This document shows positions 1 to 64,000 of a DNA stretch of 64,000 bases, in pieces; the stretch's first letter is position 1, and each line of letters starts with the position of its first letter. The stretch is taken from NCBI GenBank assembly GCA_945874695.1, contig CAMCHP010000004.1, positions 1 to 64,000 on the forward strand, read 5' to 3'. The translations under genes and the position numbers were made by a program. The notes beneath the pieces were generated by a model that saw only the letters and a list, made by a program, of their open reading frames with translations, ran no database searches and was not told the DNA's origin. The DNA is from Chryseobacterium gleum (GTDB lineage Bacteria; Bacteroidota; Bacteroidia; Flavobacteriales_D; Sanyastnellaceae).

Positions 1-329
1 AAAACCGCTTAGCCAAGAACAAATCGCTGCGAACTGAACTTCAGGCTTTGCTTACCGATCAAGACAAAGGCGACTGGGCAACGGTACTTTTCGAGTACTC
101 TTACTCGCCCCATTGGTTCATTAGTGTCATGGATCAATACAATTTTGGGAATCCAAATCCCGCGCAACGTGTGCATTATCTATTCGGAACTGTTGGCTAT
201 ATTGACGGTGCGCATCGCCTCTCCCTCGGATATGGAAAGCGCCGTGAAGGTATTTTTTGTGTAGGTGGGGTTTGCCGAGCCGTACCTGCATCCAACGGAT
301 TTGAAATTACGTATACAACAAGCTTCTAA
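1..329 (+). CDS. DUF6029 family outer-membrane protein, C-terminal fragment
   Basis: The frame is open from base 3 and stops at 327-329, so only about the last 108 residues are present; the start lies outside the window. The visible part has alternating hydrophobic and aromatic strands and ends in a terminal Phe (TYTTSF), as outer-membrane beta-barrels usually do. The wording around DKGDWATVLFEY and the barrel-like C-terminus match my recollection of the DUF6029 family of Bacteroidota, whose function is unknown. The Omp28 gene begins two bases after the stop, so the two are very probably co-transcribed. A family search with the full-length gene would be needed to confirm the assignment. Confidence 0.6.
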   Translation, partial: NRLAKNKSLRTELQALLTDQDKGDWATVLFEYSYSPHWFISVMDQYNFGNPNPAQRVHYLFGTVGYIDGAHRLSLGYGKRREGIFCVGGVCRAVPASNGFEITYTTSF

Positions 330-331
330 GC

Positions 332-1198
332 ATGAACACCATGAAACGAACACTCTTTTTGCTGCCGTTGATGCTTCTCTTATTGAACGCATGTGATGTC
401 ATGGATGACCCTGTTATTCCTTTCACTGTGAATTATGATGAGGAAGAGTATGGGACTCCTCCTGTATTTGAGACACCTACCACCACGACGAAAAACGTGC
501 TCCTCGAAGATTTCACAGCGCATCAATGTGGAAACTGCCCTGATGCTGGGGTAATTGCAGAGCAAATTCTTGCCTCCAATCCAGGGCGTGTTGCGCTCGT
601 CGCGATTCATGCCGGCAACCTTGCTGCGGTAAACCCAAACTCGGTTTTCGATACCGATTGGACAACCCCCGAGGGCAATGTTTACTGGGATCAACTCGAT
701 TTTCAAGCCAACCCACTCGGACGCGTAAACCGCTCTGGTGGCCCGGGTAACTTCTTTAGTCCGGCAGAGTGGGCCACAAAAACTACCGAGTATTTGAACC
801 AACCTGCCATCTGTCAATTGCAAATGGCCTTGAACTATGTCAGCGAAAACAATGAACTGAACATTCACGTGAATGGTCATTTTACAGAGGGCAATACAAA
901 CTCGACCAACTTGGTCGTACTCATTACCGAATCAGAAATCTACGACGCGCAATTGTGGTATGGAAACGATCCTTCAACGGTGAACGACTACCATTTCAAA
1001 CACACCCTGCGCGGCTCCGTGACTGGTGCACTTGGGCTTGAATTCAGCGCGCCAGGCGTAACTGCGGGTACAACCCTTCAAAAAGATTATTCATACGGAT
1101 GGAACGATGCCTGGGATATCAACCATGTTCACATTGTCGCATTCGTATTTGATAACGTAACCGGAGAAGTACTCAATGTTGTTGAAGGTCAGCCGTAA
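332..1198 (+). CDS. Omp28-related outer membrane lipoprotein
   Basis: A 288-residue protein. Residues 1-21 form a lipoprotein signal with lipobox LNAC, so Cys21 is probably lipidated (Cys18 if the second Met is used). A low-complexity acidic and Thr-rich linker follows, then a thioredoxin-like start LLEDFTAHQCGNCPDA with a CxxC pair at Cys66 and Cys69. This is the hallmark of the Omp28 family. The rest is beta-rich. Known family members are surface or outer-membrane proteins of uncertain role, and the CGNC pair suggests redox or disulfide chemistry by inference. It is packed between the DUF6029 gene (2 nt gap) and a beta-barrel gene (23 nt overlap), consistent with one outer-membrane operon. 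Confidence 0.82.
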   Translation: MNTMKRTLFLLPLMLLLLNACDVMDDPVIPFTVNYDEEEYGTPPVFETPTTTTKNVLLEDFTAHQCGNCPDAGVIAEQILASNPGRVALVAIHAGNLAAVNPNSVFDTDWTTPEGNVYWDQLDFQANPLGRVNRSGGPGNFFSPAEWATKTTEYLNQPAICQLQMALNYVSENNELNIHVNGHFTEGNTNSTNLVVLITESEIYDAQLWYGNDPSTVNDYHFKHTLRGSVTGALGLEFSAPGVTAGTTLQKDYSYGWNDAWDINHVHIVAFVFDNVTGEVLNVVEGQP

Positions 1199-1805
1199 TT
1201 TACTCCTATGCCTCGCACTGTTTAGTGCCACGCACGCTTGGAGTCAGGCGAAGTTTCGCGCGGGTTTAACTGCAGGCCTAGCAACCACCCAAGTGCATGG
1301 CGACGCCATTAGTGGCTTCAATAAGCTCGGTTTTTCAGGTGGGCTTTTGGTCGACATTTCAGGCAACGGCCGCTTCAGCGGTGGTTTCGAAATGATATAC
1401 CTTCAGAAAGGAAGCCGTAAACCTGCAAATCCAGACAACGGTGACTTCACTACATGGGGTTATACGTTCCACTACATCGATGTACCTGTATTGCTGACCT
1501 ACCACTTTGACGCTTTTTACGTGCAGGCGGGCATTTACGGCGGTTTTTTAATTGCGGGCGAGTCGGTTTTTGATGGCAGCCCTTTTGAAATCATCAATCC
1601 GGAGATGCGACGCTACGACCTCGGTGTAGCTGCCGGAGTTGGCATTGACATCACTGAACATTGGGCCGCAAATTTGCGGTATTCGAACAGTGTTGTGCCG
1701 ATACGCAAAGCACCAGATGGCGCGAGCATTACCCGCTTCTATGATGCCGGAATGCTCAACATTGTTGCGCAACTTGCTCTGGTGTATCGTTTAGGGGCAG
1801 AATGA
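1176..1805 (+). CDS. PorT-like outer membrane beta-barrel protein
   Basis: A 209-residue protein with a clear Sec signal peptide (cleavage likely near residue 24, after THAWSQA). Short amphipathic strands follow, and phrases such as FRAGLTAGLATTQ, GFSGGLLVDI and GGFEMIYLQKGSRK are characteristic of the outer-membrane beta-barrel (PorT or OMP_b-brl_2) family of Bacteroidota. The predicted location is the outer membrane. The ATG at 1176 overlaps the end of the Omp28 gene by 23 nt, which implies translational coupling within the operon. The precise function cannot be read from the sequence. PorT proper takes part in type IX secretion, but many paralogs do not, so I do not assign that role. Confidence 0.75.
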   Translation: MLLKVSRNLLLCLALFSATHAWSQAKFRAGLTAGLATTQVHGDAISGFNKLGFSGGLLVDISGNGRFSGGFEMIYLQKGSRKPANPDNGDFTTWGYTFHYIDVPVLLTYHFDAFYVQAGIYGGFLIAGESVFDGSPFEIINPEMRRYDLGVAAGVGIDITEHWAANLRYSNSVVPIRKAPDGASITRFYDAGMLNIVAQLALVYRLGAE

Positions 1806-2036
1806 CAATATAGTTTATTGAAATGCCCTTGCCGTATCGGGATTGAGGCAACGGTTTCCAAAGTTGATTTCTTCAGCGCTCACGCCTCGGTTGGTGGCTC
1901 GAATCATAAGCTGTTACAACACAATCTCTCTTCGACCGCGTGGGCTCACCTTCTTGCGTCAAATCAGAAGTAGTGGCCAATAGTTCTCACCGCCTAGTCT
2001 TCCGAAATCGAAAGATTGGCAATACCTTTCGGTCGC

Positions 2037-3281
2037 GTGAAGAAGAAACTTGGCATTGTGACCACATGGTTCGAACGCGGGGCAACTCACGTTTCGCTGG
2101 CCTACATTGCAGCTCTGCAAGAGGCCTTTGACATACGCGTCTATGCACGTGGCGGCGACGCCTTTCCTATGCATGATCCCAAATGGAACATGCCGTGGGT
2201 GCATTGGGGTGAATTTATACCCGGAGCCCCATCAACAACCATTGATCGCCGTGATTTCATGCGGTGGCTGAAGCGGGAACAAATTGATATCTTAATCTTT
2301 AACGAGCAACAAAGCTGGGACATCTTGCTTTATTTGCGCAATACCGACCTAAATTGGCCCGCTGGGCGTCCGCTCATGGGGGCCTACATCGACTACTATA
2401 CCGCGCAAACAGTGCCCTTTTTCGCTTTGTACGACTTTGTACTGTGCAACACCCAGCGTCATCTGAGTGTGTTTACCAACCACAAACAAGCGCTGTACAT
2501 CCCTTGGGGAGTCAACGTGAAGGCATTTCCTGTCGCAGAACCTGTACAAGACCGCCCTGTTACATTCTTTCATTCACTCGGTTACAACCCTGAGCGCAAA
2601 GGCACCGATTTGGTCGTTGAGGCTTTCAATCGCATGAAAAACACCGAGGCCTTGCTCATTTTACATGCACAGCGTCCGTTGCACGATTTTCCTGCGCTTG
2701 AAAGGCTCATTGGCGCCAATCCGCGAATTAAGTGGATTGACCGCGAAGTGGCGCCTCCAGGCTTGTACACCTTGGGCGACGTCTATGTTTACCCCTCACG
2801 CCTCGACGGCATCGGCTTGTCGCTACCAGAGGCCTTGGCGAGTGGTTTACCTGCCATTGTGACCGACGAAGCACCGATGAATGCGTTCATCGAAGAAGAT
2901 GTAAACGGCTGGTGCATACCGGTCGCTTCACGCGCACTGCGCCAAGATGGGTATTATTGGCCCATGGCGGTTGTTGATGTTTTCGCCCTAGCCGGGCGGA
3001 TGGATACGCTCGCTGCCAACCCCGCGGTACTCAAAAAATACCAAGAGCAAGCACGCAAACATGCCGAACAACACCTCAATTGGATGGCGAACAGCGCCGA
3101 ACTTGCCACAGCGTTGGGAAAATTGACGCATCAAACCTGTCCGGCAGACATTCTAGAAGCATGCGCCCAGCATGAGCAAAATGTTCAGCAAAATGTAAAA
3201 TTGAAACACCGCATACACCGCTTGCTGATCGCACTGGGTGCGCGCAAAGTCAAGCGCTTGTTGGCTGGCAGAAGATCGTAA
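2037..3281 (+). CDS. glycosyltransferase, GT4-like (group 1)
   Basis: About 414 residues from the GTG at 2037. A TTG at 2016 in the same frame is possible, but the GTG fits better because a TACCTTTC promoter-like element lies at 2022-2029. The N-terminal half starts with KLGIVTTWFERGATHVS, the usual opening of a GT-B fold. The C-terminal half carries YPSRLDGIGLSLPEALASG, the ExxxxxxxE-type nucleotide-sugar binding motif of GT4 enzymes, then GLPAIVTDEAP. It probably transfers a sugar from an activated donor onto a cell-surface glycan on the cytoplasmic side of the membrane. Donor and acceptor are unknown. It heads a run of three glycosyltransferases on the same strand. A hairpin-repeat copy lies in frame at 2982-3002 and encodes part of FALAGRMD. 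Confidence 0.85.
   Translation: MKKKLGIVTTWFERGATHVSLAYIAALQEAFDIRVYARGGDAFPMHDPKWNMPWVHWGEFIPGAPSTTIDRRDFMRWLKREQIDILIFNEQQSWDILLYLRNTDLNWPAGRPLMGAYIDYYTAQTVPFFALYDFVLCNTQRHLSVFTNHKQALYIPWGVNVKAFPVAEPVQDRPVTFFHSLGYNPERKGTDLVVEAFNRMKNTEALLILHAQRPLHDFPALERLIGANPRIKWIDREVAPPGLYTLGDVYVYPSRLDGIGLSLPEALASGLPAIVTDEAPMNAFIEEDVNGWCIPVASRALRQDGYYWPMAVVDVFALAGRMDTLAANPAVLKKYQEQARKHAEQHLNWMANSAELATALGKLTHQTCPADILEACAQHEQNVQQNVKLKHRIHRLLIALGARKVKRLLAGRRS
2982..3002 (-). repeat. CATC-hairpin repeat copy 1
   Basis: Leader CATC, stem CGCCC/GGGCG, loop GGCTA, then AA. Antisense within the GT4-like gene. The stem sequence is unique to this copy and still pairs perfectly. Confidence 0.75.
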
Positions 3282-3370
3282 CGACTGTCATCAGTTGGGT
3301 GCAAGGTTACAATATCACAGGGTCAGCCAATAAATGATGAACGTGCGTCATTTCTTTGCACCTTAGCAGG

Positions 3371-4450
3371 GTGAAAAACCGCGTTATTTGGATCATTTCA
3401 CCCGAGGCTTGGGGTGAACATTTACTCTCCAAGCATCAGTACGCCATTGCCTTGACCCGTCGCGGCAATGAAGTCGTATTTATTGAGCCCGACCAGGGTC
3501 TTCGCACGGTGCGTGAAGTGCCCGGCATTTCTGAATTGCAATTGCTCGACTGGAAGCCCGTTCAGGGATTGCGACGCTTTCCAAAGCCCGTGGCGCGCTA
3601 CATTCAGCGGCGTGAGTTACTTGCCATTGCAAGAAAAACCCAAACCCGTCCTGACCTCATTTGGTCGTTTGACAACTCCCGTTTTTTTGATCTAGATGCC
3701 AATCCGTTTGGGGCGCGCACGATTCACCATGTAGTTGACCTTAATCAAAACTTTGAGTTCTCCCGTGCGGCAAGCTCTGCTCAATTGTGTTTAGGCACAA
3801 CCCGGTACATCACCGCAAAATTGAAGGCCTTTAATTCGAACAGCCATTTAATTGGTCACGGTTGTGATCCGGTTGCGTGTGCCGATTGGAAGCCCCAAAA
3901 CCGTTTAAAAAAACAAGTGGTGTACAGTGGGAACCTGTTAATTCCTTTGCTTGATCACGAGCTATTGCGCACTGCGATTGAAGCGCATCCTGAGGTTGAT
4001 TTTCATTTCTTGGGGGCCTATACACGAAGCAACGTAAGCCTGCAACCGCATGCAGAAGCGCTCGCCTTCATTGCATATTTGCAAGGTCGAGCGAACGTTC
4101 GCTTGCATGGCGCTTTGCGCGGGGCAGCATACCACAAGGCCTTGGAATTGGCTGATTTGTTCATTGTTGCCTATCGGCAAGATGCGCATGAGCAAATCGC
4201 AAATCCGCACAAGATCCCTGAGCTTTTATCAACCGGACGCGCCATCGTAAGCGTCGTGCTCGACTTCTACCGCGATCTTGATCTCCTTTACATGGCACAT
4301 GATGGAGCGACTTGGCAAAACCTACTGAACGCAAGTTTGAACGACTTGGACCAGGTTAACAGCATCGCCTTGCAAACCAAGCGCAAGAACTGGGCCTTTC
4401 AGCACAGCTATGATCAGCAAATTAACCTCATCGCTGAATGGCTCTCGTGA
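3371..4450 (+). CDS. glycosyltransferase, GT4-like
   Basis: About 359 residues from the GTG at 3371; the open frame extends upstream to a TTG at 3356, but homologs usually open near KNRVIWIISPEAWGEHL. The protein has a GT-B layout: an N-terminal region including RRGNEVVFIEP, a central segment (LIGHGCDPVACADW) and a C-terminal sugar-nucleotide part with ANPHKIPELLSTGRAIVS, a conserved signature of group 1 transferases. It likely acts in surface polysaccharide assembly, with unknown substrate. It overlaps the following GT2 gene by 13 nt and shares its strand, so the two are translationally coupled. No signal peptide or membrane segment is evident, which fits a cytosolic or membrane-associated enzyme. 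Confidence 0.82.
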   Translation: MKNRVIWIISPEAWGEHLLSKHQYAIALTRRGNEVVFIEPDQGLRTVREVPGISELQLLDWKPVQGLRRFPKPVARYIQRRELLAIARKTQTRPDLIWSFDNSRFFDLDANPFGARTIHHVVDLNQNFEFSRAASSAQLCLGTTRYITAKLKAFNSNSHLIGHGCDPVACADWKPQNRLKKQVVYSGNLLIPLLDHELLRTAIEAHPEVDFHFLGAYTRSNVSLQPHAEALAFIAYLQGRANVRLHGALRGAAYHKALELADLFIVAYRQDAHEQIANPHKIPELLSTGRAIVSVVLDFYRDLDLLYMAHDGATWQNLLNASLNDLDQVNSIALQTKRKNWAFQHSYDQQINLIAEWLS

Positions 4451-5247
4451 ACACCCCATTGGTAAGTATCATTTTGCCGGTTCACAATGGCGCCTTGACC
4501 CTTGATGATGCCATACAAAGCGTGTTGCAACAAGATTACCCACATTGGGAGTTGATCATCATCGACAATGCAAGCACCGACGCCAGCGTAGCGCGTATTG
4601 AATGCTACACCGATGTGCGCATTAGCCTTATATCTGAGCCGGCGCTTGGGGTAAGTCGGGCACGTAATCGCGGTTTAGATTTGGCCCGCGGGGCATTCAT
4701 TTGCTTCCTAGACGCTGATGATCGCCTGCCGCAGGCGAGTTTACGGGTGCGCCTTGAGTACGCAGAAATGCATGCGCACCTTGCATTGATTGACGGATCA
4801 GTAGTGACTTACGCTGCCGATTTCACGAACCCAATTGCCCATTGGACACCCACATTTACAGGAAACTACACCAATGAGTTGGCGTGCCAAACGGGATCTT
4901 GCTTTCGTGGCGTTACGGCGATGGTGCGCAGCACAGCCATTGGCGATGTTCGTTTCCCGATCAACCAAAGTCATGCTGAGGACCTGAGTTTTTACTTGCA
5001 ACTCGCGCTTCGTGGCGCAAAATATGGGTTTGTCGAAGATGTGGTGTACCACATCCGTCAGCGCCCCGACTCTGCCATGTCAAACCTTGAAGGCCTCGCC
5101 GCGGGCTACCGTGCACTTCTGCCTTTGATTGAGACCCTGCATCCGGCCGTTCAGGCCGAATACAAAAAAAGAGTGCGAAAAATTGTATTTCGAAGTGCGC
5201 TAAAGGCTGGCCACATTGCCCTTGCGCTGCGCTCATTGAGCTGGTGA
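4438..5247 (+). CDS. glycosyltransferase family 2
   Basis: A 269-residue enzyme with the GT-A fold signature of family 2. Residues 8-50 contain SIILPVHNGALTLDDAIQSV and LIIIDNASTD, and the metal-binding DxD-type motif is in CFLDADDRLP. It is an inverting transferase by family knowledge, and probably extends the same glycan as the two preceding genes. It starts 13 nt inside the upstream glycosyltransferase gene (ATG 4438, alternative GTG 4447). Its 3' end overlaps the convergent DinB gene by 15 nt. Near the C-terminus a hairpin repeat at 5140-5160 encodes HPAVQAE in frame. A separate 17-nt perfect palindrome lies at 4722-4738 next to the DxD codons. Confidence 0.9.
   Translation: MALVNTPLVSIILPVHNGALTLDDAIQSVLQQDYPHWELIIIDNASTDASVARIECYTDVRISLISEPALGVSRARNRGLDLARGAFICFLDADDRLPQASLRVRLEYAEMHAHLALIDGSVVTYAADFTNPIAHWTPTFTGNYTNELACQTGSCFRGVTAMVRSTAIGDVRFPINQSHAEDLSFYLQLALRGAKYGFVEDVVYHIRQRPDSAMSNLEGLAAGYRALLPLIETLHPAVQAEYKKRVRKIVFRSALKAGHIALALRSLSW
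5140..5160 (+). repeat. CATC-hairpin repeat copy 2
   Basis: Leader CATC, stem CGGCC/GGCCG, loop GTTCA, then AA. Sense orientation inside the GT2 gene, read as HPAVQAE. Confidence 0.8.
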
Positions 5248-5778
5248 ACAAGCCCGTTGCGCTTGCTGCATGTGGCGCTCATTGTGGTAAATGACAACAC
5301 GGAGCGTATCGCCCAACTTCAATTTCAACCATGTACTAATGCTAATTGCGGTTCTGGTTCGGTTGAGATCGACCTTATTAGCCGCTTCAAGCAAATGCAG
5401 GAAGTCGTTTTGTTGGTTGATGAAACGCGATAAAGTTGAGGCTGTGAGGAGGCTTCCGGCTGGATTCATACTTGCAAAGGTCTTCATGCGGTTGAGCTTC
5501 GCTTTGGGCAACATGCTCATCGCGAAGTAGTTGCCAAGTAAGCCAGGTCTGAATCGGTGTTGCTGCGCTTCAGGTGCAGTTTTCAGCCGTTTTTGTATCT
5601 CGGGAATGTAAAAGTCGCCGTAGCGGTTGAGATGCTCAAGGCACTCGAGCGCACTCCAGGCGTTTGGGGCAGGCCTTGCATTGAGTGCTTCCATGGGAAG
5701 GTGTTTCCATTCTTCAACCAATCGCATGTGGTGGTTGACGTAATTGGTCAATTCCTTGATGATGGCCTCGTTTTGCAT
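5233..5778 (-). CDS. DinB family protein (DinB_2-like)
   Basis: A 181-residue, all-alpha protein. The four-helix-bundle pattern and the phrases NAWSALECLEHLNRYGDFY and VVIYHNERHMQQAQR match the DinB / YfiT-like superfamily. These proteins commonly bind a divalent metal through three His residues; here His51 (in ECLEHLNRY) and the paired His near the C-terminus (YHNERHMQQ) are candidates. Members are putative thiol-dependent transferases or damage-induced proteins of mostly unknown substrate. The gene lies downstream of the Crp/Fnr regulator on the same strand, with a 56 nt gap that contains a perfect FNR-type palindrome. Its 3' end overlaps the convergent GT2 gene by 15 nt. Confidence 0.8.
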   Translation of the reverse strand: MQNEAIIKELTNYVNHHMRLVEEWKHLPMEALNARPAPNAWSALECLEHLNRYGDFYIPEIQKRLKTAPEAQQHRFRPGLLGNYFAMSMLPKAKLNRMKTFASMNPAGSLLTASTLSRFINQQNDFLHLLEAANKVDLNRTRTAISISTWLKLKLGDTLRVVIYHNERHMQQAQRACSPAQ

Positions 5779-5824
5779 TGCTCAAAAGTTTCGACAAAGG
5801 TGGTTCGAAACGCACAAGCTACAC

Positions 5825-5838
5825 TTGATTGAAATCAA
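5825..5838. promoter_or_regulatory. candidate Crp/Fnr-family operator
   Basis: The 14-nt sequence reads TTGAT-TGAA-ATCAA, an exact match to the FNR-type consensus TTGAT(N4)ATCAA. It begins 46 nt upstream of the DinB start codon and overlaps the stop codon of the Crp/Fnr-family gene itself. The position suits local control of DinB by that regulator. This is inference: AT-rich palindromes also arise by chance. Confidence 0.4.
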
Positions 5839-6392
5839 GAATTCTTAATGCGCGACAGGGTTTCAGGAGTCATGCGTAAATAATCGGCGATGTACTTGTG
5901 CGGCACCTCTTGAAAAAGTTGTGGGCTGCGCTCAAGCACCCGTCGGTAACGCTCGGCAGGAGCACCAGTAAGCACATCACGTTCGCGTTCCATTTGCTGC
6001 AGCACGAGCCGCTCGAGCAGTTCACTGTACGCTTGATAGCGTTCAGCGCGCACATGGGCATCGCTTTGCTGAAGCACCTGTTGAAAATCGGCCCGAGATA
6101 TTCGGCGAACCGTTGTTTTTCGAAGCGCCTGGACAAAAAAGAGCGTGGGTTGATCGGTTAGAAACGCATCTAAAAGCGCAAACAAATTTCCCGAATAGGC
6201 GAAACGTGTAGTTTGTTCATGGCCGTCTTCATTGCTGAAAATTCGAAAACACCCTTCCTCGACCCAATACACGTTCTTCTCGAAAGCCCCGGGCGTGCAA
6301 AGGTAAGCATGGCGCTTAAACACGATGGGCGGCGCTGCTTCAAATTCGAGCCAAAGCGCCTCAAGGAGGTTTTGATAGGGCATTTCAGACAT
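5835..6392 (-). CDS. Crp/Fnr family transcriptional regulator
   Basis: A 185-residue regulator with an N-terminal cyclic-nucleotide-binding-like barrel (roughly residues 20-110, with VYWVEEGCFRIF and GHEQTTRFAYSGNLFALLDAF). A long dimerisation helix follows (YSELLERLVLQQMERERD), then a short winged helix ending in HKYIADYLRMTPETLSRIKNS, which is the recognition-helix region. No Cys cluster for an Fe-S centre is visible, so it belongs with the Crp-like Bacteroidota regulators of unknown ligand rather than true FNR. It is divergent from the wecB gene and followed by DinB, the likely regulated neighbour. Its length is typical for the group. Confidence 0.88.
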   Translation of the reverse strand: MSEMPYQNLLEALWLEFEAAPPIVFKRHAYLCTPGAFEKNVYWVEEGCFRIFSNEDGHEQTTRFAYSGNLFALLDAFLTDQPTLFFVQALRKTTVRRISRADFQQVLQQSDAHVRAERYQAYSELLERLVLQQMERERDVLTGAPAERYRRVLERSPQLFQEVPHKYIADYLRMTPETLSRIKNS

Positions 6393-6509
6393 AGAGGCTA
6401 ATCAAAGCGCATTCGTATGAAGCAAGATATGACAAAAGCAAGCAATAAAGCAATGGACAGGGCCAAGGGACAGGCATGAAAGGCCGCGAACTTCTTTTAT
6501 CTTGCAGCC

Positions 6510-7619
6510 ATGAAGATCGATGTTGTGATTGGTACACGGCCTGAAGCCATAAAGCTCGCACCCGTGGTGCGCGCCTTAAACGACTACGGCGGATTTACGG
6601 TGCGCACCATTTTCACGGGGCAGCATACCTCGCTGATGGCTGGCATTGAAACGCTTTTTGATTTACGGCCAGACCTGACGCTCGACGCGATGCCCGCTAA
6701 CGCTTCGTTAAACGAACTCAATGCCCGGTTGCTTGCACAGTTGGGTTTGAGTTTTTCGGCCTGTCGGCCGGATGTGGTTGTGGTTCAAGGCGACACTTCA
6801 TCCGCATTTTACGGGGCTTTGGCCGCTTACAACGAACAAATTCCTGTAGCACACGTGGAAGCGGGTTTGCGCACGGGCGACCGCAATGCCCCATGGCCTG
6901 AAGAGGTGCACCGCAGCGCCTTGGCGCGAATCGCTGAACTTCACTTTGCCCCCACACAGAAGGCTTTTAACCAACTGAAAAAAGAAGGATGTACCAACGT
7001 GCACTTAACTGGAAATACAGTTGTTGACGCCTTGCAGTGGATACGCGCTGCGCATCCAAGCGCGACAAAAGCCAATACAATGCGCAAGCAAATCTTGGTC
7101 ACCGTGCATCGCCGAGAGGCTTTTGATCGCCAACTTGAGCAAATCTTTCGAGCCATTCGATATTTGGTCGATCAGCACGATGAGATCGATGTGTTGTTTC
7201 CCGTGCATTTGAATCCCGTGGTGCAAGGCATGGCCAAGCGCTATTTGGCGGATCATCCGCGTATAAATCTTTGCGCACCCCTGAACTACCTTGAAATGGT
7301 GCACGCCATGGAAAGCAGTTATTTACTCATGACCGACAGCGGCGGCTTGCAAGAGGAGGCGCCATCGTATCAATTGCCCACTTTGGTACTTCGCGAAAAA
7401 ACAGAGCGCACTGAAGCCCTCGACGCGGGCGTTGCGTACTTGTGCGGCACTGACTTTGATGCGATAGTCAACGCAGCGCATCGACTGATCACTGATCAAG
7501 CGGCCCATGCAGCGATGCGCAAATCAGGCAACCCATTCGGCGATGGTTTGGCCGCTATCCGCATCACCGAAATTCTTGTTCACCACTTTGCGCCCAATCC
7601 TGAAATGTCATCGTTGTGA
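6510..7619 (+). CDS. wecB: UDP-N-acetylglucosamine 2-epimerase (non-hydrolysing)
   Basis: A 369-residue enzyme that interconverts UDP-GlcNAc and UDP-ManNAc for cell-surface polysaccharide. It opens with MKIDVVIGTRPEAIKLAPVV, the family hallmark. The active-site segments HVEAGLRTGDRNAPWPEE and TDSGGLQEEAPSYQLPTLVLR, with the REKTER signature, are intact. Length is normal. The stop overlaps the GTG of the next gene by 4 nt (GTGA), so it is translationally coupled to the double glycosyltransferase, which may use the product. No UDP-ManNAc dehydrogenase is adjacent. A TATCTTGC element close to the ATG resembles the Bacteroidota -7 box. A hairpin repeat lies in frame at 6755-6774. Confidence 0.93.
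   Translation: MKIDVVIGTRPEAIKLAPVVRALNDYGGFTVRTIFTGQHTSLMAGIETLFDLRPDLTLDAMPANASLNELNARLLAQLGLSFSACRPDVVVVQGDTSSAFYGALAAYNEQIPVAHVEAGLRTGDRNAPWPEEVHRSALARIAELHFAPTQKAFNQLKKEGCTNVHLTGNTVVDALQWIRAAHPSATKANTMRKQILVTVHRREAFDRQLEQIFRAIRYLVDQHDEIDVLFPVHLNPVVQGMAKRYLADHPRINLCAPLNYLEMVHAMESSYLLMTDSGGLQEEAPSYQLPTLVLREKTERTEALDAGVAYLCGTDFDAIVNAAHRLITDQAAHAAMRKSGNPFGDGLAAIRITEILVHHFAPNPEMSSL
6755..6774 (-). repeat. CATC-hairpin repeat copy 3
   Basis: Leader CATC, stem CGGCC/GGCCG, loop GACA, then AA. Antisense inside wecB, read by the gene as SACRPDV. Confidence 0.78.
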
Positions 7620-10063
7620 ACGTTTTAGTAATCACCTATTGGAGTTTCAAGGAGCCATTGATTCAAGCGGCAACCCTTCCCTATTTGCGCATCATGGCGC
7701 AGTTACTCGGGCCGGATGCGCGCATCCATTTGGTGACATTAGAGAAACAGCATTTGGCCATTGCCCGAGACGAGGAGACGGCGATCGGAGCAGCCCTAGA
7801 TCGCGATGGCATTACCTTGCTCACTCGGCGCTATCACAAGTTCGGCTTGCGCGCCATGTTTGGCTGGTTGAGTAACTTACTATGGATAAAAAACTATTGC
7901 AAACGGGAGCACATCGCGGTAATTCACGCATTTGGAAGTCCGGCTGCGACAACAGCCGATGTCATTTCTCGGTTTACGCGGCTGCCCTATGTTATTGACA
8001 GCTACGAGCCGCATGCCGAGTCGATGGTTGAGAATGGCTCATGGAAATCGTGGTCGATTGCCTACCGAACCCTGCGTTGGTTTGAGCGTGCGCAAAGCCG
8101 CAGAGCGCGCGCAGTGCTGGCTACAACAGAAGGTATGCGAGCGTATGCGGCAAAAACCTATGGTCACATTCCCGGTGTTTTCATTGCTCGTCCTGCCTGT
8201 GTTGATGTTACGCAATTCAACTGTGCCGAAGATTATGCACTTACACGCGCTGAATTAGGCTTTGACGCCGATGCAATCGTGTGTGTATACGCTGGAAAGA
8301 TTGGGGGAATTTACTTGAAGCAAGAGGTTTTTGACTTTTTTGCCGCATGTGTAAGCCATTGGGGGAATCGCTTTCGTGTGATTATGCTGAGCGATTTAAG
8401 TGCGCGTGAAATGGGCGTTTTAGCTGCCCGTGCAGGACTTTCGACCGACGTCATTCACCTTGCCTTTGTGCCGCATCACACCGTGCCTGCCTATTTGAGA
8501 TTGGCTGATTTCGCCATTAATCCAGTGAAACCTGTTCCTACAAAGCGTTACTGCACGTCGATTAAAGATGGCGAGTATTGGGCCATGGGCTTACCGGTTG
8601 TAATCCCTGAAGGCATTTCTGACGATTCAGACCTGATCCGTTCAGAGCAAATAGGCGTGGTATTGCAGGGTCTTCATCCTGCAGCGTACAAAGCGGCTGT
8701 TGAAGCCATGGATGTGTTGTTGGGAGCATCCCGCCGCGAGGCGGAAAAAACAAGAATCAGAGATTTGGCTGTGACCCATCGTGGCATGGCCATTGCGGAA
8801 CACGCCTACCGGCTACTTTACGGAGCAGGGGGTGTTTTGCGCAAGCCCGAAAAGCGTTTTTTGGTTCTTATTTACAACAGCTACCGCGACCCGCTGTTTC
8901 GCAACCTCGTGTTCGAATATATGCTTCGCCAAAGTGCGTTGAATTTGAACTACCACTTTGACCTCATCACTTTCGAGCAAAAAAAATACGCTTTAACGCG
9001 CAGTGAACGCAAGCGGGAGCGCATTCGATTGAGCGCATACCGTGTGCAATGGCATGCGCTAACTTATCACTCGGGGGCATTTATGCTGGTCAAAAAAGCT
9101 TTTGACTTCGTGGCCGCATTGTACAATGTGGTTTCGATTCGTGCCCGGTTTAAAACCGATATGGTGATTGCTTTTGCCAACACATCAGCTGCGATTTCGT
9201 TGTTGCTATCGCGCTGGATTGGCGCCAAGTTGATGGTTTATTCTTATGAACCCCACAGTGAATTTCTAGCTGAATTCGGCGTTTGGAAGCGCAGCGGGTG
9301 GCGTTATCGCTTTTTGAATCATTTGGAAGAACGTGTGGGTCGTGAGGCAGACTACTTGCTGACTGGCACACAACACATGGTCGATCGCATGCACGGCACC
9401 GCCACTGGGCAAGTGCTTCGTGCCCCATCCAGCGTCGATGAGTCGATTTTCAAACCCAACCCTCAGGCGCGCGAGGCAGGCCGCAAAGCTTGGCAACTTG
9501 AAAACCGGCGTGTATTGATTTACGCCGGTAAATTCGGCGGCATTTACTACGACCGTGAGATTGCTGAATTCTGCACACGTTTGCTCAAGCTCGATCAAAG
9601 CTGGTTTTTTATTTTCTTGACCCCTTCTCCAGCGGCGGAAGTGAGCGCCTTGCTCGACCAAGCTGGATTGCATGTGAACGATTACCGCTTAACCGAAGCT
9701 AAAAGTGCTGATGAAGTGGTTTACTTTTTATCGATGGCGGATATGGGGTTAACAGCAATTCCGCCCTACCCGAATCAAAAATTTCGATCTCCGGTGAAGG
9801 TTGGGGAGTATTTAATGTGTGGTCTCCCATACATCACATGCCGAGGCGTATCTGAAGACGATTTATGGGCTGAGGCGCATCACGTAGGCATTGTGGTTGA
9901 CGAAATCTCAGCTGAAACTGCAGTGCAGGTGCAGGCTGAGGCTGCAGCGTTTTTTCTTGAAAACCCAGAAACATTGCGTGCACGCTGCCGGGCAACGGGC
10001 ATCGCTTACCGCGGTAGAAAACAAGTCGACGCGCTGTTTGACACGATTTTAGCTGAGGCTTAG
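7616..10063 (+). CDS. tandem double glycosyltransferase (two GT4-like modules in one chain)
   Basis: The 815-residue protein holds two homologous glycosyltransferase modules. Module 1 spans about residues 1-400 and module 2 about 415-815. Matching landmarks recur in the same order: IDSYEPHAESMVENGSWK and YSYEPHSEFLAEFGVWK; VCVYAGKIGGIYLKQE and VLIYAGKFGGIYYDRE; KDGEYWAMGLPVV and KVGEYLMCGLPYI. Each half looks complete, with an N-terminal half-domain, the YAGK(I/F)GGIY strand at the start of the donor domain, and the GEYxxxGLP signature. Overlap with wecB (GTGA) suggests the donor may derive from UDP-ManNAc, but that is inference. It could add two sugars in succession, or one module could be regulatory. 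The 3' end overlaps the convergent lipoprotein gene by 4 nt. Confidence 0.85.
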   Translation: MNVLVITYWSFKEPLIQAATLPYLRIMAQLLGPDARIHLVTLEKQHLAIARDEETAIGAALDRDGITLLTRRYHKFGLRAMFGWLSNLLWIKNYCKREHIAVIHAFGSPAATTADVISRFTRLPYVIDSYEPHAESMVENGSWKSWSIAYRTLRWFERAQSRRARAVLATTEGMRAYAAKTYGHIPGVFIARPACVDVTQFNCAEDYALTRAELGFDADAIVCVYAGKIGGIYLKQEVFDFFAACVSHWGNRFRVIMLSDLSAREMGVLAARAGLSTDVIHLAFVPHHTVPAYLRLADFAINPVKPVPTKRYCTSIKDGEYWAMGLPVVIPEGISDDSDLIRSEQIGVVLQGLHPAAYKAAVEAMDVLLGASRREAEKTRIRDLAVTHRGMAIAEHAYRLLYGAGGVLRKPEKRFLVLIYNSYRDPLFRNLVFEYMLRQSALNLNYHFDLITFEQKKYALTRSERKRERIRLSAYRVQWHALTYHSGAFMLVKKAFDFVAALYNVVSIRARFKTDMVIAFANTSAAISLLLSRWIGAKLMVYSYEPHSEFLAEFGVWKRSGWRYRFLNHLEERVGREADYLLTGTQHMVDRMHGTATGQVLRAPSSVDESIFKPNPQAREAGRKAWQLENRRVLIYAGKFGGIYYDREIAEFCTRLLKLDQSWFFIFLTPSPAAEVSALLDQAGLHVNDYRLTEAKSADEVVYFLSMADMGLTAIPPYPNQKFRSPVKVGEYLMCGLPYITCRGVSEDDLWAEAHHVGIVVDEISAETAVQVQAEAAAFFLENPETLRARCRATGIAYRGRKQVDALFDTILAEA
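8727..8746 (+). repeat. CATC-hairpin repeat copy 4
   Basis: Leader CATC, stem CCGCC/GGCGG, loop GCGA, then AA. Sense orientation in the double glycosyltransferase gene, read as ASRREAE near the end of module 1. Confidence 0.7.
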
Positions 10064-10563
10064 CGGTTCATGTTTCGCAAATCAACTTTTTCGGTAAACG
10101 TGACGGGTACTTTGCGTTTCACAAACATTGCTTTGCCGTGGAGCTCCCCGGTTGCCTCGAATGTAGCTTCGCGGGTGATAATCAAATTGAGTAGGGTTTC
10201 AAGAAATCCACCACCCCCTTGGGAAGGATCGAAAGAACCATCTAACGTGAAAGTGTATTCACCGGTTGACTTTTTAGGTATGACGTAGCGTTCATCGAAA
10301 CGAATTACCCCGGCAGGTTTACCATTGAGGGTAACATTCATCGTTCCTTGCTCTGCGACGAGTTTATACCAATTCGGATTTTGAATAGCTACTGTCACGG
10401 TGGCTGTAACGCCTGATTGATCAAAACGCGTAATCACGACTTCTTTCACTTCATTCATCGTTACCTCTTTGTAAAACGTACAAGAGGTCGCGAAACTAAG
10501 CACCACACAAACAATGAAATACCTGAAAAAGACTAGCGTGCGCATGAGGTAATTTTTGAGCAA
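10060..10563 (-). CDS. LEA type 2 (LEA14-like) lipoprotein
   Basis: A 167-residue protein. The N-terminus MRTLVFFRYFIVCVVLSFATSC (second Met at residue 7) is a signal ending in a lipobox-like ATSC, so it is probably lipid-anchored. The following single domain contains TATVTVAIQNPNWYKLVAEQGTM, the conserved pattern of the LEA_2 / WHy beta-sandwich family (alternating strands, the NPN motif). A hydrophobic binding or stress-protection role is attributed to the family, but bacterial function is unresolved. The downstream end overlaps the double glycosyltransferase by 4 nt in convergent orientation. The gene stands alone, with a 150 nt gap to the next gene upstream. Confidence 0.72.
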   Translation of the reverse strand: MLKNYLMRTLVFFRYFIVCVVLSFATSCTFYKEVTMNEVKEVVITRFDQSGVTATVTVAIQNPNWYKLVAEQGTMNVTLNGKPAGVIRFDERYVIPKKSTGEYTFTLDGSFDPSQGGGGFLETLLNLIITREATFEATGELHGKAMFVKRKVPVTFTEKVDLRNMNR

Positions 10564-10713
10564 AGATAACTGTTGTTAGGGTATCAAATCATGTGCCATA
10601 CCCATTGACGCACAAAGCGCGTGCACCAACGGAACGCACCGCACGACCGTTCATCCGAAATCGATTGTAATTCATGATCCAAGCTGATATTTTCGGCTAA
10701 AATACTGTTGCTT

Positions 10714-11748
10714 ATGCTGCCTACTTCGATGCAAGCTTCGCGGTACACCAACTATGGAGGCCCTAAAGCACTCAACATTGAGACACTGCCTGTACCAGAA
10801 ATTCACGACGACTCGGTACTTATTGAAGTACATTACAGCACGGTAAACCGCACTGACTCGGGTTTTCTTACAGGAAAACCGTGGATTGCCCGCTTGTTCA
10901 GTGGGGTTTTTCGCCCGCGTTTCAACGTGTTGGGGTGTGAATTTGCTGGACGTGTGGTCGCAGTAGGAAATCGCGTTACCAAGTTTCAGCTTGATGACCG
11001 CGTATTCGGTTTTGATGCCGATCGCTTCGGCGGCCATGCAGCCTACATCGCTGTGAATGAAAACAGTCCGCTGGCACGGATACCCTCAGGGATCGCCACT
11101 GACGAGGCGGTTGCATCAACCGAAGGAGGGCATTATGCTCTGAATTACATTCGCGCGGCTAAGATTCAATCTGGACAGCGTGTGCTTGTGAATGGGGCTA
11201 CTGGAGCCATCGGTTCAGCAGCGGTGCAGCTCATGAAATCGATGGGGGTATATGTCACGGCTGTTTGTGCTGGCGCTCACGTTGAGCAAGTACGTGCACT
11301 TGGGGCCGATGAAGTGATTGATTACACGCAAGAAGACTTCACCCGCAGACGCGGGGGCTACGACATGGTTTTCGACGCAGTAGGAAAAAGTTCGTTTCGC
11401 GCATGCCTGCCGCTGCTGAAAAAACGTGGGATCTATGTCTCTACGGAGTTCGGCTGGATGGCTCAAAATCCTTTCCTTGCTTTACTCACGCCTTTGTTTG
11501 GCGGCAAGCGGGTGCTTTTTCCTTTGCCACATATCACGCAAGATGACGTGGTTTACTTTCAAGGATTACTTGCCTCGGGCCAATTTCGTCCATTGATTGA
11601 CCGCCACTATCCGTTAGCCGACATTCAACAGGCTTTTTCACACGTGCTCACCGGTATGAAAGTGGGCAATGTGATTGTTGTGCTGCCGGCTGCTCAACAA
11701 ATCGCGCATAAAAAAGCGCAGCTCACTGAAGAACTGCGCAATTCATAA
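10714..11748 (+). CDS. zinc-independent MDR alcohol dehydrogenase / quinone oxidoreductase-like protein
   Basis: About 344 residues from ATG 10714 (alternative ATG 10729; a TTG at 10708 is less likely). It belongs to the medium-chain dehydrogenase/reductase superfamily. The N-terminal GroES-like domain holds LPVPEIHDDSVLIEVHYSTVNRTD and the GCEFAGRVVAVG loop. The C-terminal Rossmann domain has VNGATGAIGSAAVQLMK, an NAD(P)-binding glycine motif of the quinone-oxidoreductase subgroup. The Cys and His residues that bind catalytic and structural zinc are not evident, so it is probably an NADPH-dependent reductase of unknown carbonyl or quinone substrate. Its 3' end carries the terminator of the convergent dipeptidase gene. 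Confidence 0.85.
   Translation: MLPTSMQASRYTNYGGPKALNIETLPVPEIHDDSVLIEVHYSTVNRTDSGFLTGKPWIARLFSGVFRPRFNVLGCEFAGRVVAVGNRVTKFQLDDRVFGFDADRFGGHAAYIAVNENSPLARIPSGIATDEAVASTEGGHYALNYIRAAKIQSGQRVLVNGATGAIGSAAVQLMKSMGVYVTAVCAGAHVEQVRALGADEVIDYTQEDFTRRRGGYDMVFDAVGKSSFRACLPLLKKRGIYVSTEFGWMAQNPFLALLTPLFGGKRVLFPLPHITQDDVVYFQGLLASGQFRPLIDRHYPLADIQQAFSHVLTGMKVGNVIVVLPAAQQIAHKKAQLTEELRNS
11710..11739 (-). terminator. intrinsic terminator of the M20 dipeptidase gene
   Basis: On the minus strand a 6-bp GCGCAG/CTGCGC stem with a 12-nt loop is followed by six T residues. It lies about 30 nt beyond the dipeptidase stop and inside the last codons of the convergent dehydrogenase gene. Confidence 0.55.
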
Positions 11749-11768
11749 TGGGGCATGTCATTTGTGCT

Positions 11769-13145
11769 TTACTCGGCGAAGTAGCGGTAGAAAAGCGGAA
11801 TCGTTTCAATGCCCTTGAAGTAATTAAACACGCCGTAGTGTTCATTGGGTGAGTGAATGGCGTCGCTATCTAAACCGAAGCCGAAAAGCACAGTTTTTAG
11901 TCCGAGAATTTTCTCAAAAGAAGCGACAATCGGAATAGATCCCCCGCTGCGCACAGGCACAGGACGCTTGCCGTATGTTTCTTCCATGGCGCGCGCTGCT
12001 GCCAAATAGGCCTTGCTATCGATGGGCGTCACGGCCGCCTCACCCCCATGGTGCGGCATAACCTTCACTGAACAACTCGCTGGGGCGATTTTTTCAAAAT
12101 GGCGCTGGAAGAGCTGTGTGATGGTCTTTGAATCTTGATTTGGAACCAAGCGCATGCTGATTTTGGCGTAAGCCTTGGATGCAATAACGGTTTTAGCACC
12201 TTCACCGATGTACCCACCCCAAATGCCGTTGACATCGAGTGTTGGACGAATGCTCTTACGTTCAGGAACCGTGTACCCTTGTTCACCTTCTACCGCCCCG
12301 ATACCGATGCTCTTTTTGAAGGCATCTTCGTTGAAAGGCGCTTTGGCCATTTCATTGCGTTCTTCGATAGAGAGCTCTACCACGTCTTCATAGAAGCCTG
12401 GAATAGCAATGCGTTGCTGGTCGTCTTTGAGCGAAGCGATCATTTCACAGAGCACGTTGATGGGGTTCGGCACACTACCGCCGTATAAACCAGAGTGCAG
12501 GTCGCGGTTCGGGCCTGTTACCTCCACCTCGAGGTAGCTCAAGCCCCGTAAGCCGGTTGTGATCGACGGAACGTCGTTGGCAATGATACCCGTATCCGAG
12601 ACCAGCACTACATCAGCCTTGAGCAGTTCGGTATGCTTCGCTAAGAAACCGTCGAGATTGGAAGATCCGACTTCTTCTTCGCCTTCGATAATGAACTTCA
12701 CATTGCATGGCAATGTATTGGTGTTCACCATGGTTTCAAAAGCCTTCACGTGCATATAAAACTGGCCCTTGTCATCGCATGCACCGCGCGCAAAAACCGC
12801 ACCTTCGGGGTGAATATCGGTTGCTTTGATCACCGGTTCAAAGGCAGGTGAGTGCCACAATTCGAGCGGATCAGCCGGTTGCACATCGTAGTGGCCGTAA
12901 ACCAACACGGTTGGCTTTGACGGATCGATGATTTTCTCTGCATAAACAATTGGAAAACCGGGTGTGGGCATCACTTCAGCGCGATCGGCACCTGCATGCA
13001 GGAGGCTTTCTTTTGTTGCCTCAGCCATGCGCATCACGTCGCTCTGGTAAGCTGGATCAGCACTCACAGATGGAATGCGCAGCAACTCGAGTAACTCATT
13101 AAGAAAGCGCTCGCGATTGGCTTGGATATACTCTTTTTGGGTCAT
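11769..13145 (-). CDS. M20 family dipeptidase
   Basis: A 458-residue metallopeptidase. The M20 signature runs in order: VYGHYDVQPAD (metal His85 and the accessory Asp87), FARGACDDKGQ (bridging Asp), IEGEEEVGSSN (catalytic Glu and metal Glu), VLVSDTG (metal Asp), and AIHSPNEHYG near the C-terminus (metal His). A lid/dimerisation domain spans about residues 200-360, with HSGLYGGSVPNPI containing the conserved His. By family it cleaves dipeptides or similar peptide bonds in the cytoplasm using two zinc ions; no signal peptide is present. It is a single gene between convergent neighbours, with the YceI gene upstream on the same strand but separated by a terminator. Confidence 0.9.
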   Translation of the reverse strand: MTQKEYIQANRERFLNELLELLRIPSVSADPAYQSDVMRMAEATKESLLHAGADRAEVMPTPGFPIVYAEKIIDPSKPTVLVYGHYDVQPADPLELWHSPAFEPVIKATDIHPEGAVFARGACDDKGQFYMHVKAFETMVNTNTLPCNVKFIIEGEEEVGSSNLDGFLAKHTELLKADVVLVSDTGIIANDVPSITTGLRGLSYLEVEVTGPNRDLHSGLYGGSVPNPINVLCEMIASLKDDQQRIAIPGFYEDVVELSIEERNEMAKAPFNEDAFKKSIGIGAVEGEQGYTVPERKSIRPTLDVNGIWGGYIGEGAKTVIASKAYAKISMRLVPNQDSKTITQLFQRHFEKIAPASCSVKVMPHHGGEAAVTPIDSKAYLAAARAMEETYGKRPVPVRSGGSIPIVASFEKILGLKTVLFGFGLDSDAIHSPNEHYGVFNYFKGIETIPLFYRYFAE

Positions 13146-13211
13146 AATTTCCTTGGTTTATCGAGTCTGCAAGGTACTTCATTCTCATCAGGCCGAAAAA
13201 AAACAAAGCAC

Positions 13212-13241
13212 AAAAAAAGCGGAGGGCATGCCCTCCGCTTT
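13212..13241 (-). terminator. intrinsic terminator of the YceI gene
   Basis: A perfect 26-nt palindrome (13216-13241; half-site AAAGCGGAGGGC) is followed on the minus strand by a T-run. It lies 22 nt past the YceI stop codon. It is GC-rich and symmetric, so it is a textbook rho-independent terminator. Confidence 0.85.
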
Positions 13242-13262
13242 GAAATCAATACCTCAAAGATA

Positions 13263-13910
13263 TTAACCTTTGATCTCCATTGAGATGAGGATATTATCAT
13301 CGATAAGTTTGTCTTTCGCAACGCCAGTAACGCCGGTCGAACCGTACATTACACCCCACTGCTTGCGATCAATAGCAAACTCAGGCACAGAAACTGAAAC
13401 TGAACCGTTGCTTACAGTAACGTTTGCAGGGATGGTGATGTTTTTAGTTGCACCACGCATGGTCAAGTTACCGCTTACTGTGTGCGTTGACACTGAATCG
13501 GTAGATGCCGCAACTGAGGTAATCTCGAAACGAGCCTCTGGGTTAGTAGCTACTGCGAAGAAGTCATCGCTCTTCAAGTGACCAACAAGATCACTATTGC
13601 TCTTTTCGTCAGTCAAGTCAGCACAAGCGATGGTGTTCATGTCGATGGTAAAGTTACCACCTACCAATTGATCACCTTCGATTTTGAACTCACCACCTTT
13701 GATAGCGATGGTACCGTTGTGACGGCCTTTACCGTAAGTATTGAAACCTACCCAGCTGATGGTAGAAGCATCAGTCTTAGCTGGAAGTGCCATAGCAACT
13801 ACCTCAGGAACAACTTCCTCAGGAGTAGCTTCAACAACAGTTTCAGGCGCACTGCTGCAAGATGCTAAAAATGCAGCGGCAGAAGCGAATAAAAAGAATT
13901 TCTTGAACAT
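13263..13910 (-). CDS. YceI family lipoprotein
   Basis: A 215-residue protein. Residues 1-18 are a lipoprotein signal with lipobox LASC, followed by a Glu/Val/Pro/Thr-rich tether. The YceI lipocalin-like barrel begins near residue 45 with TDASTISWVGFNTYGKGRHNGTI. It holds the conserved LTDEKSNSDLVGHLKSDDFF segment and ends in the IDRKQWGVMYGS block. YceI barrels bind isoprenoid or amphiphilic ligands in known members; the ligand here is unknown. Location is probably the periplasmic side of a membrane. It is monocistronic, with a strong terminator downstream and a 137-nt upstream region. Confidence 0.9.
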   Translation of the reverse strand: MFKKFFLFASAAAFLASCSSAPETVVEATPEEVVPEVVAMALPAKTDASTISWVGFNTYGKGRHNGTIAIKGGEFKIEGDQLVGGNFTIDMNTIACADLTDEKSNSDLVGHLKSDDFFAVATNPEARFEITSVAASTDSVSTHTVSGNLTMRGATKNITIPANVTVSNGSVSVSVPEFAIDRKQWGVMYGSTGVTGVAKDKLIDDNILISMEIKG

Positions 13911-14047
13911 GGATACAGAATTATAGGGTTTACTTGCGGTTTATAAACGCACAGCAAAGGAACAACAATCTTTCTGATTTGTTCTTGAACCAGATTAATT
14001 TTTTCTCACTCTTGATCAAAGAGTTAACTCGTTTAACCGACTTGTGC

Positions 14048-15226
14048 TCAAACAAATGCGTTCTCACCGGTGATGTCTAATCCGGTAATAAGCAAGTGAA
14101 TGTCATGGGTGCCCTCGTAGGTCACAACCGACTCAAGGTTCATCATGTGGCGCATGATGGGGTATTCGTTGGTGATGCCCATGCCGCCGAGTATTTGACG
14201 TGCCTCACGCGCGATTTCGAGTGCCATATTCACGTTGTTGCGCTTTGCCATCGAAATCTGAGCTGAGGTAGCACGCCCTTCGTTGCGCAGTTGACCCACG
14301 CGGAATGCGAGCAATTGCGCTTTGGTAATCTCAGTAATCATTTCGGCCAATTTCTTTTGCTGCAACTGGAAAGCAGCAATCGGCTTACCGAATTGCTGGC
14401 GCTCTTTTGCATAACGCAAAGCCACATCGTAGCAATCCAATGCAACACCAATCGCACCCCAAGCAATGCCGTAGCGCGCTGAATCCAGACATCCAAGCGG
14501 AGCGCCTAAACCACTCTTATTCGGAAGCAGATTTGCTTTTGGTACTTTCACATTATCGAAAATCAACTCACCTGTATCTGAGGCACGGAGGCTCCACTTG
14601 CCGTGCATGGTGGGGGTTGAGAATCCTTCCATACCGCGCTCAACGATGAGTCCGTGGATGCGGCCTTCTTCGTTCTTCGCCCATACGACTGCGATGTCAG
14701 CGAAAGGCGCGTTTGAAATCCACATTTTCGCACCGTTTAATAGGTAGTGGTCGCCAGCATCTTTGAAATTGGTGACCATGCCTCCTGGGTTTGATCCGTG
14801 GTCAGGCTCCGTTAAACCGAAGCAACCGATCATATCGCCAGACGCCAATTTTGGCAAGTACTTCATCCGTTGCTCTTCGTTGCCGTACTTATAAATGGGG
14901 TACATCACCAATGAGCTTTGCACCGATGATGTTGAGCGCAGTCCCGAGTCGCAACGCTCCAGCTCTTGCATAATCAAACCATAAGCGATTTGATCGAGGC
15001 CTGCTCCGCCATATTCTGTCGGAATGTAAGGACCAAATCCACCAATCTCAGCAATGCCTTTAATCAGGTGGCGCGGGAACTCGCCTTTCTCGAACGCTTG
15101 TTCAATGATTGGGCTCACCTCTTTTTTCACCCATGCGCGCGCTGTTTCGCGAATGAGTTTATGCTCTTCTGTAAGCCATTCGTCCATTTGAACGTAATCG
15201 TGGCCTTGGTACAAATCTGTTCTCAT
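14048..15226 (-). CDS. gcdH: glutaryl-CoA dehydrogenase (acyl-CoA dehydrogenase family)
   Basis: About 392 residues from ATG 15226 (a TTG 21 nt upstream is also in frame but lies on the promoter element). It is a flavoprotein that converts glutaryl-CoA to crotonyl-CoA with loss of CO2. The acyl-CoA dehydrogenase layout is intact: FAD-binding GCFGLTEPDHGSNPGGM and MWISNAPFADI, then the C-terminal helical domain. The catalytic base is the Glu of VTYEGTHDIH (about residue 371). The GLRS motif with Arg97, used to bind the glutaryl carboxylate, distinguishes it from other dehydrogenases. It would complete lysine or tryptophan degradation, linking with the kynurenine genes elsewhere in the window. 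The promoter is at 15245-15252, with a hairpin repeat just upstream. Confidence 0.85.
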   Translation of the reverse strand: MRTDLYQGHDYVQMDEWLTEEHKLIRETARAWVKKEVSPIIEQAFEKGEFPRHLIKGIAEIGGFGPYIPTEYGGAGLDQIAYGLIMQELERCDSGLRSTSSVQSSLVMYPIYKYGNEEQRMKYLPKLASGDMIGCFGLTEPDHGSNPGGMVTNFKDAGDHYLLNGAKMWISNAPFADIAVVWAKNEEGRIHGLIVERGMEGFSTPTMHGKWSLRASDTGELIFDNVKVPKANLLPNKSGLGAPLGCLDSARYGIAWGAIGVALDCYDVALRYAKERQQFGKPIAAFQLQQKKLAEMITEITKAQLLAFRVGQLRNEGRATSAQISMAKRNNVNMALEIAREARQILGGMGITNEYPIMRHMMNLESVVTYEGTHDIHLLITGLDITGENAFV

Positions 15227-15244
15227 GCTATATGCTTGTGGCTG

Positions 15245-15252
15245 CAAAGGTA
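15245..15252 (-). promoter_or_regulatory. -7 promoter element of glutaryl-CoA dehydrogenase gene
   Basis: On the minus strand the sequence is TACCTTTG, an exact match to the Bacteroidota -7 consensus TAnnTTTG. It lies 18 nt upstream of the chosen ATG. I see no convincing TTTG at -33. The spacer is largely occupied by hairpin repeat copy 5. Confidence 0.5.
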
Positions 15253-15256
15253 ATAT

Positions 15257-15277
15257 TTCGGCCTAAACGGCCGGATG
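15257..15277 (-). repeat. CATC-hairpin repeat copy 5
   Basis: Leader CATC, stem CGGCC/GGCCG, loop GTTTA, then AA. Intergenic, directly upstream of the -7 promoter element of the glutaryl-CoA dehydrogenase gene and in the same orientation. Confidence 0.8.
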
Positions 15278-15330
15278 GGAAAGGTGATCTAATGTGAATG
15301 AGGGGCACAAAATGCTTGAAAACCCATGAA

Positions 15331-15792
15331 TTATCCAGCCAAGCCTTTTTCATACACCTCATCGATCAAAAGCGGTCCTTGTTTGTATGCGTTCACGGCC
15401 AACTGATCTACGTGTTCGTTGTTTGGATCACCATTGTGCCCTTTCACCCAAACGAAGCGCACGCGATGCTTGCGATAAACGACCAAAAATCGCTTCCAAA
15501 GGTCAGGGTTCTTCTTTTTTGCAAAGCCTATTTTCTCCCAATTGAATACCCAGCGTTTGGCAACGGCATCAACCACATACTTGCTGTCGCTGTAGATGAC
15601 AACATCGAGGGGTTCGCGCTTGAGGGCTTCCAGGGCTACAATGACCGCCAGCAACTCCATACGGTTGTTGGTAGTATTGCGAAAGGCACCTTTGAACTCT
15701 GCGCGATGTTTGCCCCAAATGAGCAAGGCGCCGTAGCCACCAGGCCCCGGATTTCCGCTGGCCCCGCCATCGGTGTATACGATTACTTCCAA
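15331..15792 (-). CDS. rnhA: ribonuclease HI
   Basis: A 153-residue enzyme that cleaves the RNA strand of RNA-DNA hybrids. The four metal-binding and catalytic carboxylates are in place: Asp8 in YTDGGASGNPGPGG, Glu46 in NNRMELLA, Asp69 in YSDSKYV, and Asp129 in the C-terminal GDPNNEHVDQLA. The flexible-loop His119 is in VKGHN. Length and order match bacterial RNase HI of the E. coli type. It lies in a same-strand group with MarC, PurN and glutaryl-CoA dehydrogenase but with gaps of about 100 nt, so co-transcription is uncertain. Confidence 0.95.
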   Translation of the reverse strand: MEVIVYTDGGASGNPGPGGYGALLIWGKHRAEFKGAFRNTTNNRMELLAVIVALEALKREPLDVVIYSDSKYVVDAVAKRWVFNWEKIGFAKKKNPDLWKRFLVVYRKHRVRFVWVKGHNGDPNNEHVDQLAVNAYKQGPLLIDEVYEKGLAG

Positions 15793-15888
15793 ATTGGCAA
15801 TTTTGGGGCGAAGTTACTCAGCACAGGCCGATGTAGTTATTGGACGAAGCAGGGGTTATACACGAAATTCCGCTAAAATGTTGACATC

Positions 15889-16467
15889 TTAAAACAAAGC
15901 TTTGGCATTTGTGCTAAAGAGCTTTACAGCAATGGCGAGTAGAATGATCCCAAAAACCTTGCGAAGTACTGCAATGCCCGCGTCGCCAAGCAGGCGCTCA
16001 ATGCGGTTAGTCAATCGCAGCACCACATAAACGAGCACAATGTTCGCCACAATAGCCAATGCAATATTTAGCTGGTTGTACTCGGCGCGCAGCGAAATTA
16101 TGGTTGTCATTGATCCGGCTCCTGCAATCAAAGGGAATGCAATCGGCACAATGCTCGCGGTTTTATGCGATGACGGGTCGGGTTTAAAGAATTCAACGCC
16201 CAAGACCATCTCCAATGCAAGAAAGAACAAAATCAACGAACCTGCTACGGCAAAGCTATTCACATCTGTTCCGAAGAAGGTAATGATGCGCTCGCCAACA
16301 AATAGGAAGGCAATCATAATGCCCAAAGAAACCAGCGACGCCTTTTCTTCATGAATATCGCCGCTTCGTTTTTTGACATCAAGAATTACTGGTATTGAAC
16401 CCACAATGTCAATTACGGCAAACAATACAACCGTTGCCCCGATAAAATCGGAAAACTTGAATTCCAT
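15889..16467 (-). CDS. MarC family integral membrane protein
   Basis: A 192-residue, very hydrophobic protein with about six transmembrane helices. Phrases such as VVLFAVIDIVGSIPVILDVKK (residues 14-34) and PIAFPLIAGAGSMTTIISL match the MarC/UPF0056 family, where FPLIAGPGSM is a signature. The family is annotated as multiple-antibiotic-resistance related, but its transport function is not established and the original resistance link has been questioned. The gene is 26 nt downstream of purN on the same strand, so the two could form an operon. Confidence 0.85.
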   Translation of the reverse strand: MEFKFSDFIGATVVLFAVIDIVGSIPVILDVKKRSGDIHEEKASLVSLGIMIAFLFVGERIITFFGTDVNSFAVAGSLILFFLALEMVLGVEFFKPDPSSHKTASIVPIAFPLIAGAGSMTTIISLRAEYNQLNIALAIVANIVLVYVVLRLTNRIERLLGDAGIAVLRKVFGIILLAIAVKLFSTNAKALF

Positions 16468-16493
16468 AACGAGAACGTATAATTGAGGTTGAA

Positions 16494-17072
16494 TTACATT
16501 CGGCAGAAACCTTCGAGCACTCTTGCGTAATAGCGGTGTTCGAGTTCGAGAACGCGTTGGGCAATGTGTTCGGGTTCATCATGCGACTCGAGTTTCACAC
16601 GCGCTTGGAAAAGTTTCATGCCTTCGTCGTACGCATCATTCACAAGGTGAATGGTGATTCCCGAATAACGCTCTCCTGCTGCTTTAACAGCCTTGTGTAC
16701 ATGCATGCCGTACATGCCTTGACCGCCAAATTTTGGCAACAAAGCCGGATGAATATTCACAATGGCTAAGGGGAACCATTCAATAAGTGTTACAGGCACC
16801 CGCCACAAAAACCCAGCGAGCGCAATTACATCTACTTGAGCGCTTTGTAAGGCCTTGAGCACTTTGTCTGATTCGTAGAAATCAGCCTTTGAGAAGCTGA
16901 ATGTATCAATCCCAAATGCCCGTGCATGTTGCAATACTTCTGCGTCAGCCTTATTGCTCAGCACCAAAACCACTTTCCCAAAAGAATTGTCTTGGAAATG
17001 CTTCATGATTTCCACGGCATTACTCCCGCGACCTGAGGCAAAAATCGCAATACGTTTCACTTGAGCGGACAT
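16494..17072 (-). CDS. purN: phosphoribosylglycinamide formyltransferase
   Basis: A 192-residue enzyme that transfers a formyl group from 10-formyl-THF to glycinamide ribonucleotide in purine synthesis. It opens with IAIFASGRGSNAVEI, the phosphate-binding glycine loop. The catalytic triad Asn-His-Asp is present: NIHPALLPKFGGQGMYG and, later, VNDAYDEG. Length is normal for PurN. A promoter element TACCTTTG sits just upstream of the ATG. In many relatives purN sits beside acpP, which is not the case here. Confidence 0.93.
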   Translation of the reverse strand: MSAQVKRIAIFASGRGSNAVEIMKHFQDNSFGKVVLVLSNKADAEVLQHARAFGIDTFSFSKADFYESDKVLKALQSAQVDVIALAGFLWRVPVTLIEWFPLAIVNIHPALLPKFGGQGMYGMHVHKAVKAAGERYSGITIHLVNDAYDEGMKLFQARVKLESHDEPEHIAQRVLELEHRYYARVLEGFCRM

Positions 17073-17076
17073 GCTG

Positions 17077-17084
17077 CAAAGGTA
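17077..17084 (-). promoter_or_regulatory. -7 promoter element of purN
   Basis: TACCTTTG on the minus strand, an exact TAnnTTTG match, 4 nt upstream of the purN ATG. Such a short leader implies a near-leaderless transcript. Confidence 0.4.
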
Positions 17085-17268
17085 CGAACTGTAAATGAAC
17101 TGACCGCGAAGTAAATCGTAAGATCATGCACTGAATGCGTATAAGGCTTCGTCCAAATATTCGATAAAAAAACAGGCTTTTGACGGCTGATAAGCACGCA
17201 TGATTTTGACTTTATGTAACCTCTTGCTCGTACTTCCGTATACCTCGCGTATATTCACGACTCTCTCG

Positions 17269-19119
17269 ATGCGCAGTTCTACTTGCATATTCTTTTTGAT
17301 CAGCTTGGCCATGCCGGCAGGTTTATTTGCTCAACAAGTAAATGCCTATGCCCGTGTTACTGATGTAAGCGGAGTTAACCTAACCGTAAGCGATGTGCTC
17401 GAAGTACACGATCAATTTGTGGCTGACGAGCAGGTGATCCTAGTCCAGGTTCAGGCCAACGTACTATCGAATACAACCAATTCAGAAAGCTTCGGCGACA
17501 TAACGTCAGCAGGCACTGCGGGTCTTTACGAGGTTCTTGAAATCGAATCAACCCTGCGCTCTGGCGGAAATTTGCTTCAAGTTACCTTGAAGAATCCTCC
17601 GGCAAATACATTTGACACCGGCAGCAATGCGCGATTGCAGCTTGTGACTTTTCCCCAGTTGGGTTCACCAAATTACACTACGCCCAATGCCATCACTTGT
17701 GAGGCATGGAACGGCGAGCGAGGGGGCATCGTGGCTTTTCAAGTTACGGGTACCCTTACGGTGGCTCACAACATTCATGCCGACGGCCTTGGCTTTCGGG
17801 GTGGTACAAGATCGGTTGATAACCACAACAGCAGCGACTGCAACAATACCATCTTCTGGAGTCACTCATCGACGCATGGCGAAAAAGGCGAAGGCATTCA
17901 TCGGAACACCAACAACGACTATCGCTACAGCCGTGGAAAAATGGTGAGCGGCGGCGGTGGTGGCTCAAGTCACAATGGTGGTGGCGGTGGCGGAGGCAAC
18001 TTCACCGGCGGTGGCATCGGTGGCTCAGGCTGGAATGGCACCTCTACAGGTTGCTCGCCCAGTACAAGCGGCTTGGGTGGTTTAGGGCTTTCCTTCTACA
18101 TCGAACCGAACCGTGTATTCATGGGCGGTGGCGGTGGCGGTGGCCAACAAAACAACAGTGTAGGCACAGTGGGTGCTGCGGGCGGTGGCTTAGTCTTCAT
18201 TAAAGCAGAAACACTCACCACCCCCGAATCAGCGTGCAGCCTGCGCATTAGTGCGAATGGCGCAACAGCCCCAAATGCTGGCAATGACGGCTCAGGTGGC
18301 GGTGGCGCAGGCGGTAGCATTGTTTTTCAAGTGAACGATTTTGACGTTTCTGATGTTTGTCCACTTGCTATCCAGGCCAACGGAGGTGCTGGTGGATCAG
18401 TAACTTCATCTACTCACGCAGGCGGCGGCGGTGGCGGCCAAGGGACGATTGTTTACCCTGACGGACAACCCACGATGAACATTACATCAAACACCTTAAA
18501 CGGCGCTGGGGGCTGCGACAATTCAAGCTGTACCCAAGCTGCTGCATCCGGGTTGGGACTAAACAACACCGGTATTTTAACGGGTTTGCAATCCCTGCTC
18601 AGTGCTGAGTCTATTGACTTAACTGCGCGTGCACAGGGCAAAAGGGTAAATCTGGAGTGGTTCGTTACACAACCATCGCACCCATCAGCCATACCTACTC
18701 GCGTAGAACGGTCATCCAATCTTGAAGGATGGGACGCGATCGTTGAAGCGTACGTTTTTCCAGACTTCAAGCAATCACACACAGATGAACCAGGCAGCGG
18801 CACTTGGTATTACCGCGCCAGCGCTTTAGATGGCTCACAGGTAAAATCACAAGTGCGTGCTGTAGAAATCGCTCCCGAAGGCCCTATGATTCTTAGTTAC
18901 TTTCCCAATCCAGCTGACAACATTGCATTTCTAAGGTTTAGTGGCCCTCTGTTCGGAGAATGTACGGTAATCGCTCCTGACGGTCGAATTATTCAAAACC
19001 ACCAACTCAACGGCCACACCGAACTAACACTGAACTTGGACTACATTGCTTCTGGCATCTACCTGATTGAATTGCGTGCTGATGATCAACGAGAAATGCT
19101 TCGGTTAAAAGTTCGTTAA
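17269..19119 (+). CDS. glycine-rich secreted protein with T9SS type A sorting domain
   Basis: About 616 residues from ATG 17269. A TTG at 17200 extends the frame, but the ATG gives the signal peptide MRSSTCIFFLISLAMPAGLFA. The N-terminal part (about 20-170) is beta-rich. The middle (about 225-440) is dominated by Gly tracts (SGGGGGSSHNGGGGGGGN, MGGGGGGGQQ, GGGGAGGS), a pattern seen in large surface proteins of gliding Bacteroidota and Myxococcota (AgmC-like). The C-terminal 80 residues start at ILSYFPNPADNIAFLRF and end in GIYLIELRADDQREMLRLKVR, a type IX secretion sorting domain. It is therefore probably exported across the outer membrane and attached to the surface. Function is unknown. Confidence 0.85.
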   Translation: MRSSTCIFFLISLAMPAGLFAQQVNAYARVTDVSGVNLTVSDVLEVHDQFVADEQVILVQVQANVLSNTTNSESFGDITSAGTAGLYEVLEIESTLRSGGNLLQVTLKNPPANTFDTGSNARLQLVTFPQLGSPNYTTPNAITCEAWNGERGGIVAFQVTGTLTVAHNIHADGLGFRGGTRSVDNHNSSDCNNTIFWSHSSTHGEKGEGIHRNTNNDYRYSRGKMVSGGGGGSSHNGGGGGGGNFTGGGIGGSGWNGTSTGCSPSTSGLGGLGLSFYIEPNRVFMGGGGGGGQQNNSVGTVGAAGGGLVFIKAETLTTPESACSLRISANGATAPNAGNDGSGGGGAGGSIVFQVNDFDVSDVCPLAIQANGGAGGSVTSSTHAGGGGGGQGTIVYPDGQPTMNITSNTLNGAGGCDNSSCTQAAASGLGLNNTGILTGLQSLLSAESIDLTARAQGKRVNLEWFVTQPSHPSAIPTRVERSSNLEGWDAIVEAYVFPDFKQSHTDEPGSGTWYYRASALDGSQVKSQVRAVEIAPEGPMILSYFPNPADNIAFLRFSGPLFGECTVIAPDGRIIQNHQLNGHTELTLNLDYIASGIYLIELRADDQREMLRLKVR

Positions 19120-19197
19120 GCCGATAAGTGCGAAGCGCAATTTGTAAATTTACCGTTGTTGTAACTCCACTGTTCACGCGAATCTTCAAGCTCACCC

Positions 19198-21300
19198 ATG
19201 AATTACTATTTAGCAACCGTCCTTCTGTGGACTCTTGCCCTCGGCGGGTTTGCCCAAGCCCCCTTTTCACAAGCATTTGCAACAATAAACCCTCAAAAAA
19301 TCACAATAGCTCGCGATCAATGGGGTGTGCCCCATATTTTTGCTGAAACTGACGCTGAGGTGGCCTATGGTTTGGCATGGGCCAATGCAGAAGATGATTT
19401 TTTCACCATGCAAGAGCTCCTATTTTCGGTCAAAGGTATGGCTGGAAAGGCTATGGGTAAAGATGGGGCTGCGCGCGATTTTTTCGTCCATACTCTAAAT
19501 TTGCAAGAAGTAACTCGGCGACGTCTTGATTCATTTTCCCCTGAATTCTTGCGGTACATCGATGCCTATTGTCAAGGATTGAATGCTTTTGCGGCGGCTC
19601 ATCCGAACGAAGTGAGAGTAAAAAAAGCATTCCCAGTAGCAGTCATCGACGTGCTTTCAGGGTATGTATTCGCGATGACCGCGCTCACGGGAGGCCCTGG
19701 CGCCGTGAAAGGGATTCTTGACGGCACATTTGAGAACCAATCGCCCACCTACGGTTCAAATGCATTCAGCTTCAACAGTGCTGTTACACGTGATGGCGGA
19801 ACATTACTTTGTATCAATCCGCACCAGCCAGTTACAGGGCCATTTTCATGGTACGAGGCGCACCTTGTGAGCAACGAAGGGTTAAACATCCATGGCGCGC
19901 TCTTTCCAGGCGGCACGTCAGTATTTCTCGGCAACAACGCCAACATCGGATGGGCACACACCTTCAATCACCTCGATTTGATCGACCTCTTCGAACTTGA
20001 AATGCACCCCCAAAAAAAACTGCACTACCGCTTCAATGGCGCATGGGAAAAACTTGAAATCCGAAAAGTAAAATTGACGGTTAAGCTTAAACCTTGGCTG
20101 CCCGCCATCACCGTAAGAAAAAAGTCTTACACAAGCGTTGCGGGCCCTACGTTAGCCTCTAAAAATGGCAGATTCTACAGCATAAAAATGCCAGCGCTTG
20201 AGCGTGTTGGTTCAAGTGAGCAATGGTACCGAATGAACAAGGCCCAAAACTTCAACCAGTTTTACAAGGCTGTTTCGATGGGACAAACCACCATGTTTAA
20301 CATCGTGTATGCTGACCGTTTTGACACGATTATGTATCTGAACAATGCGGTTATGCCCAAACGCAACCCAAACTTTGATTACTCAGGCGTTATAGGTTTA
20401 CATAGCGATCAGGTGCTCTGGAACACCTTTCACCCAACCGAAGACTTGGTTCAATACATCAACCCCAGTTGCGGCTATGTATTCAACACGAACAATTTGC
20501 CCACCAACGCTACGTGCGCCGAAGCGCAACATTCGATTGACGACTACCCCAAATATTTTGGTTTCACCAAAGACGCAGGGAACAACAACCGCGCCCTGCG
20601 ATTTATGGATCTCATTTCTTGGTCAGGCGAAATGACCTTTGAGCGGATGAAAGAAATCAAATTCGATCAAGAGTTCAGGGCCTGCACCAAAATGTACGAG
20701 AGCATTGAACACTTGCTTATGCTTGACCTAAGCCATGAGTCGCGCATCGCGTCGTTGCAACAACACATTATCAATTGGGACGGTTGTGCTGATCAAAACA
20801 GCATCGGTGCTGCGGTTTATTTACTCGTTTTTCAAACCATCTTTAAGGCCCTGAATTACACTGATGTACAATTCAAAACAGCCATTGATGTGCCTCAAAG
20901 TGCCTATATCGATGCCCTGCACCAGGCGCAAACTCATCTCGACACGTATTTTAACGGGCAAGCAGTGCCTCTAGGTGAACTGCAGCGCCATGTAAGGGCC
21001 GATGTAAATTTAGCGCTGGGCGGATTTCCTGACGCTTTAGCGGCCAATTACAATCAGCCTTGGCAAAACGGACGGTTCAAACCTTTGGTAGCTGATTCAT
21101 ATACCCATTTCGTGGCATGGACACCCGGTGATAGTTTACCCTATTTCGAGACCTTACACCCTTTTGGGGCAAGCAATCGTATTGATTCGCCGCATTATAC
21201 TGACCAAATGCGACCATATGCTGAGCAAACACCCAAAGTAATGACCCTCGATCGTGGTTCCATTTTACGCAATGCAACGCGGGTATATTCACCGCAGTGA
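19198..21300 (+). CDS. penicillin acylase family protein, secreted Ntn-hydrolase
   Basis: A 700-residue protein with a Sec signal peptide (MNYYLATVLLWTLALGGFAQA). The alpha-chain region opens with ITIARDQWGVPHIFAETDAEVAYGLAWANAEDDFF, a classic start for the family. A linker leads to the autocatalytic site at PTYGSNAFSFN, where Ser187 after Gly186 is the N-terminal nucleophile of the beta chain, followed by INPHQP. Members cleave amide bonds of penicillins, acyl-homoserine lactones or other N-acyl amides; the substrate here cannot be told. The protein is periplasmic or secreted. It follows the glycine-rich T9SS gene by 78 nt on the same strand. A hairpin repeat begins directly after its stop codon. 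Confidence 0.9.
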   Translation: MNYYLATVLLWTLALGGFAQAPFSQAFATINPQKITIARDQWGVPHIFAETDAEVAYGLAWANAEDDFFTMQELLFSVKGMAGKAMGKDGAARDFFVHTLNLQEVTRRRLDSFSPEFLRYIDAYCQGLNAFAAAHPNEVRVKKAFPVAVIDVLSGYVFAMTALTGGPGAVKGILDGTFENQSPTYGSNAFSFNSAVTRDGGTLLCINPHQPVTGPFSWYEAHLVSNEGLNIHGALFPGGTSVFLGNNANIGWAHTFNHLDLIDLFELEMHPQKKLHYRFNGAWEKLEIRKVKLTVKLKPWLPAITVRKKSYTSVAGPTLASKNGRFYSIKMPALERVGSSEQWYRMNKAQNFNQFYKAVSMGQTTMFNIVYADRFDTIMYLNNAVMPKRNPNFDYSGVIGLHSDQVLWNTFHPTEDLVQYINPSCGYVFNTNNLPTNATCAEAQHSIDDYPKYFGFTKDAGNNNRALRFMDLISWSGEMTFERMKEIKFDQEFRACTKMYESIEHLLMLDLSHESRIASLQQHIINWDGCADQNSIGAAVYLLVFQTIFKALNYTDVQFKTAIDVPQSAYIDALHQAQTHLDTYFNGQAVPLGELQRHVRADVNLALGGFPDALAANYNQPWQNGRFKPLVADSYTHFVAWTPGDSLPYFETLHPFGASNRIDSPHYTDQMRPYAEQTPKVMTLDRGSILRNATRVYSPQ

Positions 21301-21301
21301 T

Positions 21302-21323
21302 CTCCGGCTAAACGCCGGGATGG
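21302..21323 (-). repeat. CATC-hairpin repeat copy 6
   Basis: Leader CATC, stem CCGGC/GCCGG, loop GTTTA, then AG. Intergenic, just after the acylase stop. The stem has a different base order from most copies but still pairs fully. Confidence 0.72.
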
Positions 21324-21388
21324 TGCCAGTACCGAAGATGCAACCCTTCATGATTATTGCGCGTTTTTAGGATATAAACCCGAACACG

Positions 21389-21559
21389 ATGGCAAGTTCA
21401 AATAAAAATCAAAGGGCTGGCACTTCAGAAATGTACGACTTCAGCAGTCCGCTTTGGGATGGCTATTTCAAAGCGACCCGCAGTAAAGCGCGCTTTCCAA
21501 GGGGGTATAAAGAAGTGTCTTCCGTGACCGATGAAGATCACGAAAGACAATCACATTAA
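21389..21559 (+). CDS. small hypothetical protein, 56 residues
   Basis: An ATG at 21389 opens a 57-codon frame ending in TAA at 21557-21559, 88 nt after the acylase stop. The peptide is hydrophilic, starts MASSNKNQRAGTSEMYDF, continues with an aromatic stretch (SSPLWDGYFKATRSK) and a basic patch (ARFPRGYKEV), and ends in a charged His-rich tail. It has no signal peptide or membrane segment. A good rho-independent terminator begins 22 nt after the stop on the same strand, and the gene fills the gap between the acylase and the convergent DUF2723 gene. These support a real gene. I recognise no family or function. Confidence 0.6.
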   Translation: MASSNKNQRAGTSEMYDFSSPLWDGYFKATRSKARFPRGYKEVSSVTDEDHERQSH

Positions 21560-21569
21560 TTTCAATCTG

Positions 21570-24500
21570 TTAGAACGTAAAGCTTCCGAGGTTTCGGAGG
21601 CTTTTTTCTTTGGCCTCAATTGCAGCGTCTACCTTGTCAAGACGATCACGCAGTGTTTCTATGCGTGGGTCATCAGGCATGTACACTTGCATCACTTGAA
21701 TGATGCGCGAATTGACTTGATAGTACAACGAAAGATCGTCCATAGTTTGTGAGAAAAATGGCTCTCCCAACGAAAGGAAGTAGTACATCTCATCATCAAA
21801 AATATCGAACAAACGCTCGGCCAATTGGCTTCCTTCTTTCAAAGCAATAGCGCGTTCTTCAGGCGACAAGACTTCAATCGCAACACGATTGCTATCGGCC
21901 TCACTAAGCGCCATAAAAGCTTCGGCTACGGGCAATAAAACACGATCGAAAGGCACGTTCTTCTCTGGCGTCACTTCAAGTACTTTCTGCAATACCGCCA
22001 ATGCCTTCTTCTCTTTACCCTCTTCAATAAGTTGTTCTGCGAGGTTCGAGAACTGAAGGCGCAAATTGGTTGTCATACGGCGGTTATTCTCATCCATATA
22101 GATGCCATTGCCTTCAACATAATCCATGTTGCCCCACGCAAACTCATTCATGATGTTGTCGTACATGGTGTCTGACGCAAAGCCGCCTTGAACGTTCGGA
22201 TTTGGGTTCTTCGGATATTTAATTGGCACCAGTCGATAGGCCAACCCTTCGAGTCTGAAATAGTCTTGCAAGCCAATGTACGAGTCAGGCCCAGTGGTAA
22301 CCGCAAAGTAAATCGGACGTGTCCAGTCGTTGTTGCGCAAAAGTTCAAGCACCATGAAGTGATTCTTGAGCAAGTATTGGCGTGGCTGATTGCGTTGATC
22401 AGTTACAGTCCATTCAATGGCACCCACCATGTTCTGAGCCTCTTCGGGGTTCAATACACCATTGGCCATTACCGCGTTTGAATCAACCGGAATTCTGAAG
22501 CTATTTGACGGCAAGAAGGCGTATGCCTTGCCTTCGCCATAATCGATGGTACGCTGATCATCAAGGGCAACTTGCATAGCCCCTTCAAGGTCGATGAACG
22601 GATTACTTGGGTCTTTCGGCTGCTCAAGCAACACGATGTCACGAGTTCCTTGGCGGTACTGCTCTTCGTCTTGGTAAATCTGCACAGGGTCAGAAATGTA
22701 GGCTTTGCGGCGCATTTGATCAATGTACCAGTCGGTATTTAAAAGACTCAAGTTCACAATACGCACATCGGTGCGGTAGCCTTCAACTTCTTGAATGTAC
22801 CAAAGCGGGAACGTATCGTTATCGCCGTTGGTAAACAGTATCGCATTGGGCTCCAATGAGTCGAGGTAGTTCTTTGCGAAGTCAACTCCGGTGCGACGTT
22901 TTGCACGGGAGTGATCATCCCAACCTTCCGAAGCGAGAACCGCAGGTACGGCCAAGCACAACAAAGCTGGAACCGCAGCTTTGATGACATCACTCGCCTT
23001 AACCAATTGAAGCAACATCATCACCGCGAATGCCACAACAGCAACCCCAGCCATGAACAAAATGCTATACGAGAAACCGTGATCTCCACCACCAAAATTC
23101 TCAACGGTATAGAACAGCAAACCTCCACCAATTGACATACCTGCGATAATACCGAGGTCTTTCCACTTCATGTTTTGGGCCGCCCAATAAAGTGCATACA
23201 CGCCCAAACCAATCCATATTGCATACGCATAGAACGAACCTGAATAGGCATAATCACGCTCACGCGGTTGGAATGGTGTTTGATTCAAATACACCAAAAT
23301 CGCGAAGCCCGTCATCAAGAAGAGCAGTGTTGTAACCCAAAACTCCTTGGGAGAGCGTACCAATTGAAAAATCAACCCAATTAAGCCCAAAAGCAAAGGC
23401 AAGTAGAAGAAGCGGTTGTAGCCTTGATTCTTCAACTCACTTTCAGGCAAACGTTCGCGGTTTCCGAGGCGTTGCTCATCAATGAAATCTACGCCTGACA
23501 ACCAGTTCCCTTCCCTAAAGCTGCCATGGCCTTGCACATCGTTTTGGCGACCAACGAAATTCCAGAGGAAGTAACGTCCATACATCCAATTGATTTGGTA
23601 GTCGGTGAAGAAGCGCATGTTCTCACCTTGGGTTGGAACCAATTCGCCATGCAAGCGGTCAAGTTCGGCTTGAATTTGAATGGCGCGATCGTACTCGGGC
23701 GACGATCCGCTTTGATTGGCGCGCATCGTAGCGATTCGCAAATCTTGCTCAAGCATACGTTGCTGTTGTTCGAGTCGATCAACATATTCTTTGCCCCCAG
23801 TCACGCGTACCGCCAAAAGATCGACCATGTATTGAGAAACTGCTTCTACCATTTGCTCATCGTCAAGCATGGCCAACTGGTCAAATTCGCCGCTTCGCTC
23901 ATTCTTCACGAGCAATTCTTTATCACTTTTCACCACAAAGCTATTCGACGCCTTGAGCTTATAGGCACCGAATATTTTATTGAGCGTACGTTCTAAGGTC
24001 GCCTTGTCAAGATCGGCGCCAAACACATTCGTTTGCAAGTGGTAGGCAAACTCTTCGCGGTTGAGCATCATGCCTGGCATAAGCGGACTCTCGAAGACAC
24101 GGGTGATGCTGTAATCTTTGTAATTGCTCCAGCGCTTGTATTCGGTCACATGGCTTCCTTGTGTGCTGTGCATCCGCGGGAAGACCATCGTGAAGCGGTC
24201 ATCATAATTGGGCACACTTTTTTTGCGTTCGCCGCTGTCGATGTACTCTTGCTTAATCTCATACTTCGCACCTTGCGTTTCAGCCACAAATTTCTCAGCA
24301 GCAAAGCGACTTCTGAATGAGCGCACGCGCTTTTCGATCACACCGCGCTGCTCAACAACGCTGAAACTTTTCACCCAAGTTGGCTTCCCATCGAGGTATT
24401 GCTGTTCGGGGTCGGTTGGAGAGTTCCAATACTGGCCCGTCAAAAGCGGACGGTCGCCGTATTGCTCACGGTTCAAGTACGCGAGAAGTGCGAATAAGTT

Positions 24501-25463
24501 CTCAGGATTGTTCTCATCCATGGGAGGATTCGCCGATGAGCGAATCACGATCATCGCAAAGGTTGAATACCCAATAAGCACATACAAGAACGAGAGGGTC
24601 ACAAAATTCAATACGCCCCACCCTTTCTTGCGTGAAAACCACAACAGGCTCGCAATGAGCGCAATCACAAGCACGGCATAAACAACAACCCCTGTGTTAA
24701 ACGCCATACCCAAACTATTCACGAAGAAGAGCTCAAACTTCGCAGCCAAGCGCACAAATTCTTGGATGATTCCATACTGTACAAATCCAAGAACCGCTAA
24801 AGAAAGCACGCCCGTAATCACAAAGCCTTTCATGTTGGGCTTGTAATTCTTGAAATAGTATACATAACCAATGGCTGGTATGGCAAGGAGGTTCAACAAG
24901 TGCACCCCAATCGACAATCCCATCAAATACGCAATGAGCAAAATCCATCGCATTTCTCCAGCGCCGTCGGCAACACTCTCCCACTTGAGAATGGCCCAGA
25001 AAACAGCCGCGGTGAATAGCGAAGACATCGCATACACTTCGCCTTCAACGGCACTGAACCAAAATGAGTCGCTGAAGGTATAGGCCAATCCGCCGATGGC
25101 ACCCGAAGCCATAATCGCAACAATTTTTCCTTTGGTGAGTGCACCCGACTGTTCAGCAACTTTGCGTGCGAAGTAGGTAATGCTCCAAAACAAAAACAAA
25201 ATGGTGAACGACGAAGCCAGTGCACTCATCACGTTGACCGCTGTCGCTTCATAGCCCGCAGGCGCGAAAAGCGTGAAAAAGCGAGCGATCATCATAAACA
25301 GCGGAGCGCCTGGAGGGTGCCCCACTTCAAGCTTGTAGGCTGAAGCAATAAACTCACCACAGTCCCAAAAGCTTGCTGTTGGTTCTATGGTGAGTAAGTA
25401 AACTACAGTTGCAACGAGCCATACGGCCCATCCTGTCAATACATTCGTACGTTGAAAGTTCAT
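21570..25463 (-). CDS. DUF2723 family multipass membrane protein (candidate protein O-mannosyltransferase-like)
   Basis: A 1297-residue protein. The N-terminal ~300 residues form the DUF2723 membrane core, starting with TGWAVWLVATVVYLLTIEPTASFWDCGEFIASAYKLEVGHPPGAPLF; the WDCGEF and GHPPGAP segments are characteristic. A soluble region (about 310-650) and further membrane helices (about 690-890) follow. The C-terminal ~400 residues are soluble and include YLDSLEPNAILFTNGDNDTFPLWYIQEVEGYRTDVRIVN. The human homolog TMEM260 carries DUF2723 and acts as an O-mannosyltransferase, so a glycosyltransferase role on exported proteins is likely; the bacterial function is inferred. The 3' end contains the terminator of the convergent small gene. 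Confidence 0.85.
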   Translation of the reverse strand: MNFQRTNVLTGWAVWLVATVVYLLTIEPTASFWDCGEFIASAYKLEVGHPPGAPLFMMIARFFTLFAPAGYEATAVNVMSALASSFTILFLFWSITYFARKVAEQSGALTKGKIVAIMASGAIGGLAYTFSDSFWFSAVEGEVYAMSSLFTAAVFWAILKWESVADGAGEMRWILLIAYLMGLSIGVHLLNLLAIPAIGYVYYFKNYKPNMKGFVITGVLSLAVLGFVQYGIIQEFVRLAAKFELFFVNSLGMAFNTGVVVYAVLVIALIASLLWFSRKKGWGVLNFVTLSFLYVLIGYSTFAMIVIRSSANPPMDENNPENLFALLAYLNREQYGDRPLLTGQYWNSPTDPEQQYLDGKPTWVKSFSVVEQRGVIEKRVRSFRSRFAAEKFVAETQGAKYEIKQEYIDSGERKKSVPNYDDRFTMVFPRMHSTQGSHVTEYKRWSNYKDYSITRVFESPLMPGMMLNREEFAYHLQTNVFGADLDKATLERTLNKIFGAYKLKASNSFVVKSDKELLVKNERSGEFDQLAMLDDEQMVEAVSQYMVDLLAVRVTGGKEYVDRLEQQQRMLEQDLRIATMRANQSGSSPEYDRAIQIQAELDRLHGELVPTQGENMRFFTDYQINWMYGRYFLWNFVGRQNDVQGHGSFREGNWLSGVDFIDEQRLGNRERLPESELKNQGYNRFFYLPLLLGLIGLIFQLVRSPKEFWVTTLLFLMTGFAILVYLNQTPFQPRERDYAYSGSFYAYAIWIGLGVYALYWAAQNMKWKDLGIIAGMSIGGGLLFYTVENFGGGDHGFSYSILFMAGVAVVAFAVMMLLQLVKASDVIKAAVPALLCLAVPAVLASEGWDDHSRAKRRTGVDFAKNYLDSLEPNAILFTNGDNDTFPLWYIQEVEGYRTDVRIVNLSLLNTDWYIDQMRRKAYISDPVQIYQDEEQYRQGTRDIVLLEQPKDPSNPFIDLEGAMQVALDDQRTIDYGEGKAYAFLPSNSFRIPVDSNAVMANGVLNPEEAQNMVGAIEWTVTDQRNQPRQYLLKNHFMVLELLRNNDWTRPIYFAVTTGPDSYIGLQDYFRLEGLAYRLVPIKYPKNPNPNVQGGFASDTMYDNIMNEFAWGNMDYVEGNGIYMDENNRRMTTNLRLQFSNLAEQLIEEGKEKKALAVLQKVLEVTPEKNVPFDRVLLPVAEAFMALSEADSNRVAIEVLSPEERAIALKEGSQLAERLFDIFDDEMYYFLSLGEPFFSQTMDDLSLYYQVNSRIIQVMQVYMPDDPRIETLRDRLDKVDAAIEAKEKSLRNLGSFTF
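21582..21607 (+). terminator. intrinsic terminator of the 56-residue gene
   Basis: An 8-bp stem, GCTTCCGA/TCGGAGGC (one G-T pair) with loop GGTT, followed by six T residues. It begins 22 nt after the small gene stop and overlaps the last codons of the convergent DUF2723 gene. Confidence 0.75.
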
Positions 25464-25511
25464 AAGCGCAGGCCTTTACGGGGCTAAGCGGCGAAGTTAT
25501 GAATTATCTTC

Positions 25512-28500
25512 TCAACGCTGAATTTGCATTTTAGCTTGTTTAACATAGTTTCCATCTGAGACTTGAACAATGTACAAACCTTGGCTCAACGCGGCTGTTG
25601 GCAGCTGAAGCGTATTCCCCACGAGCTGATCAAATGCAGCGACCATCCGACCGTTGAGGTCGAAAATTTGCACATTTACCGCACCCGTGAAGGTGTGGGT
25701 GAGGTTTACTGCCTGATCGGCAGGATGCGGGAAGAGGTTCAGCTCACCCGGTTGCCCAACTTCGGCCACGCCAACGCTGCAATCGGCATTCACTGCCAGT
25801 TGGATGGTAACTGTTTGATTGATGACATCGATGTTTTCGTTCAATACAACATCTCCATCGATGCCCACTGTCACAAATAAATTGGCTAGTGCAAATGCCT
25901 CCCAGTCGAGGGTAAAGTCATAACAGCCATCAGGCAAGCACATGCCAATTCCAGCTGCGAAGCTCAACTCATATAACGTGACATCAAAATCGAATTCAAG
26001 TTCAAGCGATTCAAGCAATGCATTGACCAAAATATCATTCGGAAAGCCTGAATTATTGGCAATTTCAATGGTGACCTCTGTGCAAGAATCACCTTCGAGA
26101 TCAGGAACAACAACAGTTGTGCAATACACGGCTCCATTTACACAAAACGACGCAAAATAGTAGGCACAAACCTCATAAACACCTGGCTCAGCATCATTCA
26201 ATACGAAACCATTGCCTGAACCGGCCTCTTCGCCATTCACAAGCCAGTTTACATTGGCACCGTCAGGCGAATCAGACTCAAAGACAAAATAGCCATCGTT
26301 GTTCAGGCTTAATTGAACATAAAGCTCGCAATTCTCAACTTCATCCCACACCAAGGTTGGCTCCAAGCAAACTTCAAACACCATCATTTGATCAGTAAAC
26401 TCAACCAAATCATAGGTATATTGATTCAGTGCACCTTGGAACAACCAATCAAATGGGCCGGTTAAACCGCCATTCGGAGCGGTTAGCGCGATGGTATAGC
26501 ATCCTGCCGGCAGGCAGAAATCTAACACCTGCATAAAGGTATCGTTGTTGAAAAAGACTTCACCCGCATCAACCGCGTTCTCCTCAGCATCAGTTATGCC
26601 ATACAACACATATGTTGGTCCGTTTTGGTTCACTTGGCTAAAGAGCGACAGTGAAAATTCGGTGCATCCCTGAACGCAGTTTTCCACCGTAACCGTCGTA
26701 CAAACTTGCTGAAAGCCACACTGCGCATTTTCGTATGTCGCGCAAATTTCGTATATTCCTTCTTCAGTGAATTGGATGTTTTGATTCCACGTTTGCAACC
26801 CGTATGGCTCGCCATTGATTGTCCAATTGATATTTTGCCACCCGCTCAGTACTTGCACATCAAACGCAAAACCGCCACAATTGAATTGATTCACGCTTAA
26901 GACCATGCCGCAATCATCAGCGCAGGCTGTCATTTGAACCGTCTCGCATTGCGAAACAAGCTCCCCACACTGGCCTGCTTGCGCATACACACACACTTCA
27001 TACGCACCTGAACTTGGGGGCACAAAGAGCACTTCATTAACGCCTTGGCCAATGACGACACCATTGACTTCAACTAAAACGATCGCTCCCACCGGGTAAT
27101 TCACCGGAAATATAACATAGGCGCCACAATTCATTGGAGGTAATACTTCAAAATCAACGCTACAAGGGTTGACATCGGAACAATCAGTGACGACTACAGT
27201 TTCGCAGAACTCGGTTTGATCACAAATTCCTTCGTAAACTGCACAAACGTTGTAGCTACCATTCTCTGGAAAAATGTACGTGAACGCATTCTCTTGGTTG
27301 TTTACCAGTACCCCATCAACGTAGAAATCGACAGATCCCTGAACACCTCCGTCAAGTAAAAACACGCCAATGCAACCATCAAGATCAACAAATAGGTCAT
27401 AGTTGCATTCTTCAAAACAGGCCGGCTGCCACGAGAAAGTTTCGCACCAACTCACGCTCTCTGCACAATTCGGTGTTTCATACTGTGCACAAATCTGATA
27501 ATTTCCAGCCGTCTCTGGCGAAAAATCAAATGCCGGGCCTGACTCAACATAGTCATTATTTACAAACCATTGAATTTGAGCGCCCTCAGCGAAATTTGAT
27601 GCGGTCAAGAGTACCGGCGAACAGTCAAGTTGAATAATTGAAACATCGAGTTCACACGTGTTATTGTTTTGGCAGTTCGAAATTTCAATGGTCTCACAAA
27701 ATTCGGTTTGATCACAAATTCCTTCGTAAACTGCACAAACCTCAAAGCTTCCATTTGATCCAAACCAGTGCGTATAGGCTAGTTCACCATTGCTCACCGG
27801 CTCGCCGTCAACATAGTAAACCACATCACCGTCATTTGCTCCTGAGAGATAAAAAACGGACCAACAATCTTGTTGTGTGATGACAAAATCGTACGGACAG
27901 TCGTTTTCCAAACACTCGGGCGATACCACAAAAGTTTCACACCAGAACACCCCTTCAGGGCAGTCGGGCGTTTCAAAGGCCGCGCAGATTTGGTAGGCGC
28001 CGGGGTTGCTTGCTTCCCAGCTGAAAAACCCACCTGATGTGTAGGGCTCGCCATTGATCGACCAGTAGATTTGGGCCGCATCATTAGGTGTTGTTGCAAC
28101 CAAATTGAATGTTGAGCACGTTTGCTCCTCAAGCACGGCCACTTCAATTTCACAGGGTTGATTCTCTGCAATACAGAAGACCATTGTCATGGCCATGCCA
28201 TCGTAGGAGACATCATAATCGCTCCAATAACCGCCTGCAGGATCGAATGAAGCGAACGTACTTCCAGGTTGAATCACCGTCATGGCAACGGCTGTGAGCG
28301 TATAGCAGCCGGGTGGCAAGCATGCCGAGGCGGGGTAATTAGGCATTTGCGGCGTGAATTGCGCAATGCCTGAGGCAAACATTTGATTGTTAACACCCAT
28401 GATGTCCCAGGCATACCATGATGGGCCATTTATGTTCATGTAGCTCGACAGGGTGATTTCGGTTGGCAGGCACGCCTGTGCCGAAGCATAAATAGCAAAG

Positions 28501-28535
28501 AGCGCAGCGAGGGTTGTGAGTAGTAATTTTCGCAT
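25512..28535 (-). CDS. Cys-rich repeat protein with T9SS type A sorting domain
   Basis: A 1007-residue secreted protein with signal peptide MRKLLLTTLAALFAIYASAQA. Three larger domains contain C-LP-x-GCY motifs (CLPPGCYTL, CLPAGCYTI, CLPDGCYDF). Between them lie about seven ~80-residue modules of the form C...WxxNGEP...GxYxVCAxYE..C....CETxxV, each with about six Cys, presumably disulfide-bonded. The C-terminal domain ELNLFPHPADQAVNLTHTF to GLYIVQVSDG is a T9SS sorting signal, with His replacing the usual Asn in FPNPA. It is probably a cell-surface adhesin-like protein. Two 38-nt stretches (27211-27248 and 27703-27740) are identical at DNA level, so the modules were recently duplicated or converted. 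Confidence 0.85.
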   Translation of the reverse strand: MRKLLLTTLAALFAIYASAQACLPTEITLSSYMNINGPSWYAWDIMGVNNQMFASGIAQFTPQMPNYPASACLPPGCYTLTAVAMTVIQPGSTFASFDPAGGYWSDYDVSYDGMAMTMVFCIAENQPCEIEVAVLEEQTCSTFNLVATTPNDAAQIYWSINGEPYTSGGFFSWEASNPGAYQICAAFETPDCPEGVFWCETFVVSPECLENDCPYDFVITQQDCWSVFYLSGANDGDVVYYVDGEPVSNGELAYTHWFGSNGSFEVCAVYEGICDQTEFCETIEISNCQNNNTCELDVSIIQLDCSPVLLTASNFAEGAQIQWFVNNDYVESGPAFDFSPETAGNYQICAQYETPNCAESVSWCETFSWQPACFEECNYDLFVDLDGCIGVFLLDGGVQGSVDFYVDGVLVNNQENAFTYIFPENGSYNVCAVYEGICDQTEFCETVVVTDCSDVNPCSVDFEVLPPMNCGAYVIFPVNYPVGAIVLVEVNGVVIGQGVNEVLFVPPSSGAYEVCVYAQAGQCGELVSQCETVQMTACADDCGMVLSVNQFNCGGFAFDVQVLSGWQNINWTINGEPYGLQTWNQNIQFTEEGIYEICATYENAQCGFQQVCTTVTVENCVQGCTEFSLSLFSQVNQNGPTYVLYGITDAEENAVDAGEVFFNNDTFMQVLDFCLPAGCYTIALTAPNGGLTGPFDWLFQGALNQYTYDLVEFTDQMMVFEVCLEPTLVWDEVENCELYVQLSLNNDGYFVFESDSPDGANVNWLVNGEEAGSGNGFVLNDAEPGVYEVCAYYFASFCVNGAVYCTTVVVPDLEGDSCTEVTIEIANNSGFPNDILVNALLESLELEFDFDVTLYELSFAAGIGMCLPDGCYDFTLDWEAFALANLFVTVGIDGDVVLNENIDVINQTVTIQLAVNADCSVGVAEVGQPGELNLFPHPADQAVNLTHTFTGAVNVQIFDLNGRMVAAFDQLVGNTLQLPTAALSQGLYIVQVSDGNYVKQAKMQIQR
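25709..25727 (-). repeat. CATC-hairpin repeat copy 7
   Basis: Leader CATC, stem CTGCC/GGCAG, loop GATCA. Sense orientation in the Cys-rich T9SS gene, read as HPADQA inside the sorting-signal motif. Confidence 0.75.
26500..26520 (+). repeat. CATC-hairpin repeat copy 8
   Basis: Leader CATC, stem CTGCC/GGCAG, loop GGCA, then AAA. Antisense in the Cys-rich T9SS gene, read as CLPAGCY. The peptide is a family motif, so this copy could be a codon-level coincidence. Confidence 0.6.
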
Positions 28536-28654
28536 GATTCGAATTTTAAGGTGTTTGACAACGCGAAGGATATCCCTAAGACCTCAAAAACCAGGTATCG
28601 GTTGCACGAGCGTTTGCATGAACACCTTAATCACCAAAAAACCAACCAAATAAT

Positions 28655-29182
28655 TTATCCAAATCGGGGATCAACTTCCATTACATGCTGGCACTTTGAA
28701 CAAGTGCGCAGCGCCTCTGATTCATAAAACGCTTTGAATCGGGGTAAAAAGTCGTGTTCTATGTTCGACAACGGAAAATACGTCTCGTGCAAGAGGTTAT
28801 TGCAGTTGTCACAAAACCACATGAGGCCATCTTTTTCGGCTTGTGTGCGCTTGCATTCAATCACCAAACCCACTGAACCCGCTGGGCGGCTCGGAGAATG
28901 TGGCACTTTGGCGGGGTGCAAATACATTTCACCCGCTTTAATTGGGATATCGACCGCTTTGCCATCTTCTTGAATGCGCACATTGATTTCGCCTTCAAGT
29001 TGAAAAAAGAGCTCTTCGGTTTCATTGTAGTGATAATCTTTCCGGGCATTGGGGCCACCCACAATCATTACTATGTAATCACCACTTTCGGTGTAGAGGT
29101 TCTTATTTCCGACGGGCGGTTTAAGTAATTCGCGGTTCTCTTTGATCCACTGAAGTAAATTGAACGGACGACGAATGGCCAT
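28655..29182 (-). CDS. nbaC: 3-hydroxyanthranilate 3,4-dioxygenase
   Basis: A 175-residue enzyme from ATG 29182; a GTG 36 nt upstream is unlikely. It opens the ring of 3-hydroxyanthranilate in the kynurenine pathway using Fe(II) and O2. The iron ligands His51, Glu57 and His95 (KDYHYNETEELFF and YLHPAKVPHSPSRP) and the substrate Arg47 and Arg99 match the bacterial enzyme. A rubredoxin-like second iron site is formed by Cys124, Cys127, Cys161 and Cys164. It lies 42 nt downstream of the EamA transporter gene on the same strand; kynureninase is far away at 46747. Confidence is high because all metal ligands are present. The name haaO is also used. Confidence 0.93.
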   Translation of the reverse strand: MAIRRPFNLLQWIKENRELLKPPVGNKNLYTESGDYIVMIVGGPNARKDYHYNETEELFFQLEGEINVRIQEDGKAVDIPIKAGEMYLHPAKVPHSPSRPAGSVGLVIECKRTQAEKDGLMWFCDNCNNLLHETYFPLSNIEHDFLPRFKAFYESEALRTCSKCQHVMEVDPRFG

Positions 29183-29224
29183 ATCATCAACATTTGAGGT
29201 AAAGGTAGCGAATTGCACGTACCC

Positions 29225-30124
29225 TCACTTACGTGCAGAGCTCACCAAGTACACCCCTGTAAATATAAGCACCGCCGAGGCGATGCGACCAACGGTGAGA
29301 TCTCCTGTAAAGTCATCGCCCCCGTACTGCGCATATACGTACGCGAAGATCCCCGCAAAGAGCGGTTGCAGGTAAATGTACATGCTCACAACAGTCGGCA
29401 TCACGGTGCGCATGGCGAAAATATTCAAAAGGTACACCACGAAGGTTGTAAACACAACAACAAATGCAACAGCGAGGTACTGATTGGTTGTAAATGCATG
29501 CCACGGAATGGCCAAAGCCTGCGGCAAACCGATGGGTAGCACAACCATCGCACCAAACAAAAACACCCAAGCCACCACCGTAGTGGGTTTATAAACCGAC
29601 ATCAGTGGTTTCACCAAAACCAAGTATACACCGTATGAAGTAGCATTGAGTAAAATGAGCAAGTCGCCCTGCCAAGAAATGTGTGCCGCGCCGGTGCCAT
29701 TGCTTTGCAACAAAAGTAAAATTGCACCCAATGCGCCCAATCCGATGCCTGCGAGTTTGCGGGCAGTAATGGCTGTTTTGAGTAGAAAAGCGGAGGCCAA
29801 AAGCACGAGAATCGGATTGCTGGTCATGATAATCGAAGCGTTCACGGGAGAGGTCAAACTCAAGCCGTTGAAAAACATCAATTGATTCGCAGCTACCCCG
29901 AACATACCGCACAACATAAGCCTCCCGAGATGCCGGCGAGCAACGGGTTCCCAATTGAGGGCGTAAACCAACCAAAACAACAGACCTGCCCCCACAACAC
30001 GAAGCACAATGAAGCCTGAAGGCCCGATCATTTGCGGCATTAAGCCTTTTGCAACCAAATAATTGGCGCCGTACACCATCGCTACAAAAAGCAAGGCGAT
30101 GTGCGCGACACCTTGTCGGCTCAT
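29225..30124 (-). CDS. EamA/DMT family transporter
   Basis: A 299-residue integral membrane protein with about ten helices in two five-helix EamA repeats. The N-terminal repeat contains GVAHIALLFVAMVYGANYLVAKG, and the second repeat starts near residue 150 with LLILLNATSYGVYLVLVKPL. Drug/metabolite transporters export or import small metabolites; the substrate cannot be told from sequence. The gene overlaps the ArsC-like gene by 4 nt (ATGA) and precedes 3-hydroxyanthranilate dioxygenase, so it could move a pathway-related compound, though that is only inference. Confidence 0.85.
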   Translation of the reverse strand: MSRQGVAHIALLFVAMVYGANYLVAKGLMPQMIGPSGFIVLRVVGAGLLFWLVYALNWEPVARRHLGRLMLCGMFGVAANQLMFFNGLSLTSPVNASIIMTSNPILVLLASAFLLKTAITARKLAGIGLGALGAILLLLQSNGTGAAHISWQGDLLILLNATSYGVYLVLVKPLMSVYKPTTVVAWVFLFGAMVVLPIGLPQALAIPWHAFTTNQYLAVAFVVVFTTFVVYLLNIFAMRTVMPTVVSMYIYLQPLFAGIFAYVYAQYGGDDFTGDLTVGRIASAVLIFTGVYLVSSARK

Positions 30125-30477
30125 GAATGCAAGATCGTGTGCATGCGCGCCACTTCAGCCTTGGCGTTGCCAACCGCAATTGCGCCATCGTACACCAACA
30201 CCGGGCGTTTCAAAAACGTGTACTCTTGAAGAATCAAGTTGCGGTAGTCACTTTCAGTAAGTTGTTTTTCATGCAGCCCCATGGGTCTGAATTTCATCGA
30301 ACGCCGCGAAAAAAGCGCTTCAAAACTGCCCGCCAACTCGGCCATTCGATCAATTTGTTCAGGGGTGATCGGGGTGGTTTTAATGTCTTGCAGAACTACA
30401 CCACGCACGTCCAAGGGCAAATCTTGCATGATTCGCTGGCACGTTGAGCAGGTTGACAGGTAGAAAAAATGTTTCAT
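30121..30477 (-). CDS. ArsC/Spx-family thioredoxin-fold protein
   Basis: A 118-residue protein with the arsenate-reductase-like thioredoxin fold. It begins MKHFFYLSTCSTCQRI, with a CxxC pair at Cys10 and Cys13, and has the conserved region ILQEYTFLKRPVLVYDGAIAVG near the C-terminus. True arsenate reductases keep an additional conserved Arg in this region; I cannot distinguish detoxification from a regulator or redox role. It sits in an overlapping chain (4 nt with EamA, 4 nt with uridine kinase), so translation is likely coupled. Confidence 0.78.
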   Translation of the reverse strand: MKHFFYLSTCSTCQRIMQDLPLDVRGVVLQDIKTTPITPEQIDRMAELAGSFEALFSRRSMKFRPMGLHEKQLTESDYRNLILQEYTFLKRPVLVYDGAIAVGNAKAEVARMHTILHS

Positions 30478-31100
30478 GCGTTCAATATGGTTCGCAAGTG
30501 CTCAACCAAGTGATCGAGGCCCGGCGTAAAATGTTCATCATTGTCAACGATCAGGTCACATGCCGCTTTATGGGGTTGCAAAAACGCATGGTCTGCGGGC
30601 ATCACGTGATTGTCCCACTGGTAGCGGACGTGCGCTTCGGGGTATCCCCTTTCTACAGCGTCACGCTGAATGCGGCGTTGCAAGCGCACATCGGCATTTG
30701 CATGTAAGAACACTTTGTAGTTGAGTAAGTTCCAAACCTCCGTGTAGTGGAACACAAACAAGCCTTCTGTAATGATGATGCGTGTAGGTTCTATGGCTAT
30801 GGTTTTCGGCGTAACCGCCGGATTGTTGAAGGTGTATTCAAGGCGTTCAATGCGCTTGCCCTCACTCAGCTGTACCAAATCGCGGTAGTATTCGTCGCGA
30901 TGCAAGGATTGTGGGAGGTCAAAATTGAGCCACCCGTTCTCATCTTCTTTCTGTTCTGAGGCAGGCCGGTAGTAGTTGTCTTGTGATACCAGGCTAATCT
31001 CGCTTGGATCAAAAGCCTGCAAGAGCGCATGCAAAAATGACGTCTTGCCGCTGGCACTTCCGCCGGCGATACCTACAAAATACGGTGAGCGATTTTTCAC
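30474..31100 (-). CDS. udk: uridine kinase
   Basis: About 208 residues from the GTG at 31100. An open frame upstream runs into the preceding gene, so the GTG, 16 nt after that gene's stop, is preferred. The P-loop GGSASGKTS spans residues 13-21. The segment SQDNYYRPASEQ is the characteristic DNYY motif, and a later segment TEGLFVFHYTEV carries a catalytic residue. It phosphorylates uridine or cytidine with ATP or GTP in pyrimidine salvage. It overlaps the ArsC-like gene by 4 nt and follows the VWA gene, forming a tight same-strand cluster. Confidence 0.85.
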   Translation of the reverse strand: MKNRSPYFVGIAGGSASGKTSFLHALLQAFDPSEISLVSQDNYYRPASEQKEDENGWLNFDLPQSLHRDEYYRDLVQLSEGKRIERLEYTFNNPAVTPKTIAIEPTRIIITEGLFVFHYTEVWNLLNYKVFLHANADVRLQRRIQRDAVERGYPEAHVRYQWDNHVMPADHAFLQPHKAACDLIVDNDEHFTPGLDHLVEHLRTILNA

Positions 31101-31116
31101 CCTGCAAAGATACAGC

Positions 31117-32505
31117 TCAATTTGTGATCTGCGAGCGCTGGGTGATTTCACGCAACAAGACTTCTGCGCCTTCATCAATGTCATCAATGAAGAGCACACT
31201 TCCGCCGCATGCAGCTGCAATTTCTTGAAGTTTGAGCTTCCCGCTCTCGCTGCTGCGCACGCCAACAATTGTGGTTACAATGCCTTGCTTGGCGTATTCT
31301 TCAGCGAGGGCAATGGTGGTTTGCGCATCGGTTGTTCGAAATGCACCATCGGTTACCACAATCAATTGGTTGTTGGCTGAGGCATGGGCGTGCTGACTGA
31401 GCAAGGCATACCCCTTTCTGAAGCCCTTCGCTCCCGCGGTTTGTCCGGCTGCCATTAAACCTGTGACCGCTTGCTCCAAAGCCTGCGTTTCAGTCGCCGC
31501 GGTTAAGCCAATCACCTCTTCAGTGGTTTGCGCGTAACTCACGAGGGCTACTTGATCAGCGTCCCGTAACACTTTGATCATTCCGAGCATGCTTGCTTTC
31601 AGCAGCTCAAGTCGACTTTTGTAGTACATCGATTGCGACACATCGACCAAGAAAACAATGGTATTGGGTTTAAATTGAACGCGCGGTGTTGGCGTTTGTG
31701 GTTCAGCCTGCATTTGCGGTAGCTCGCGCAGCTCAACTACCGGCACATCATCAGGAATACCACCTGTGACAATTTGTATGGGTTCATCGGCTTCAACCGG
31801 AGGTGTTAAATCATCTGCAAACGCTTGGGGGGCTAGCGGCATCAGCTCAAGCCGAATCGCATTGTTGCGGCGATTGATATAGCCCGAGGTATCGGCTGAC
31901 TGGTAGCCTACCTGTTCAGCGTGCACATAATAGTACCCAATGGGAATGGCCTCTGCGTACACACCAAAACGGTCGGTTCGCACATCGCGCTGCAAGCGGC
32001 CTTGCTCAAAAATTCGCACCCGAGCCTGCTTAATCGGAAGCTGTGTGCTGGCATCAACCACTTCAACTGTGAAAAGATTTTGCGCCGATGCATTTGCCGC
32101 TTGTTGGGAGAAATCAGGGCAGGGCGTATTATCTGCCGTATCTACAAAACGCACATCTGCCAGCAATTGAATTTGAATGGGCTTGTTCATGTTCGCAAAG
32201 AACACCTCAATAACCTCATTGACACGTCCCTCCTTTCGTGGATTGAGTTTCACGCGTAGAACCACCGATCCGTCTGCTTCAATAGCGCGATTCGACCAGC
32301 GCACATCGCACATTTGGGGAACCTTGGTGGTGAGCACCATCGTTGATTTCGCATCCGCGTTGGTAAAAGTCACATCGACCGTGCGGTTGCTGCCGCGTTC
32401 CACCACACCGAAATCAATGCTGGAAACATTGGAAGTTACCTGCCCCCACATCCTGCCGTTAGGCAGAAACCCAAAAAAAACGATGAATAACAGGAGTGCC
32501 CGCAT
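31117..32505 (-). CDS. secreted VWA-domain protein with N-terminal DUF1573-like and carboxypeptidase-regulatory-like parts
   Basis: A 462-residue protein with signal peptide MRALLLFIVFFGFLPNGRMWGQ. Residues 25-125 resemble a DUF1573/ASPM-type immunoglobulin-like domain (SIDFGVVERGSNRTVDVTFTNAD). Residues 145-215 resemble the carboxypeptidase-like regulatory domain (VEVVDASTQLPIKQARVRIFEQG). The C-terminal half is a von Willebrand A domain with an intact MIDAS start DVSQSM (Asp-x-Ser-x-Ser) and VTDGAFRTTD. No C-terminal sorting domain is present, so it is probably periplasmic. It likely binds a ligand via divalent metal, function unknown. A hairpin repeat encodes part of the signal peptide (FLPNGRMW). 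Confidence 0.8.
   Translation of the reverse strand: MRALLLFIVFFGFLPNGRMWGQVTSNVSSIDFGVVERGSNRTVDVTFTNADAKSTMVLTTKVPQMCDVRWSNRAIEADGSVVLRVKLNPRKEGRVNEVIEVFFANMNKPIQIQLLADVRFVDTADNTPCPDFSQQAANASAQNLFTVEVVDASTQLPIKQARVRIFEQGRLQRDVRTDRFGVYAEAIPIGYYYVHAEQVGYQSADTSGYINRRNNAIRLELMPLAPQAFADDLTPPVEADEPIQIVTGGIPDDVPVVELRELPQMQAEPQTPTPRVQFKPNTIVFLVDVSQSMYYKSRLELLKASMLGMIKVLRDADQVALVSYAQTTEEVIGLTAATETQALEQAVTGLMAAGQTAGAKGFRKGYALLSQHAHASANNQLIVVTDGAFRTTDAQTTIALAEEYAKQGIVTTIVGVRSSESGKLKLQEIAAACGGSVLFIDDIDEGAEVLLREITQRSQITN
32449..32469 (+). repeat. CATC-hairpin repeat copy 9
   Basis: Leader CATC, stem CTGCC/GGCAG, loop GTTA, then AAA. Antisense within the signal-peptide codons of the VWA gene. Confidence 0.78.
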
Positions 32506-32555
32506 AGGTGAATAACGTCGTGATTGCTCGTATGTTATGCAGAAACCGTGCCGAA

Positions 32556-34052
32556 TTACAGCAATTCACGCAGGGCATCGGCCACTTCGCGGTCGTTCGC
32601 CAAGCGCGGCACTTTATTTTGCCCGCCCAGTTTACCACGTTTCTTCATCATGTGCTCAAAGCTGCCCTTTGGAAGCGCTGTGATTACCACTTCGCGCAAA
32701 ATATTACCCGTGATGAGGTCGTCATAGTAGATGTTTTGCCGGCGCATAGCTGCATCAATGGTTTTTGAGAATTCGGCCTCATCGGCCGGATGCGTCTCGA
32801 ACTCAATGAGCCACTCATGATAAGGCAATCCTTCATTCGGCGTTACCTGTGGAGCCACATGAAACTCGCGCACTTGGCACGGATGGTTTTGGATGGCTTC
32901 AGTAAGTGCTTTCTCAACCTCTTCGGCGATTACGTGTTCTCCAAAAGCCGAGGTGAAATGCTTGATGCGTCCGGTCACGACAATGCGTGGCGGATCGAGT
33001 GAAACAAATTTCACCGTGTCGCCGATGCTGTAGCCCCACAACCCCGCATTTGTGTTGAGAATGAGAGCGTAATTGACGCCGATTTCGACCTCGCGGAGTG
33101 ACAAACGCGGCGGATCGGCATCAAAGTAGTGATCAGCTGGCACGAACTCGTACCAAATGCCATCGTTGATAGTGAGTAAGAGACCTTCAGCCTGCTGGCT
33201 GTCTTGGTATGCGATGAAGCCCTCACTGGCGGGATAGGTTTCAATAATGGCTACATCATCGCCAATCAATTCACGGAAGCGAGCGCGGTAGGGCGCAAAA
33301 TTCACACCGCCAAAAACAAAAAGAGAAAAATCGGGGAAAATCGCGCGGACATTCGGTTTTCCGGTAGTTTGGATGAGGCGTTCGAAATACATCTGCACCC
33401 ATGAAGGAATGCCGCTGATGAGGGTCATGCGTTCACTTTTGGTTTCAGCGACGATGGCATCGAGCTTGGTTTCCCAGTCTTCAATGCTGTTGGCTTCCAT
33501 CGAAGGCAATCGATTGCGTTGCAAATAGGCAGGAACATGGTGCGCCACGATGCCCGACAAACGCCCGTAGGGAATACCTGATTTCAGGTGGTCGAGCTGT
33601 GGGCTGCCTTGCAAGAAGATCATTTTGCCATCTACGAAACGTGCATCGCCGCCTTCAGCGATGTAGGCAAGGAGCGCGTTTCGAGCCGAGTTGATGTGAT
33701 TAGGCATTGAATCGGCGGTAATCGGAATATACTTTGTGCCTGAGGTTGTGCCGCTTGTTTTGCAGAAGTAAATGGGCAGTTTGGGCCAAAGCACATCGGG
33801 TTCACCGGCGATGATTCGGTCGATGTAGGGTTTCAGTCGCTCGTAATCAGCGATCGGAACGCGCTTTCTAAAATCGGCTGCGTTGTGAATGTTTGCAAAG
33901 TCGTGATCTCGGCCAAATGCGGTGCCTCTGGCCTTGGCGATGAGTTGTTTGAACTGTTCGTCTTGGCAGGCGACGGCATTGGCCGCTTGTTTTCGAACGC
34001 CGCGCAAAACCCATTTGGCAAACGGTTTGCTGAGAAGTGACTTGAAACCCAT
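32556..34052 (-). CDS. GH3-family (auxin-responsive GH3-like) protein
   Basis: A 498-residue protein of the acyl-adenylating superfamily. Landmarks in order are YFCKTSGTTSGTKYIPIT (ATP-phosphate loop), FGGVNFAPYRARF, ETYPASEGFIAYQD (adenine-binding region) and GLWGYSIGDTVKFVSLDPPRIVVTGRIKHFTSAFGEHV (C-terminal hinge). In plants GH3 enzymes form amides between hormone carboxylates and amino acids; the bacterial substrate is unknown. No signal peptide is present. The gene stands apart from the upstream T9SS gene because that gene's terminator lies between them. A hairpin repeat copy is in frame near the C-terminus (HPADEAE). Confidence 0.87.
   Translation of the reverse strand: MGFKSLLSKPFAKWVLRGVRKQAANAVACQDEQFKQLIAKARGTAFGRDHDFANIHNAADFRKRVPIADYERLKPYIDRIIAGEPDVLWPKLPIYFCKTSGTTSGTKYIPITADSMPNHINSARNALLAYIAEGGDARFVDGKMIFLQGSPQLDHLKSGIPYGRLSGIVAHHVPAYLQRNRLPSMEANSIEDWETKLDAIVAETKSERMTLISGIPSWVQMYFERLIQTTGKPNVRAIFPDFSLFVFGGVNFAPYRARFRELIGDDVAIIETYPASEGFIAYQDSQQAEGLLLTINDGIWYEFVPADHYFDADPPRLSLREVEIGVNYALILNTNAGLWGYSIGDTVKFVSLDPPRIVVTGRIKHFTSAFGEHVIAEEVEKALTEAIQNHPCQVREFHVAPQVTPNEGLPYHEWLIEFETHPADEAEFSKTIDAAMRRQNIYYDDLITGNILREVVITALPKGSFEHMMKKRGKLGGQNKVPRLANDREVADALRELL
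32772..32792 (-). repeat. CATC-hairpin repeat copy 10
   Basis: Leader CATC, stem CGGCC/GGCCG, loop GATGA, then AA. Sense orientation in the GH3-like gene, read as HPADEAE. Confidence 0.78.
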
Positions 34053-34064
34053 GCCGCAAAGGTG

Positions 34065-34097
34065 AAAAAAAAAGCCGCCTGCACAGTCGCAGACGGC
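34065..34097 (-). terminator. intrinsic terminator of T9SS gene 34127-36034
   Basis: On the minus strand a 9-bp stem, GCCGTCTGC/GCAGGCGGC (one T-G pair) with a 6-nt loop, is followed by nine T residues. It lies 30 nt past the stop codon and only about 13 nt before the GH3 start. Confidence 0.8.
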
Positions 34098-34126
34098 CTT
34101 TTAAACTCGGGTGTATTAAACCAAAA

Positions 34127-36034
34127 TCACTTTTGTATGATCACCATTTCGTTTTTTCTGCGATCGCCTGATTGCATAGAAACCACGTACCAACCGGCGT
34201 TTAGACCGCTGATATCAAGGGTTTGCTGGTAATTCCCAACTGCTAATCGGCCGAAACTTTCACGGAGTACAACCTTACCTACTTGATCATAGATTTGGAC
34301 ATCTGTGAACGCGGTTTCAGTGAGGGCGTACTTCAAATTAAGTATCGCGTTCGCTGGGTTTGGGTAGCAGCTAAAATCGAGTTCGCTTTTGGTTTGTTCA
34401 AGTACACCAACCACGGGGCCAAAATTCATGCGCACCATTGGCGTGCGAACAAGGTAAAACCAAGAGTTGGGGTAGAAACGGACCATCGACGTTAAATCAG
34501 GCGAATCGCCACTTATAGGGAAGAATACGCTTTCGGGTCCGGCATTTGTGCCCGCAACGACCAAATAAGCCGAATCTTTATCGAGGGCCACAGGCTGTGG
34601 GAAAGGGATTGTCATGACGTTGTTGTCACCCACGTTGTTGTAGGATCCAGCGGTGATGCCGAACTCATCAGTTTCAGCGATGGATTGTGCAACAATGCCT
34701 TGCCCTGTCACATTCAGCTTGTAGATACGTCCGTAAACCGCTGCAAAAGGGTCGCTGCCTTGGCCAATTCCAATACTGATCGATTCTACTGCTTGGTTTT
34801 CTCGGGTAATTACAAAGAAGTTACCTACTTCGTAGGGCGAGCCGTTGTAAGCTGGGTTGGGAACAAATATACCTTCGGTTGACAATCGGTCACGGGCATA
34901 CACGACATCGCTGACCGCAAAGTCACGAATCACGTGATTGTTATCTGGTGACTGCTCTTCTTGGGTTTGGCTCACGCGGTAATGCACGGTATACGGAGCT
35001 ATGTCGCTTCCCAATTGATGGGTAGGTGTTGCGAACGTGTATTGTTGGTCGAAATTGAGACTCGTAATGTTCGAAGATGCGGAGTGGATGGTGTCTCCTG
35101 TAATTTCGTTTCGAAGATCGACCTGCATTTGACAACCCGTTTGTGGGAGTGAGCCAAAGTTCCATGTATCGGCTTGGAAGTGCAACACTGGCGCCATTTC
35201 AGCGGGGTAGAGACTGTACTCCATGTCTTCAAACCCAGTGATGTGGCTTTGATCATCAAAGTCAAAATCGCCATAGGTAGCCGACTCAACGTACAGGTTG
35301 TTCTGGAGGAGCTCGAAGACTTCGATGTCATCGAGCATCCAGAAGTAGTAATTCCCGTCGAAAACGAAGCGCAAACGCACGTCGCTTTGACCGCCCAATT
35401 GCGGGCTCACATTCAAACGGTCGATGCGATTTTTAGGGCTTTCACCGCTATTGAGGGGCACATTGTTCACCCAGAGCACTTGCCAATCACCACCAGCCAA
35501 GCTGTATTCGATGCGCGTTTCGGCTTGGAAATTTTTACAGTACTGATTGAACCGCAATCCTACGCTTTCAAAATCAGTTAAGTCGATTGATGGGGTTGTG
35601 AGGCTAGCCACGTGTGGCCCTGGAGCTGGACCAACACCAAAGTTACCACAAGGTCCGAGGTTGTCATCCCAGTAGTTTGAGTCAAAGATGATAAAACCAT
35701 TGGAAGCCGTTGCCGACTCAATGGGCGGACCAAATTGGTCACCCGCAGACACACAGCTGCCTCGGGTACCAGCAACGCTCGATGGATTGGTAGATGGCCC
35801 ACGGTACTCCCACACGGCTGCTTCAGGATTGCTTTCTTGTGTCCATTCCGCAGGAATACCGTTGCTAAAATCTTCACTCCAGATTACGAGTTCTCGCACT
35901 TGAATTGCTCCATTTTCGGGCCTGGTGCCATTCACGTACATGCCAGGAGCTGGCTGAACTTCAAAAAGCGATTGAGCGGCAGCAGGAAAAGCGAACGCGC
36001 CACCTAGTGCTAGCATAGTAAGTTTTAATCTCAT
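34127..36034 (-). CDS. secreted protein with T9SS type A sorting domain, paralog 1
   Basis: About 635 residues from ATG 36034 (upstream ATG in frame gives no signal peptide). Signal peptide MRLKLTMLALGGAFAFPAAAQS. An N-terminal jelly-roll of the MAM-like or choice-of-anchor type ends with YYFWMLDDIEVFE at about residue 255. The middle has a region resembling extracellular CARDB-like beta domains. The C-terminal 80 residues, CYPNPANAILNLKYALTETAF to GWYVVSMQSGDRRKNEMVIIQK, form the type IX sorting signal. It is probably surface-attached or secreted; no catalytic motif is recognised. It shares architecture with the next two upstream genes, and each of the three has its own terminator. Confidence 0.85.
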   Translation of the reverse strand: MRLKLTMLALGGAFAFPAAAQSLFEVQPAPGMYVNGTRPENGAIQVRELVIWSEDFSNGIPAEWTQESNPEAAVWEYRGPSTNPSSVAGTRGSCVSAGDQFGPPIESATASNGFIIFDSNYWDDNLGPCGNFGVGPAPGPHVASLTTPSIDLTDFESVGLRFNQYCKNFQAETRIEYSLAGGDWQVLWVNNVPLNSGESPKNRIDRLNVSPQLGGQSDVRLRFVFDGNYYFWMLDDIEVFELLQNNLYVESATYGDFDFDDQSHITGFEDMEYSLYPAEMAPVLHFQADTWNFGSLPQTGCQMQVDLRNEITGDTIHSASSNITSLNFDQQYTFATPTHQLGSDIAPYTVHYRVSQTQEEQSPDNNHVIRDFAVSDVVYARDRLSTEGIFVPNPAYNGSPYEVGNFFVITRENQAVESISIGIGQGSDPFAAVYGRIYKLNVTGQGIVAQSIAETDEFGITAGSYNNVGDNNVMTIPFPQPVALDKDSAYLVVAGTNAGPESVFFPISGDSPDLTSMVRFYPNSWFYLVRTPMVRMNFGPVVGVLEQTKSELDFSCYPNPANAILNLKYALTETAFTDVQIYDQVGKVVLRESFGRLAVGNYQQTLDISGLNAGWYVVSMQSGDRRKNEMVIIQK

Positions 36035-36156
36035 AGGGCAAGCATAACTGATTTCACAGCGAAAGTACAGGTACAAGTATAAACTGTAGTTCTTTTAGAT
36101 ACCTAACCTATCGTCAGATTATTCCTACACTAACTTGTTAATAAACAACAGGTAAG

Positions 36157-36185
36157 AAAAAAGGGCCAGCAAATGCTGGCCCTTT
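36157..36185 (-). terminator. intrinsic terminator of T9SS gene 36210-38222
   Basis: An 11-bp stem AAAGGGCCAGC/GCTGGCCCTTT with a 4-nt loop, followed on the minus strand by a T-run. It lies 25 nt past the stop codon. Confidence 0.88.
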
Positions 36186-36209
36186 GAAATGGGTTTTGTT
36201 TCGCAAAGT

Positions 36210-38222
36210 TTAGTTGCGACCTACCATCATCTTGCGGGTTAGACGAACGCCGTCAACCACCATGGTGTAGTAGTACATACCTGCATTCAGCGCAGATACA
36301 TCAAATACAATGCGGTGTTCACCACCAGCCAATGTACCTAGGTCACGTACTTCAACAATACGACCTTGCATATCGTGCAATTCAAAAGTAACGGCCTTAG
36401 GCGTTACCAAGTAGAACTCGATATTGGTTGTATTAACGGCAGGGTTTGGTGCGTTTTGACGCAGATCAATCCCGTTCATGTTTGCCATTTCGTCGATTGC
36501 AACACGTGGGCTCGTTACCATACGAACTGCAGGGGTGTATGTTTGCGAAGTAAACCAAACGAAATCACCTGCACCAGTCTGCTCATATGAGCCTGAACCG
36601 TTGTCTGTGTTAAAGTTAGCATTGGCCATGATGGTCAATTCTCCTGGGCTTTCGAAGTCATTCATTACACCCAAGAAGTAGAATACGCCATCGCTGTTTG
36701 CAGTGTTGTTGAACGTTTGCAAGTCGATAGGATCTTCGAATGGGTAGTATGTCAACGTTGCTCCAGCAGCATTTGCAGGAACATACTCTTCGGTTACTTG
36801 GTAGAAGGTTTCTTCGAAATTGGCTTCGTTCAAAGCAACACCATCGAGCGTGTAAAGGCGAATTTGCATTTCCGTTTCAACATCAGAGTTTGGACCGAAA
36901 GCAATGAGTGCGCCATAGGCCGTGGTTCCTTCATTCGGTGCGATGAAGAAGTTCCCATGACCGGTTGGATCAAACAAACCCGCTACATCGCCTTCACGTG
37001 GACGAAGTTCAAGGTTCCAGCCTCCGAGGTCTTTCGCGTACTCGTCATCAGTGTATACGATGAGGGTTTCAATGACGTTATTGTCTGGGTTATCTTCATC
37101 GATTTCAGCACCGATGGTCGCACGGAGGGTGTAAGTACCTGTCGCAGTTGGCGTCCATCCGGTTGCCAAGTACAAGGTATCTTGCGCATTTGCCGGACAA
37201 ACAGGGCTATTGGCTGCTGAAACTGCTGTGAATGCGTCAGAAGTGGTCGTATTAAGTACAGTACCGTTATCATCAAGGATCTCGAAAGTCACGATCGTGT
37301 TCTCGATATCGAGGTTGCCCGTATTGCGGTAGATCAAACCAGCGATCATACCACCTTGATCTCCAGGAACCGCTTGATCAAGCGGAATGCGTGTGAACTC
37401 GAGCAAGTTTGCGAGGTCATTGGTGGCTGCTTGCACCGCAGAAAGGTCGCTCAGGATTGGATTCTCGTAAACTGACACGTCATCGATACCCCAGAAATAG
37501 TGTGAGTAACCGTTACCAGTCTCAGGCGCTTGTTTGTAGGCGAAACGGATGCGAACATCAGCTTGGCCTGCAGCAGCACATGAAACGTCTACAGAGGTAT
37601 TCAATGGGTTTGCAGACAAGGTGTTTGCAGACTCAATGAAGTTACCTTTCGCTTCGAAGGTCGTCCAAGTTGTACCGCCATCATTTGACACCTCCAAGAA
37701 AACTGGAGCAAATGGGAAGCAGCAGTAACGAAAGTACTGTTGCCATTCAACGATAACGCTGCTCATGGTCGACATGTCGATTGAAGGAGAGGTAATCCAT
37801 CCTTCAACGTCAGAAACACCATCAGCAATCGGTGTATTGAAAAGGTCGCAATCAAAGATCACCCAGCCGTTAGCAGCTGTGTTTGAATTGAGACCAGCAA
37901 TTGTACTTGAGAACTCACCAGCGGGGCTGTTAGCATCAGCGACCATCCAAATAGAGCCGCCTCCTGTGTCTTCAACAGACCAACCGCCGTAACCATTGTT
38001 TCCGTCGAAGCCATTCGCGAAATCTTCATAAAAAACGCTTTCACCGCCACCACGGGTAGGGTTTGTTGCGTTCATTTCCTGACCCATGCGAAGTGACGCC
38101 TCATTTTCTTCAGCTGTAGCTGCAGAATACATTGCGTTAAAATCGTGTTGATCAGAAAGGCGTTGTGCGTTTACTGCTGTTGCGAGCATAACCGCAACGG
38201 CTAAAATGTAAATTTTCCTCAT
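36210..38222 (-). CDS. secreted protein with T9SS type A sorting domain, paralog 2
   Basis: A 670-residue protein with signal peptide MRKIYILAVAVMLATAVNAQ. The N-terminal domain (about 70-260) has the same jelly-roll layout as its neighbours, ending YFWGIDDVSVYENP, with an inserted CCFPFAP segment. A CARDB-like middle follows (TGNLDIENTIVTFEILDDNGT). The sorting domain runs from LRQNAPNPAVNTTNIEFYL to GMYYYTMVVDGVRLTRKMMVGRN. It is more acidic than paralog 1. Predicted surface or extracellular protein of unknown function, with its own downstream terminator. Confidence 0.85.
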   Translation of the reverse strand: MRKIYILAVAVMLATAVNAQRLSDQHDFNAMYSAATAEENEASLRMGQEMNATNPTRGGGESVFYEDFANGFDGNNGYGGWSVEDTGGGSIWMVADANSPAGEFSSTIAGLNSNTAANGWVIFDCDLFNTPIADGVSDVEGWITSPSIDMSTMSSVIVEWQQYFRYCCFPFAPVFLEVSNDGGTTWTTFEAKGNFIESANTLSANPLNTSVDVSCAAAGQADVRIRFAYKQAPETGNGYSHYFWGIDDVSVYENPILSDLSAVQAATNDLANLLEFTRIPLDQAVPGDQGGMIAGLIYRNTGNLDIENTIVTFEILDDNGTVLNTTTSDAFTAVSAANSPVCPANAQDTLYLATGWTPTATGTYTLRATIGAEIDEDNPDNNVIETLIVYTDDEYAKDLGGWNLELRPREGDVAGLFDPTGHGNFFIAPNEGTTAYGALIAFGPNSDVETEMQIRLYTLDGVALNEANFEETFYQVTEEYVPANAAGATLTYYPFEDPIDLQTFNNTANSDGVFYFLGVMNDFESPGELTIMANANFNTDNGSGSYEQTGAGDFVWFTSQTYTPAVRMVTSPRVAIDEMANMNGIDLRQNAPNPAVNTTNIEFYLVTPKAVTFELHDMQGRIVEVRDLGTLAGGEHRIVFDVSALNAGMYYYTMVVDGVRLTRKMMVGRN

Positions 38223-38286
38223 GTCTGATTGTTTTTAGAAACGGGAAATTACAGAAAACCTCAATGCGCACAACATTTATAGAATG

Positions 38287-38315
38287 AAAAAAGGCTCCAA
38301 ATTGGAGCCCTTTTT
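38287..38315 (-). terminator. intrinsic terminator of T9SS gene 38335-40254
   Basis: A GGCTCC/GGAGCC stem with a short AT loop, flanked on both sides by runs of T on the appropriate strands (minus-strand T6; plus-strand T5 as well). It lies 20 nt past the stop codon. Confidence 0.85.
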
Positions 38316-38334
38316 CTTGTATTCTTTCAATCCC

Positions 38335-40254
38335 TTACTTGATGATCATCTTGCGTGTTGCACGCTCTTGACCAACAGTGAGTGTGTAAGTGTACATGCC
38401 TGAAGCAAGGTCAGCGATGTTCAAGTCGAACTGGTGCTCACCAGCTACTTGACGGCCAAGGTCTTGCATGATCACACGCTTACCTGTGAAATCCATTACC
38501 TCGAAAGAAACCGCATCAGCAGCGTTGAGGTTGTAACGGATGCGGGTAGTTCCTGTAGCAGGGTTTGGAACGTTCTGCAACAATGAGAAGTTGGTTGAAG
38601 CCACTTCTTGGATGTTGTTTGGCGTGTTAGCAGTTGCCGGGTCAAGGTTGAAACGAACCATTGCAGTGCTACCTGTGAAGTACCAATCGAAACCAGCAGT
38701 TCCGAAATCACCGTATACGAAGCAGGTTTGATCTGGAGCGTCTTTCGAACGACCAACGCGCACACCTGAACCACCGAAAGATTCTACTGCCGCAAGGAAT
38801 CCATCACCTGCAGTTACATCAATTGGATCCTCCAAACGGAAGGTGTACCAAGTGATGTTACCGTCAACAGGGTTAGTGTTGATGAATTCTGGGTTCAACT
38901 CAAGTTCTTCAGACGAAACTACGATATCGAGGTTTTCGAAATCAAGTACGTGAGCCACTACCGGAGCCTCAGCCTCGCCAGCTACGAAAGCCACGTCGAT
39001 ACCATAAATGGTAGCGTCGCCAAAGAACTGGAAAGCATTCGCAACCTGGAATTCACCTGTATACGTGCTTGCTGGGAAGAAGTTCTCATAAACTGAGTTG
39101 TCACGACCATAGCTGAACTCGGTAATTTCGAATGACGTTAGGCCTGTGTTGTCATCAATGTTCTCGTCAGCCGCATCTTGCGTTACGGTGATCGCAACTT
39201 CGTACATGCCTTCTACTGCTGGGGGAGTGTAGCCAACAGCACGCGCAGTGTCAATTGAAGCGTAAGGAACGTTAATTGGAGTTGCAGTCATCGTTGCATC
39301 TTCGCCGTTCACGGTAGCAGTCAACGTTACGTTTGCTGCCTCGTTGATACCAAGGTTACGAACGCGCGCAGCCATTTGAAGTTCGGTCAACTGTGACGTT
39401 GGCCATACACCGTACTCGTACATACCTGTGCCTTCAATGTCGGTATAAGTTACGTAGCTCTCCACAGCGATATCGTTGTCTGGGGTGTCGAACAGCTCAA
39501 CATCGTCAACCATCCAGGCGTAGCCCCAAGTTCCTTTCCAACGGAAACGAATCCAAACTTGCTCTTGACCACCTGCAGCTGAAGTGATGTCAAAAACCAT
39601 TACTGTTGGGTTCTGAACTGGATCTTGCGTTTCCATGTCTGGGAACAACTCCCAACGCGCTTGCACCATACCGTCACCGTCGCCGAAATCAACCATACCT
39701 TCGCTTACTTCGAAAGTGGTCAAAGAAGGCCAGTTTACACCGTCGCGAGAAACTTCAACAAGGCAGTATTCGTTGCCGTCGCTGTTTCCGTTGTCCCACA
39801 TTCGGTAGAATGTTTCAAACTTAATTGAAACGAAGGGGTGAGCAGAACAGTCAATGGGTTGAGCTGATTGGAACCAGTTGTTCTCAATTCCTGAACCGCC
39901 TTCTTCACCACCGAACTCATCAGAGTCAACCATCATAAAGCCGTTTGAAGCAGTAGTTGACGCAATGCCATCAATAGCAGCAGGACCAGTCGGCACAGCT
40001 GTACCACAAACAAAATCAAGGCCTTCTACGAACTGGGTAAAACCCGCGTTGTTCGCGTTGTCAATGGTCCAGTCAGCGCAGTTGCTGAAGTCATTGGTGT
40101 AGAAAACCGCACGGTTTCCTGCGTTGTAAGCTTCTCCGTCATTGGCACGGAGGGTTTGAGCTGCACGAGAAGCAGCAGCGGGCTGATGAGCTTGCTGGGC
40201 GATAGCGCCTGAAGCAACGAGCACCGCAAAAAAGAGCATGTAGATCTTCTTCAT
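38335..40254 (-). CDS. secreted protein with T9SS type A sorting domain, paralog 3
   Basis: About 639 residues from ATG 40254, which gives the signal peptide MKKIYMLFFAVLVASGAIAQQ; an upstream start 57 nt earlier is rejected. The N-terminal jelly-roll ends YAWMVDDVELFD, like its two neighbours. A beta-rich middle has LGINEAANVTLTATVNGEDATMT, typical of CARDB domains. The sorting domain runs from LLQNVPNPATGTTRIRYNL to GMYTYTLTVGQERATRKMIIK. A TATATTTG promoter element lies 46 nt upstream of the ATG. It is the first of the tandem trio in transcription order. Confidence 0.85.
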   Translation of the reverse strand: MKKIYMLFFAVLVASGAIAQQAHQPAAASRAAQTLRANDGEAYNAGNRAVFYTNDFSNCADWTIDNANNAGFTQFVEGLDFVCGTAVPTGPAAIDGIASTTASNGFMMVDSDEFGGEEGGSGIENNWFQSAQPIDCSAHPFVSIKFETFYRMWDNGNSDGNEYCLVEVSRDGVNWPSLTTFEVSEGMVDFGDGDGMVQARWELFPDMETQDPVQNPTVMVFDITSAAGGQEQVWIRFRWKGTWGYAWMVDDVELFDTPDNDIAVESYVTYTDIEGTGMYEYGVWPTSQLTELQMAARVRNLGINEAANVTLTATVNGEDATMTATPINVPYASIDTARAVGYTPPAVEGMYEVAITVTQDAADENIDDNTGLTSFEITEFSYGRDNSVYENFFPASTYTGEFQVANAFQFFGDATIYGIDVAFVAGEAEAPVVAHVLDFENLDIVVSSEELELNPEFINTNPVDGNITWYTFRLEDPIDVTAGDGFLAAVESFGGSGVRVGRSKDAPDQTCFVYGDFGTAGFDWYFTGSTAMVRFNLDPATANTPNNIQEVASTNFSLLQNVPNPATGTTRIRYNLNAADAVSFEVMDFTGKRVIMQDLGRQVAGEHQFDLNIADLASGMYTYTLTVGQERATRKMIIK

Positions 40255-40299
40255 AGTGAATGATTTAAATTTTTCGTGAATTGAATGAATCAAGCGACG

Positions 40300-40307
40300 C
40301 AAATATA
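40300..40307 (-). promoter_or_regulatory. -7 promoter element of T9SS paralog 3
   Basis: TATATTTG on the minus strand, an exact TAnnTTTG match, 46 nt upstream of the start codon. The sequence upstream is AT-rich, with no clear -33 box. Confidence 0.45.
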
Positions 40308-40370
40308 GCAATCTTTATAACTACACTAAAAATCGCTTTTTCCCTACCGGGGTGTGAATAAGTATGAAAC

Positions 40371-43232
40371 TCAATTTGAGGTCTCCATCATGTAGCTTTC
40401 CATCGGTGGACACGTGCAAACGAGGTTACGATCGCCCGCAGCGTTATCAACACGTGAAACGCTGACCCAGAATTTAGCTTGGCGAATGTACGGCAGCGGA
40501 TACGCTGCTTTTTCACGCGTGTAGGCATGTGGCCAAATGCTGCTTACCAATTCATCAGCTGTGTGTGGTGCCATCTTCAACACATTATCTTCTGCATCTA
40601 CCTTGCCATCAATTACCTCTTGAATTTCGCGACGAATTGAGAGCATAGCTTCACAAAAACGATCGAGTTCTTGCACGCTTTCACTTTCGGTTGGCTCAAT
40701 CATGAGCGTACCTGCAACAGGGAATGACACTGTTGGCGCGTGAAACCCATAGTCCATGAGACGCTTCGCGATATCGGTTACTTCAACGCCGGCTTTCTTA
40801 AACTCACGGCACTCGAGAATCATCTCGTGGGCCACGGTTCCCGTTTTGCCCTTATAAAGTACATCATAGGCGCCTTCTAAGCGGGCGCGTATGTAGTTGG
40901 CATTCAAAATGGCATACCGCGTGCTGTCTGTTAATCCCTGAGCACCTAGCATCTTAATGTACCCGTAAGAAATCAACAAAATCAAAGCGCTACCAAAGGG
41001 TGCTGATGAAACCGCGCCGATGGCCTGTTCGCCTCCCGTCTTAATAACCGGGTTACCTGGCAAGAACGGTGCTAAATGTGCTGCGACGCCAATTGGTCCC
41101 ATGCCAGGACCACCACCCCCGTGCGGAATTGCAAAGGTCTTGTGCAAGTTCAAGTGACATACGTCTGCCCCGATGTTGCCCGGATTAGTCAAACCAACTT
41201 GCGCATTCATGTTTGCGCCGTCCATATACACTTGTCCACCGTGGCTGTGAATGATGGCATTGATTTCTACAATGGCCTCTTCAAACACGCCATGGGTTGA
41301 CGGATAGGTCACCATCAACGCGCCCAAACGGTCGCTGTACTGTTCTGCTTTTGCACGCAAATCTGCAACATCAACGTTGCCATCATCGTCGCACGCCACC
41401 ACAACCACTTGCATACCTGCCATCACTGCGCTTGCCGGGTTTGTTCCGTGCGCTGATGAAGGAATAAGGCAAATGTCACGGTGGTGATCGCCACGCGCAT
41501 CGTGGTAGGCGCGAATCACAAGCAAACCAGCATACTCCCCAGAGGCGCCCGAATTCGGCTGCAAGCTAACCGCTGCAAAGCCCGTTGCCTCGGCAAGATC
41601 GCGACCGAGGTCAGCCAACAACTCCTGATATCCCTTGGTTTGTTCAGCTGGACTAAACGGGTGCATTTCAGCCCACTCGGGCCAAGTAATTGGCAACAAT
41701 TCAGCTGCTGCATTCAACTTCATTGTGCATGATCCCAATGGAATCATCGCATGCGTCAACGACAAATCTTTATTCTCGAGGCGCTTGAGGTAGCGCATCA
41801 TTTCAGTTTCAGAGTGGAAGGTATTAAAAATCGGGTGTGTCAAGAAAGCCGATGTACGATCAAGTTTGCCTACGTTTCCTTGTTGGCCTTTGATATCTGC
41901 AACCGCATTCTGCACGCCGAATACAGCCAACAACCGCGCAATTGAGCCGGCATCGTCTACCTCACTCATTGAAATACCCACATGGGCACCATCTGCATAG
42001 TAGCGCAAGTTGATTTTCGCAGCTGTTGCTGCTGCCCGTATTTGTTCTGTTTTGGCACCTGTTTCTACACACAATGTGTCAAAAAAGAAAGCATTCTTTT
42101 GTGCAAAACCAGCTGATTTGAGCGCTGCTTCAACCGCGCGTGCTTTGCGGTGAATATTCGCACTGATCGCACGAATACCCGATGCACCGTGATATACCGC
42201 ATACATTGAAGCCATTACAGCCAGCAAAGCCTGGGCCGTGCAAATGTTGCTCGTTGCTTTGTCACGACGAATGTGCTGCTCACGCGTTTGCAAAGCCATG
42301 CGCAAGCCCATGCCTCCACGGCGATCTTCAGACACACCAATGATGCGACCTGGAATGTGGCGCTTAAATTTATCGGTTGTAGCAAAGAACGCCGCATGCG
42401 GGCCGCCAAAGCCCATTGGTACACCGAACCGTTGTGAGTTACCGAGCACCACATCGGCGCCCCACTCTCCCGGAGGTGTGATCAAAGCCAGTGCTGCCAA
42501 ATCACTGGCAACCGCAACTTGAATATCTTTTTCACCAGCCGCAGCAGTTAAACCGCTGTAATCTTGAACTGCACCAACACCGTCAGGATATTGGATCAAG
42601 CAAGCAAATACATCGTCGGCCATGTCAAATGCGCGCCAAGGCTTCACATCCACCACGATATTGAGGTGGTGTGCACGCATTTTCACTACGTCAATGGTTT
42701 GCGGATAGAGGTTTTCATCAACCAACAATCGCATCGCATTGCCCTTAACCTTATCGCGTGAACGGTTGTAGAAGAACATAAGCATCGCTTCCGCTGCAGC
42801 CGTTCCCTCATCGAGGAGTGAGGCGTTTGCAATCGGCAAACCGGTCAGGTCGCTGACCATGGTTTGGTAGTTGAGCAATGCCTCTAGACGGCCTTGCGCA
42901 ATCTCAGCTTGATAGGGCGTGTAAGCCGTGTACCAACCCGGATTTTCAAGTACATTCCGCTGAATAACAGGCGGCGTTACGGTAGGGAAATATCCCATAC
43001 CTATATAATTCGTGAACAGGTCATTTTTCGCAGCCAACTTGCGCAAGTGCGTCAAATAGGCGCGCTCCGTCATGGGCTCATCCATGCGAAGTTCGCGCTT
43101 CAAACGAATGTTTGCGGGGATGGTTTTGTCGATCAACTCATCGAGTGACGCAACGCCAACCGTCTTGAGCATGTGTTCTTCTTCGTGCTTACGTGGGCCG
43201 ATGTGGCGGGCTGCAAATGATCCTGTTTCCAT
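40371..43232 (-). CDS. gcvP: glycine dehydrogenase (P-protein of the glycine cleavage system)
   Basis: A 953-residue PLP enzyme that decarboxylates glycine and passes the aminomethyl group to the lipoyl H-protein. It is the full-length, single-chain type with two homologous halves. The start [19 protein letters not shown] is typical. The PLP lysine lies in [22 protein letters not shown], and the downstream glycine-rich loop is intact. Length matches bacterial GcvP. A promoter element TATATTTG lies 27 nt upstream of the start. The other glycine-cleavage genes (gcvH, gcvT) are not in the window. Confidence 0.95.
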
Positions 43233-43258
43233 AATGATGTCATTGATTCATTGGGCTG

Positions 43259-43266
43259 CAAATATA
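43259..43266 (-). promoter_or_regulatory. -7 promoter element of gcvP
   Basis: TATATTTG on the minus strand, an exact match to TAnnTTTG, 26 nt upstream of the gcvP ATG. I see no glycine-riboswitch-like structure in the 180-nt divergent region. Confidence 0.45.
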
Positions 43267-43390
43267 CTTCTCCGCGACTGTTTTTACACACCTTCAAACG
43301 TGATGTTCATCACATCTCTGAACAGCTTCTTAACAGTGGGTTCTTCGCGAAAGAACAGGCGAAGGCCTGTGGTGTTTCGCTTGCCCTTGT

Positions 43391-43398
43391 TACCTTTG
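43391..43398 (+). promoter_or_regulatory. -7 promoter element of the 43414 gene
   Basis: TACCTTTG on the plus strand, an exact TAnnTTTG match 15 nt upstream of the chosen ATG at 43414. It helps to reject the longer open frame starting at 43072. Confidence 0.45.
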
Positions 43399-43413
43399 AC
43401 CAAACCCAGAACC

Positions 43414-44466
43414 ATGCGTTTCCTGATCCTTGTTTTGCCGTTTGTGCTTCTGACCCACTTCCTCATCGCACAACATCCGTGGATGATACCGGTTGGCAAC
43501 GCCACCGATGACATGTTATATACCCTGCGCATCCAACCGGGCGACAGTGTATGTGTTGAACTGCAGCAACCCGAGGCTGACCTGTTGGCCGACAGCATCC
43601 AACAAGTACTCGTCGAGCTTTTCGCCTTTCAAATCGAGCAACGCAAGGCTGGAGTCATTGCCGACCCCTTTTGCACAAAAACGCAGCAACCGACTGCACG
43701 CCTGCGCACCGGCATTGCCCCGTCTGCCAATGCCCAATTCAAAATTAGCACCGAAGCCCAAAACCTCACCACCCCTGCAACATGGTCAGCCGTCTTCTTC
43801 TTGCCTGAGGTTGATCAATTGCCTTGGGTGACTGACAGCATTGATGTCTTCAACCAAGTGTTTTTTGAACTCCCTGCGCTGCCTGCAGAGGTGAGTGTAC
43901 TGCGTATGTCAGGTCACACGATCAATGGAAAACTGCTCACGACAACAGGTAGCGACTTGGTGCTTGCGGTTGCCCGAAAACGACAGTCGCTTTTTGCCAA
44001 AAACAAAACCCGTTTGAAAGAGGTCTCGATCCATAAATCAGAAATCTTCTCAGTTACTTTTGCTGAAGGTGAATGGGTTCTTTACGCGCCTGACGCCATT
44101 GTCGGCGACGATTTAACCACCGACGAAATGCGCATTTACATTGCAGGCGAACAAGATGCACGTGCCAACTACAAGCCACGACTCACCACCCTCGTGGGCA
44201 CCGTTGTCGCAGGTGGTGTAGCGTTTATAGCTTCAGGAGGTTTGATTCTCACCATGGTTACACCGCTTGCCTATGCCGGCCTGCAGTTTGCGCCTGTGAT
44301 GCGCATTCAAGAGCAGGCCATTACAAATCCCCAGCACCGCTTCAACGAAGTCTACGCTTTAGGTTATGAACGCGTGGCGCGCTCGCGCAAGGTTCTCGGA
44401 GGGCTCAAAGGCGGTGTCGCCGGCATGGTCATCGGCGCTGCCGCTTATTACATTTTCGTCCATTAA
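43414..44466 (+). CDS. hypothetical secreted/membrane protein
   Basis: About 350 residues from ATG 43414. A frame open to 43072 overlaps gcvP antisense and is not used. Signal peptide MRFLILVLPFVLLTHFLIAQ. Most of the protein is a polar beta-like region; the part around RMSGHTINGKLLTTTGSDLVLAVARKRQ and VSIHKSEIFSVTFAEGEWVLYAP resembles proteins that report a localised epitope or ion sensor, but I assign no family. Near the C-terminus two hydrophobic segments occur (TLVGTVVAGGVAFIASGGLILTMVTPLAY and GGLKGGVAGMVIGAAAYYIFV). It lies 16 nt before the UbiA-like gene on the same strand. Function unknown. Confidence 0.65.
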   Translation: MRFLILVLPFVLLTHFLIAQHPWMIPVGNATDDMLYTLRIQPGDSVCVELQQPEADLLADSIQQVLVELFAFQIEQRKAGVIADPFCTKTQQPTARLRTGIAPSANAQFKISTEAQNLTTPATWSAVFFLPEVDQLPWVTDSIDVFNQVFFELPALPAEVSVLRMSGHTINGKLLTTTGSDLVLAVARKRQSLFAKNKTRLKEVSIHKSEIFSVTFAEGEWVLYAPDAIVGDDLTTDEMRIYIAGEQDARANYKPRLTTLVGTVVAGGVAFIASGGLILTMVTPLAYAGLQFAPVMRIQEQAITNPQHRFNEVYALGYERVARSRKVLGGLKGGVAGMVIGAAAYYIFVH

Positions 44467-44482
44467 ATTGCTTGCCGAGCGC

Positions 44483-45337
44483 ATGCCTTGGTTTCGCTTC
44501 GTTGTTCAAAGCCACATTTGGATTGCGCTGGGGGCTGCAATGCTCGCTTTACTCACTGAAATCGAGTGTTTCGAAAGGCCCAGTGTTGCACCCCTCGCGG
44601 TTGCCTTTTCAACACTTTTGGTCTACAACCTGCTGCGATGGGTCAAGCTGAAACAAGCTGAATCACAGCAAAATGACCTTCAAAAAGCCAGTTTATCGCC
44701 CAACATGCATCGCGGTTTGGTTTTGCTCGCTGCGCTCGGATTGGCATTTACCCTACCCCACCTTGCACACGCAGGCTTGCTCATACTCGCCATTGCGGCT
44801 GTACCAGCAGTTGGATATGGCCTGCGCATCCTTCCCTCATCCGTTGGATGGTCAGCACTCCGCGAACTGCCCTATGTGAAGCTGCCATTGGTGGCCTTGG
44901 TATGGACCCTCGCGACCGTGTTTTATCCGGCCGTTCAGGCCGAAAACCAAATCGAACTGCCATCGGCATTCGTGCTCATTTACGGTGTCGAACGCCTTTT
45001 CTTTGTGCTCGCCTTAACGATACCTTTTGATGTGCGCGACATGCACCTTGACAATTCGCGCCTGCGCACGCTACCAATGGTGATAGGTCCGCGAAGTTCG
45101 GGGTACGTGGCGATAGCGATCCTCCTTCTTTTGAGCGGCTTGCACCTACACTATGGTATCGGATTAACGCATGTCATATACAGCGTTGTATACGTTGCGA
45201 GTGCCTTTGCCATTTGGCCGCTCACCCGGCGCAAACTCAGCGACCTATCGCCGATGTATTACACCGGCCTGCTCGACGGCCTGTTGATTCTTTTACCGGC
45301 TTCGATACTATTGCTACGCTTGGTAGGCCACGTCTAG
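44483..45337 (+). CDS. UbiA-like prenyltransferase-family membrane protein
   Basis: About 284 residues from ATG 44483. It is very hydrophobic, with eight to nine helices, starting MPWFRFVVQSHIWIALGAAML. The overall length and the DVRDMHLD segment resemble the second Asp-rich motif of UbiA enzymes (DxxxD). A first Asp-rich motif (NDxxD) is not obvious, so catalytic competence is uncertain. The family prenylates aromatic or related acceptors. The upstream hypothetical gene ends 16 nt before. The 3' end overlaps convergent hemL by 24 nt. A hairpin repeat at 44925-44944 encodes YPAVQAE. Confidence 0.6.
   Translation: MPWFRFVVQSHIWIALGAAMLALLTEIECFERPSVAPLAVAFSTLLVYNLLRWVKLKQAESQQNDLQKASLSPNMHRGLVLLAALGLAFTLPHLAHAGLLILAIAAVPAVGYGLRILPSSVGWSALRELPYVKLPLVALVWTLATVFYPAVQAENQIELPSAFVLIYGVERLFFVLALTIPFDVRDMHLDNSRLRTLPMVIGPRSSGYVAIAILLLLSGLHLHYGIGLTHVIYSVVYVASAFAIWPLTRRKLSDLSPMYYTGLLDGLLILLPASILLLRLVGHV
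44925..44944 (+). repeat. CATC-hairpin repeat copy 11 (leader TATC)
   Basis: Leader TATC instead of CATC; stem CGGCC/GGCCG, loop GTTCA, then AA. Sense orientation, read as YPAVQAE in the UbiA-like gene. Confidence 0.72.
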
Positions 45338-46612
45338 CGCAGTTTTGAACGCTTCCGCTGCTTGTAAAAGTTGGGCATCGGTGTGGGCGGCTGAAACAAA
45401 GCCAACCTCATAGCCACTGGGACCAAGGTACACCCCACGCTCGAGCAATTCGCGGTGAAGCACGTTAAAATACTTCATGCTATCTGGGTCAATTTCAGAC
45501 GCTTTGCGAATGAACACCCGATCACTGAAGGCCAGCCAAAAAATTGAGCCCCGTGTAAACATGCGAAACGCATATCCCCGGGCTTGACTGTGGGCCATGA
45601 TTGTATCAACCAAAAGCGCGGTTTTTCGCTCAAGCTCTTCGTAAAAGCCTGGCTTAAGGCATTCGGTCAGCTGGGCAATACCTGCGGCCATGGCCACCGG
45701 ATTTCCAGACAGGGTGCCTGCTTGATAAACAGGGCCTTCGGGCGCCACATGTGCCATAATTTCACTGCTGCTTCCGTAGGCACCGACCGGCATGCCACCG
45801 CCAATAATTTTACCGAAAGCAAGTACATCCGGTTGAATGCCGTAGTAGCCCGCAGCCCCCTCAAAACCGACTCGGAATCCGCTGATGACCTCATCAAAAA
45901 GGAGAATAATACCCTCGCGCTTGGTTATCTCGCGCACAAAGCGCAAAAATTCGATGTCTTGAATGAGCAACCCGTTGTTTGCTGGAATGGGCTCTATGGC
46001 CACGCAGGCGATCTCATTTTTGTACGTTTTTACGGCAGTTTCAAGGGCTTCGCGGTCATTGAGCGGCAGCACAATGGTTTCGCGGGCATAGGCTTCGGGC
46101 ACACCCGCGCTCGACGAAGTGCCGAGCGTTGCCAATCCTGAGCCTGCATTCACGAGCAAGGCATCGACATGCCCGTGGTAGCAACCATCGAATTTGATGA
46201 TTTTACTGCGGCCGGTAACCCCACGTGCCAAGCGAATCGCACTCATCGCGGCCTCCGTTCCTGAGCTTACAAAACGAATGCGTTCAAGGTAGCGGTGATG
46301 GGTTAAAATGAGTTCAGCGAGTTCATTCTCCATGCGGGTTGGCGCACCGAACGAGGTTCCTTGGCCTACGGCGTCGATAATTTTCTGCCTAACGGCAGGA
46401 TGGTTGTGCCCTAAAATCAAAGGTCCCCATGAGCAACAGAAGTCGATGAACGCATTGCCATCGGCATCCCAAATCATTGCGCCGTCGCCTTTATCGATGA
46501 ATAGCGGGGTTCCGCCAACTGCACCGAATGCACGAACGGGACTGTTTACACCGCCGGGGAAGTAAGTTTTGGCTTTCGCGAAAAGAGTTTCTGAGGTTTT
46601 GCGTGACAACAT
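45314..46612 (-). CDS. hemL: glutamate-1-semialdehyde 2,1-aminomutase
   Basis: A 432-residue PLP enzyme that turns glutamate-1-semialdehyde into 5-aminolevulinate in tetrapyrrole synthesis. The start LFAKAKTYFPGGVNSPVRAFGAVGG is characteristic. FVSSGTEAAMSAIRLARG and LAFGKIIGGGMPVGAYG are present, the latter with the PLP-binding lysine. It has normal full length. The gene overlaps the UbiA-like gene by 24 nt in convergent orientation, and is divergent from kynureninase with a 134-nt gap. A hairpin repeat in frame encodes HPAVRQK near the N-terminus. Confidence 0.95.
   Translation of the reverse strand: MLSRKTSETLFAKAKTYFPGGVNSPVRAFGAVGGTPLFIDKGDGAMIWDADGNAFIDFCCSWGPLILGHNHPAVRQKIIDAVGQGTSFGAPTRMENELAELILTHHRYLERIRFVSSGTEAAMSAIRLARGVTGRSKIIKFDGCYHGHVDALLVNAGSGLATLGTSSSAGVPEAYARETIVLPLNDREALETAVKTYKNEIACVAIEPIPANNGLLIQDIEFLRFVREITKREGIILLFDEVISGFRVGFEGAAGYYGIQPDVLAFGKIIGGGMPVGAYGSSSEIMAHVAPEGPVYQAGTLSGNPVAMAAGIAQLTECLKPGFYEELERKTALLVDTIMAHSQARGYAFRMFTRGSIFWLAFSDRVFIRKASEIDPDSMKYFNVLHRELLERGVYLGPSGYEVGFVSAAHTDAQLLQAAEAFKTALDVAYQA
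46382..46402 (-). repeat. CATC-hairpin repeat copy 12
   Basis: Leader CATC, stem CTGCC/GGCAG, loop GTTA, then AAA. Sense orientation in hemL, read as HPAVRQK. HPAV is natural in this enzyme family, so the repeat may have arisen on top of the existing sequence. Confidence 0.75.
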
Positions 46613-46746
46613 GAGATCTACGAGCTTTTGAGCAATAATCGATGAGCAAATGAATTGAGGGTGTTTGAGAAATCAAACGATCACATGGGCAAGTTGTTCT
46701 TTAGAGCCATGAAAATTACCGAACTTCGTCGGCGAACTGCAAAGTT

Positions 46747-48048
46747 ATGACAAAAGCAACGGAAGCAATGACCTTTGAAAATACTGCCGCTTACGCACAT
46801 GCGCAAGACGCGCTTGACCCGCTGCGCGGTTATCGCGCATCGTTTCACTTTCCGGTGATTAATGGCAAAGAAGTTTTATACTTTACGGGCAACTCATTGG
46901 GGCTGCAGCCTAAAGCAGCGCGCGAAGCCTTATTGACTGAACTCGACGATTGGGCTACGTGGGGGGTAGAAGGGCACTTTCACGCGCGCAATCCGTGGTA
47001 CAGCTACCACGAGCGATTTACCGAAGATGCCGCACGCATTGTTGGCGCCTTACCCAAAGAGGTTGTGATGATGAACGCCTTAACGGTGAATTTGCACCTG
47101 TTGATGGTCTCGTTTTTTCGTCCTGATAAAACCACGGGCCGCACGAAGATCTTGTGTGAATCGAAAGCATTCCCGAGTGACCAGTACGCCATTGAATCGC
47201 AGCTTCGCTTTCACGGCTTAAATCCTGCAGCGCACATGATCGAGGTGGCTCCGCGCGCGGGCGAGCACACCTTGCGTCATGAAGACATCATTTCTCAAAT
47301 TGAAGCCCACGGTTCAGAGCTCGCTTTGGTGATGTTGGGCGGTGTGAATTACTACACCGGCCAAGTGTTGAAAATGGAAGCCATCACCCGAGCTGGCCAC
47401 GCGGTTGGCGCAGTTGTAGGATTTGACCTCGCCCATGCGGCGGGCAACGTGGTTTTAAATTTGCACGATTGGGATGTAGATTTCGCATGCTGGTGCACCT
47501 ATAAGTATTTAAATAGCGGCCCGGGATCGGTTGCAGGAGCCTATGTGCATGAACGGCATGCCAAATCACCTGAACTACCGCGTTTTGCGGGTTGGTGGGG
47601 CTACGACAAATCAACCCGGTTTGCGATGCAACCCGGTTTCCATCCAATTGAGGGCGCTGAGGGCTGGCAAATGAGCAATGCGCCGGTGATGAACATGGCT
47701 GCGCACCGCGCTTCACTTGATATTTTCTCGTCAGCGGGAATGGCGGCCATCCGCTCGAAGAGCGAAAAACTTACCGCTTACCTCGAGTTCATACTCGATG
47801 AAATTTCGGCCCAATTTGCAGATACTGATTTTGAAGTCATCACCCCGAAAGCTGCAGATGAGCGTGGAAGCCAACTTTCGATTTTGGTTCATGGTCGCGG
47901 TAAACGCTTGTTTGATGCATTGACCTCGGCAGGCGTTGTAGTTGATTGGCGCGAACCGAATGTAATTCGCATGGCTCCTGCCCCCTTGTACAATTCCTTT
48001 GCAGACGTGCATCGTTTTGGCGAAATTTTGCAGCAGTGTTTGCGTTAA
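46747..48048 (+). CDS. kynU: kynureninase
   Basis: A 433-residue PLP enzyme that cleaves kynurenine or 3-hydroxykynurenine to (3-hydroxy)anthranilate and alanine. The start ATG 46747 has an alternative at 46768. Landmarks include YFTGNSLGLQPKAAREALLTELDDWA, FDLAHAAGNVVLNLHDWDVDFACWCTYKYLNSGPGSVAGAYVHERH (PLP lysine in YKYLNSGPG) and FAGWWGYDKSTRFAMQPGF, all diagnostic of kynureninase. Its product, 3-hydroxyanthranilate, is the substrate of the dioxygenase at 28655. It lies 16 nt upstream of the TrkA-like gene. Confidence 0.95.
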   Translation: MTKATEAMTFENTAAYAHAQDALDPLRGYRASFHFPVINGKEVLYFTGNSLGLQPKAAREALLTELDDWATWGVEGHFHARNPWYSYHERFTEDAARIVGALPKEVVMMNALTVNLHLLMVSFFRPDKTTGRTKILCESKAFPSDQYAIESQLRFHGLNPAAHMIEVAPRAGEHTLRHEDIISQIEAHGSELALVMLGGVNYYTGQVLKMEAITRAGHAVGAVVGFDLAHAAGNVVLNLHDWDVDFACWCTYKYLNSGPGSVAGAYVHERHAKSPELPRFAGWWGYDKSTRFAMQPGFHPIEGAEGWQMSNAPVMNMAAHRASLDIFSSAGMAAIRSKSEKLTAYLEFILDEISAQFADTDFEVITPKAADERGSQLSILVHGRGKRLFDALTSAGVVVDWREPNVIRMAPAPLYNSFADVHRFGEILQQCLR

Positions 48049-48064
48049 ATAGTACCTTTCGACC

Positions 48065-48760
48065 ATGCCAACACAACGATTTGCCGTAATTGGGGTAGGG
48101 CGCTACGGCGCCGAAATCGCCCGAAAATTATCATCAAAAGGGTCAGAGGTTTACGCCTTTGACAGCAATCCTGACCGCATTGAGTTCTTCAAAGACGATG
48201 TGGCCTTAGCGGTTACGCTCGACACCACCGACCGTAAAGCATTGCTTTCGCAGCGCGTCAATGAAATGAACGCAGCCATTGTCGCCATTGGTGAAAACTT
48301 CGAAGCAACGATTTTGACCGTGATGAACCTGATTGATTTGGAGGTTCCTCGGATTATCGTTCGGGCGAGTGGTGAAAACCAGAAACGCATTTTACGTGCA
48401 CTTGGCATTCAAGAAATTCTGGCGCCTGAAGAGGAGTTCGCGACTTTGGTTGCCGAGCAACTCATCAACCCCAACATCACGGCATTCTTGCAGCTGCCCG
48501 ATAACTATGAGGTGGCCGAAGTGAAAGCTCCAAGGGGTATCGCCAACCGCACCGTTGAAGACCTTGATTTGGTTGATCGTTACAACCTTACGCTCATCAC
48601 CATTAAACGGTGTTATGAGGAAGAGCTTGACGGCAAAGTGGTGCGCACAGAGCACATTTTAGGCGTTCCTAAAGCAGAGATGGTGGTTTATGACACCGAT
48701 ACGTTGGTTGTTTTCGGCACCTTGGGCAATGTGAAACGCTTCCTAGAAATCAACGAATAA
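48065..48760 (+). CDS. TrkA/KtrA-family potassium uptake regulatory protein
   Basis: A 231-residue protein with an N-terminal RCK/TrkA_N Rossmann domain: FAVIGVGRYGAEIARKL has the GxGxxG motif at residues 10-15, followed by VYAFDSNPDRIEFF. A C-terminal TrkA_C domain spans roughly 145-225. Such proteins gate or regulate Ktr/Trk K+ channels in response to nucleotide. No KtrB/TrkH membrane subunit is beside it in the window: the next gene is on the opposite strand and overlaps it by 11 nt. Function as a potassium regulator is therefore inferred from family only. Confidence 0.87.
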   Translation: MPTQRFAVIGVGRYGAEIARKLSSKGSEVYAFDSNPDRIEFFKDDVALAVTLDTTDRKALLSQRVNEMNAAIVAIGENFEATILTVMNLIDLEVPRIIVRASGENQKRILRALGIQEILAPEEEFATLVAEQLINPNITAFLQLPDNYEVAEVKAPRGIANRTVEDLDLVDRYNLTLITIKRCYEEELDGKVVRTEHILGVPKAEMVVYDTDTLVVFGTLGNVKRFLEINE

Positions 48761-51700
48761 CTGTCACAAAGCCCGTTACCTCTTGCCATGCTGAAACCTC
48801 ATCGGTAACCTCATCGCGGTAGGTGAAACGTACCACGTAGACATAGTTTTCTGCTTCTACGTAGTGTTGACGGTTTTTGTAGCTGCCGTTCCAAGGTTCG
48901 TTGATATCGGTTGTATCCCAAATCTTTTCGCCCCAGCGATTCCAGATACTCATTTCGAAATCTTCAATACTCAAGCCGACAACGCGGAACACGTCGTTGA
49001 TTCCATCTTGATCAGGCGTAAACGCATTGGGGATGTAGAGCGTGTAACCCGGACATAGCTCAACCGCATAGTAATTGAATGTGAGCGCACAACCAAAAGC
49101 CGTTGTGATGGTCACATTGTACATCCCTTCGCTGTTGATGGTGCGTAGCTGACTCGTGCTGCCATCGTCCCAGAGGTAAGTACTACCCGGATTCAACGCG
49201 TTGAGAACGGCTTCGTATGGCGGCATTTCAAAGCAATACGCAGTGTCGGCAAACATAGGGTTGGCAGGCAATAAGTTGAACACCACGGTGGCGTCATCAG
49301 CAATAAAGCAGTAGCCATTGTCGACCGTCAATGTGTAAATGCCCGATTGTGTAACAGTAATTTCTGGGGTAGTTTCACCGGTTGACCACACGTGATTCAG
49401 ATCAGGCTGACCGCTCGACATGGTGAAAGATTCACCCATGCACAAGGCGGCATCAGGGCCAATATCCAAAATGGGGTAAGCCACCATGGTCACTTCAGTT
49501 TCATCCGTTGTAACACAGCCAAATTCACTGGCGACATCCACTTGGTAAACACCTGATGTATTCACCTGAATGGTAGGTGCCTGCTGGCCTGTTGACCATT
49601 CGAAGGTTACACCGTTACCCGCAGGGTCGAGTGTAACCACCTCATCTTCGCACACCGTCACAACTTCAGGCAAATTTGTAGTCGGCAGCGGCTGAAAGAC
49701 CAATTCAATTTCATCGCTTTGCGAGCATCCCGCGGCATTGGTAACCGTCACAGCATAGGTACCTGAACTTACGACCGTGATTTGAGGCGCGCTTGAACCG
49801 GTGCTCCATGCATAACTTGCGCCCACAGTGTTTGGCGTTAAGGTGTACACATCGCCGACGCACAATCCAGGGTCATTGCCCAAATCAGGTTCGGGAATGG
49901 GCAAAAAATCAACGGTCATCGCATCGGTTACTACGCAACCTTCGGGGCTGGTAATTTCAACGGTATAGATACCACTTTGTGTCACTTCAATGCTTGGGGT
50001 TGTTTCGCCCGTGTTCCAGCCGTGCAACGACCCGTTATCAAAGCCCGCATCAATCAATACAGTTTCACCTTCACAAACGACCACATTGGGTCCAAGTTCA
50101 AATCCTTCAAAAATCTGAGTGATCTGTATTTCGTCTGCGGCCGTGCAACCTGCGGCCGTTGAAGCCGACACAGTGAACGTATAAGTTCCTGGAATTGAAA
50201 TCGACGGACTCTGCACAGCACCGCTTGAAAGCACCGAGGCGTTCGTCCAACTCCATATGAGTGGTTCATTGCTGTCTGTGGTCACATTCAACACATGTCC
50301 TTGCGTTACACACAAATCGAGGTCTTCACCAGCGTCCACAGAAAAGGCTTGCGACACCTCAATGTCGAATGAATCATCAAGCACACACCCTGTGAGTAAG
50401 TCGGTAACGGTAATTGTATATGTAACCGACGCAGCCGGCGTGGCTGCAGTCGTTGCGGCGTTCGCATCAACCAAATCGGCACTGGGAGCCCATTCAATGC
50501 TCACCGGTGAATCGCTATCAATGAGTGCTTCGAGCACAATTTCTTGACCAACGCAAATGAGCGTCTCAGAAACGGATGCTTGCAAATTATTCAGATCGCT
50601 TACTACAACTTCAACCTCACCTTGGACCGCACAGCCATTGGTTGAGGTCACCGTTACGGCATAGGTTGTGGTCAACGTTGGGTTGGCAATGGGGTTGGCA
50701 ACATTCGCGTTGCTGAGGTTCGCGCCAATCCAGCTGTAGGTGTATGTATCAATAAAATCGGGAATTGCTTCGAGCGCAATCCCTGACGGGCCGCACACCA
50801 CAGTATCTGGCGTCAAGGCCAAATTTATTTCAGGGGTAACCGTAACGAAAACCGAGTCGCTGTAGGCACAACCTGTTTGCAAATCGGTAAAAATTGCATA
50901 GAACATGGTGTCTTCGGTGGGCGTAGCAGTTGGGTTTTGCGACGTTGGGTCATCAAGCACATTCGAAGGTGACCATTCAAAGGCAATTGCTTCGGTATTC
51001 AATGCACCGATTTGAATGTTATCGAGCGCCCAATTGTCTTGATTGTTGCCCGAATTCGCCAACTGCCTCCATCGGAAATGGGTTGCCGCTGTTTGAGCCG
51101 CAGGTGGCACGTTTACGCTGATATTCGTGAAGTCAGGGTAGGCTGCTTCGTTAAAGGTTTGAAGCAATGTCCAAGGACCGAGCGGACCAGCCGTGGAGTA
51201 TTCAAGCACTACATCTTCACCGGGATCAGCATTATCACATGGCGCAACGTCAGCACCAATCTTCAAGGCAAAGAAAATGCTCCCGCCGTTGATGAGGTTG
51301 ATGGCATTGGTTGTAGCTGAGCGTCCGCCAATCCCATTGAAGTAGAGCGCATTGGCATTCACGGCACCACAATCTATTGATTGACTTCCGTTGGTGATAT
51401 TCGCCCACAAGCCCCAAGAAATACCGGGGTCGAAGTCGTCTTCGAATACAACGGCTTCAATATCAAGGCTCAAGTCGATCGTTTCACCGAAACAAATGCC
51501 TGGCGCAGGGGCCGTAATTTCAAAGGCAGTCACATTGCCACCGCTCACCTCGATTGGTTCAGCTACACCTGTTCCGCTGCTGCAGCCTGTTAATGTAGAA
51601 ACCAAAACCGAATAGGTTGTGGTTGACATCGGCGTTGCGATCGGATTGGCAATGTTGGGGTTATCGAGACCTGCTGCTGGTGTCCACGTGTAAACATAGG

Positions 51701-53345
51701 CACCACTTGCAGGGTTTGGAATGGCATTGAGTTGCACGCTTTGAAACTGGCAAATTTCAGTGGCCGATTGGGTTACGGTCACATCTATTGGGTCAGGGTT
51801 TTCGACGCTGAATAATGACTCAATCACGCATCCGCTCAAGAACTGATCACCTACACCTACGTAAATATCAGTTGCATAAGGAGGTTCTAAAATAAATGGA
51901 TTTCCGTAACCGAGAATCTCGTCAGGGTTTGATTGTGCATACCAATACACATTGGTCAAACCGCCTTCAACAGCCATGGTAACCGCGTTATTCGTGCAAA
52001 AGGCCTCTTCAACCTCAATCGGAGGAGCGGGTGTAAACGAACCCACCGAGTAGGCATAACTTTCAGCACTACCGGTGCCGTAAACATAGGCTGTGAAACC
52101 ATTTGGGGCTTGCAAGGTATGGCTGCCCGGCGCAATGGTAATATGCGCATAAGAAAATTCTGAACAGGTGCCAATGTTGGTAAAACTCGCGGCAGGAACG
52201 AGTGCACCATCAAGGCTCACCGTAGCAATATCTGCTGCATCAACAATTACGGTTAATCGATGGTTCGTGATTACATTCGAGGTCACCGTTGAAAAGGTAA
52301 TGTCGCCAATTTTTTGATCTGCAGAGTTCAGAATCATCATGGCCGGATCACCACTATTCGCGCACGAAACACCTTCCATATATTGCACTACACACACCCC
52401 TTTGTCAGCAGACACACAACGCACATTGGTAACACTGTTGTACTCTTGAAACTGACCTGCATTCAAAATAAATGGCGCACCACCATTCACCGTCACAGCC
52501 GTATTGTCTTCTTGTGCAAGGATTCTAAACGTGTACTGGGTCGTTGAATTGAAGGGCACAACAACATATTCAGTTCCCCAAGTATTTGAAGGGAAATTTT
52601 GTTCAAAAATGTGATCGCACGCGGTACATGCATACGGCACACGTGCGCAAACAGTGCCCGAGAACACGGCAAAAGGCCTGCAATCACCACTGGCTTCGGT
52701 TCCGCGAACCACGGTGCCCGTAATATCTAGCGATTCATCAGCTGACTTGACTTGGTACGAATCGCCCCGGTCGAGCTGAACTGTGAAAGGTACCCCTGCA
52801 GGATTGCCACCCAAGGTAGTAACTGTCGGAATGATCTCAACTTCAGTCCCGTCTTCGGTTGCTACGATAAGTAACTCCGTACCATTGTTGACACTGCTTT
52901 GCACACTCCGATATGAAACCACGCGGTACTCGGTTCCCAACGATTGAATCGGCAAAACTTTGGTGCCGTCAGCCGTGTACGCCTGAAAATTGATTGCAAA
53001 AACGGCAACCGTATCCTGAGTTTCAATATATACCCCTTTCGATTCAACCACCTCGCTGGTGAAGTGTTCAGCAATACCATTGGGGATGGTAACCGTCGTC
53101 GTTTGATTCGCTGTAATGGTAAAATTCTGACTCCAACCTTGACCAGGGACTTCAACGGTTCCCGTAGTATTTTGATCAGAAGTAATGAACAAGTTCAATT
53201 GCTCATTCTCTGAAGGAATGCTCTCCCAATTCTGCATAAAACCAACCCAAAACTCTTTGCCTTTGGTCGGAATTGCACCCTGCCCGAATGCCATGGCTGG
53301 CAGCAGAATCGAGCAACATAACACAGCAATTAAGTGGAACTTCAT
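48750..53345 (-). CDS. giant secreted protein: IgGFc-binding-like N-terminus, PKD/Ig-like repeats, T9SS type B (gliding motility-associated) C-terminal domain
   Basis: A 1531-residue protein with signal peptide MKFHLIAVLCCSILLPAMAFGQ. Residues about 25-450 resemble the IgGFc-binding N-terminal domain (GKEFWVGFMQN; FSGTVCARVPYACTACDHIFEQNFP). The rest is a chain of PKD/Ig-like beta modules with patterns such as WSTGETTPEITVTQSGIYT repeated about six times. The C-terminus (PNAFTPDQDGINDVFRVVGLS to VTGFVTVIR) is the type B T9SS sorting domain also called gliding motility-associated. It is probably a large surface adhesin or matrix protein. Its end overlaps the convergent TrkA gene by 11 nt. Confidence 0.88.
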   Translation of the reverse strand: MKFHLIAVLCCSILLPAMAFGQGAIPTKGKEFWVGFMQNWESIPSENEQLNLFITSDQNTTGTVEVPGQGWSQNFTITANQTTTVTIPNGIAEHFTSEVVESKGVYIETQDTVAVFAINFQAYTADGTKVLPIQSLGTEYRVVSYRSVQSSVNNGTELLIVATEDGTEVEIIPTVTTLGGNPAGVPFTVQLDRGDSYQVKSADESLDITGTVVRGTEASGDCRPFAVFSGTVCARVPYACTACDHIFEQNFPSNTWGTEYVVVPFNSTTQYTFRILAQEDNTAVTVNGGAPFILNAGQFQEYNSVTNVRCVSADKGVCVVQYMEGVSCANSGDPAMMILNSADQKIGDITFSTVTSNVITNHRLTVIVDAADIATVSLDGALVPAASFTNIGTCSEFSYAHITIAPGSHTLQAPNGFTAYVYGTGSAESYAYSVGSFTPAPPIEVEEAFCTNNAVTMAVEGGLTNVYWYAQSNPDEILGYGNPFILEPPYATDIYVGVGDQFLSGCVIESLFSVENPDPIDVTVTQSATEICQFQSVQLNAIPNPASGAYVYTWTPAAGLDNPNIANPIATPMSTTTYSVLVSTLTGCSSGTGVAEPIEVSGGNVTAFEITAPAPGICFGETIDLSLDIEAVVFEDDFDPGISWGLWANITNGSQSIDCGAVNANALYFNGIGGRSATTNAINLINGGSIFFALKIGADVAPCDNADPGEDVVLEYSTAGPLGPWTLLQTFNEAAYPDFTNISVNVPPAAQTAATHFRWRQLANSGNNQDNWALDNIQIGALNTEAIAFEWSPSNVLDDPTSQNPTATPTEDTMFYAIFTDLQTGCAYSDSVFVTVTPEINLALTPDTVVCGPSGIALEAIPDFIDTYTYSWIGANLSNANVANPIANPTLTTTYAVTVTSTNGCAVQGEVEVVVSDLNNLQASVSETLICVGQEIVLEALIDSDSPVSIEWAPSADLVDANAATTAATPAASVTYTITVTDLLTGCVLDDSFDIEVSQAFSVDAGEDLDLCVTQGHVLNVTTDSNEPLIWSWTNASVLSSGAVQSPSISIPGTYTFTVSASTAAGCTAADEIQITQIFEGFELGPNVVVCEGETVLIDAGFDNGSLHGWNTGETTPSIEVTQSGIYTVEITSPEGCVVTDAMTVDFLPIPEPDLGNDPGLCVGDVYTLTPNTVGASYAWSTGSSAPQITVVSSGTYAVTVTNAAGCSQSDEIELVFQPLPTTNLPEVVTVCEDEVVTLDPAGNGVTFEWSTGQQAPTIQVNTSGVYQVDVASEFGCVTTDETEVTMVAYPILDIGPDAALCMGESFTMSSGQPDLNHVWSTGETTPEITVTQSGIYTLTVDNGYCFIADDATVVFNLLPANPMFADTAYCFEMPPYEAVLNALNPGSTYLWDDGSTSQLRTINSEGMYNVTITTAFGCALTFNYYAVELCPGYTLYIPNAFTPDQDGINDVFRVVGLSIEDFEMSIWNRWGEKIWDTTDINEPWNGSYKNRQHYVEAENYVYVVRFTYRDEVTDEVSAWQEVTGFVTVIR

Positions 53346-53410
53346 TTGATATTGTAATTGGTCGGTCTAGTTATTGACCGTCTAATATACACATTGGTTG
53401 CTTTACTACC

Positions 53411-54997
53411 CTAATTTTCAATGATCCAGTCTACTTCCAAGTCCCAATTCGAGCGCACTTGAATGGGTTCAGCGAGGTTCACTACCCCTTCGGGCTGCGC
53501 ACCTTGCGCGTAATTCGCCGGGTCCCATGCTCCATTTTCGTTGGCATCGTAAACCAAACGCACACGATATGTAGCAGGCAGTAAGCGTTCAAATTGGCAG
53601 GTGCGATCTTGGGTGATTTCGACCTTGCGGTCGGATGACACCTGCCCTTCACGGTATAACTCAAGAAAACATTTCACATTGGGCTGAACGCCGTTCAATC
53701 GGATGATTACTTTGCCATAATGCGCCGTCGGATGGGCTTTAAACTTCCATACCAAACTGTCGTTTTGCCAACCTTCACGGCTCGTAACCGCTCCCGGATC
53801 GAGCAACACACGATAGCTACCTCCATCCTCCAACCCAAACAACCATTGTAAATCAAACGGTGAACGCTGGGAAGCAACAAATGGAATTGCAGGTAACAAA
53901 ATACTATCACGATACAATTGGATGCGCGCTGTATCGATCGTTGCAATGGGGCGAACAAATGCGAGTCTCAACGTATCATCAGCACTGACTGTAGCGGGTA
54001 ACTTTGAACGAAACCCCAGCTTCTTTTTACCAACGACAAAAGCTTCGGCCAACAACGTGTCACGGCGCTCACCAGCTTCGAAGAACCACGAAAACTCCTG
54101 GCCATCGCGTCGATCTACCCAGGCGAACAACGAGTCGGGGGGCATAAAATATACGTGTTGACCCCGAGTTGTGTCGCTCGCCACAAGGCGTACATCGCTG
54201 CGGTAATCACCCTGGATCTGGATTCTCAAAAAACCTGAGCTGTCAGCCGAGTAGTTTTGAATGAACACAGTGCTATCGCGCTCTTGGCTTAAGCGCAGTG
54301 TGGGAATTTGCAATGAATCGCCGCGATTGTAGGGTTGAATGGGCTCAGGCAAAAACGCAATGCGCTCAGTGGGGTCATCAAAGAGGTAGTTCAGATTACT
54401 CTCTTCAAGCGCAAACAAGCGGTAATCGCCCGCAGCCAAATAGTCAAATTGGAAGAAACCGTCTTCACCGCTTCGAGCAACGTAATAGGGTTTTTCGACC
54501 CGCGGCACACTGTCTGCCAAGTTCCTGTGGAGCATCACCCGCACGCCTTTCAATGGCGCTCCTGTATAAGCATCGACCACCTTTCCTGCGTACACCAAAC
54601 TATCGAGTGTACTTCCCGTCGAAAAAACATAAACCACGGTGGCCGCATTGCCTTCTGAATAATCCTTAATGCCTTCACCGAAATTCAACGTGTAGGTCAC
54701 ATCGGGTAATAGCGCCTCCATGAAGGTAATTTCAACACCGCGCTTCTTGAGTTTAATTTCTGGCCGCTCGCGCAACGGCGGAGACACTACCAACTGGTTG
54801 TAAATATCAGCAAGCTGAACATACTCATCAAAGCTGAGATACACCGAAGTGGCTTTGAAGTTCACACTCTCATTGGGCGGATCTACAGCAAGTAATTGCG
54901 GGGGATCAAGGTCGCGCTCGCCCCCATCTGGCGGAACAATTTTCGCGCAAGCCAACAGGCCTACTGCGAGCAACAAATAACCGATAACGCGCATCAT
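53411..54997 (-). CDS. Ig-like (SbsA/BIG_5-like) domain lipoprotein
   Basis: A 528-residue lipoprotein; the signal MMRVIGYLLLAVGLLACAKIVPPDGG has a lipobox LLAC (Cys17). Residues 33-125 fit a bacterial Ig-like domain (PPQLLAVDPPNESVNFKATSVYLSFDEYV), and about residue 137 onward matches a second, carboxypeptidase-like regulatory beta domain (VYAGKVVDAYTGAPLKGVRVMLH). Further beta segments fill the remainder. In Bacteroidota it often lies beside GAF or ComF genes. It overlaps the fRMsr gene by 4 nt, so it is translationally coupled. A surface or periplasmic role is likely; no catalytic site is visible. Confidence 0.78.
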   Translation of the reverse strand: MMRVIGYLLLAVGLLACAKIVPPDGGERDLDPPQLLAVDPPNESVNFKATSVYLSFDEYVQLADIYNQLVVSPPLRERPEIKLKKRGVEITFMEALLPDVTYTLNFGEGIKDYSEGNAATVVYVFSTGSTLDSLVYAGKVVDAYTGAPLKGVRVMLHRNLADSVPRVEKPYYVARSGEDGFFQFDYLAAGDYRLFALEESNLNYLFDDPTERIAFLPEPIQPYNRGDSLQIPTLRLSQERDSTVFIQNYSADSSGFLRIQIQGDYRSDVRLVASDTTRGQHVYFMPPDSLFAWVDRRDGQEFSWFFEAGERRDTLLAEAFVVGKKKLGFRSKLPATVSADDTLRLAFVRPIATIDTARIQLYRDSILLPAIPFVASQRSPFDLQWLFGLEDGGSYRVLLDPGAVTSREGWQNDSLVWKFKAHPTAHYGKVIIRLNGVQPNVKCFLELYREGQVSSDRKVEITQDRTCQFERLLPATYRVRLVYDANENGAWDPANYAQGAQPEGVVNLAEPIQVRSNWDLEVDWIIEN

Positions 54998-55479
54998 AAA
55001 TGGGCCTCCACAACCTTTACTATGCGCTCCAAACCCACTCGATCGGTGTCATCAAAGTCATCTAAAACATCACTATCGACATCGAGCACGCCTACCACTT
55101 CGCCTGAACGATCTCGCAGTGGCACCACAATTTCAGAGCGACTTGCACTGCTGCAAGCAACATGTCCTGGAAATGCATCTACATCAGGCACGAGCACTGT
55201 TTCATTCTGCTCCCAAGCTGCCGCGCAAACGCCTTTCCCGCGATAGAGTCGCGTACAAGCGACTGTTCCCTGAAAAGGCCCCAGTACGAGCACATCTTGA
55301 TCAAGCATGTAAAAACCGACCCAAAAAAAGCCGAAGATCTCTTTCAAGGCCGCTGCTGTGTTGGCCAAATTTGCAATACGATTGGGCTCTCCTTGCAGCA
55401 AAGCTGCTATTTGAAGTTCGGCTAGCCTGTATTTTTCGGCTTTGTCCAGATTTCGGGCGATGGTCACATTTTCGTGCAT
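54994..55479 (-). CDS. msrC: free methionine-(R)-sulfoxide reductase (GAF domain)
   Basis: A 161-residue GAF-fold enzyme reducing free L-methionine-(R)-sulfoxide. The three conserved Cys of the family are at Cys75, Cys85 and Cys109, in GTVACTRLYRGKGVCAAAWE and FPGHVACSSASRSEIVVPL; the spacing (10 and 24) equals that of the characterised enzyme (Cys84, 94, 118 in E. coli). An oxidative-stress repair role in the cytoplasm is likely. It lies upstream of and overlaps the Ig-like lipoprotein gene by 4 nt, and follows the ComF gene by 24 nt. Length is normal. Confidence 0.9.
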   Translation of the reverse strand: MHENVTIARNLDKAEKYRLAELQIAALLQGEPNRIANLANTAAALKEIFGFFWVGFYMLDQDVLVLGPFQGTVACTRLYRGKGVCAAAWEQNETVLVPDVDAFPGHVACSSASRSEIVVPLRDRSGEVVGVLDVDSDVLDDFDDTDRVGLERIVKVVEAHL

Positions 55480-55503
55480 GTCACAAAGATAAACGGTTTC
55501 GAT

Positions 55504-56190
55504 TCAGAATAGGCGTTCAGCGTAGGCAAGGGAAGCTATAGACAAATAGTTGCTGCCCTCTTCCAAGAGCAGCGATCCACATGCTTCAATCGTCGCGCCG
55601 GTGGTTATCACATCGTCGACAAGGCAGAAATGCTGTGCTTTTTGGCTCTGAAGGTTTGTTCGCCGATAACCCGTCTGAATTTGCTCCCAGCGGTCAGTAC
55701 GGCCCAGCTTGGTCAACGAAGTGCGGTGTTCGACGCGTTCAAGGAGGTTATTCACCACTGGCACCCGCAGCACATCGGCCATACCTAGCGCAATGAGCTC
55801 TGCCTGATTGTACCCGCGAACTTTGAGTTTCTTCGGATGCAAAGGCACAGGAACAAGTACATCAGGATGTACGTGGGTTTCAATTTTCACCAACTCCAGC
55901 GCAAATCGACGTCCCATCTCCCGCACAAGTTCAGGATCACCCCCGTATTTCAGGTTGTGCAGCAAGTCGCGTGCGCGGTTGTCTTTCCGAAAACGCAACC
56001 ACGCATAAGCCCCAACCAAAGGCAAACGCCCCCAAAATACTTTCTCTACAAATTGCGGGCCAACTGGCAGCAGCGCCCGCGGCAAATCCATTTCGCAATT
56101 CAAGCAAATGGAGCGCCCCGGCGGCGGCACATCGAGCGAACAGCTAACGCACACTTTCGGGAAAAACAATTGAATGACCTCTTTCACCAT
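55504..56190 (-). CDS. ComF family / phosphoribosyltransferase-like protein
   Basis: A 228-residue protein. The N-terminus has a zinc-ribbon with Cys14-x2-Cys17 and Cys29-x2-Cys32. The phosphoribosyltransferase domain runs in the C-terminal part, with the PRPP loop LVDDVITTGATIEACG near residue 195, and a DNA/ligand loop PVPLHPKKLKVRGYNQAELIALG. ComF proteins are required for DNA uptake or recombination in naturally competent bacteria and are widespread elsewhere; here a purine/pyrimidine-related transferase is also possible. No other competence gene is beside it. Confidence 0.88.
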   Translation of the reverse strand: MVKEVIQLFFPKVCVSCSLDVPPPGRSICLNCEMDLPRALLPVGPQFVEKVFWGRLPLVGAYAWLRFRKDNRARDLLHNLKYGGDPELVREMGRRFALELVKIETHVHPDVLVPVPLHPKKLKVRGYNQAELIALGMADVLRVPVVNNLLERVEHRTSLTKLGRTDRWEQIQTGYRRTNLQSQKAQHFCLVDDVITTGATIEACGSLLLEEGSNYLSIASLAYAERLF

Positions 56191-56274
56191 GCGGCGAAAC
56201 TAAACAAGTCAGCCGCTCACTCCATCGGCAAATTCACAAGTGTTGACCTATTCTTTACCCGCGTACTAATTTGA

Positions 56275-56652
56275 TCACTTTTCCGAAGTGGCCATGCCCA
56301 AAATAAAGAGGAGGGCAGCTAATCCGAACACGAAAAAAGTAAGCGTGCTGCCGAAGAACAATCCAACAACAACCGCAAAAGCCATGGTCAACCTTCCAAA
56401 AGTGTACCAACGCTCAGCAAGACCAAGCACTCTGAACCGGGTCAACAACAATACGTTCCAAAGAACCCAGCCTGTGAGCCCCATCAACAAAATGTAACTT
56501 CCATAGGGCCAATGCTGAAACCGAAATAAAAAACCAAGCACGAGTATAGCCGCAACGGCTAAACGCAAGTGTTTAAAGGGTTGTTCGTTGAGATCCTTCG
56601 CTGCCTCATCAGGTGAAAAATCAAGCGGATCGTCATTCGAAGTTTGGTTCAC
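56275..56652 (-). CDS. small membrane protein with GldL-like HWPxG motif
   Basis: About 125 residues from GTG 56652; an upstream TTG/ATG start is possible. It has about four hydrophobic helices. The segment FLFRFQHWPYGSYILLMG resembles the N-terminal transmembrane hairpin of the gliding motility/T9SS motor protein GldL (motif HWPxG). It is much shorter than GldL and lacks its long cytoplasmic domain, so it is at most a partial relative. A homologous small family of unknown function exists in Bacteroidota. It is divergent from the DUF72 gene with an 80-nt gap. Confidence 0.6.
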   Translation of the reverse strand: MNQTSNDDPLDFSPDEAAKDLNEQPFKHLRLAVAAILVLGFLFRFQHWPYGSYILLMGLTGWVLWNVLLLTRFRVLGLAERWYTFGRLTMAFAVVVGLFFGSTLTFFVFGLAALLFILGMATSEK

Positions 56653-56732
56653 GCGTGCAAGTCTTTGCCTCGAAGGTACAAAGCACTGCACGAAGTACTG
56701 AATCGCGGGGTGTTTTTTCAGAACTTTACCTG

Positions 56733-57629
56733 GTGAAGTATGGCAAATTAGAAACAGTCGACGGCTTGGATTTCACCCTTCCGGGCGATCATAAGCAAAC
56801 CCTGCGGGTACTTTCGGGCGATCGCCCGGATGATTTCGCCGTACGCATTGGCGGCACGATGTGGAACATTCCAGCATGGAAGGGAAAGATTTTTCCGAGT
56901 AAAACGCCCGTTAAGTCGTTTCCTCTGTTGTACGGCAAACACTTCGACACGCTGGAATTGAATGCGACGCATTACCGCATCCATCCACCTGAAACCCTGC
57001 AAAAATGGGCGAGTTACGTCGGCGATGAATTTCGATTTTGCCCCAAATTTCCGCAATTGATCACGCACTTTCGGCGCTTCAACAACTGCACCGGGCTCAC
57101 CGATGAGTTTATTGCCGCATTGCTTGCGTTGGAGCATAAATTGGGTCCGTCATTTATTCAATTGCCGCCCAATTTCGGATTGAACAGCGCCCAAGTGCTC
57201 CTTGATTATCTTATGCAATGGCCGCGTGAGTTGCCCTTGGCCATCGAATTCCGCCATCCTGATTGGTTCACCCCTGCGTTAGCTGCCGAGCAGGTATGGC
57301 AGGCGATGGAAGCTTTGGGTATTGGTGCGGTGATCTCTGACACGGCCGGACGGCGGGATGCCGTGCACATGCGCTGCACCGCGCCATTTTTGGTGCTGCG
57401 TTTTGGCGGCAACAACCTCCATCCGAGCGATAGCGAGCGCATAAAAACCTGGATTGATCGCATCGACGCTTGGCATCAGCGGGGCCTTCGCGAGGTGTAT
57501 GTTTTGATTCACCAGCCTGATAGCGTGAATACACCTGAAACTGCGCGTGATTTTGGTTTAGCGCTAAACGCGCGGATGGGCGTCGCGGTGAAAACCCCGC
57601 AACTCCTCACCCCACACGAACTTTTTTAG
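56733..57629 (+). CDS. DUF72 family protein
   Basis: About 298 residues from GTG 56733. The longer frame from 56613 is unlikely, since homologs open near KYGKLETVDGLDFTLPGDH. A TIM-barrel-like DUF72 layout shows: VRIGGTMWNIPAWKGKIFP, LELNATHYRIHPPETLQKWA, FRFCPKFPQLITH, and near the C-terminus REVYVLIHQPD. The motif FxxxPKFxxxITH is typical. DUF72 function is unknown (a structural link to endonuclease-like TIM barrels has been suggested). The gene is convergent with secA, ending 7 nt from its stop. A hairpin repeat lies at 56812-56832. Confidence 0.85.
   Translation: MKYGKLETVDGLDFTLPGDHKQTLRVLSGDRPDDFAVRIGGTMWNIPAWKGKIFPSKTPVKSFPLLYGKHFDTLELNATHYRIHPPETLQKWASYVGDEFRFCPKFPQLITHFRRFNNCTGLTDEFIAALLALEHKLGPSFIQLPPNFGLNSAQVLLDYLMQWPRELPLAIEFRHPDWFTPALAAEQVWQAMEALGIGAVISDTAGRRDAVHMRCTAPFLVLRFGGNNLHPSDSERIKTWIDRIDAWHQRGLREVYVLIHQPDSVNTPETARDFGLALNARMGVAVKTPQLLTPHELF
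56812..56832 (-). repeat. CATC-hairpin repeat copy 13 (loop GATC)
   Basis: Leader CATC, stem CGGGC/GCCCG, loop GATC, then AAA. Antisense in the DUF72 gene, read as LSGDRPDD. The loop ends in C rather than A. Confidence 0.65.
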
Positions 57630-57636
57630 CGAGCGA

Positions 57637-60600
57637 TCACGACTCGATGCCGTGGCACTGCTTGTATTTTTTACCCGAACCGCAAGGACAAGGATCGTTT
57701 CGTCCGATCGTTTTATCGGCTTTACGCGGTTGAACAACGGCTTGGCGTTGCCCCACGTTTTGAGCCGCTTGGCGCATTTGATTTGACGCTTGCGCGATGT
57801 TCTCAACGCCATCTTTGTTGGTTTGCAACTTCGCGTCATCAGGACGTTGCGGCGATTGCGCACGGCGTACACTGTCGGTTCGCGCTGGTAATTGCGCCTT
57901 CATCAAGAAAGAAGCAATTTCAACATTAAGTTTGCTGAGCATTGCGCTAAACAACTGGTACGATTCAAACTTGTAGATGAGCAGCGGATCTTTCTGTTCG
58001 AAACGCGCGTGCTGCACGTTGGTGCGCAAGTCATCCATTGACCGCAGGTGTTCTTTCCATGCGTTGTCGAGCATCGAGAGCACCACGTTTTTCTCAAGGG
58101 CGTTGATCAACTCCTTGCCTTGGCTTGTGTACGACTTTTCGATGTCGGCAATGATATTGAGCACGCGGAGTCCGTCAGAGAAAGGCACCGACATGTTGGC
58201 GTATTCGTTGCGCGCATCTTCGTAAACCTGTTGAATGACTGGGTATGCTTCTTGGGCCAGTTGGTTCAACTTGCGGCGGTAGTGCTCATCGGCTTGTTGG
58301 TACAAGGTGAGAACCAATTGATCAGCTTGCGCACTCATGAAGGTTGCTTCACTGAAGGGCGAATCGATACCAAAGTTCTTGAGCACTTCAAAACGGAATC
58401 CATCGAAGTCTTTCCCTGCATGGAAGCCCGTAACGGTTGCTTCAGAGAGGTCATAGAACATGTTGGCCACATCGAGCTTCAATCGCTCACCGAACAACGC
58501 GTGACGGCGGCGGCGATACACCACTTCACGTTGCGAGTTCATGACATCATCATACTCGAGTAGGCGCTTTCGGATGCCGAAGTTATTTTCTTCAACCTTC
58601 TTCTGAGCACGTTCGATCGATTTGGTGATCATGGAGTGTTGAATCACCTCACCTTCTTTGATGCCCATGCGATCCATCAGTTTGGCGATGCGGTCAGAGC
58701 CAAAGAGGCGCATCAAGTCATCTTCAAGCGACACGTAGAACTGGCTGCTTCCGGGGTCACCTTGTCGGCCTGATCGTCCGCGCAATTGGCGGTCAACCCG
58801 GCGAGAATCATGGCGTTCAGTACCGATAATTGCCAAACCACCCGCCGCTTTCACTTCAGGTGTGAGTTTAATATCAGTACCCCGACCGGCCATGTTGGTT
58901 GCGATTGTGATCACCCCGGGGCGACCTGCTTCGGCAACAATCTCTGCTTCGCGTTGGTGCAATTTCGCATTGAGTACTTGGTGTTCAACCTTGCGAATGT
59001 TGAGCATTTTCGAGAGAAGTTCAGACACTTCGACCGTTGTAGTACCCACGAGCACTGGTCTTCCAGCCTCACGCAACTTCACGATATCATCGATCACCGC
59101 GTTGTACTTTTCGCGCTTCGTTCTGAAAACCAAATCTTGCTCATCATTCCGTTGAATTGGGCGATTGGTCGGAATGATCATGACATCAAGCTTGTAGATG
59201 TCCCACAATTCTTGTGCTTCGGTTTCAGCGGTACCGGTCATACCTGCCAACTTGTGGTACATGCGGAAATAGTTCTGCAGTGTAACTGTGGCGTAGGTTT
59301 GCGTTGCCGCTTCAACCCGCACGTTTTCTTTGGCTTCAATGGCTTGGTGCAAACCGTCAGAATAGCGGCGGCCATCCATGATACGGCCGGTTTGCTCGTC
59401 AACGATTTTCACTTTATTCTCCATCACCACGTAATCAACATCCTTTTCGAAAAGCGCATAGGCTTTGAGCAGCTGGTTGATGGTGTGAATTCGCGCAGAC
59501 TTTACTGTAAAATCTTGAATGAGTTCTTCTTTTCGCTTGAGTTTTTCGTCGTCAGTGCCTGCGCTTTGATCAACGGCAACAAGTTCGGTAGCGAGATCAG
59601 GGAGGGCGAAGAAGTTCTCATCTTCCATGTTTTTGGAAATGAGGTTGAGCCCCTTCTCGGTGAGTTCAATTTGATTGTTTTTCTCATCGATGACGAAGAA
59701 CAACTCTTGGTCGGCCTTCCACATTTCACGCTGGTTGTCAGCAAGATAGATAGCCTCTGTTTTGAGGAGGGTTTGTTTCATCCCTTCCTCGCTGAGGAAC
59801 TTAACGAGCGCCCGGTTTTTGGGCAAGCCTCGGTAGGCACGGTAGAGCGATAAACCACCTTCTTGGGCTTCGGCTTTGCCACCTTCGCCATCTTTCAATT
59901 TTTGTTTTGCTTCGGCGATAAACTGCGTAACTGCCTGTTTTTGGGCATTCACCAAAAGCTGCACTTTGGGTTTCAGCGCATCGTATTCTTGCTGATCACC
60001 ACGGGGTGTTGGTCCTGAAATGATGAGTGGCGTTCTTGCTTCATCAATCAACACTGAATCGACCTCATCGACAATGGCAAAATGGTGTTTACGTTGCACG
60101 AGGTGCGACGGATCACCTGCCATGTTGTCACGCAAGTAATCAAAACCAAATTCGTTGTTTGTACCGTAGGTTATGTCTGCCAAATAGGCATTTCGACGGG
60201 CTTGGGTGTTGGGTTGATGCTTATCGATGCAATCAACGCGCAAACCGTGAAACTGGAAGAGTGGTCCCATCCATTCCGAGTCGCGTCGTGCGAGGTAATC
60301 GTTTACTGTGACCAAGTGCACGCCTTTGCCCGCGAGTGCATTGAGAAACACGGGGAGGGTCGCTACGAGTGTTTTACCTTCACCAGTTTGCATTTCGGCA
60401 ACTTTACCACGGTGGAGTGCGATACCTCCGATGAGTTGAACATCGTAGTGCACCATTTCCCAAACGACATCGGTTCCAGCGGCATTCCAGTGATTGTACC
60501 AAATGGCATCATCGCCTTGAATTTCTACACCGTTATTTCGAATGGCGAGTTCTTTGTCGAAATCGGTTGCGGTCACACGCAACATGCCTTCTTCACGCCA

Positions 60601-60975
60601 ACGGCGGGCGGTTTCTTTCACAATTGCAAACGCCTCGGGGAGGATGTCTTCGAGCGTTTTCTCGATTTGCTGGTTGATGTCTTTCTCCAGTTTATCAACC
60701 TGTTCGTAGATGGCCTCTTTGGTATCGAGTTCGTTATCTGACAAACTTTCAGCTTGAACTTTCAAATTGGCAACTTCGTCTTCAAGGGCGGCAGTTGATT
60801 TTTTAATTCTTGCTTTCAAATCTTGGGTGCGACGACGGAGGTCGTTTGCACTTTCTTTATGCAGATTTTCAAAGATGGCGTTGATGGCATCAACGATAGG
60901 CTGAACATCCTGAATGTCGCGTTGCGTCTTGTCTCCGAGGACTTTCTTCAGGATTTTACTAAGCGTGTTTAACAT
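57637..60975 (-). CDS. secA: preprotein translocase subunit SecA
   Basis: A 1112-residue ATPase motor of the Sec export pathway. Walker A is GEGKT at 198-202 (AEMQTGEGKTLVATLP), the DEVD box is in AIVDEVDSVLIDEARTPLIISG, and the C-terminal zinc tail is DPCPCGSGKKYKQCHG. The motor and preprotein-binding regions are intact (AGRGTDIKLTPEV; GRSGRQGDPGSSQFYVSLED). It is longer than E. coli SecA because of an insertion of about 90 residues before Walker A, as in other Bacteroidota. A TATTTTTG promoter element lies at 61021-61028, with a hairpin repeat between it and the start codon. Confidence 0.97.
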   Translation of the reverse strand: MLNTLSKILKKVLGDKTQRDIQDVQPIVDAINAIFENLHKESANDLRRRTQDLKARIKKSTAALEDEVANLKVQAESLSDNELDTKEAIYEQVDKLEKDINQQIEKTLEDILPEAFAIVKETARRWREEGMLRVTATDFDKELAIRNNGVEIQGDDAIWYNHWNAAGTDVVWEMVHYDVQLIGGIALHRGKVAEMQTGEGKTLVATLPVFLNALAGKGVHLVTVNDYLARRDSEWMGPLFQFHGLRVDCIDKHQPNTQARRNAYLADITYGTNNEFGFDYLRDNMAGDPSHLVQRKHHFAIVDEVDSVLIDEARTPLIISGPTPRGDQQEYDALKPKVQLLVNAQKQAVTQFIAEAKQKLKDGEGGKAEAQEGGLSLYRAYRGLPKNRALVKFLSEEGMKQTLLKTEAIYLADNQREMWKADQELFFVIDEKNNQIELTEKGLNLISKNMEDENFFALPDLATELVAVDQSAGTDDEKLKRKEELIQDFTVKSARIHTINQLLKAYALFEKDVDYVVMENKVKIVDEQTGRIMDGRRYSDGLHQAIEAKENVRVEAATQTYATVTLQNYFRMYHKLAGMTGTAETEAQELWDIYKLDVMIIPTNRPIQRNDEQDLVFRTKREKYNAVIDDIVKLREAGRPVLVGTTTVEVSELLSKMLNIRKVEHQVLNAKLHQREAEIVAEAGRPGVITIATNMAGRGTDIKLTPEVKAAGGLAIIGTERHDSRRVDRQLRGRSGRQGDPGSSQFYVSLEDDLMRLFGSDRIAKLMDRMGIKEGEVIQHSMITKSIERAQKKVEENNFGIRKRLLEYDDVMNSQREVVYRRRRHALFGERLKLDVANMFYDLSEATVTGFHAGKDFDGFRFEVLKNFGIDSPFSEATFMSAQADQLVLTLYQQADEHYRRKLNQLAQEAYPVIQQVYEDARNEYANMSVPFSDGLRVLNIIADIEKSYTSQGKELINALEKNVVLSMLDNAWKEHLRSMDDLRTNVQHARFEQKDPLLIYKFESYQLFSAMLSKLNVEIASFLMKAQLPARTDSVRRAQSPQRPDDAKLQTNKDGVENIAQASNQMRQAAQNVGQRQAVVQPRKADKTIGRNDPCPCGSGKKYKQCHGIES

Positions 60976-60994
60976 CTGTTTTGGTCTTGTTGGG

Positions 60995-61014
60995 CATCCG
61001 GCCGTTCAGGCCGA
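60995..61014 (+). repeat. CATC-hairpin repeat copy 14
   Basis: Leader CATC, stem CGGCC/GGCCG, loop GTTCA, then GA. It lies between the secA promoter element and start codon, so it would fall at the 5' end of the secA leader. The element is antisense to secA. Confidence 0.78.
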
Positions 61015-61020
61015 GAAAGG

Positions 61021-61028
61021 CAAAAATA
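61021..61028 (-). promoter_or_regulatory. -7 promoter element of secA
   Basis: TATTTTTG on the minus strand, an exact TAnnTTTG match, 45 nt upstream of the ATG. Confidence 0.45.
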
Positions 61029-61365
61029 CAACCTTCGGCGGGGGTAGCCGCATTGTTGAAGCGAAAATAGTGCCAAAAATTTGAGGTGATTTTGGGTGCT
61101 GACGGGGTTAATAACAAACCACAAAATTGAGAAAGTCAGACGGGCTAAAGGTTTCCAAAGGCCGTCCTACACCTGTGTTCAAAACTTCGAACGAATGTGG
61201 ATTGTTTAGGATTGACACGGGGGTGATTATTGCCAACTTTTGCAGGGTCGAAAGACACTGAAGACGCCAGATCAGCCCGTCGCCCATGAGGCCCTGATTA
61301 CCAGGGTCAACCAGACAATTTAGTAGTAACAGCAGAACGAAACGAGGTTCATAAACAACAGCGTA

Positions 61366-62418
61366 ATGGAGAACATCACCTCTACAAAAACCGAAAAGGA
61401 ACATCAAATGGCCATTGAAGAAGTGCTCCCGAAAAACACCACGGTGGAAGAACCGATTTTAACGGAGAACCCGAACCGTTTTGTCTTGTTCCCAATTGAG
61501 CATGACGACATTTGGTCGTTTTACAAAAAGTCAGAGGCGAGCTTTTGGACTGCGGAGGAGATTGACCTTGGCGCAGACCTCGTTGACTGGAACACCAAGT
61601 TGAATGATGACGAGCGTTACTTCGTGAAGCACATTTTGGCGTTTTTCGCAGCAAGCGATGGCATCGTGAACGAAAACTTGGCAGAGAATTTTGTTGCTGA
61701 GGTGCAATACACAGAGGCGAAGTTCTTCTACGGTTTCCAGATTATGATGGAGAACATCCACTCTGAGACTTACTCGTTGTTGATTGACACCTACATCAAA
61801 GACAATACCGAGAAAAAGCGCCTCTTCAACGCCATCGAGACCTTGGATTGTGTAAAAGAGAAGGCTGATTGGGCGTTGAACTGGATTAAGAAAGGCAGTT
61901 TCGCTGAGCGTTTGGTTGCCTTCGCGGCAGTGGAGGGTATTTTCTTCAGCGGTAGTTTTTGTTCGATCTTTTGGTTGAAGAAACGCGGATTGATGCCTGG
62001 ATTGAGTTTCTCAAACGAATTGATTTCACGTGACGAAGGCATGCACTGTGATTTCGCTTGTTTGCTCTACAACAACCACTTGGTGAATAAATTGCCAAAA
62101 AAGACCGTTGAGAACATTATCACTGCAGCTGTTGAAATTGAAAAAACATTCATCATTGACGCGCTACCTGTAAAGCTGATCGGAATGAACTCAGACCTCA
62201 TGTCGCAGTACATTGAGTTCGTGGCAGACCGCCTCTTGGTAGAGCTCGGAAACGATAAAGTGTACAACGTGAGCAATCCATTTGATTTTATGGATATGAT
62301 TTCACTACAAGGTAAAACCAACTTCTTTGAGAAGCGGGTTGCCGAATACCAGAAAGCCGGTGTAATGACCGGAGGCACGGCAGGCTCAGGAGAATTCACC
62401 ACCGACGAAGACTTCTAA
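61366..62418 (+). CDS. nrdB: ribonucleoside-diphosphate reductase beta subunit, class I
   Basis: A 350-residue di-iron protein of class I ribonucleotide reductase. ATG 61366 is used; MAIEEVL at 61408 is an alternative. Metal and radical residues are present: Asp67 in FWTAEEIDL, Glu118 in YTEAKFF, and Glu129, His132 and radical Tyr136 in [15 protein letters not shown]. The second half of the site is in EGIFFSGSF and [11 protein letters not shown]. It therefore appears to be a standard Tyr-radical enzyme. It is followed after 124 nt by nrdA; two hairpins lie in the gap, so the order nrdB-nrdA is an operon with an intercistronic processing or stability site. Confidence 0.96.
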
Positions 62419-62464
62419 ACCGAGAGATACGCACCACACATTCATCTTTACCCGTTAAGCAATA

Positions 62465-62511
62465 CAACGTCTTTAGCACAGACGTTGCCGGGGGAACCTT
62501 CCCCCAAAAAA
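62465..62511 (+). other. tandem intercistronic hairpins between nrdB and nrdA
   Basis: Hairpin 1 is an 8-bp perfect stem CAACGTCT/AGACGTTG (62465-62487). Hairpin 2 is a 7-bp GGGGGAA/TTCCCCC stem (62490-62505), followed by six A rather than T residues. Without a T-run on the coding strand this is not a normal terminator; an mRNA stability or processing role is likelier. Confidence 0.6.
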
Positions 62512-62542
62512 TACTCGTAGAACCCCTTAAGAGAGAAGCCAT

Positions 62543-64000
62543 ATGTTTGTAACCAAGCGCGACGGCCGCCGAGAAGCGGTCAAATTTGACAAGATTACCG
62601 CCCGGATTAAAAAGCTCTGTTACGGTCTTCACACCTCTGTAGACCCTGTTAAAATTGCCCTTCGGGTGATTGACGGTGTATACGATGGCGTATCGACATC
62701 AGACCTTGATAACCTCGCAGCTGAGGTGGCTGCTACCAACGCTGTGGCCCACCCCGACTATGCTTTGTTGGCATCGCGGATTGCAGTTTCGAACCTGCAT
62801 AAAAACACCAAGAAGTCATTCACTGAAGTGATGTCAGACCTCTACAATTACGTTGACCCAGTGACCAAACAGCCGGCCTCTCTTCTGGCAGAAGATGTTT
62901 GGGAAGTTATTCAGGCCAACAGTGAGTTCTTGGATTCAACAGTAATTTACGATCGCGATTTTAACTACGATTATTTCGGATTTAAAACACTCGAGCGGTC
63001 GTACCTATTGAAAATTGATGGCGAAGTCGCTGAACGACCGCAACACATGCTTCTCCGTGTATCGGTAGGGATTCATAAAGACGACCTCGAATCAGTGGTT
63101 GAAACCTATAACATGATGAGCGAGGGCTGGTTCACCCATGCTACACCAACCTTGTTCAATGCAGGCACGCCCAAACCCCAAATGTCGAGCTGCTTCTTGC
63201 TCACCATGAAAGAAGACAGCATTGGTGGAATATATGATACGCTAAAGCAAACAGCACAGATTTCGCAAAATGCGGGTGGTATCGGCTTGGCGATTCATGA
63301 CATTCGTGCAAAAGGCTCGTACATCAAAGGAACCAATGGCACCTCAAACGGCATCGTACCGATGTTGCGAGTATTCAATGATACCGCACGTTACGTTGAC
63401 CAAGGTGGTGGAAAGCGTAAAGGCTCTTTCGCAATCTACGTTGAGCCCTGGCATGCTGATATTTATGACTTCCTCGACTTGAAAAAGAACCACGGGAAAG
63501 AAGAGCAACGCGCACGCGATTTGTTCTACGCTTTGTGGATCCCAGACTTGTTCATGAAGCGCGTTGAAGAAGACGGCGTGTGGACCCTCATGTGCCCCAA
63601 TGAATGTCCGGGCTTGACCGACAGCTGGGGTGCTGATTTTGAAAAGCGCTACACCAAGTACGAAAAAGAAGGCCGCGGTCGCGAAACCATCCGTGCGCAA
63701 GAGTTATGGCAACGCATCATCGATTCTCAAATTGAGACGGGAACGCCTTACATGCTCTATAAAGACGCAGCGAACAGCAAGTCAAACCAACAAAACCTCG
63801 GAACCATTCGTTCATCGAACTTATGTACCGAAATCATCGAGTACACGGCACCCGACGAGGTTGCTGTGTGTAACCTTGCGTCGATCGCACTTCCGAAGTT
63901 TGTCAAGAATGGCGAGTTTGATCACCAGCGCTTGTTCGAAGTTGCCTACCGTGTAACCAAGAACTTGAACCAAATCATTGATCGCAACTACTACCCGATT
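62543..64000 (+). CDS. nrdA: ribonucleoside-diphosphate reductase alpha subunit, N-terminal portion
   Basis: The gene runs off the window, so only the first 486 codons are seen. It starts [22 protein letters not shown], an ATP-cone for allosteric activity control. The first redox Cys is in MSSCFLL (Cys217). The active-site segment NLCTEI (Asn-Leu-Cys-Thr-Glu) has the catalytic Cys at about residue 428. The enzyme makes deoxyribonucleotides from NDPs with NrdB. The second half of the redox pair and C-terminal Cys tail lie outside. The ATG is 124 nt downstream of the nrdB stop. Confidence 0.95.

Follow-up and report, generated by a model that had tools for sequence, protein, structure and literature searches.

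Glycosyltransferases with two modules in a single chain have already been described in other bacteria, WbdA and KpsC being known examples of this layout. WbdA of E. coli O9 and of K. pneumoniae O3 and O5 is described as possessing two or three mannosyltransferase modules, one for each type of linkage (PMC11231755), and KpsC as a dual β-Kdo transferase whose two modules per chain build alternating linkages (PMC10148158). The gene analysed here, which lies on a 64,000-nucleotide stretch of DNA (the window), encodes a protein of this general type, with two complete glycosyltransferase modules per chain. Judged from the published descriptions, it resembles WbdA in joining several modules in one polypeptide and KpsC in carrying two of them in one chain. 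A scan of ten window proteins found neither a WbdD-like terminator nor an ABC transporter, and to that extent the locus differs from that of WbdA. KpsC uses CMP-Kdo, a donor to which nothing at the fusion locus points. We take KpsC and the fused protein to belong to different glycosyltransferase families. Among the matches listed in a literature search, we recognised no paper on this fusion.

Each half is matched over nearly its whole length by solved structures from the set WaaG, BshA, MshA, HepE and PglA (best matches, Z 29-35), which share 8-16% identity with the halves and, unlike the fusion, carry a single module per chain. MshA, WaaG and BaGT4 are described as possessing both glutamates of the EX7E motif (PMC3898925), unlike the fused protein, which retains only the second. 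The same source presents Glu333 of WsaF, a rhamnosyltransferase placed in GT4, as the counterpart of the second EX7E glutamate (PMC3898925), and by this description WsaF resembles the fusion in the glutamate that is kept. WsaF differs in being a single module with a dTDP-rhamnose donor, and it is absent from the 50 structure matches listed for the fusion model.

Two modules in one reading frame

The fused gene occupies positions 7616..10063 of the forward strand, on which all features below lie unless stated, and encodes 815 aa from a GTG start. The preliminary description had located it correctly, together with three landmarks that recur in both halves, namely SYEPH (residues 129-133 and 543-547), YAGK.GGIY (225-233 and 636-644) and GEY...GLP (319-327 and 730-738), and a GTGA stop/start overlap (7616..7619, from the ORF coordinates) that joins the gene to an upstream wecB (6510..7619). 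A 4-nt NTGA overlap precedes the fusion gene in all 11 same-family loci regardless of the upstream gene, counting L023 by its final stop and L024 with its start at 8028. An assembly artefact was rejected, because full-length homologues with both modules, 46-61% identical to the protein, are present in 10 further same-family genomes.

Module A, a GT-B, GT4-like unit of what we call subfamily A (residues 2-403; 7619..8824), is delimited by its module HMM envelope, its fold and its match to BshA; the corresponding module B, of subfamily B (residues 414-813; 8855..10054), is delimited by the same evidence and a match to MshA. The linker between them (residues 404-413; 8825..8854) is 10 residues long in all 11 same-family fusions. 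The two halves are homologous, with 25% identity across 351 aligned columns (E 2e-31), and an AlphaFold model of the whole protein is confident in both (pLDDT 91.4, pTM 0.85); it was folded from alignment A2, alignment A1 having been set aside as a mixture of single A and B genes with fusions. Structure comparison pairs module A with BshA (6n1x, Z 32.4, model residues 1-411) and module B with MshA (3c4q, Z 34.6, model residues 413-815). Across the matches to BshA, PglA and WaaG for residues 1-411, and to MshA, HepE and WaaG for residues 412-815, Z ranges from 29.0 to 34.6, and in the predicted structure the two-domain GT-B fold that marks GT4 enzymes spans the entire module in both halves.

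Two profiles of the GT-B kind exceed their curated cut-offs: PF13579 matches two stretches of the whole protein (60.5 bits, cut-off 29.7) and PF13692 one stretch within module A (33 bits, cut-off 27). Against the whole protein PF13439 and PF00534 stay below cut-off, and no NCBIfam model reaches its own (best 72 vs 442 bits needed). When the entire protein was searched with phmmer against the solved structures, mostly hepatitis B capsid chains came back, at about residues 480-567 (best E 1.3e-4); we take these as chance matches because this region folds as a GT-B N-domain in the model. Both modules are under purifying selection, with dN/dS of 0.079 and 0.109 between G045 and G044 (codons with N left out) and of 0.062 and 0.045 between G046 and G048; for L106/L107 and L024/L028 the NG86 dS is saturated or undefined.

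Fold match, residue conservation and purifying selection thus uphold the earlier claim of two complete GT4-like modules in one protein. Neither a half with an incomplete cleft nor non-homologous halves were found. The clefts were assessed through fold matching and conserved residues, and on this basis each module is a complete GT-B enzyme in the predicted structure.

Active-site residues and the reactions of the two modules

The family-conserved residues are present in both halves. The EPH triad, E131-P132-H133 in module A (8006..8014) and E545-P546-H547 in module B (9248..9256), is identical in the first and second modules of 12 of 12 AB proteins, as are E157/E571, G227-K228/G638-K639, K317/K728, E320/E731 and R389/R799. 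By alignment to solved enzymes, Glu320 (8573..8575) and its equivalent Glu731 (9806..9808) would occupy the position of the second glutamate of EX7E. The motif itself is incomplete: the first glutamate is replaced by Tyr312 and Phe723, which limits what can be deduced from canonical GT4 enzymes.

It is these conserved residues in both modules that led us to set aside as less likely a protein in which only one of the modules has catalytic activity while its partner, a non-catalytic or regulatory copy, serves in acceptor binding or as a scaffold. We regard such an arrangement as unlikely, even though the halves are only 25% identical and the D-type partners of unfused pairs (L109, L110) have lost both EPH and the GK-turn Lys, so that changes of this kind do occur in the family. 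Purifying selection is similar on both modules, and single B genes occur in G030 and G082, which hold no A-type match at E 1e-30; both assemblies are drafts (110 and 260 contigs), and that of G082 is 78% complete. The occurrence of B where no A-type match is seen suggests that module B probably works alone.

The modules differ at the position immediately after that of the missing first glutamate, where the alignment places Cys313 in module A (8552..8554) and Arg724 in module B (9785..9787). All 12 AB first modules have Cys here, as do 51 of 54 single A proteins; Arg takes its place in all 12 AB second modules and in five of six single B proteins. In all 19 two-module sets examined, one module keeps the usual Cys, whereas the partner has Arg (12 sets), Gly (5) or Ser (2), although these sets represent only about 4 to 5 independent origins and exclude G626, whose two A matches lie on different contigs. 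The A-A fusions (G707, G430) and the A+A gene pairs likewise combine one Cys-type with one altered module. Since the Cys is kept in one module and changed in the other, the comparison suggests that the two modules catalyse different reactions. The remaining three single A proteins, of G024-26, carry Gly at this site, indicating that the altered residue is not strictly tied to pairing.

This pattern also bears on the idea that both modules perform the same reaction, the protein being a processive enzyme, or one doubled in dosage, that adds two residues of the same kind. A fold and conserved residues common to both modules would suit such an enzyme, as would the very existence of A-A fusions and A+A pairs. 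We nonetheless think it quite improbable, given the consistent difference at the Cys313 position and the many subfamily-specific sites at which A and B differ (W9/N421, H104/I518, D128/Y542, K310/Q721 and W322/L733).

Origin and distribution of the fusion

The fusion is carried by 11 of 114 same-family genomes, in the order A then B. It had been called unusual for its group, which holds outside its own family, where most matches are single-module, but not within it, where two modules are found more often than one: of the 16 genomes that match at E 1e-30 or better, 11 have the two-module form. The tandem duplication proposed at the same time was rejected: the halves are not each other's closest relatives but fall into two distinct clades, and each clade also contains stand-alone genes. 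Because subfamilies A and B both include such genes, we conclude from these phylogenetic positions that the gene is a fusion of two anciently diverged paralogues. In same-family relatives the slot after the GT2 gene, with one or both flanks conserved, is filled by the AB fusion, by a lone A (G024) or by a lone B (G030, G082). Cultured Marinoscillum furvescens (L054) likewise has a single B gene.

The modules were compared in a set of 105, obtained from 124 domain hits after removal of 13 short or weak ones and with identical modules counted once; it covers single-module genomes in part, leaves out superseded short loci and lacks L081, where an overlapping ORF was picked by the simple gene caller. 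The A-A fusions and A+A pairs arose separately from the A-B fusion, and in G519 a GT2 is fused to a distant A-side module. A second A-B case, G403, has a linker of 6 residues rather than 10. In a quick tree of the 105 modules a single clade was rejected neither for the 12 first modules (p 0.737) nor for the 12 second modules (p 0.536), but the constrained trees scored above the free tree, so this search was imperfect. Careful trees rejected a single clade for the second modules (24 rows, p 0.00098) and not for the first (34 rows, p 0.135). The G403 fusion may therefore have arisen together with the same-family fusion or apart from it. The 450-540 residues that precede the module in L113 and L114 give no Pfam match, nor does the rest of these ORFs, and probably reflect wrong starts.

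The upstream wecB slot

The gene that overlaps the fusion encodes a non-hydrolysing UDP-GlcNAc 2-epimerase (TIGR00236, 392.9 bits, cut-off 210.15), and ManNAc-derived sugars had been suggested on the strength of this coupling. All 11 loci have an intact fusion. Five of them retain a full-length wecB, one has an interrupted copy, two have none, and in three the gene has been reduced to a non-catalytic ORF. With wecB lost, interrupted or disabled in six of 11 loci, and two further PF02350 genes in the same genome, the suggestion is weak and we reject ManNAc as a deduction from the coupling; the locus is a warning that a coupled gene is no safe guide to the sugar transferred. A recent in-frame tandem duplication adding ManNAc-derived sugars from the coupled wecB would explain the full-length gene and GTGA overlap of the window, but is very hard to reconcile with this erosion and with halves that belong to old, separate clades.

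The shrunken genes of G044/G045 and G047 keep an N-terminal part and the last helix, and their frame still ends in the NTGA overlap; G047 is congeneric with G046 and G048, both of which have a full wecB. Purifying selection on the short form was shown for one pair (dN/dS 0.22). In Foldseek its model gave no match at E 0.001, and of the 50 rows listed 19 are WecB-like sugar 2-epimerases, with 8ahe and CapG included on the strength of a separate match, a weak indication as the alignment behind the model included full WecB rows. We offer only tentatively, as a doubtful possibility, that the slot gene is needed in a role other than epimerisation, as a retired wecB that would either couple translation or be a partner of the fusion with no catalytic activity of its own.

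Proposed function

We propose that the protein is probably a bifunctional GT4-like glycosyltransferase, fused from A and B, whose modules act in sequence on one surface glycan. Addition of two sugars in sequence, also raised in the preliminary description, is in our view the likeliest reading. At the inner membrane, modules A and B would act in succession on one and the same lipid-linked glycan as it grows; module A would perform a reaction common to the entire A subfamily, and module B would add a different sugar or form a different linkage. Fusion would set the modules at 1:1 and allow the product of one to be passed to the other. Neighbouring linkages of a short surface glycan may be formed by three further proteins of the cassette: GT4a, a GT4-like glycosyltransferase (2016..3281), and a GT2 glycosyltransferase (4438..5247), both assigned by profile and neighbourhood comparison, and the glycosyltransferase-like GTb (3356..4450), which has only weak family matches below cut-off.

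The Cys313 versus Arg/Gly position beside the EX7E region offers a testable mark of reaction change. A alone, B alone, A+A pairs, A-A fusion, A-B fusion and GT2-A fusion together form a natural series that allows one to ask how fusion assembles multi-step glycan enzymes. Where relatives carry a stand-alone A or B, one module can suffice.

To the right of the fusion, on the reverse strand, lies an LEA_2-like gene (10060..10563; 24.3 bits, just below the cut-off of 25.4), which adjoins the fusion on this side in 10 of 11 same-family loci. A peptidase-like gene, presumably M20 (11769..13145, reverse strand), is likewise found nearby in 10 of 11.

Fold and conserved residues of the two modules

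The fusion gene (7616-10063, + strand) encodes 815 aa, and its GTG start lies inside the terminal GTGA of wecB, the overlap that the preliminary description had reported. A profile built from relatives divides the protein into module A (residues 2-403) and module B (residues 414-813), joined by a linker of 10 residues, and the two halves share 25% identity over 351 aligned columns (E 2e-31). Among the GT-B glycosyltransferase profiles of Pfam, PF13579 matches two stretches (60.5 bits) and PF13692 module A only (33 bits); NCBIfam returned 0 models at cut-off, the best being TIGR04063 with 72 of 442 bits. The AlphaFold model, with 14 two-module proteins as input, has a pLDDT of 91.4, a pTM of 0.85 and 0 residues below 50. 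In a second-look structure alignment, its residues 1-411 match BshA (Z 32.4), PglA (31.0) and WaaG 2iv7 (29.0), and residues 412-815 match MshA (Z 34.6), sucrose-phosphate synthase (34.5), HepE (30.4) and WaaG 8b5q (30.0). With both halves confidently modelled and each matched by solved enzymes, the original proposal of two complete glycosyltransferase modules is upheld, and each half is predicted to be a complete enzyme by fold. In a phmmer search, one stretch of module B (residues 506-566, window 9131-9313) also resembles capsid chains of hepatitis B (best E 1.3e-4), probably by chance.

At the level of sequence, residues conserved across A genes are found again in module B: EPH 131-133/545-547, E157/E571, G227-K228/G638-K639, Y233/Y644, K317/K728, G319-E320-Y321/G730-E731-Y732, D337/D748 and R389/R799. 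We infer that E320 and E731 occupy the second Glu position of the GT4 EX7E motif, the meaning of which is taken from part of PMC3898925. The canonical motif is present in neither module, since Tyr312 (A) and Phe723 (B) stand in place of the first Glu.

Distribution and origin of the A-B protein

The full two-module protein occurs in 11 of the 114 genomes of the family, its own included; three others carry a single A (G024, G025, G026), two a single B (G082, G030), and the remainder have no match at E 1e-30. Across the order, 27/399 genomes match at E <=1e-30, made up of those 11 and another 16 in which the match is a single module. The class sample, whose single-module loci were fetched in part, has matches in 80/395 genomes, six with a two-module protein (three family members, G403, G430 and G707); A stands next to a diverged D-type gene in G530 and G588, and the other matches are single modules. 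In the phylum sample 4/395 genomes match, two through the family's fusion; the four samples share genomes. The 44 named loci from genome contigs comprise seven two-module proteins, one single B and 36 A-gene loci, which include three with A pairs and three fragments. One A-type gene (L042:7983-9224) lies on a contig labelled Acidobacteriota, through either transfer or a binning error; the other loci are otherwise Bacteroidota.

Stand-alone homologues of both modules thus exist, and a tree of 105 modules separates A from B, with stand-alone members on each side, a division that careful trees reproduce. The tandem duplication first suggested is not borne out by this topology, which indicates that the A-B protein is a fusion and not a fresh duplication. 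A second A-B fusion, with a linker of 6, is found in G403; it may share the origin of the family's fusion or have arisen separately. Other pairings also occur: an A-A fusion in G707 and G430, whose two modules lie apart inside the A clade; two adjacent A genes (L038, L051) or two with two genes between (L050); and, in G519, one 672-aa protein combining GT2 with a remote A-side module (L116:6980-8998). In L109 and L110, A adjoins D-type genes (L109:7337-8590, L110:6366-7595) that have neither EPH nor the Lys of the GK turn and are perhaps of another specificity or inactive.

Paired modules differ at the position of Cys313, seven residues ahead of E320 and immediately C-terminal to the first Glu position. 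In the A-B proteins this position is Cys in the first module (12/12) and Arg in the second (12/12); single A genes have Cys in 51/54 and Gly in 3, single B genes Arg in 5/6 and Cys in 1. It is Gly then Cys in the A-A fusions (2/2), Cys then Gly in the A+A pairs (3/3), and Cys and Ser in the A+D pairs (2/2). All 19 two-module sets examined therefore combine one usual and one altered module, although they represent about four or five origins and leave out G626, which has two A matches on different contigs.

Sequence and model together indicate that the fusion chain holds two complete, conserved and differently specialised modules within a glycosyltransferase cassette. Such a chain would most likely transfer two different sugars or linkages in sequence onto one lipid-linked glycan, and resembles in layout the multi-module WbdA, WbbM and WbbB (from part of PMC11231755) and the dual-module KpsC (likewise, PMC10148158). 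Elsewhere in this genome are two more PF02350 genes, and three matches to PF03721 exceed the cut-off, so that ManNAc-type sugars may be made; nothing links such sugars to the fusion enzyme, and the ManNAc-derived sugars once envisaged have weak support.

Gene neighbourhood and remodelling of wecB

The transferase genes GTb and GT2 precede the fusion, in that order, in 10 of the 11 family loci, mostly with wecB or its remnant between; a homologue of a third, GT4a, lies upstream in six, and on the far side of the fusion ten have LEA_2-like and M20-like genes in opposite orientation. Single modules occupy the same slot: GT2 is followed by A alone and the same LEA_2-like and M20-like genes in G024, by B alone and the M20-like gene in G030, and by B alone, with a conserved left flank, in G082. 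Among the 11 loci, the window alone has DinB-like and Crp-like genes (5233-6392, - strand) separating GT2 from wecB, and G047 lacks the three upstream transferases at its fusion locus. A large minus-strand gene (~1050 aa) of several relatives is missing at the same place in the window (1805-2016).

In the window wecB is present at full length, and its product closely matches epimerases of solved structure (E 8.6e-91). Full-length copies occur in 5/11 family loci (window, L104-L107), and two loci (L024, L028) have no wecB. In G043 (L023:6880-8004) a single in-frame stop, either genuine or introduced by assembly, interrupts a frame that otherwise extends as far as the overlapping start of the fusion gene. 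In three loci, the slot ahead of the fusion holds a shortened ORF of 178-212 aa (L026:7468-8004, L025:1066-1605, L022:7372-8010) in which segments of the N-terminal part and the final helix remain, whereas the HVEAGLRT, PEE, HRRE and TDSGGLQEEAP stretches are missing; it is predicted to be non-catalytic. A Pfam scan of the L022 and L026 forms found nothing; AlphaFold gives the short protein a pLDDT of 75.7 and a pTM of 0.76. Within the family the short form is confined to these 3/114 genomes, besides a weak match with internal stops in G103. As G047 (L022) has it while its congeners G046 and G048 retain full wecB, two separate shrinkages would be the simplest reading. A shared origin by transfer could also account for the two short forms, which resemble each other slightly more, chiefly in the last helix, than the L026 form resembles the WecB of the window.

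When G045 is compared with G044, dN/dS is 0.223 for the short ORF (95% 0.142-0.337, 178 codons), 0.079 for module A, 0.109 for module B and 0.148 for GT2, which in this one pair shows purifying selection on the short ORF, looser than on those three. The 4-nt stop/start overlap with the fusion gene is kept in 11/11 family loci, when the last stop of L023 and a start at 8028 in L024 are used; translation was coupled in 13/14 tested pairs with overlaps of this type, according to PMC6728339.
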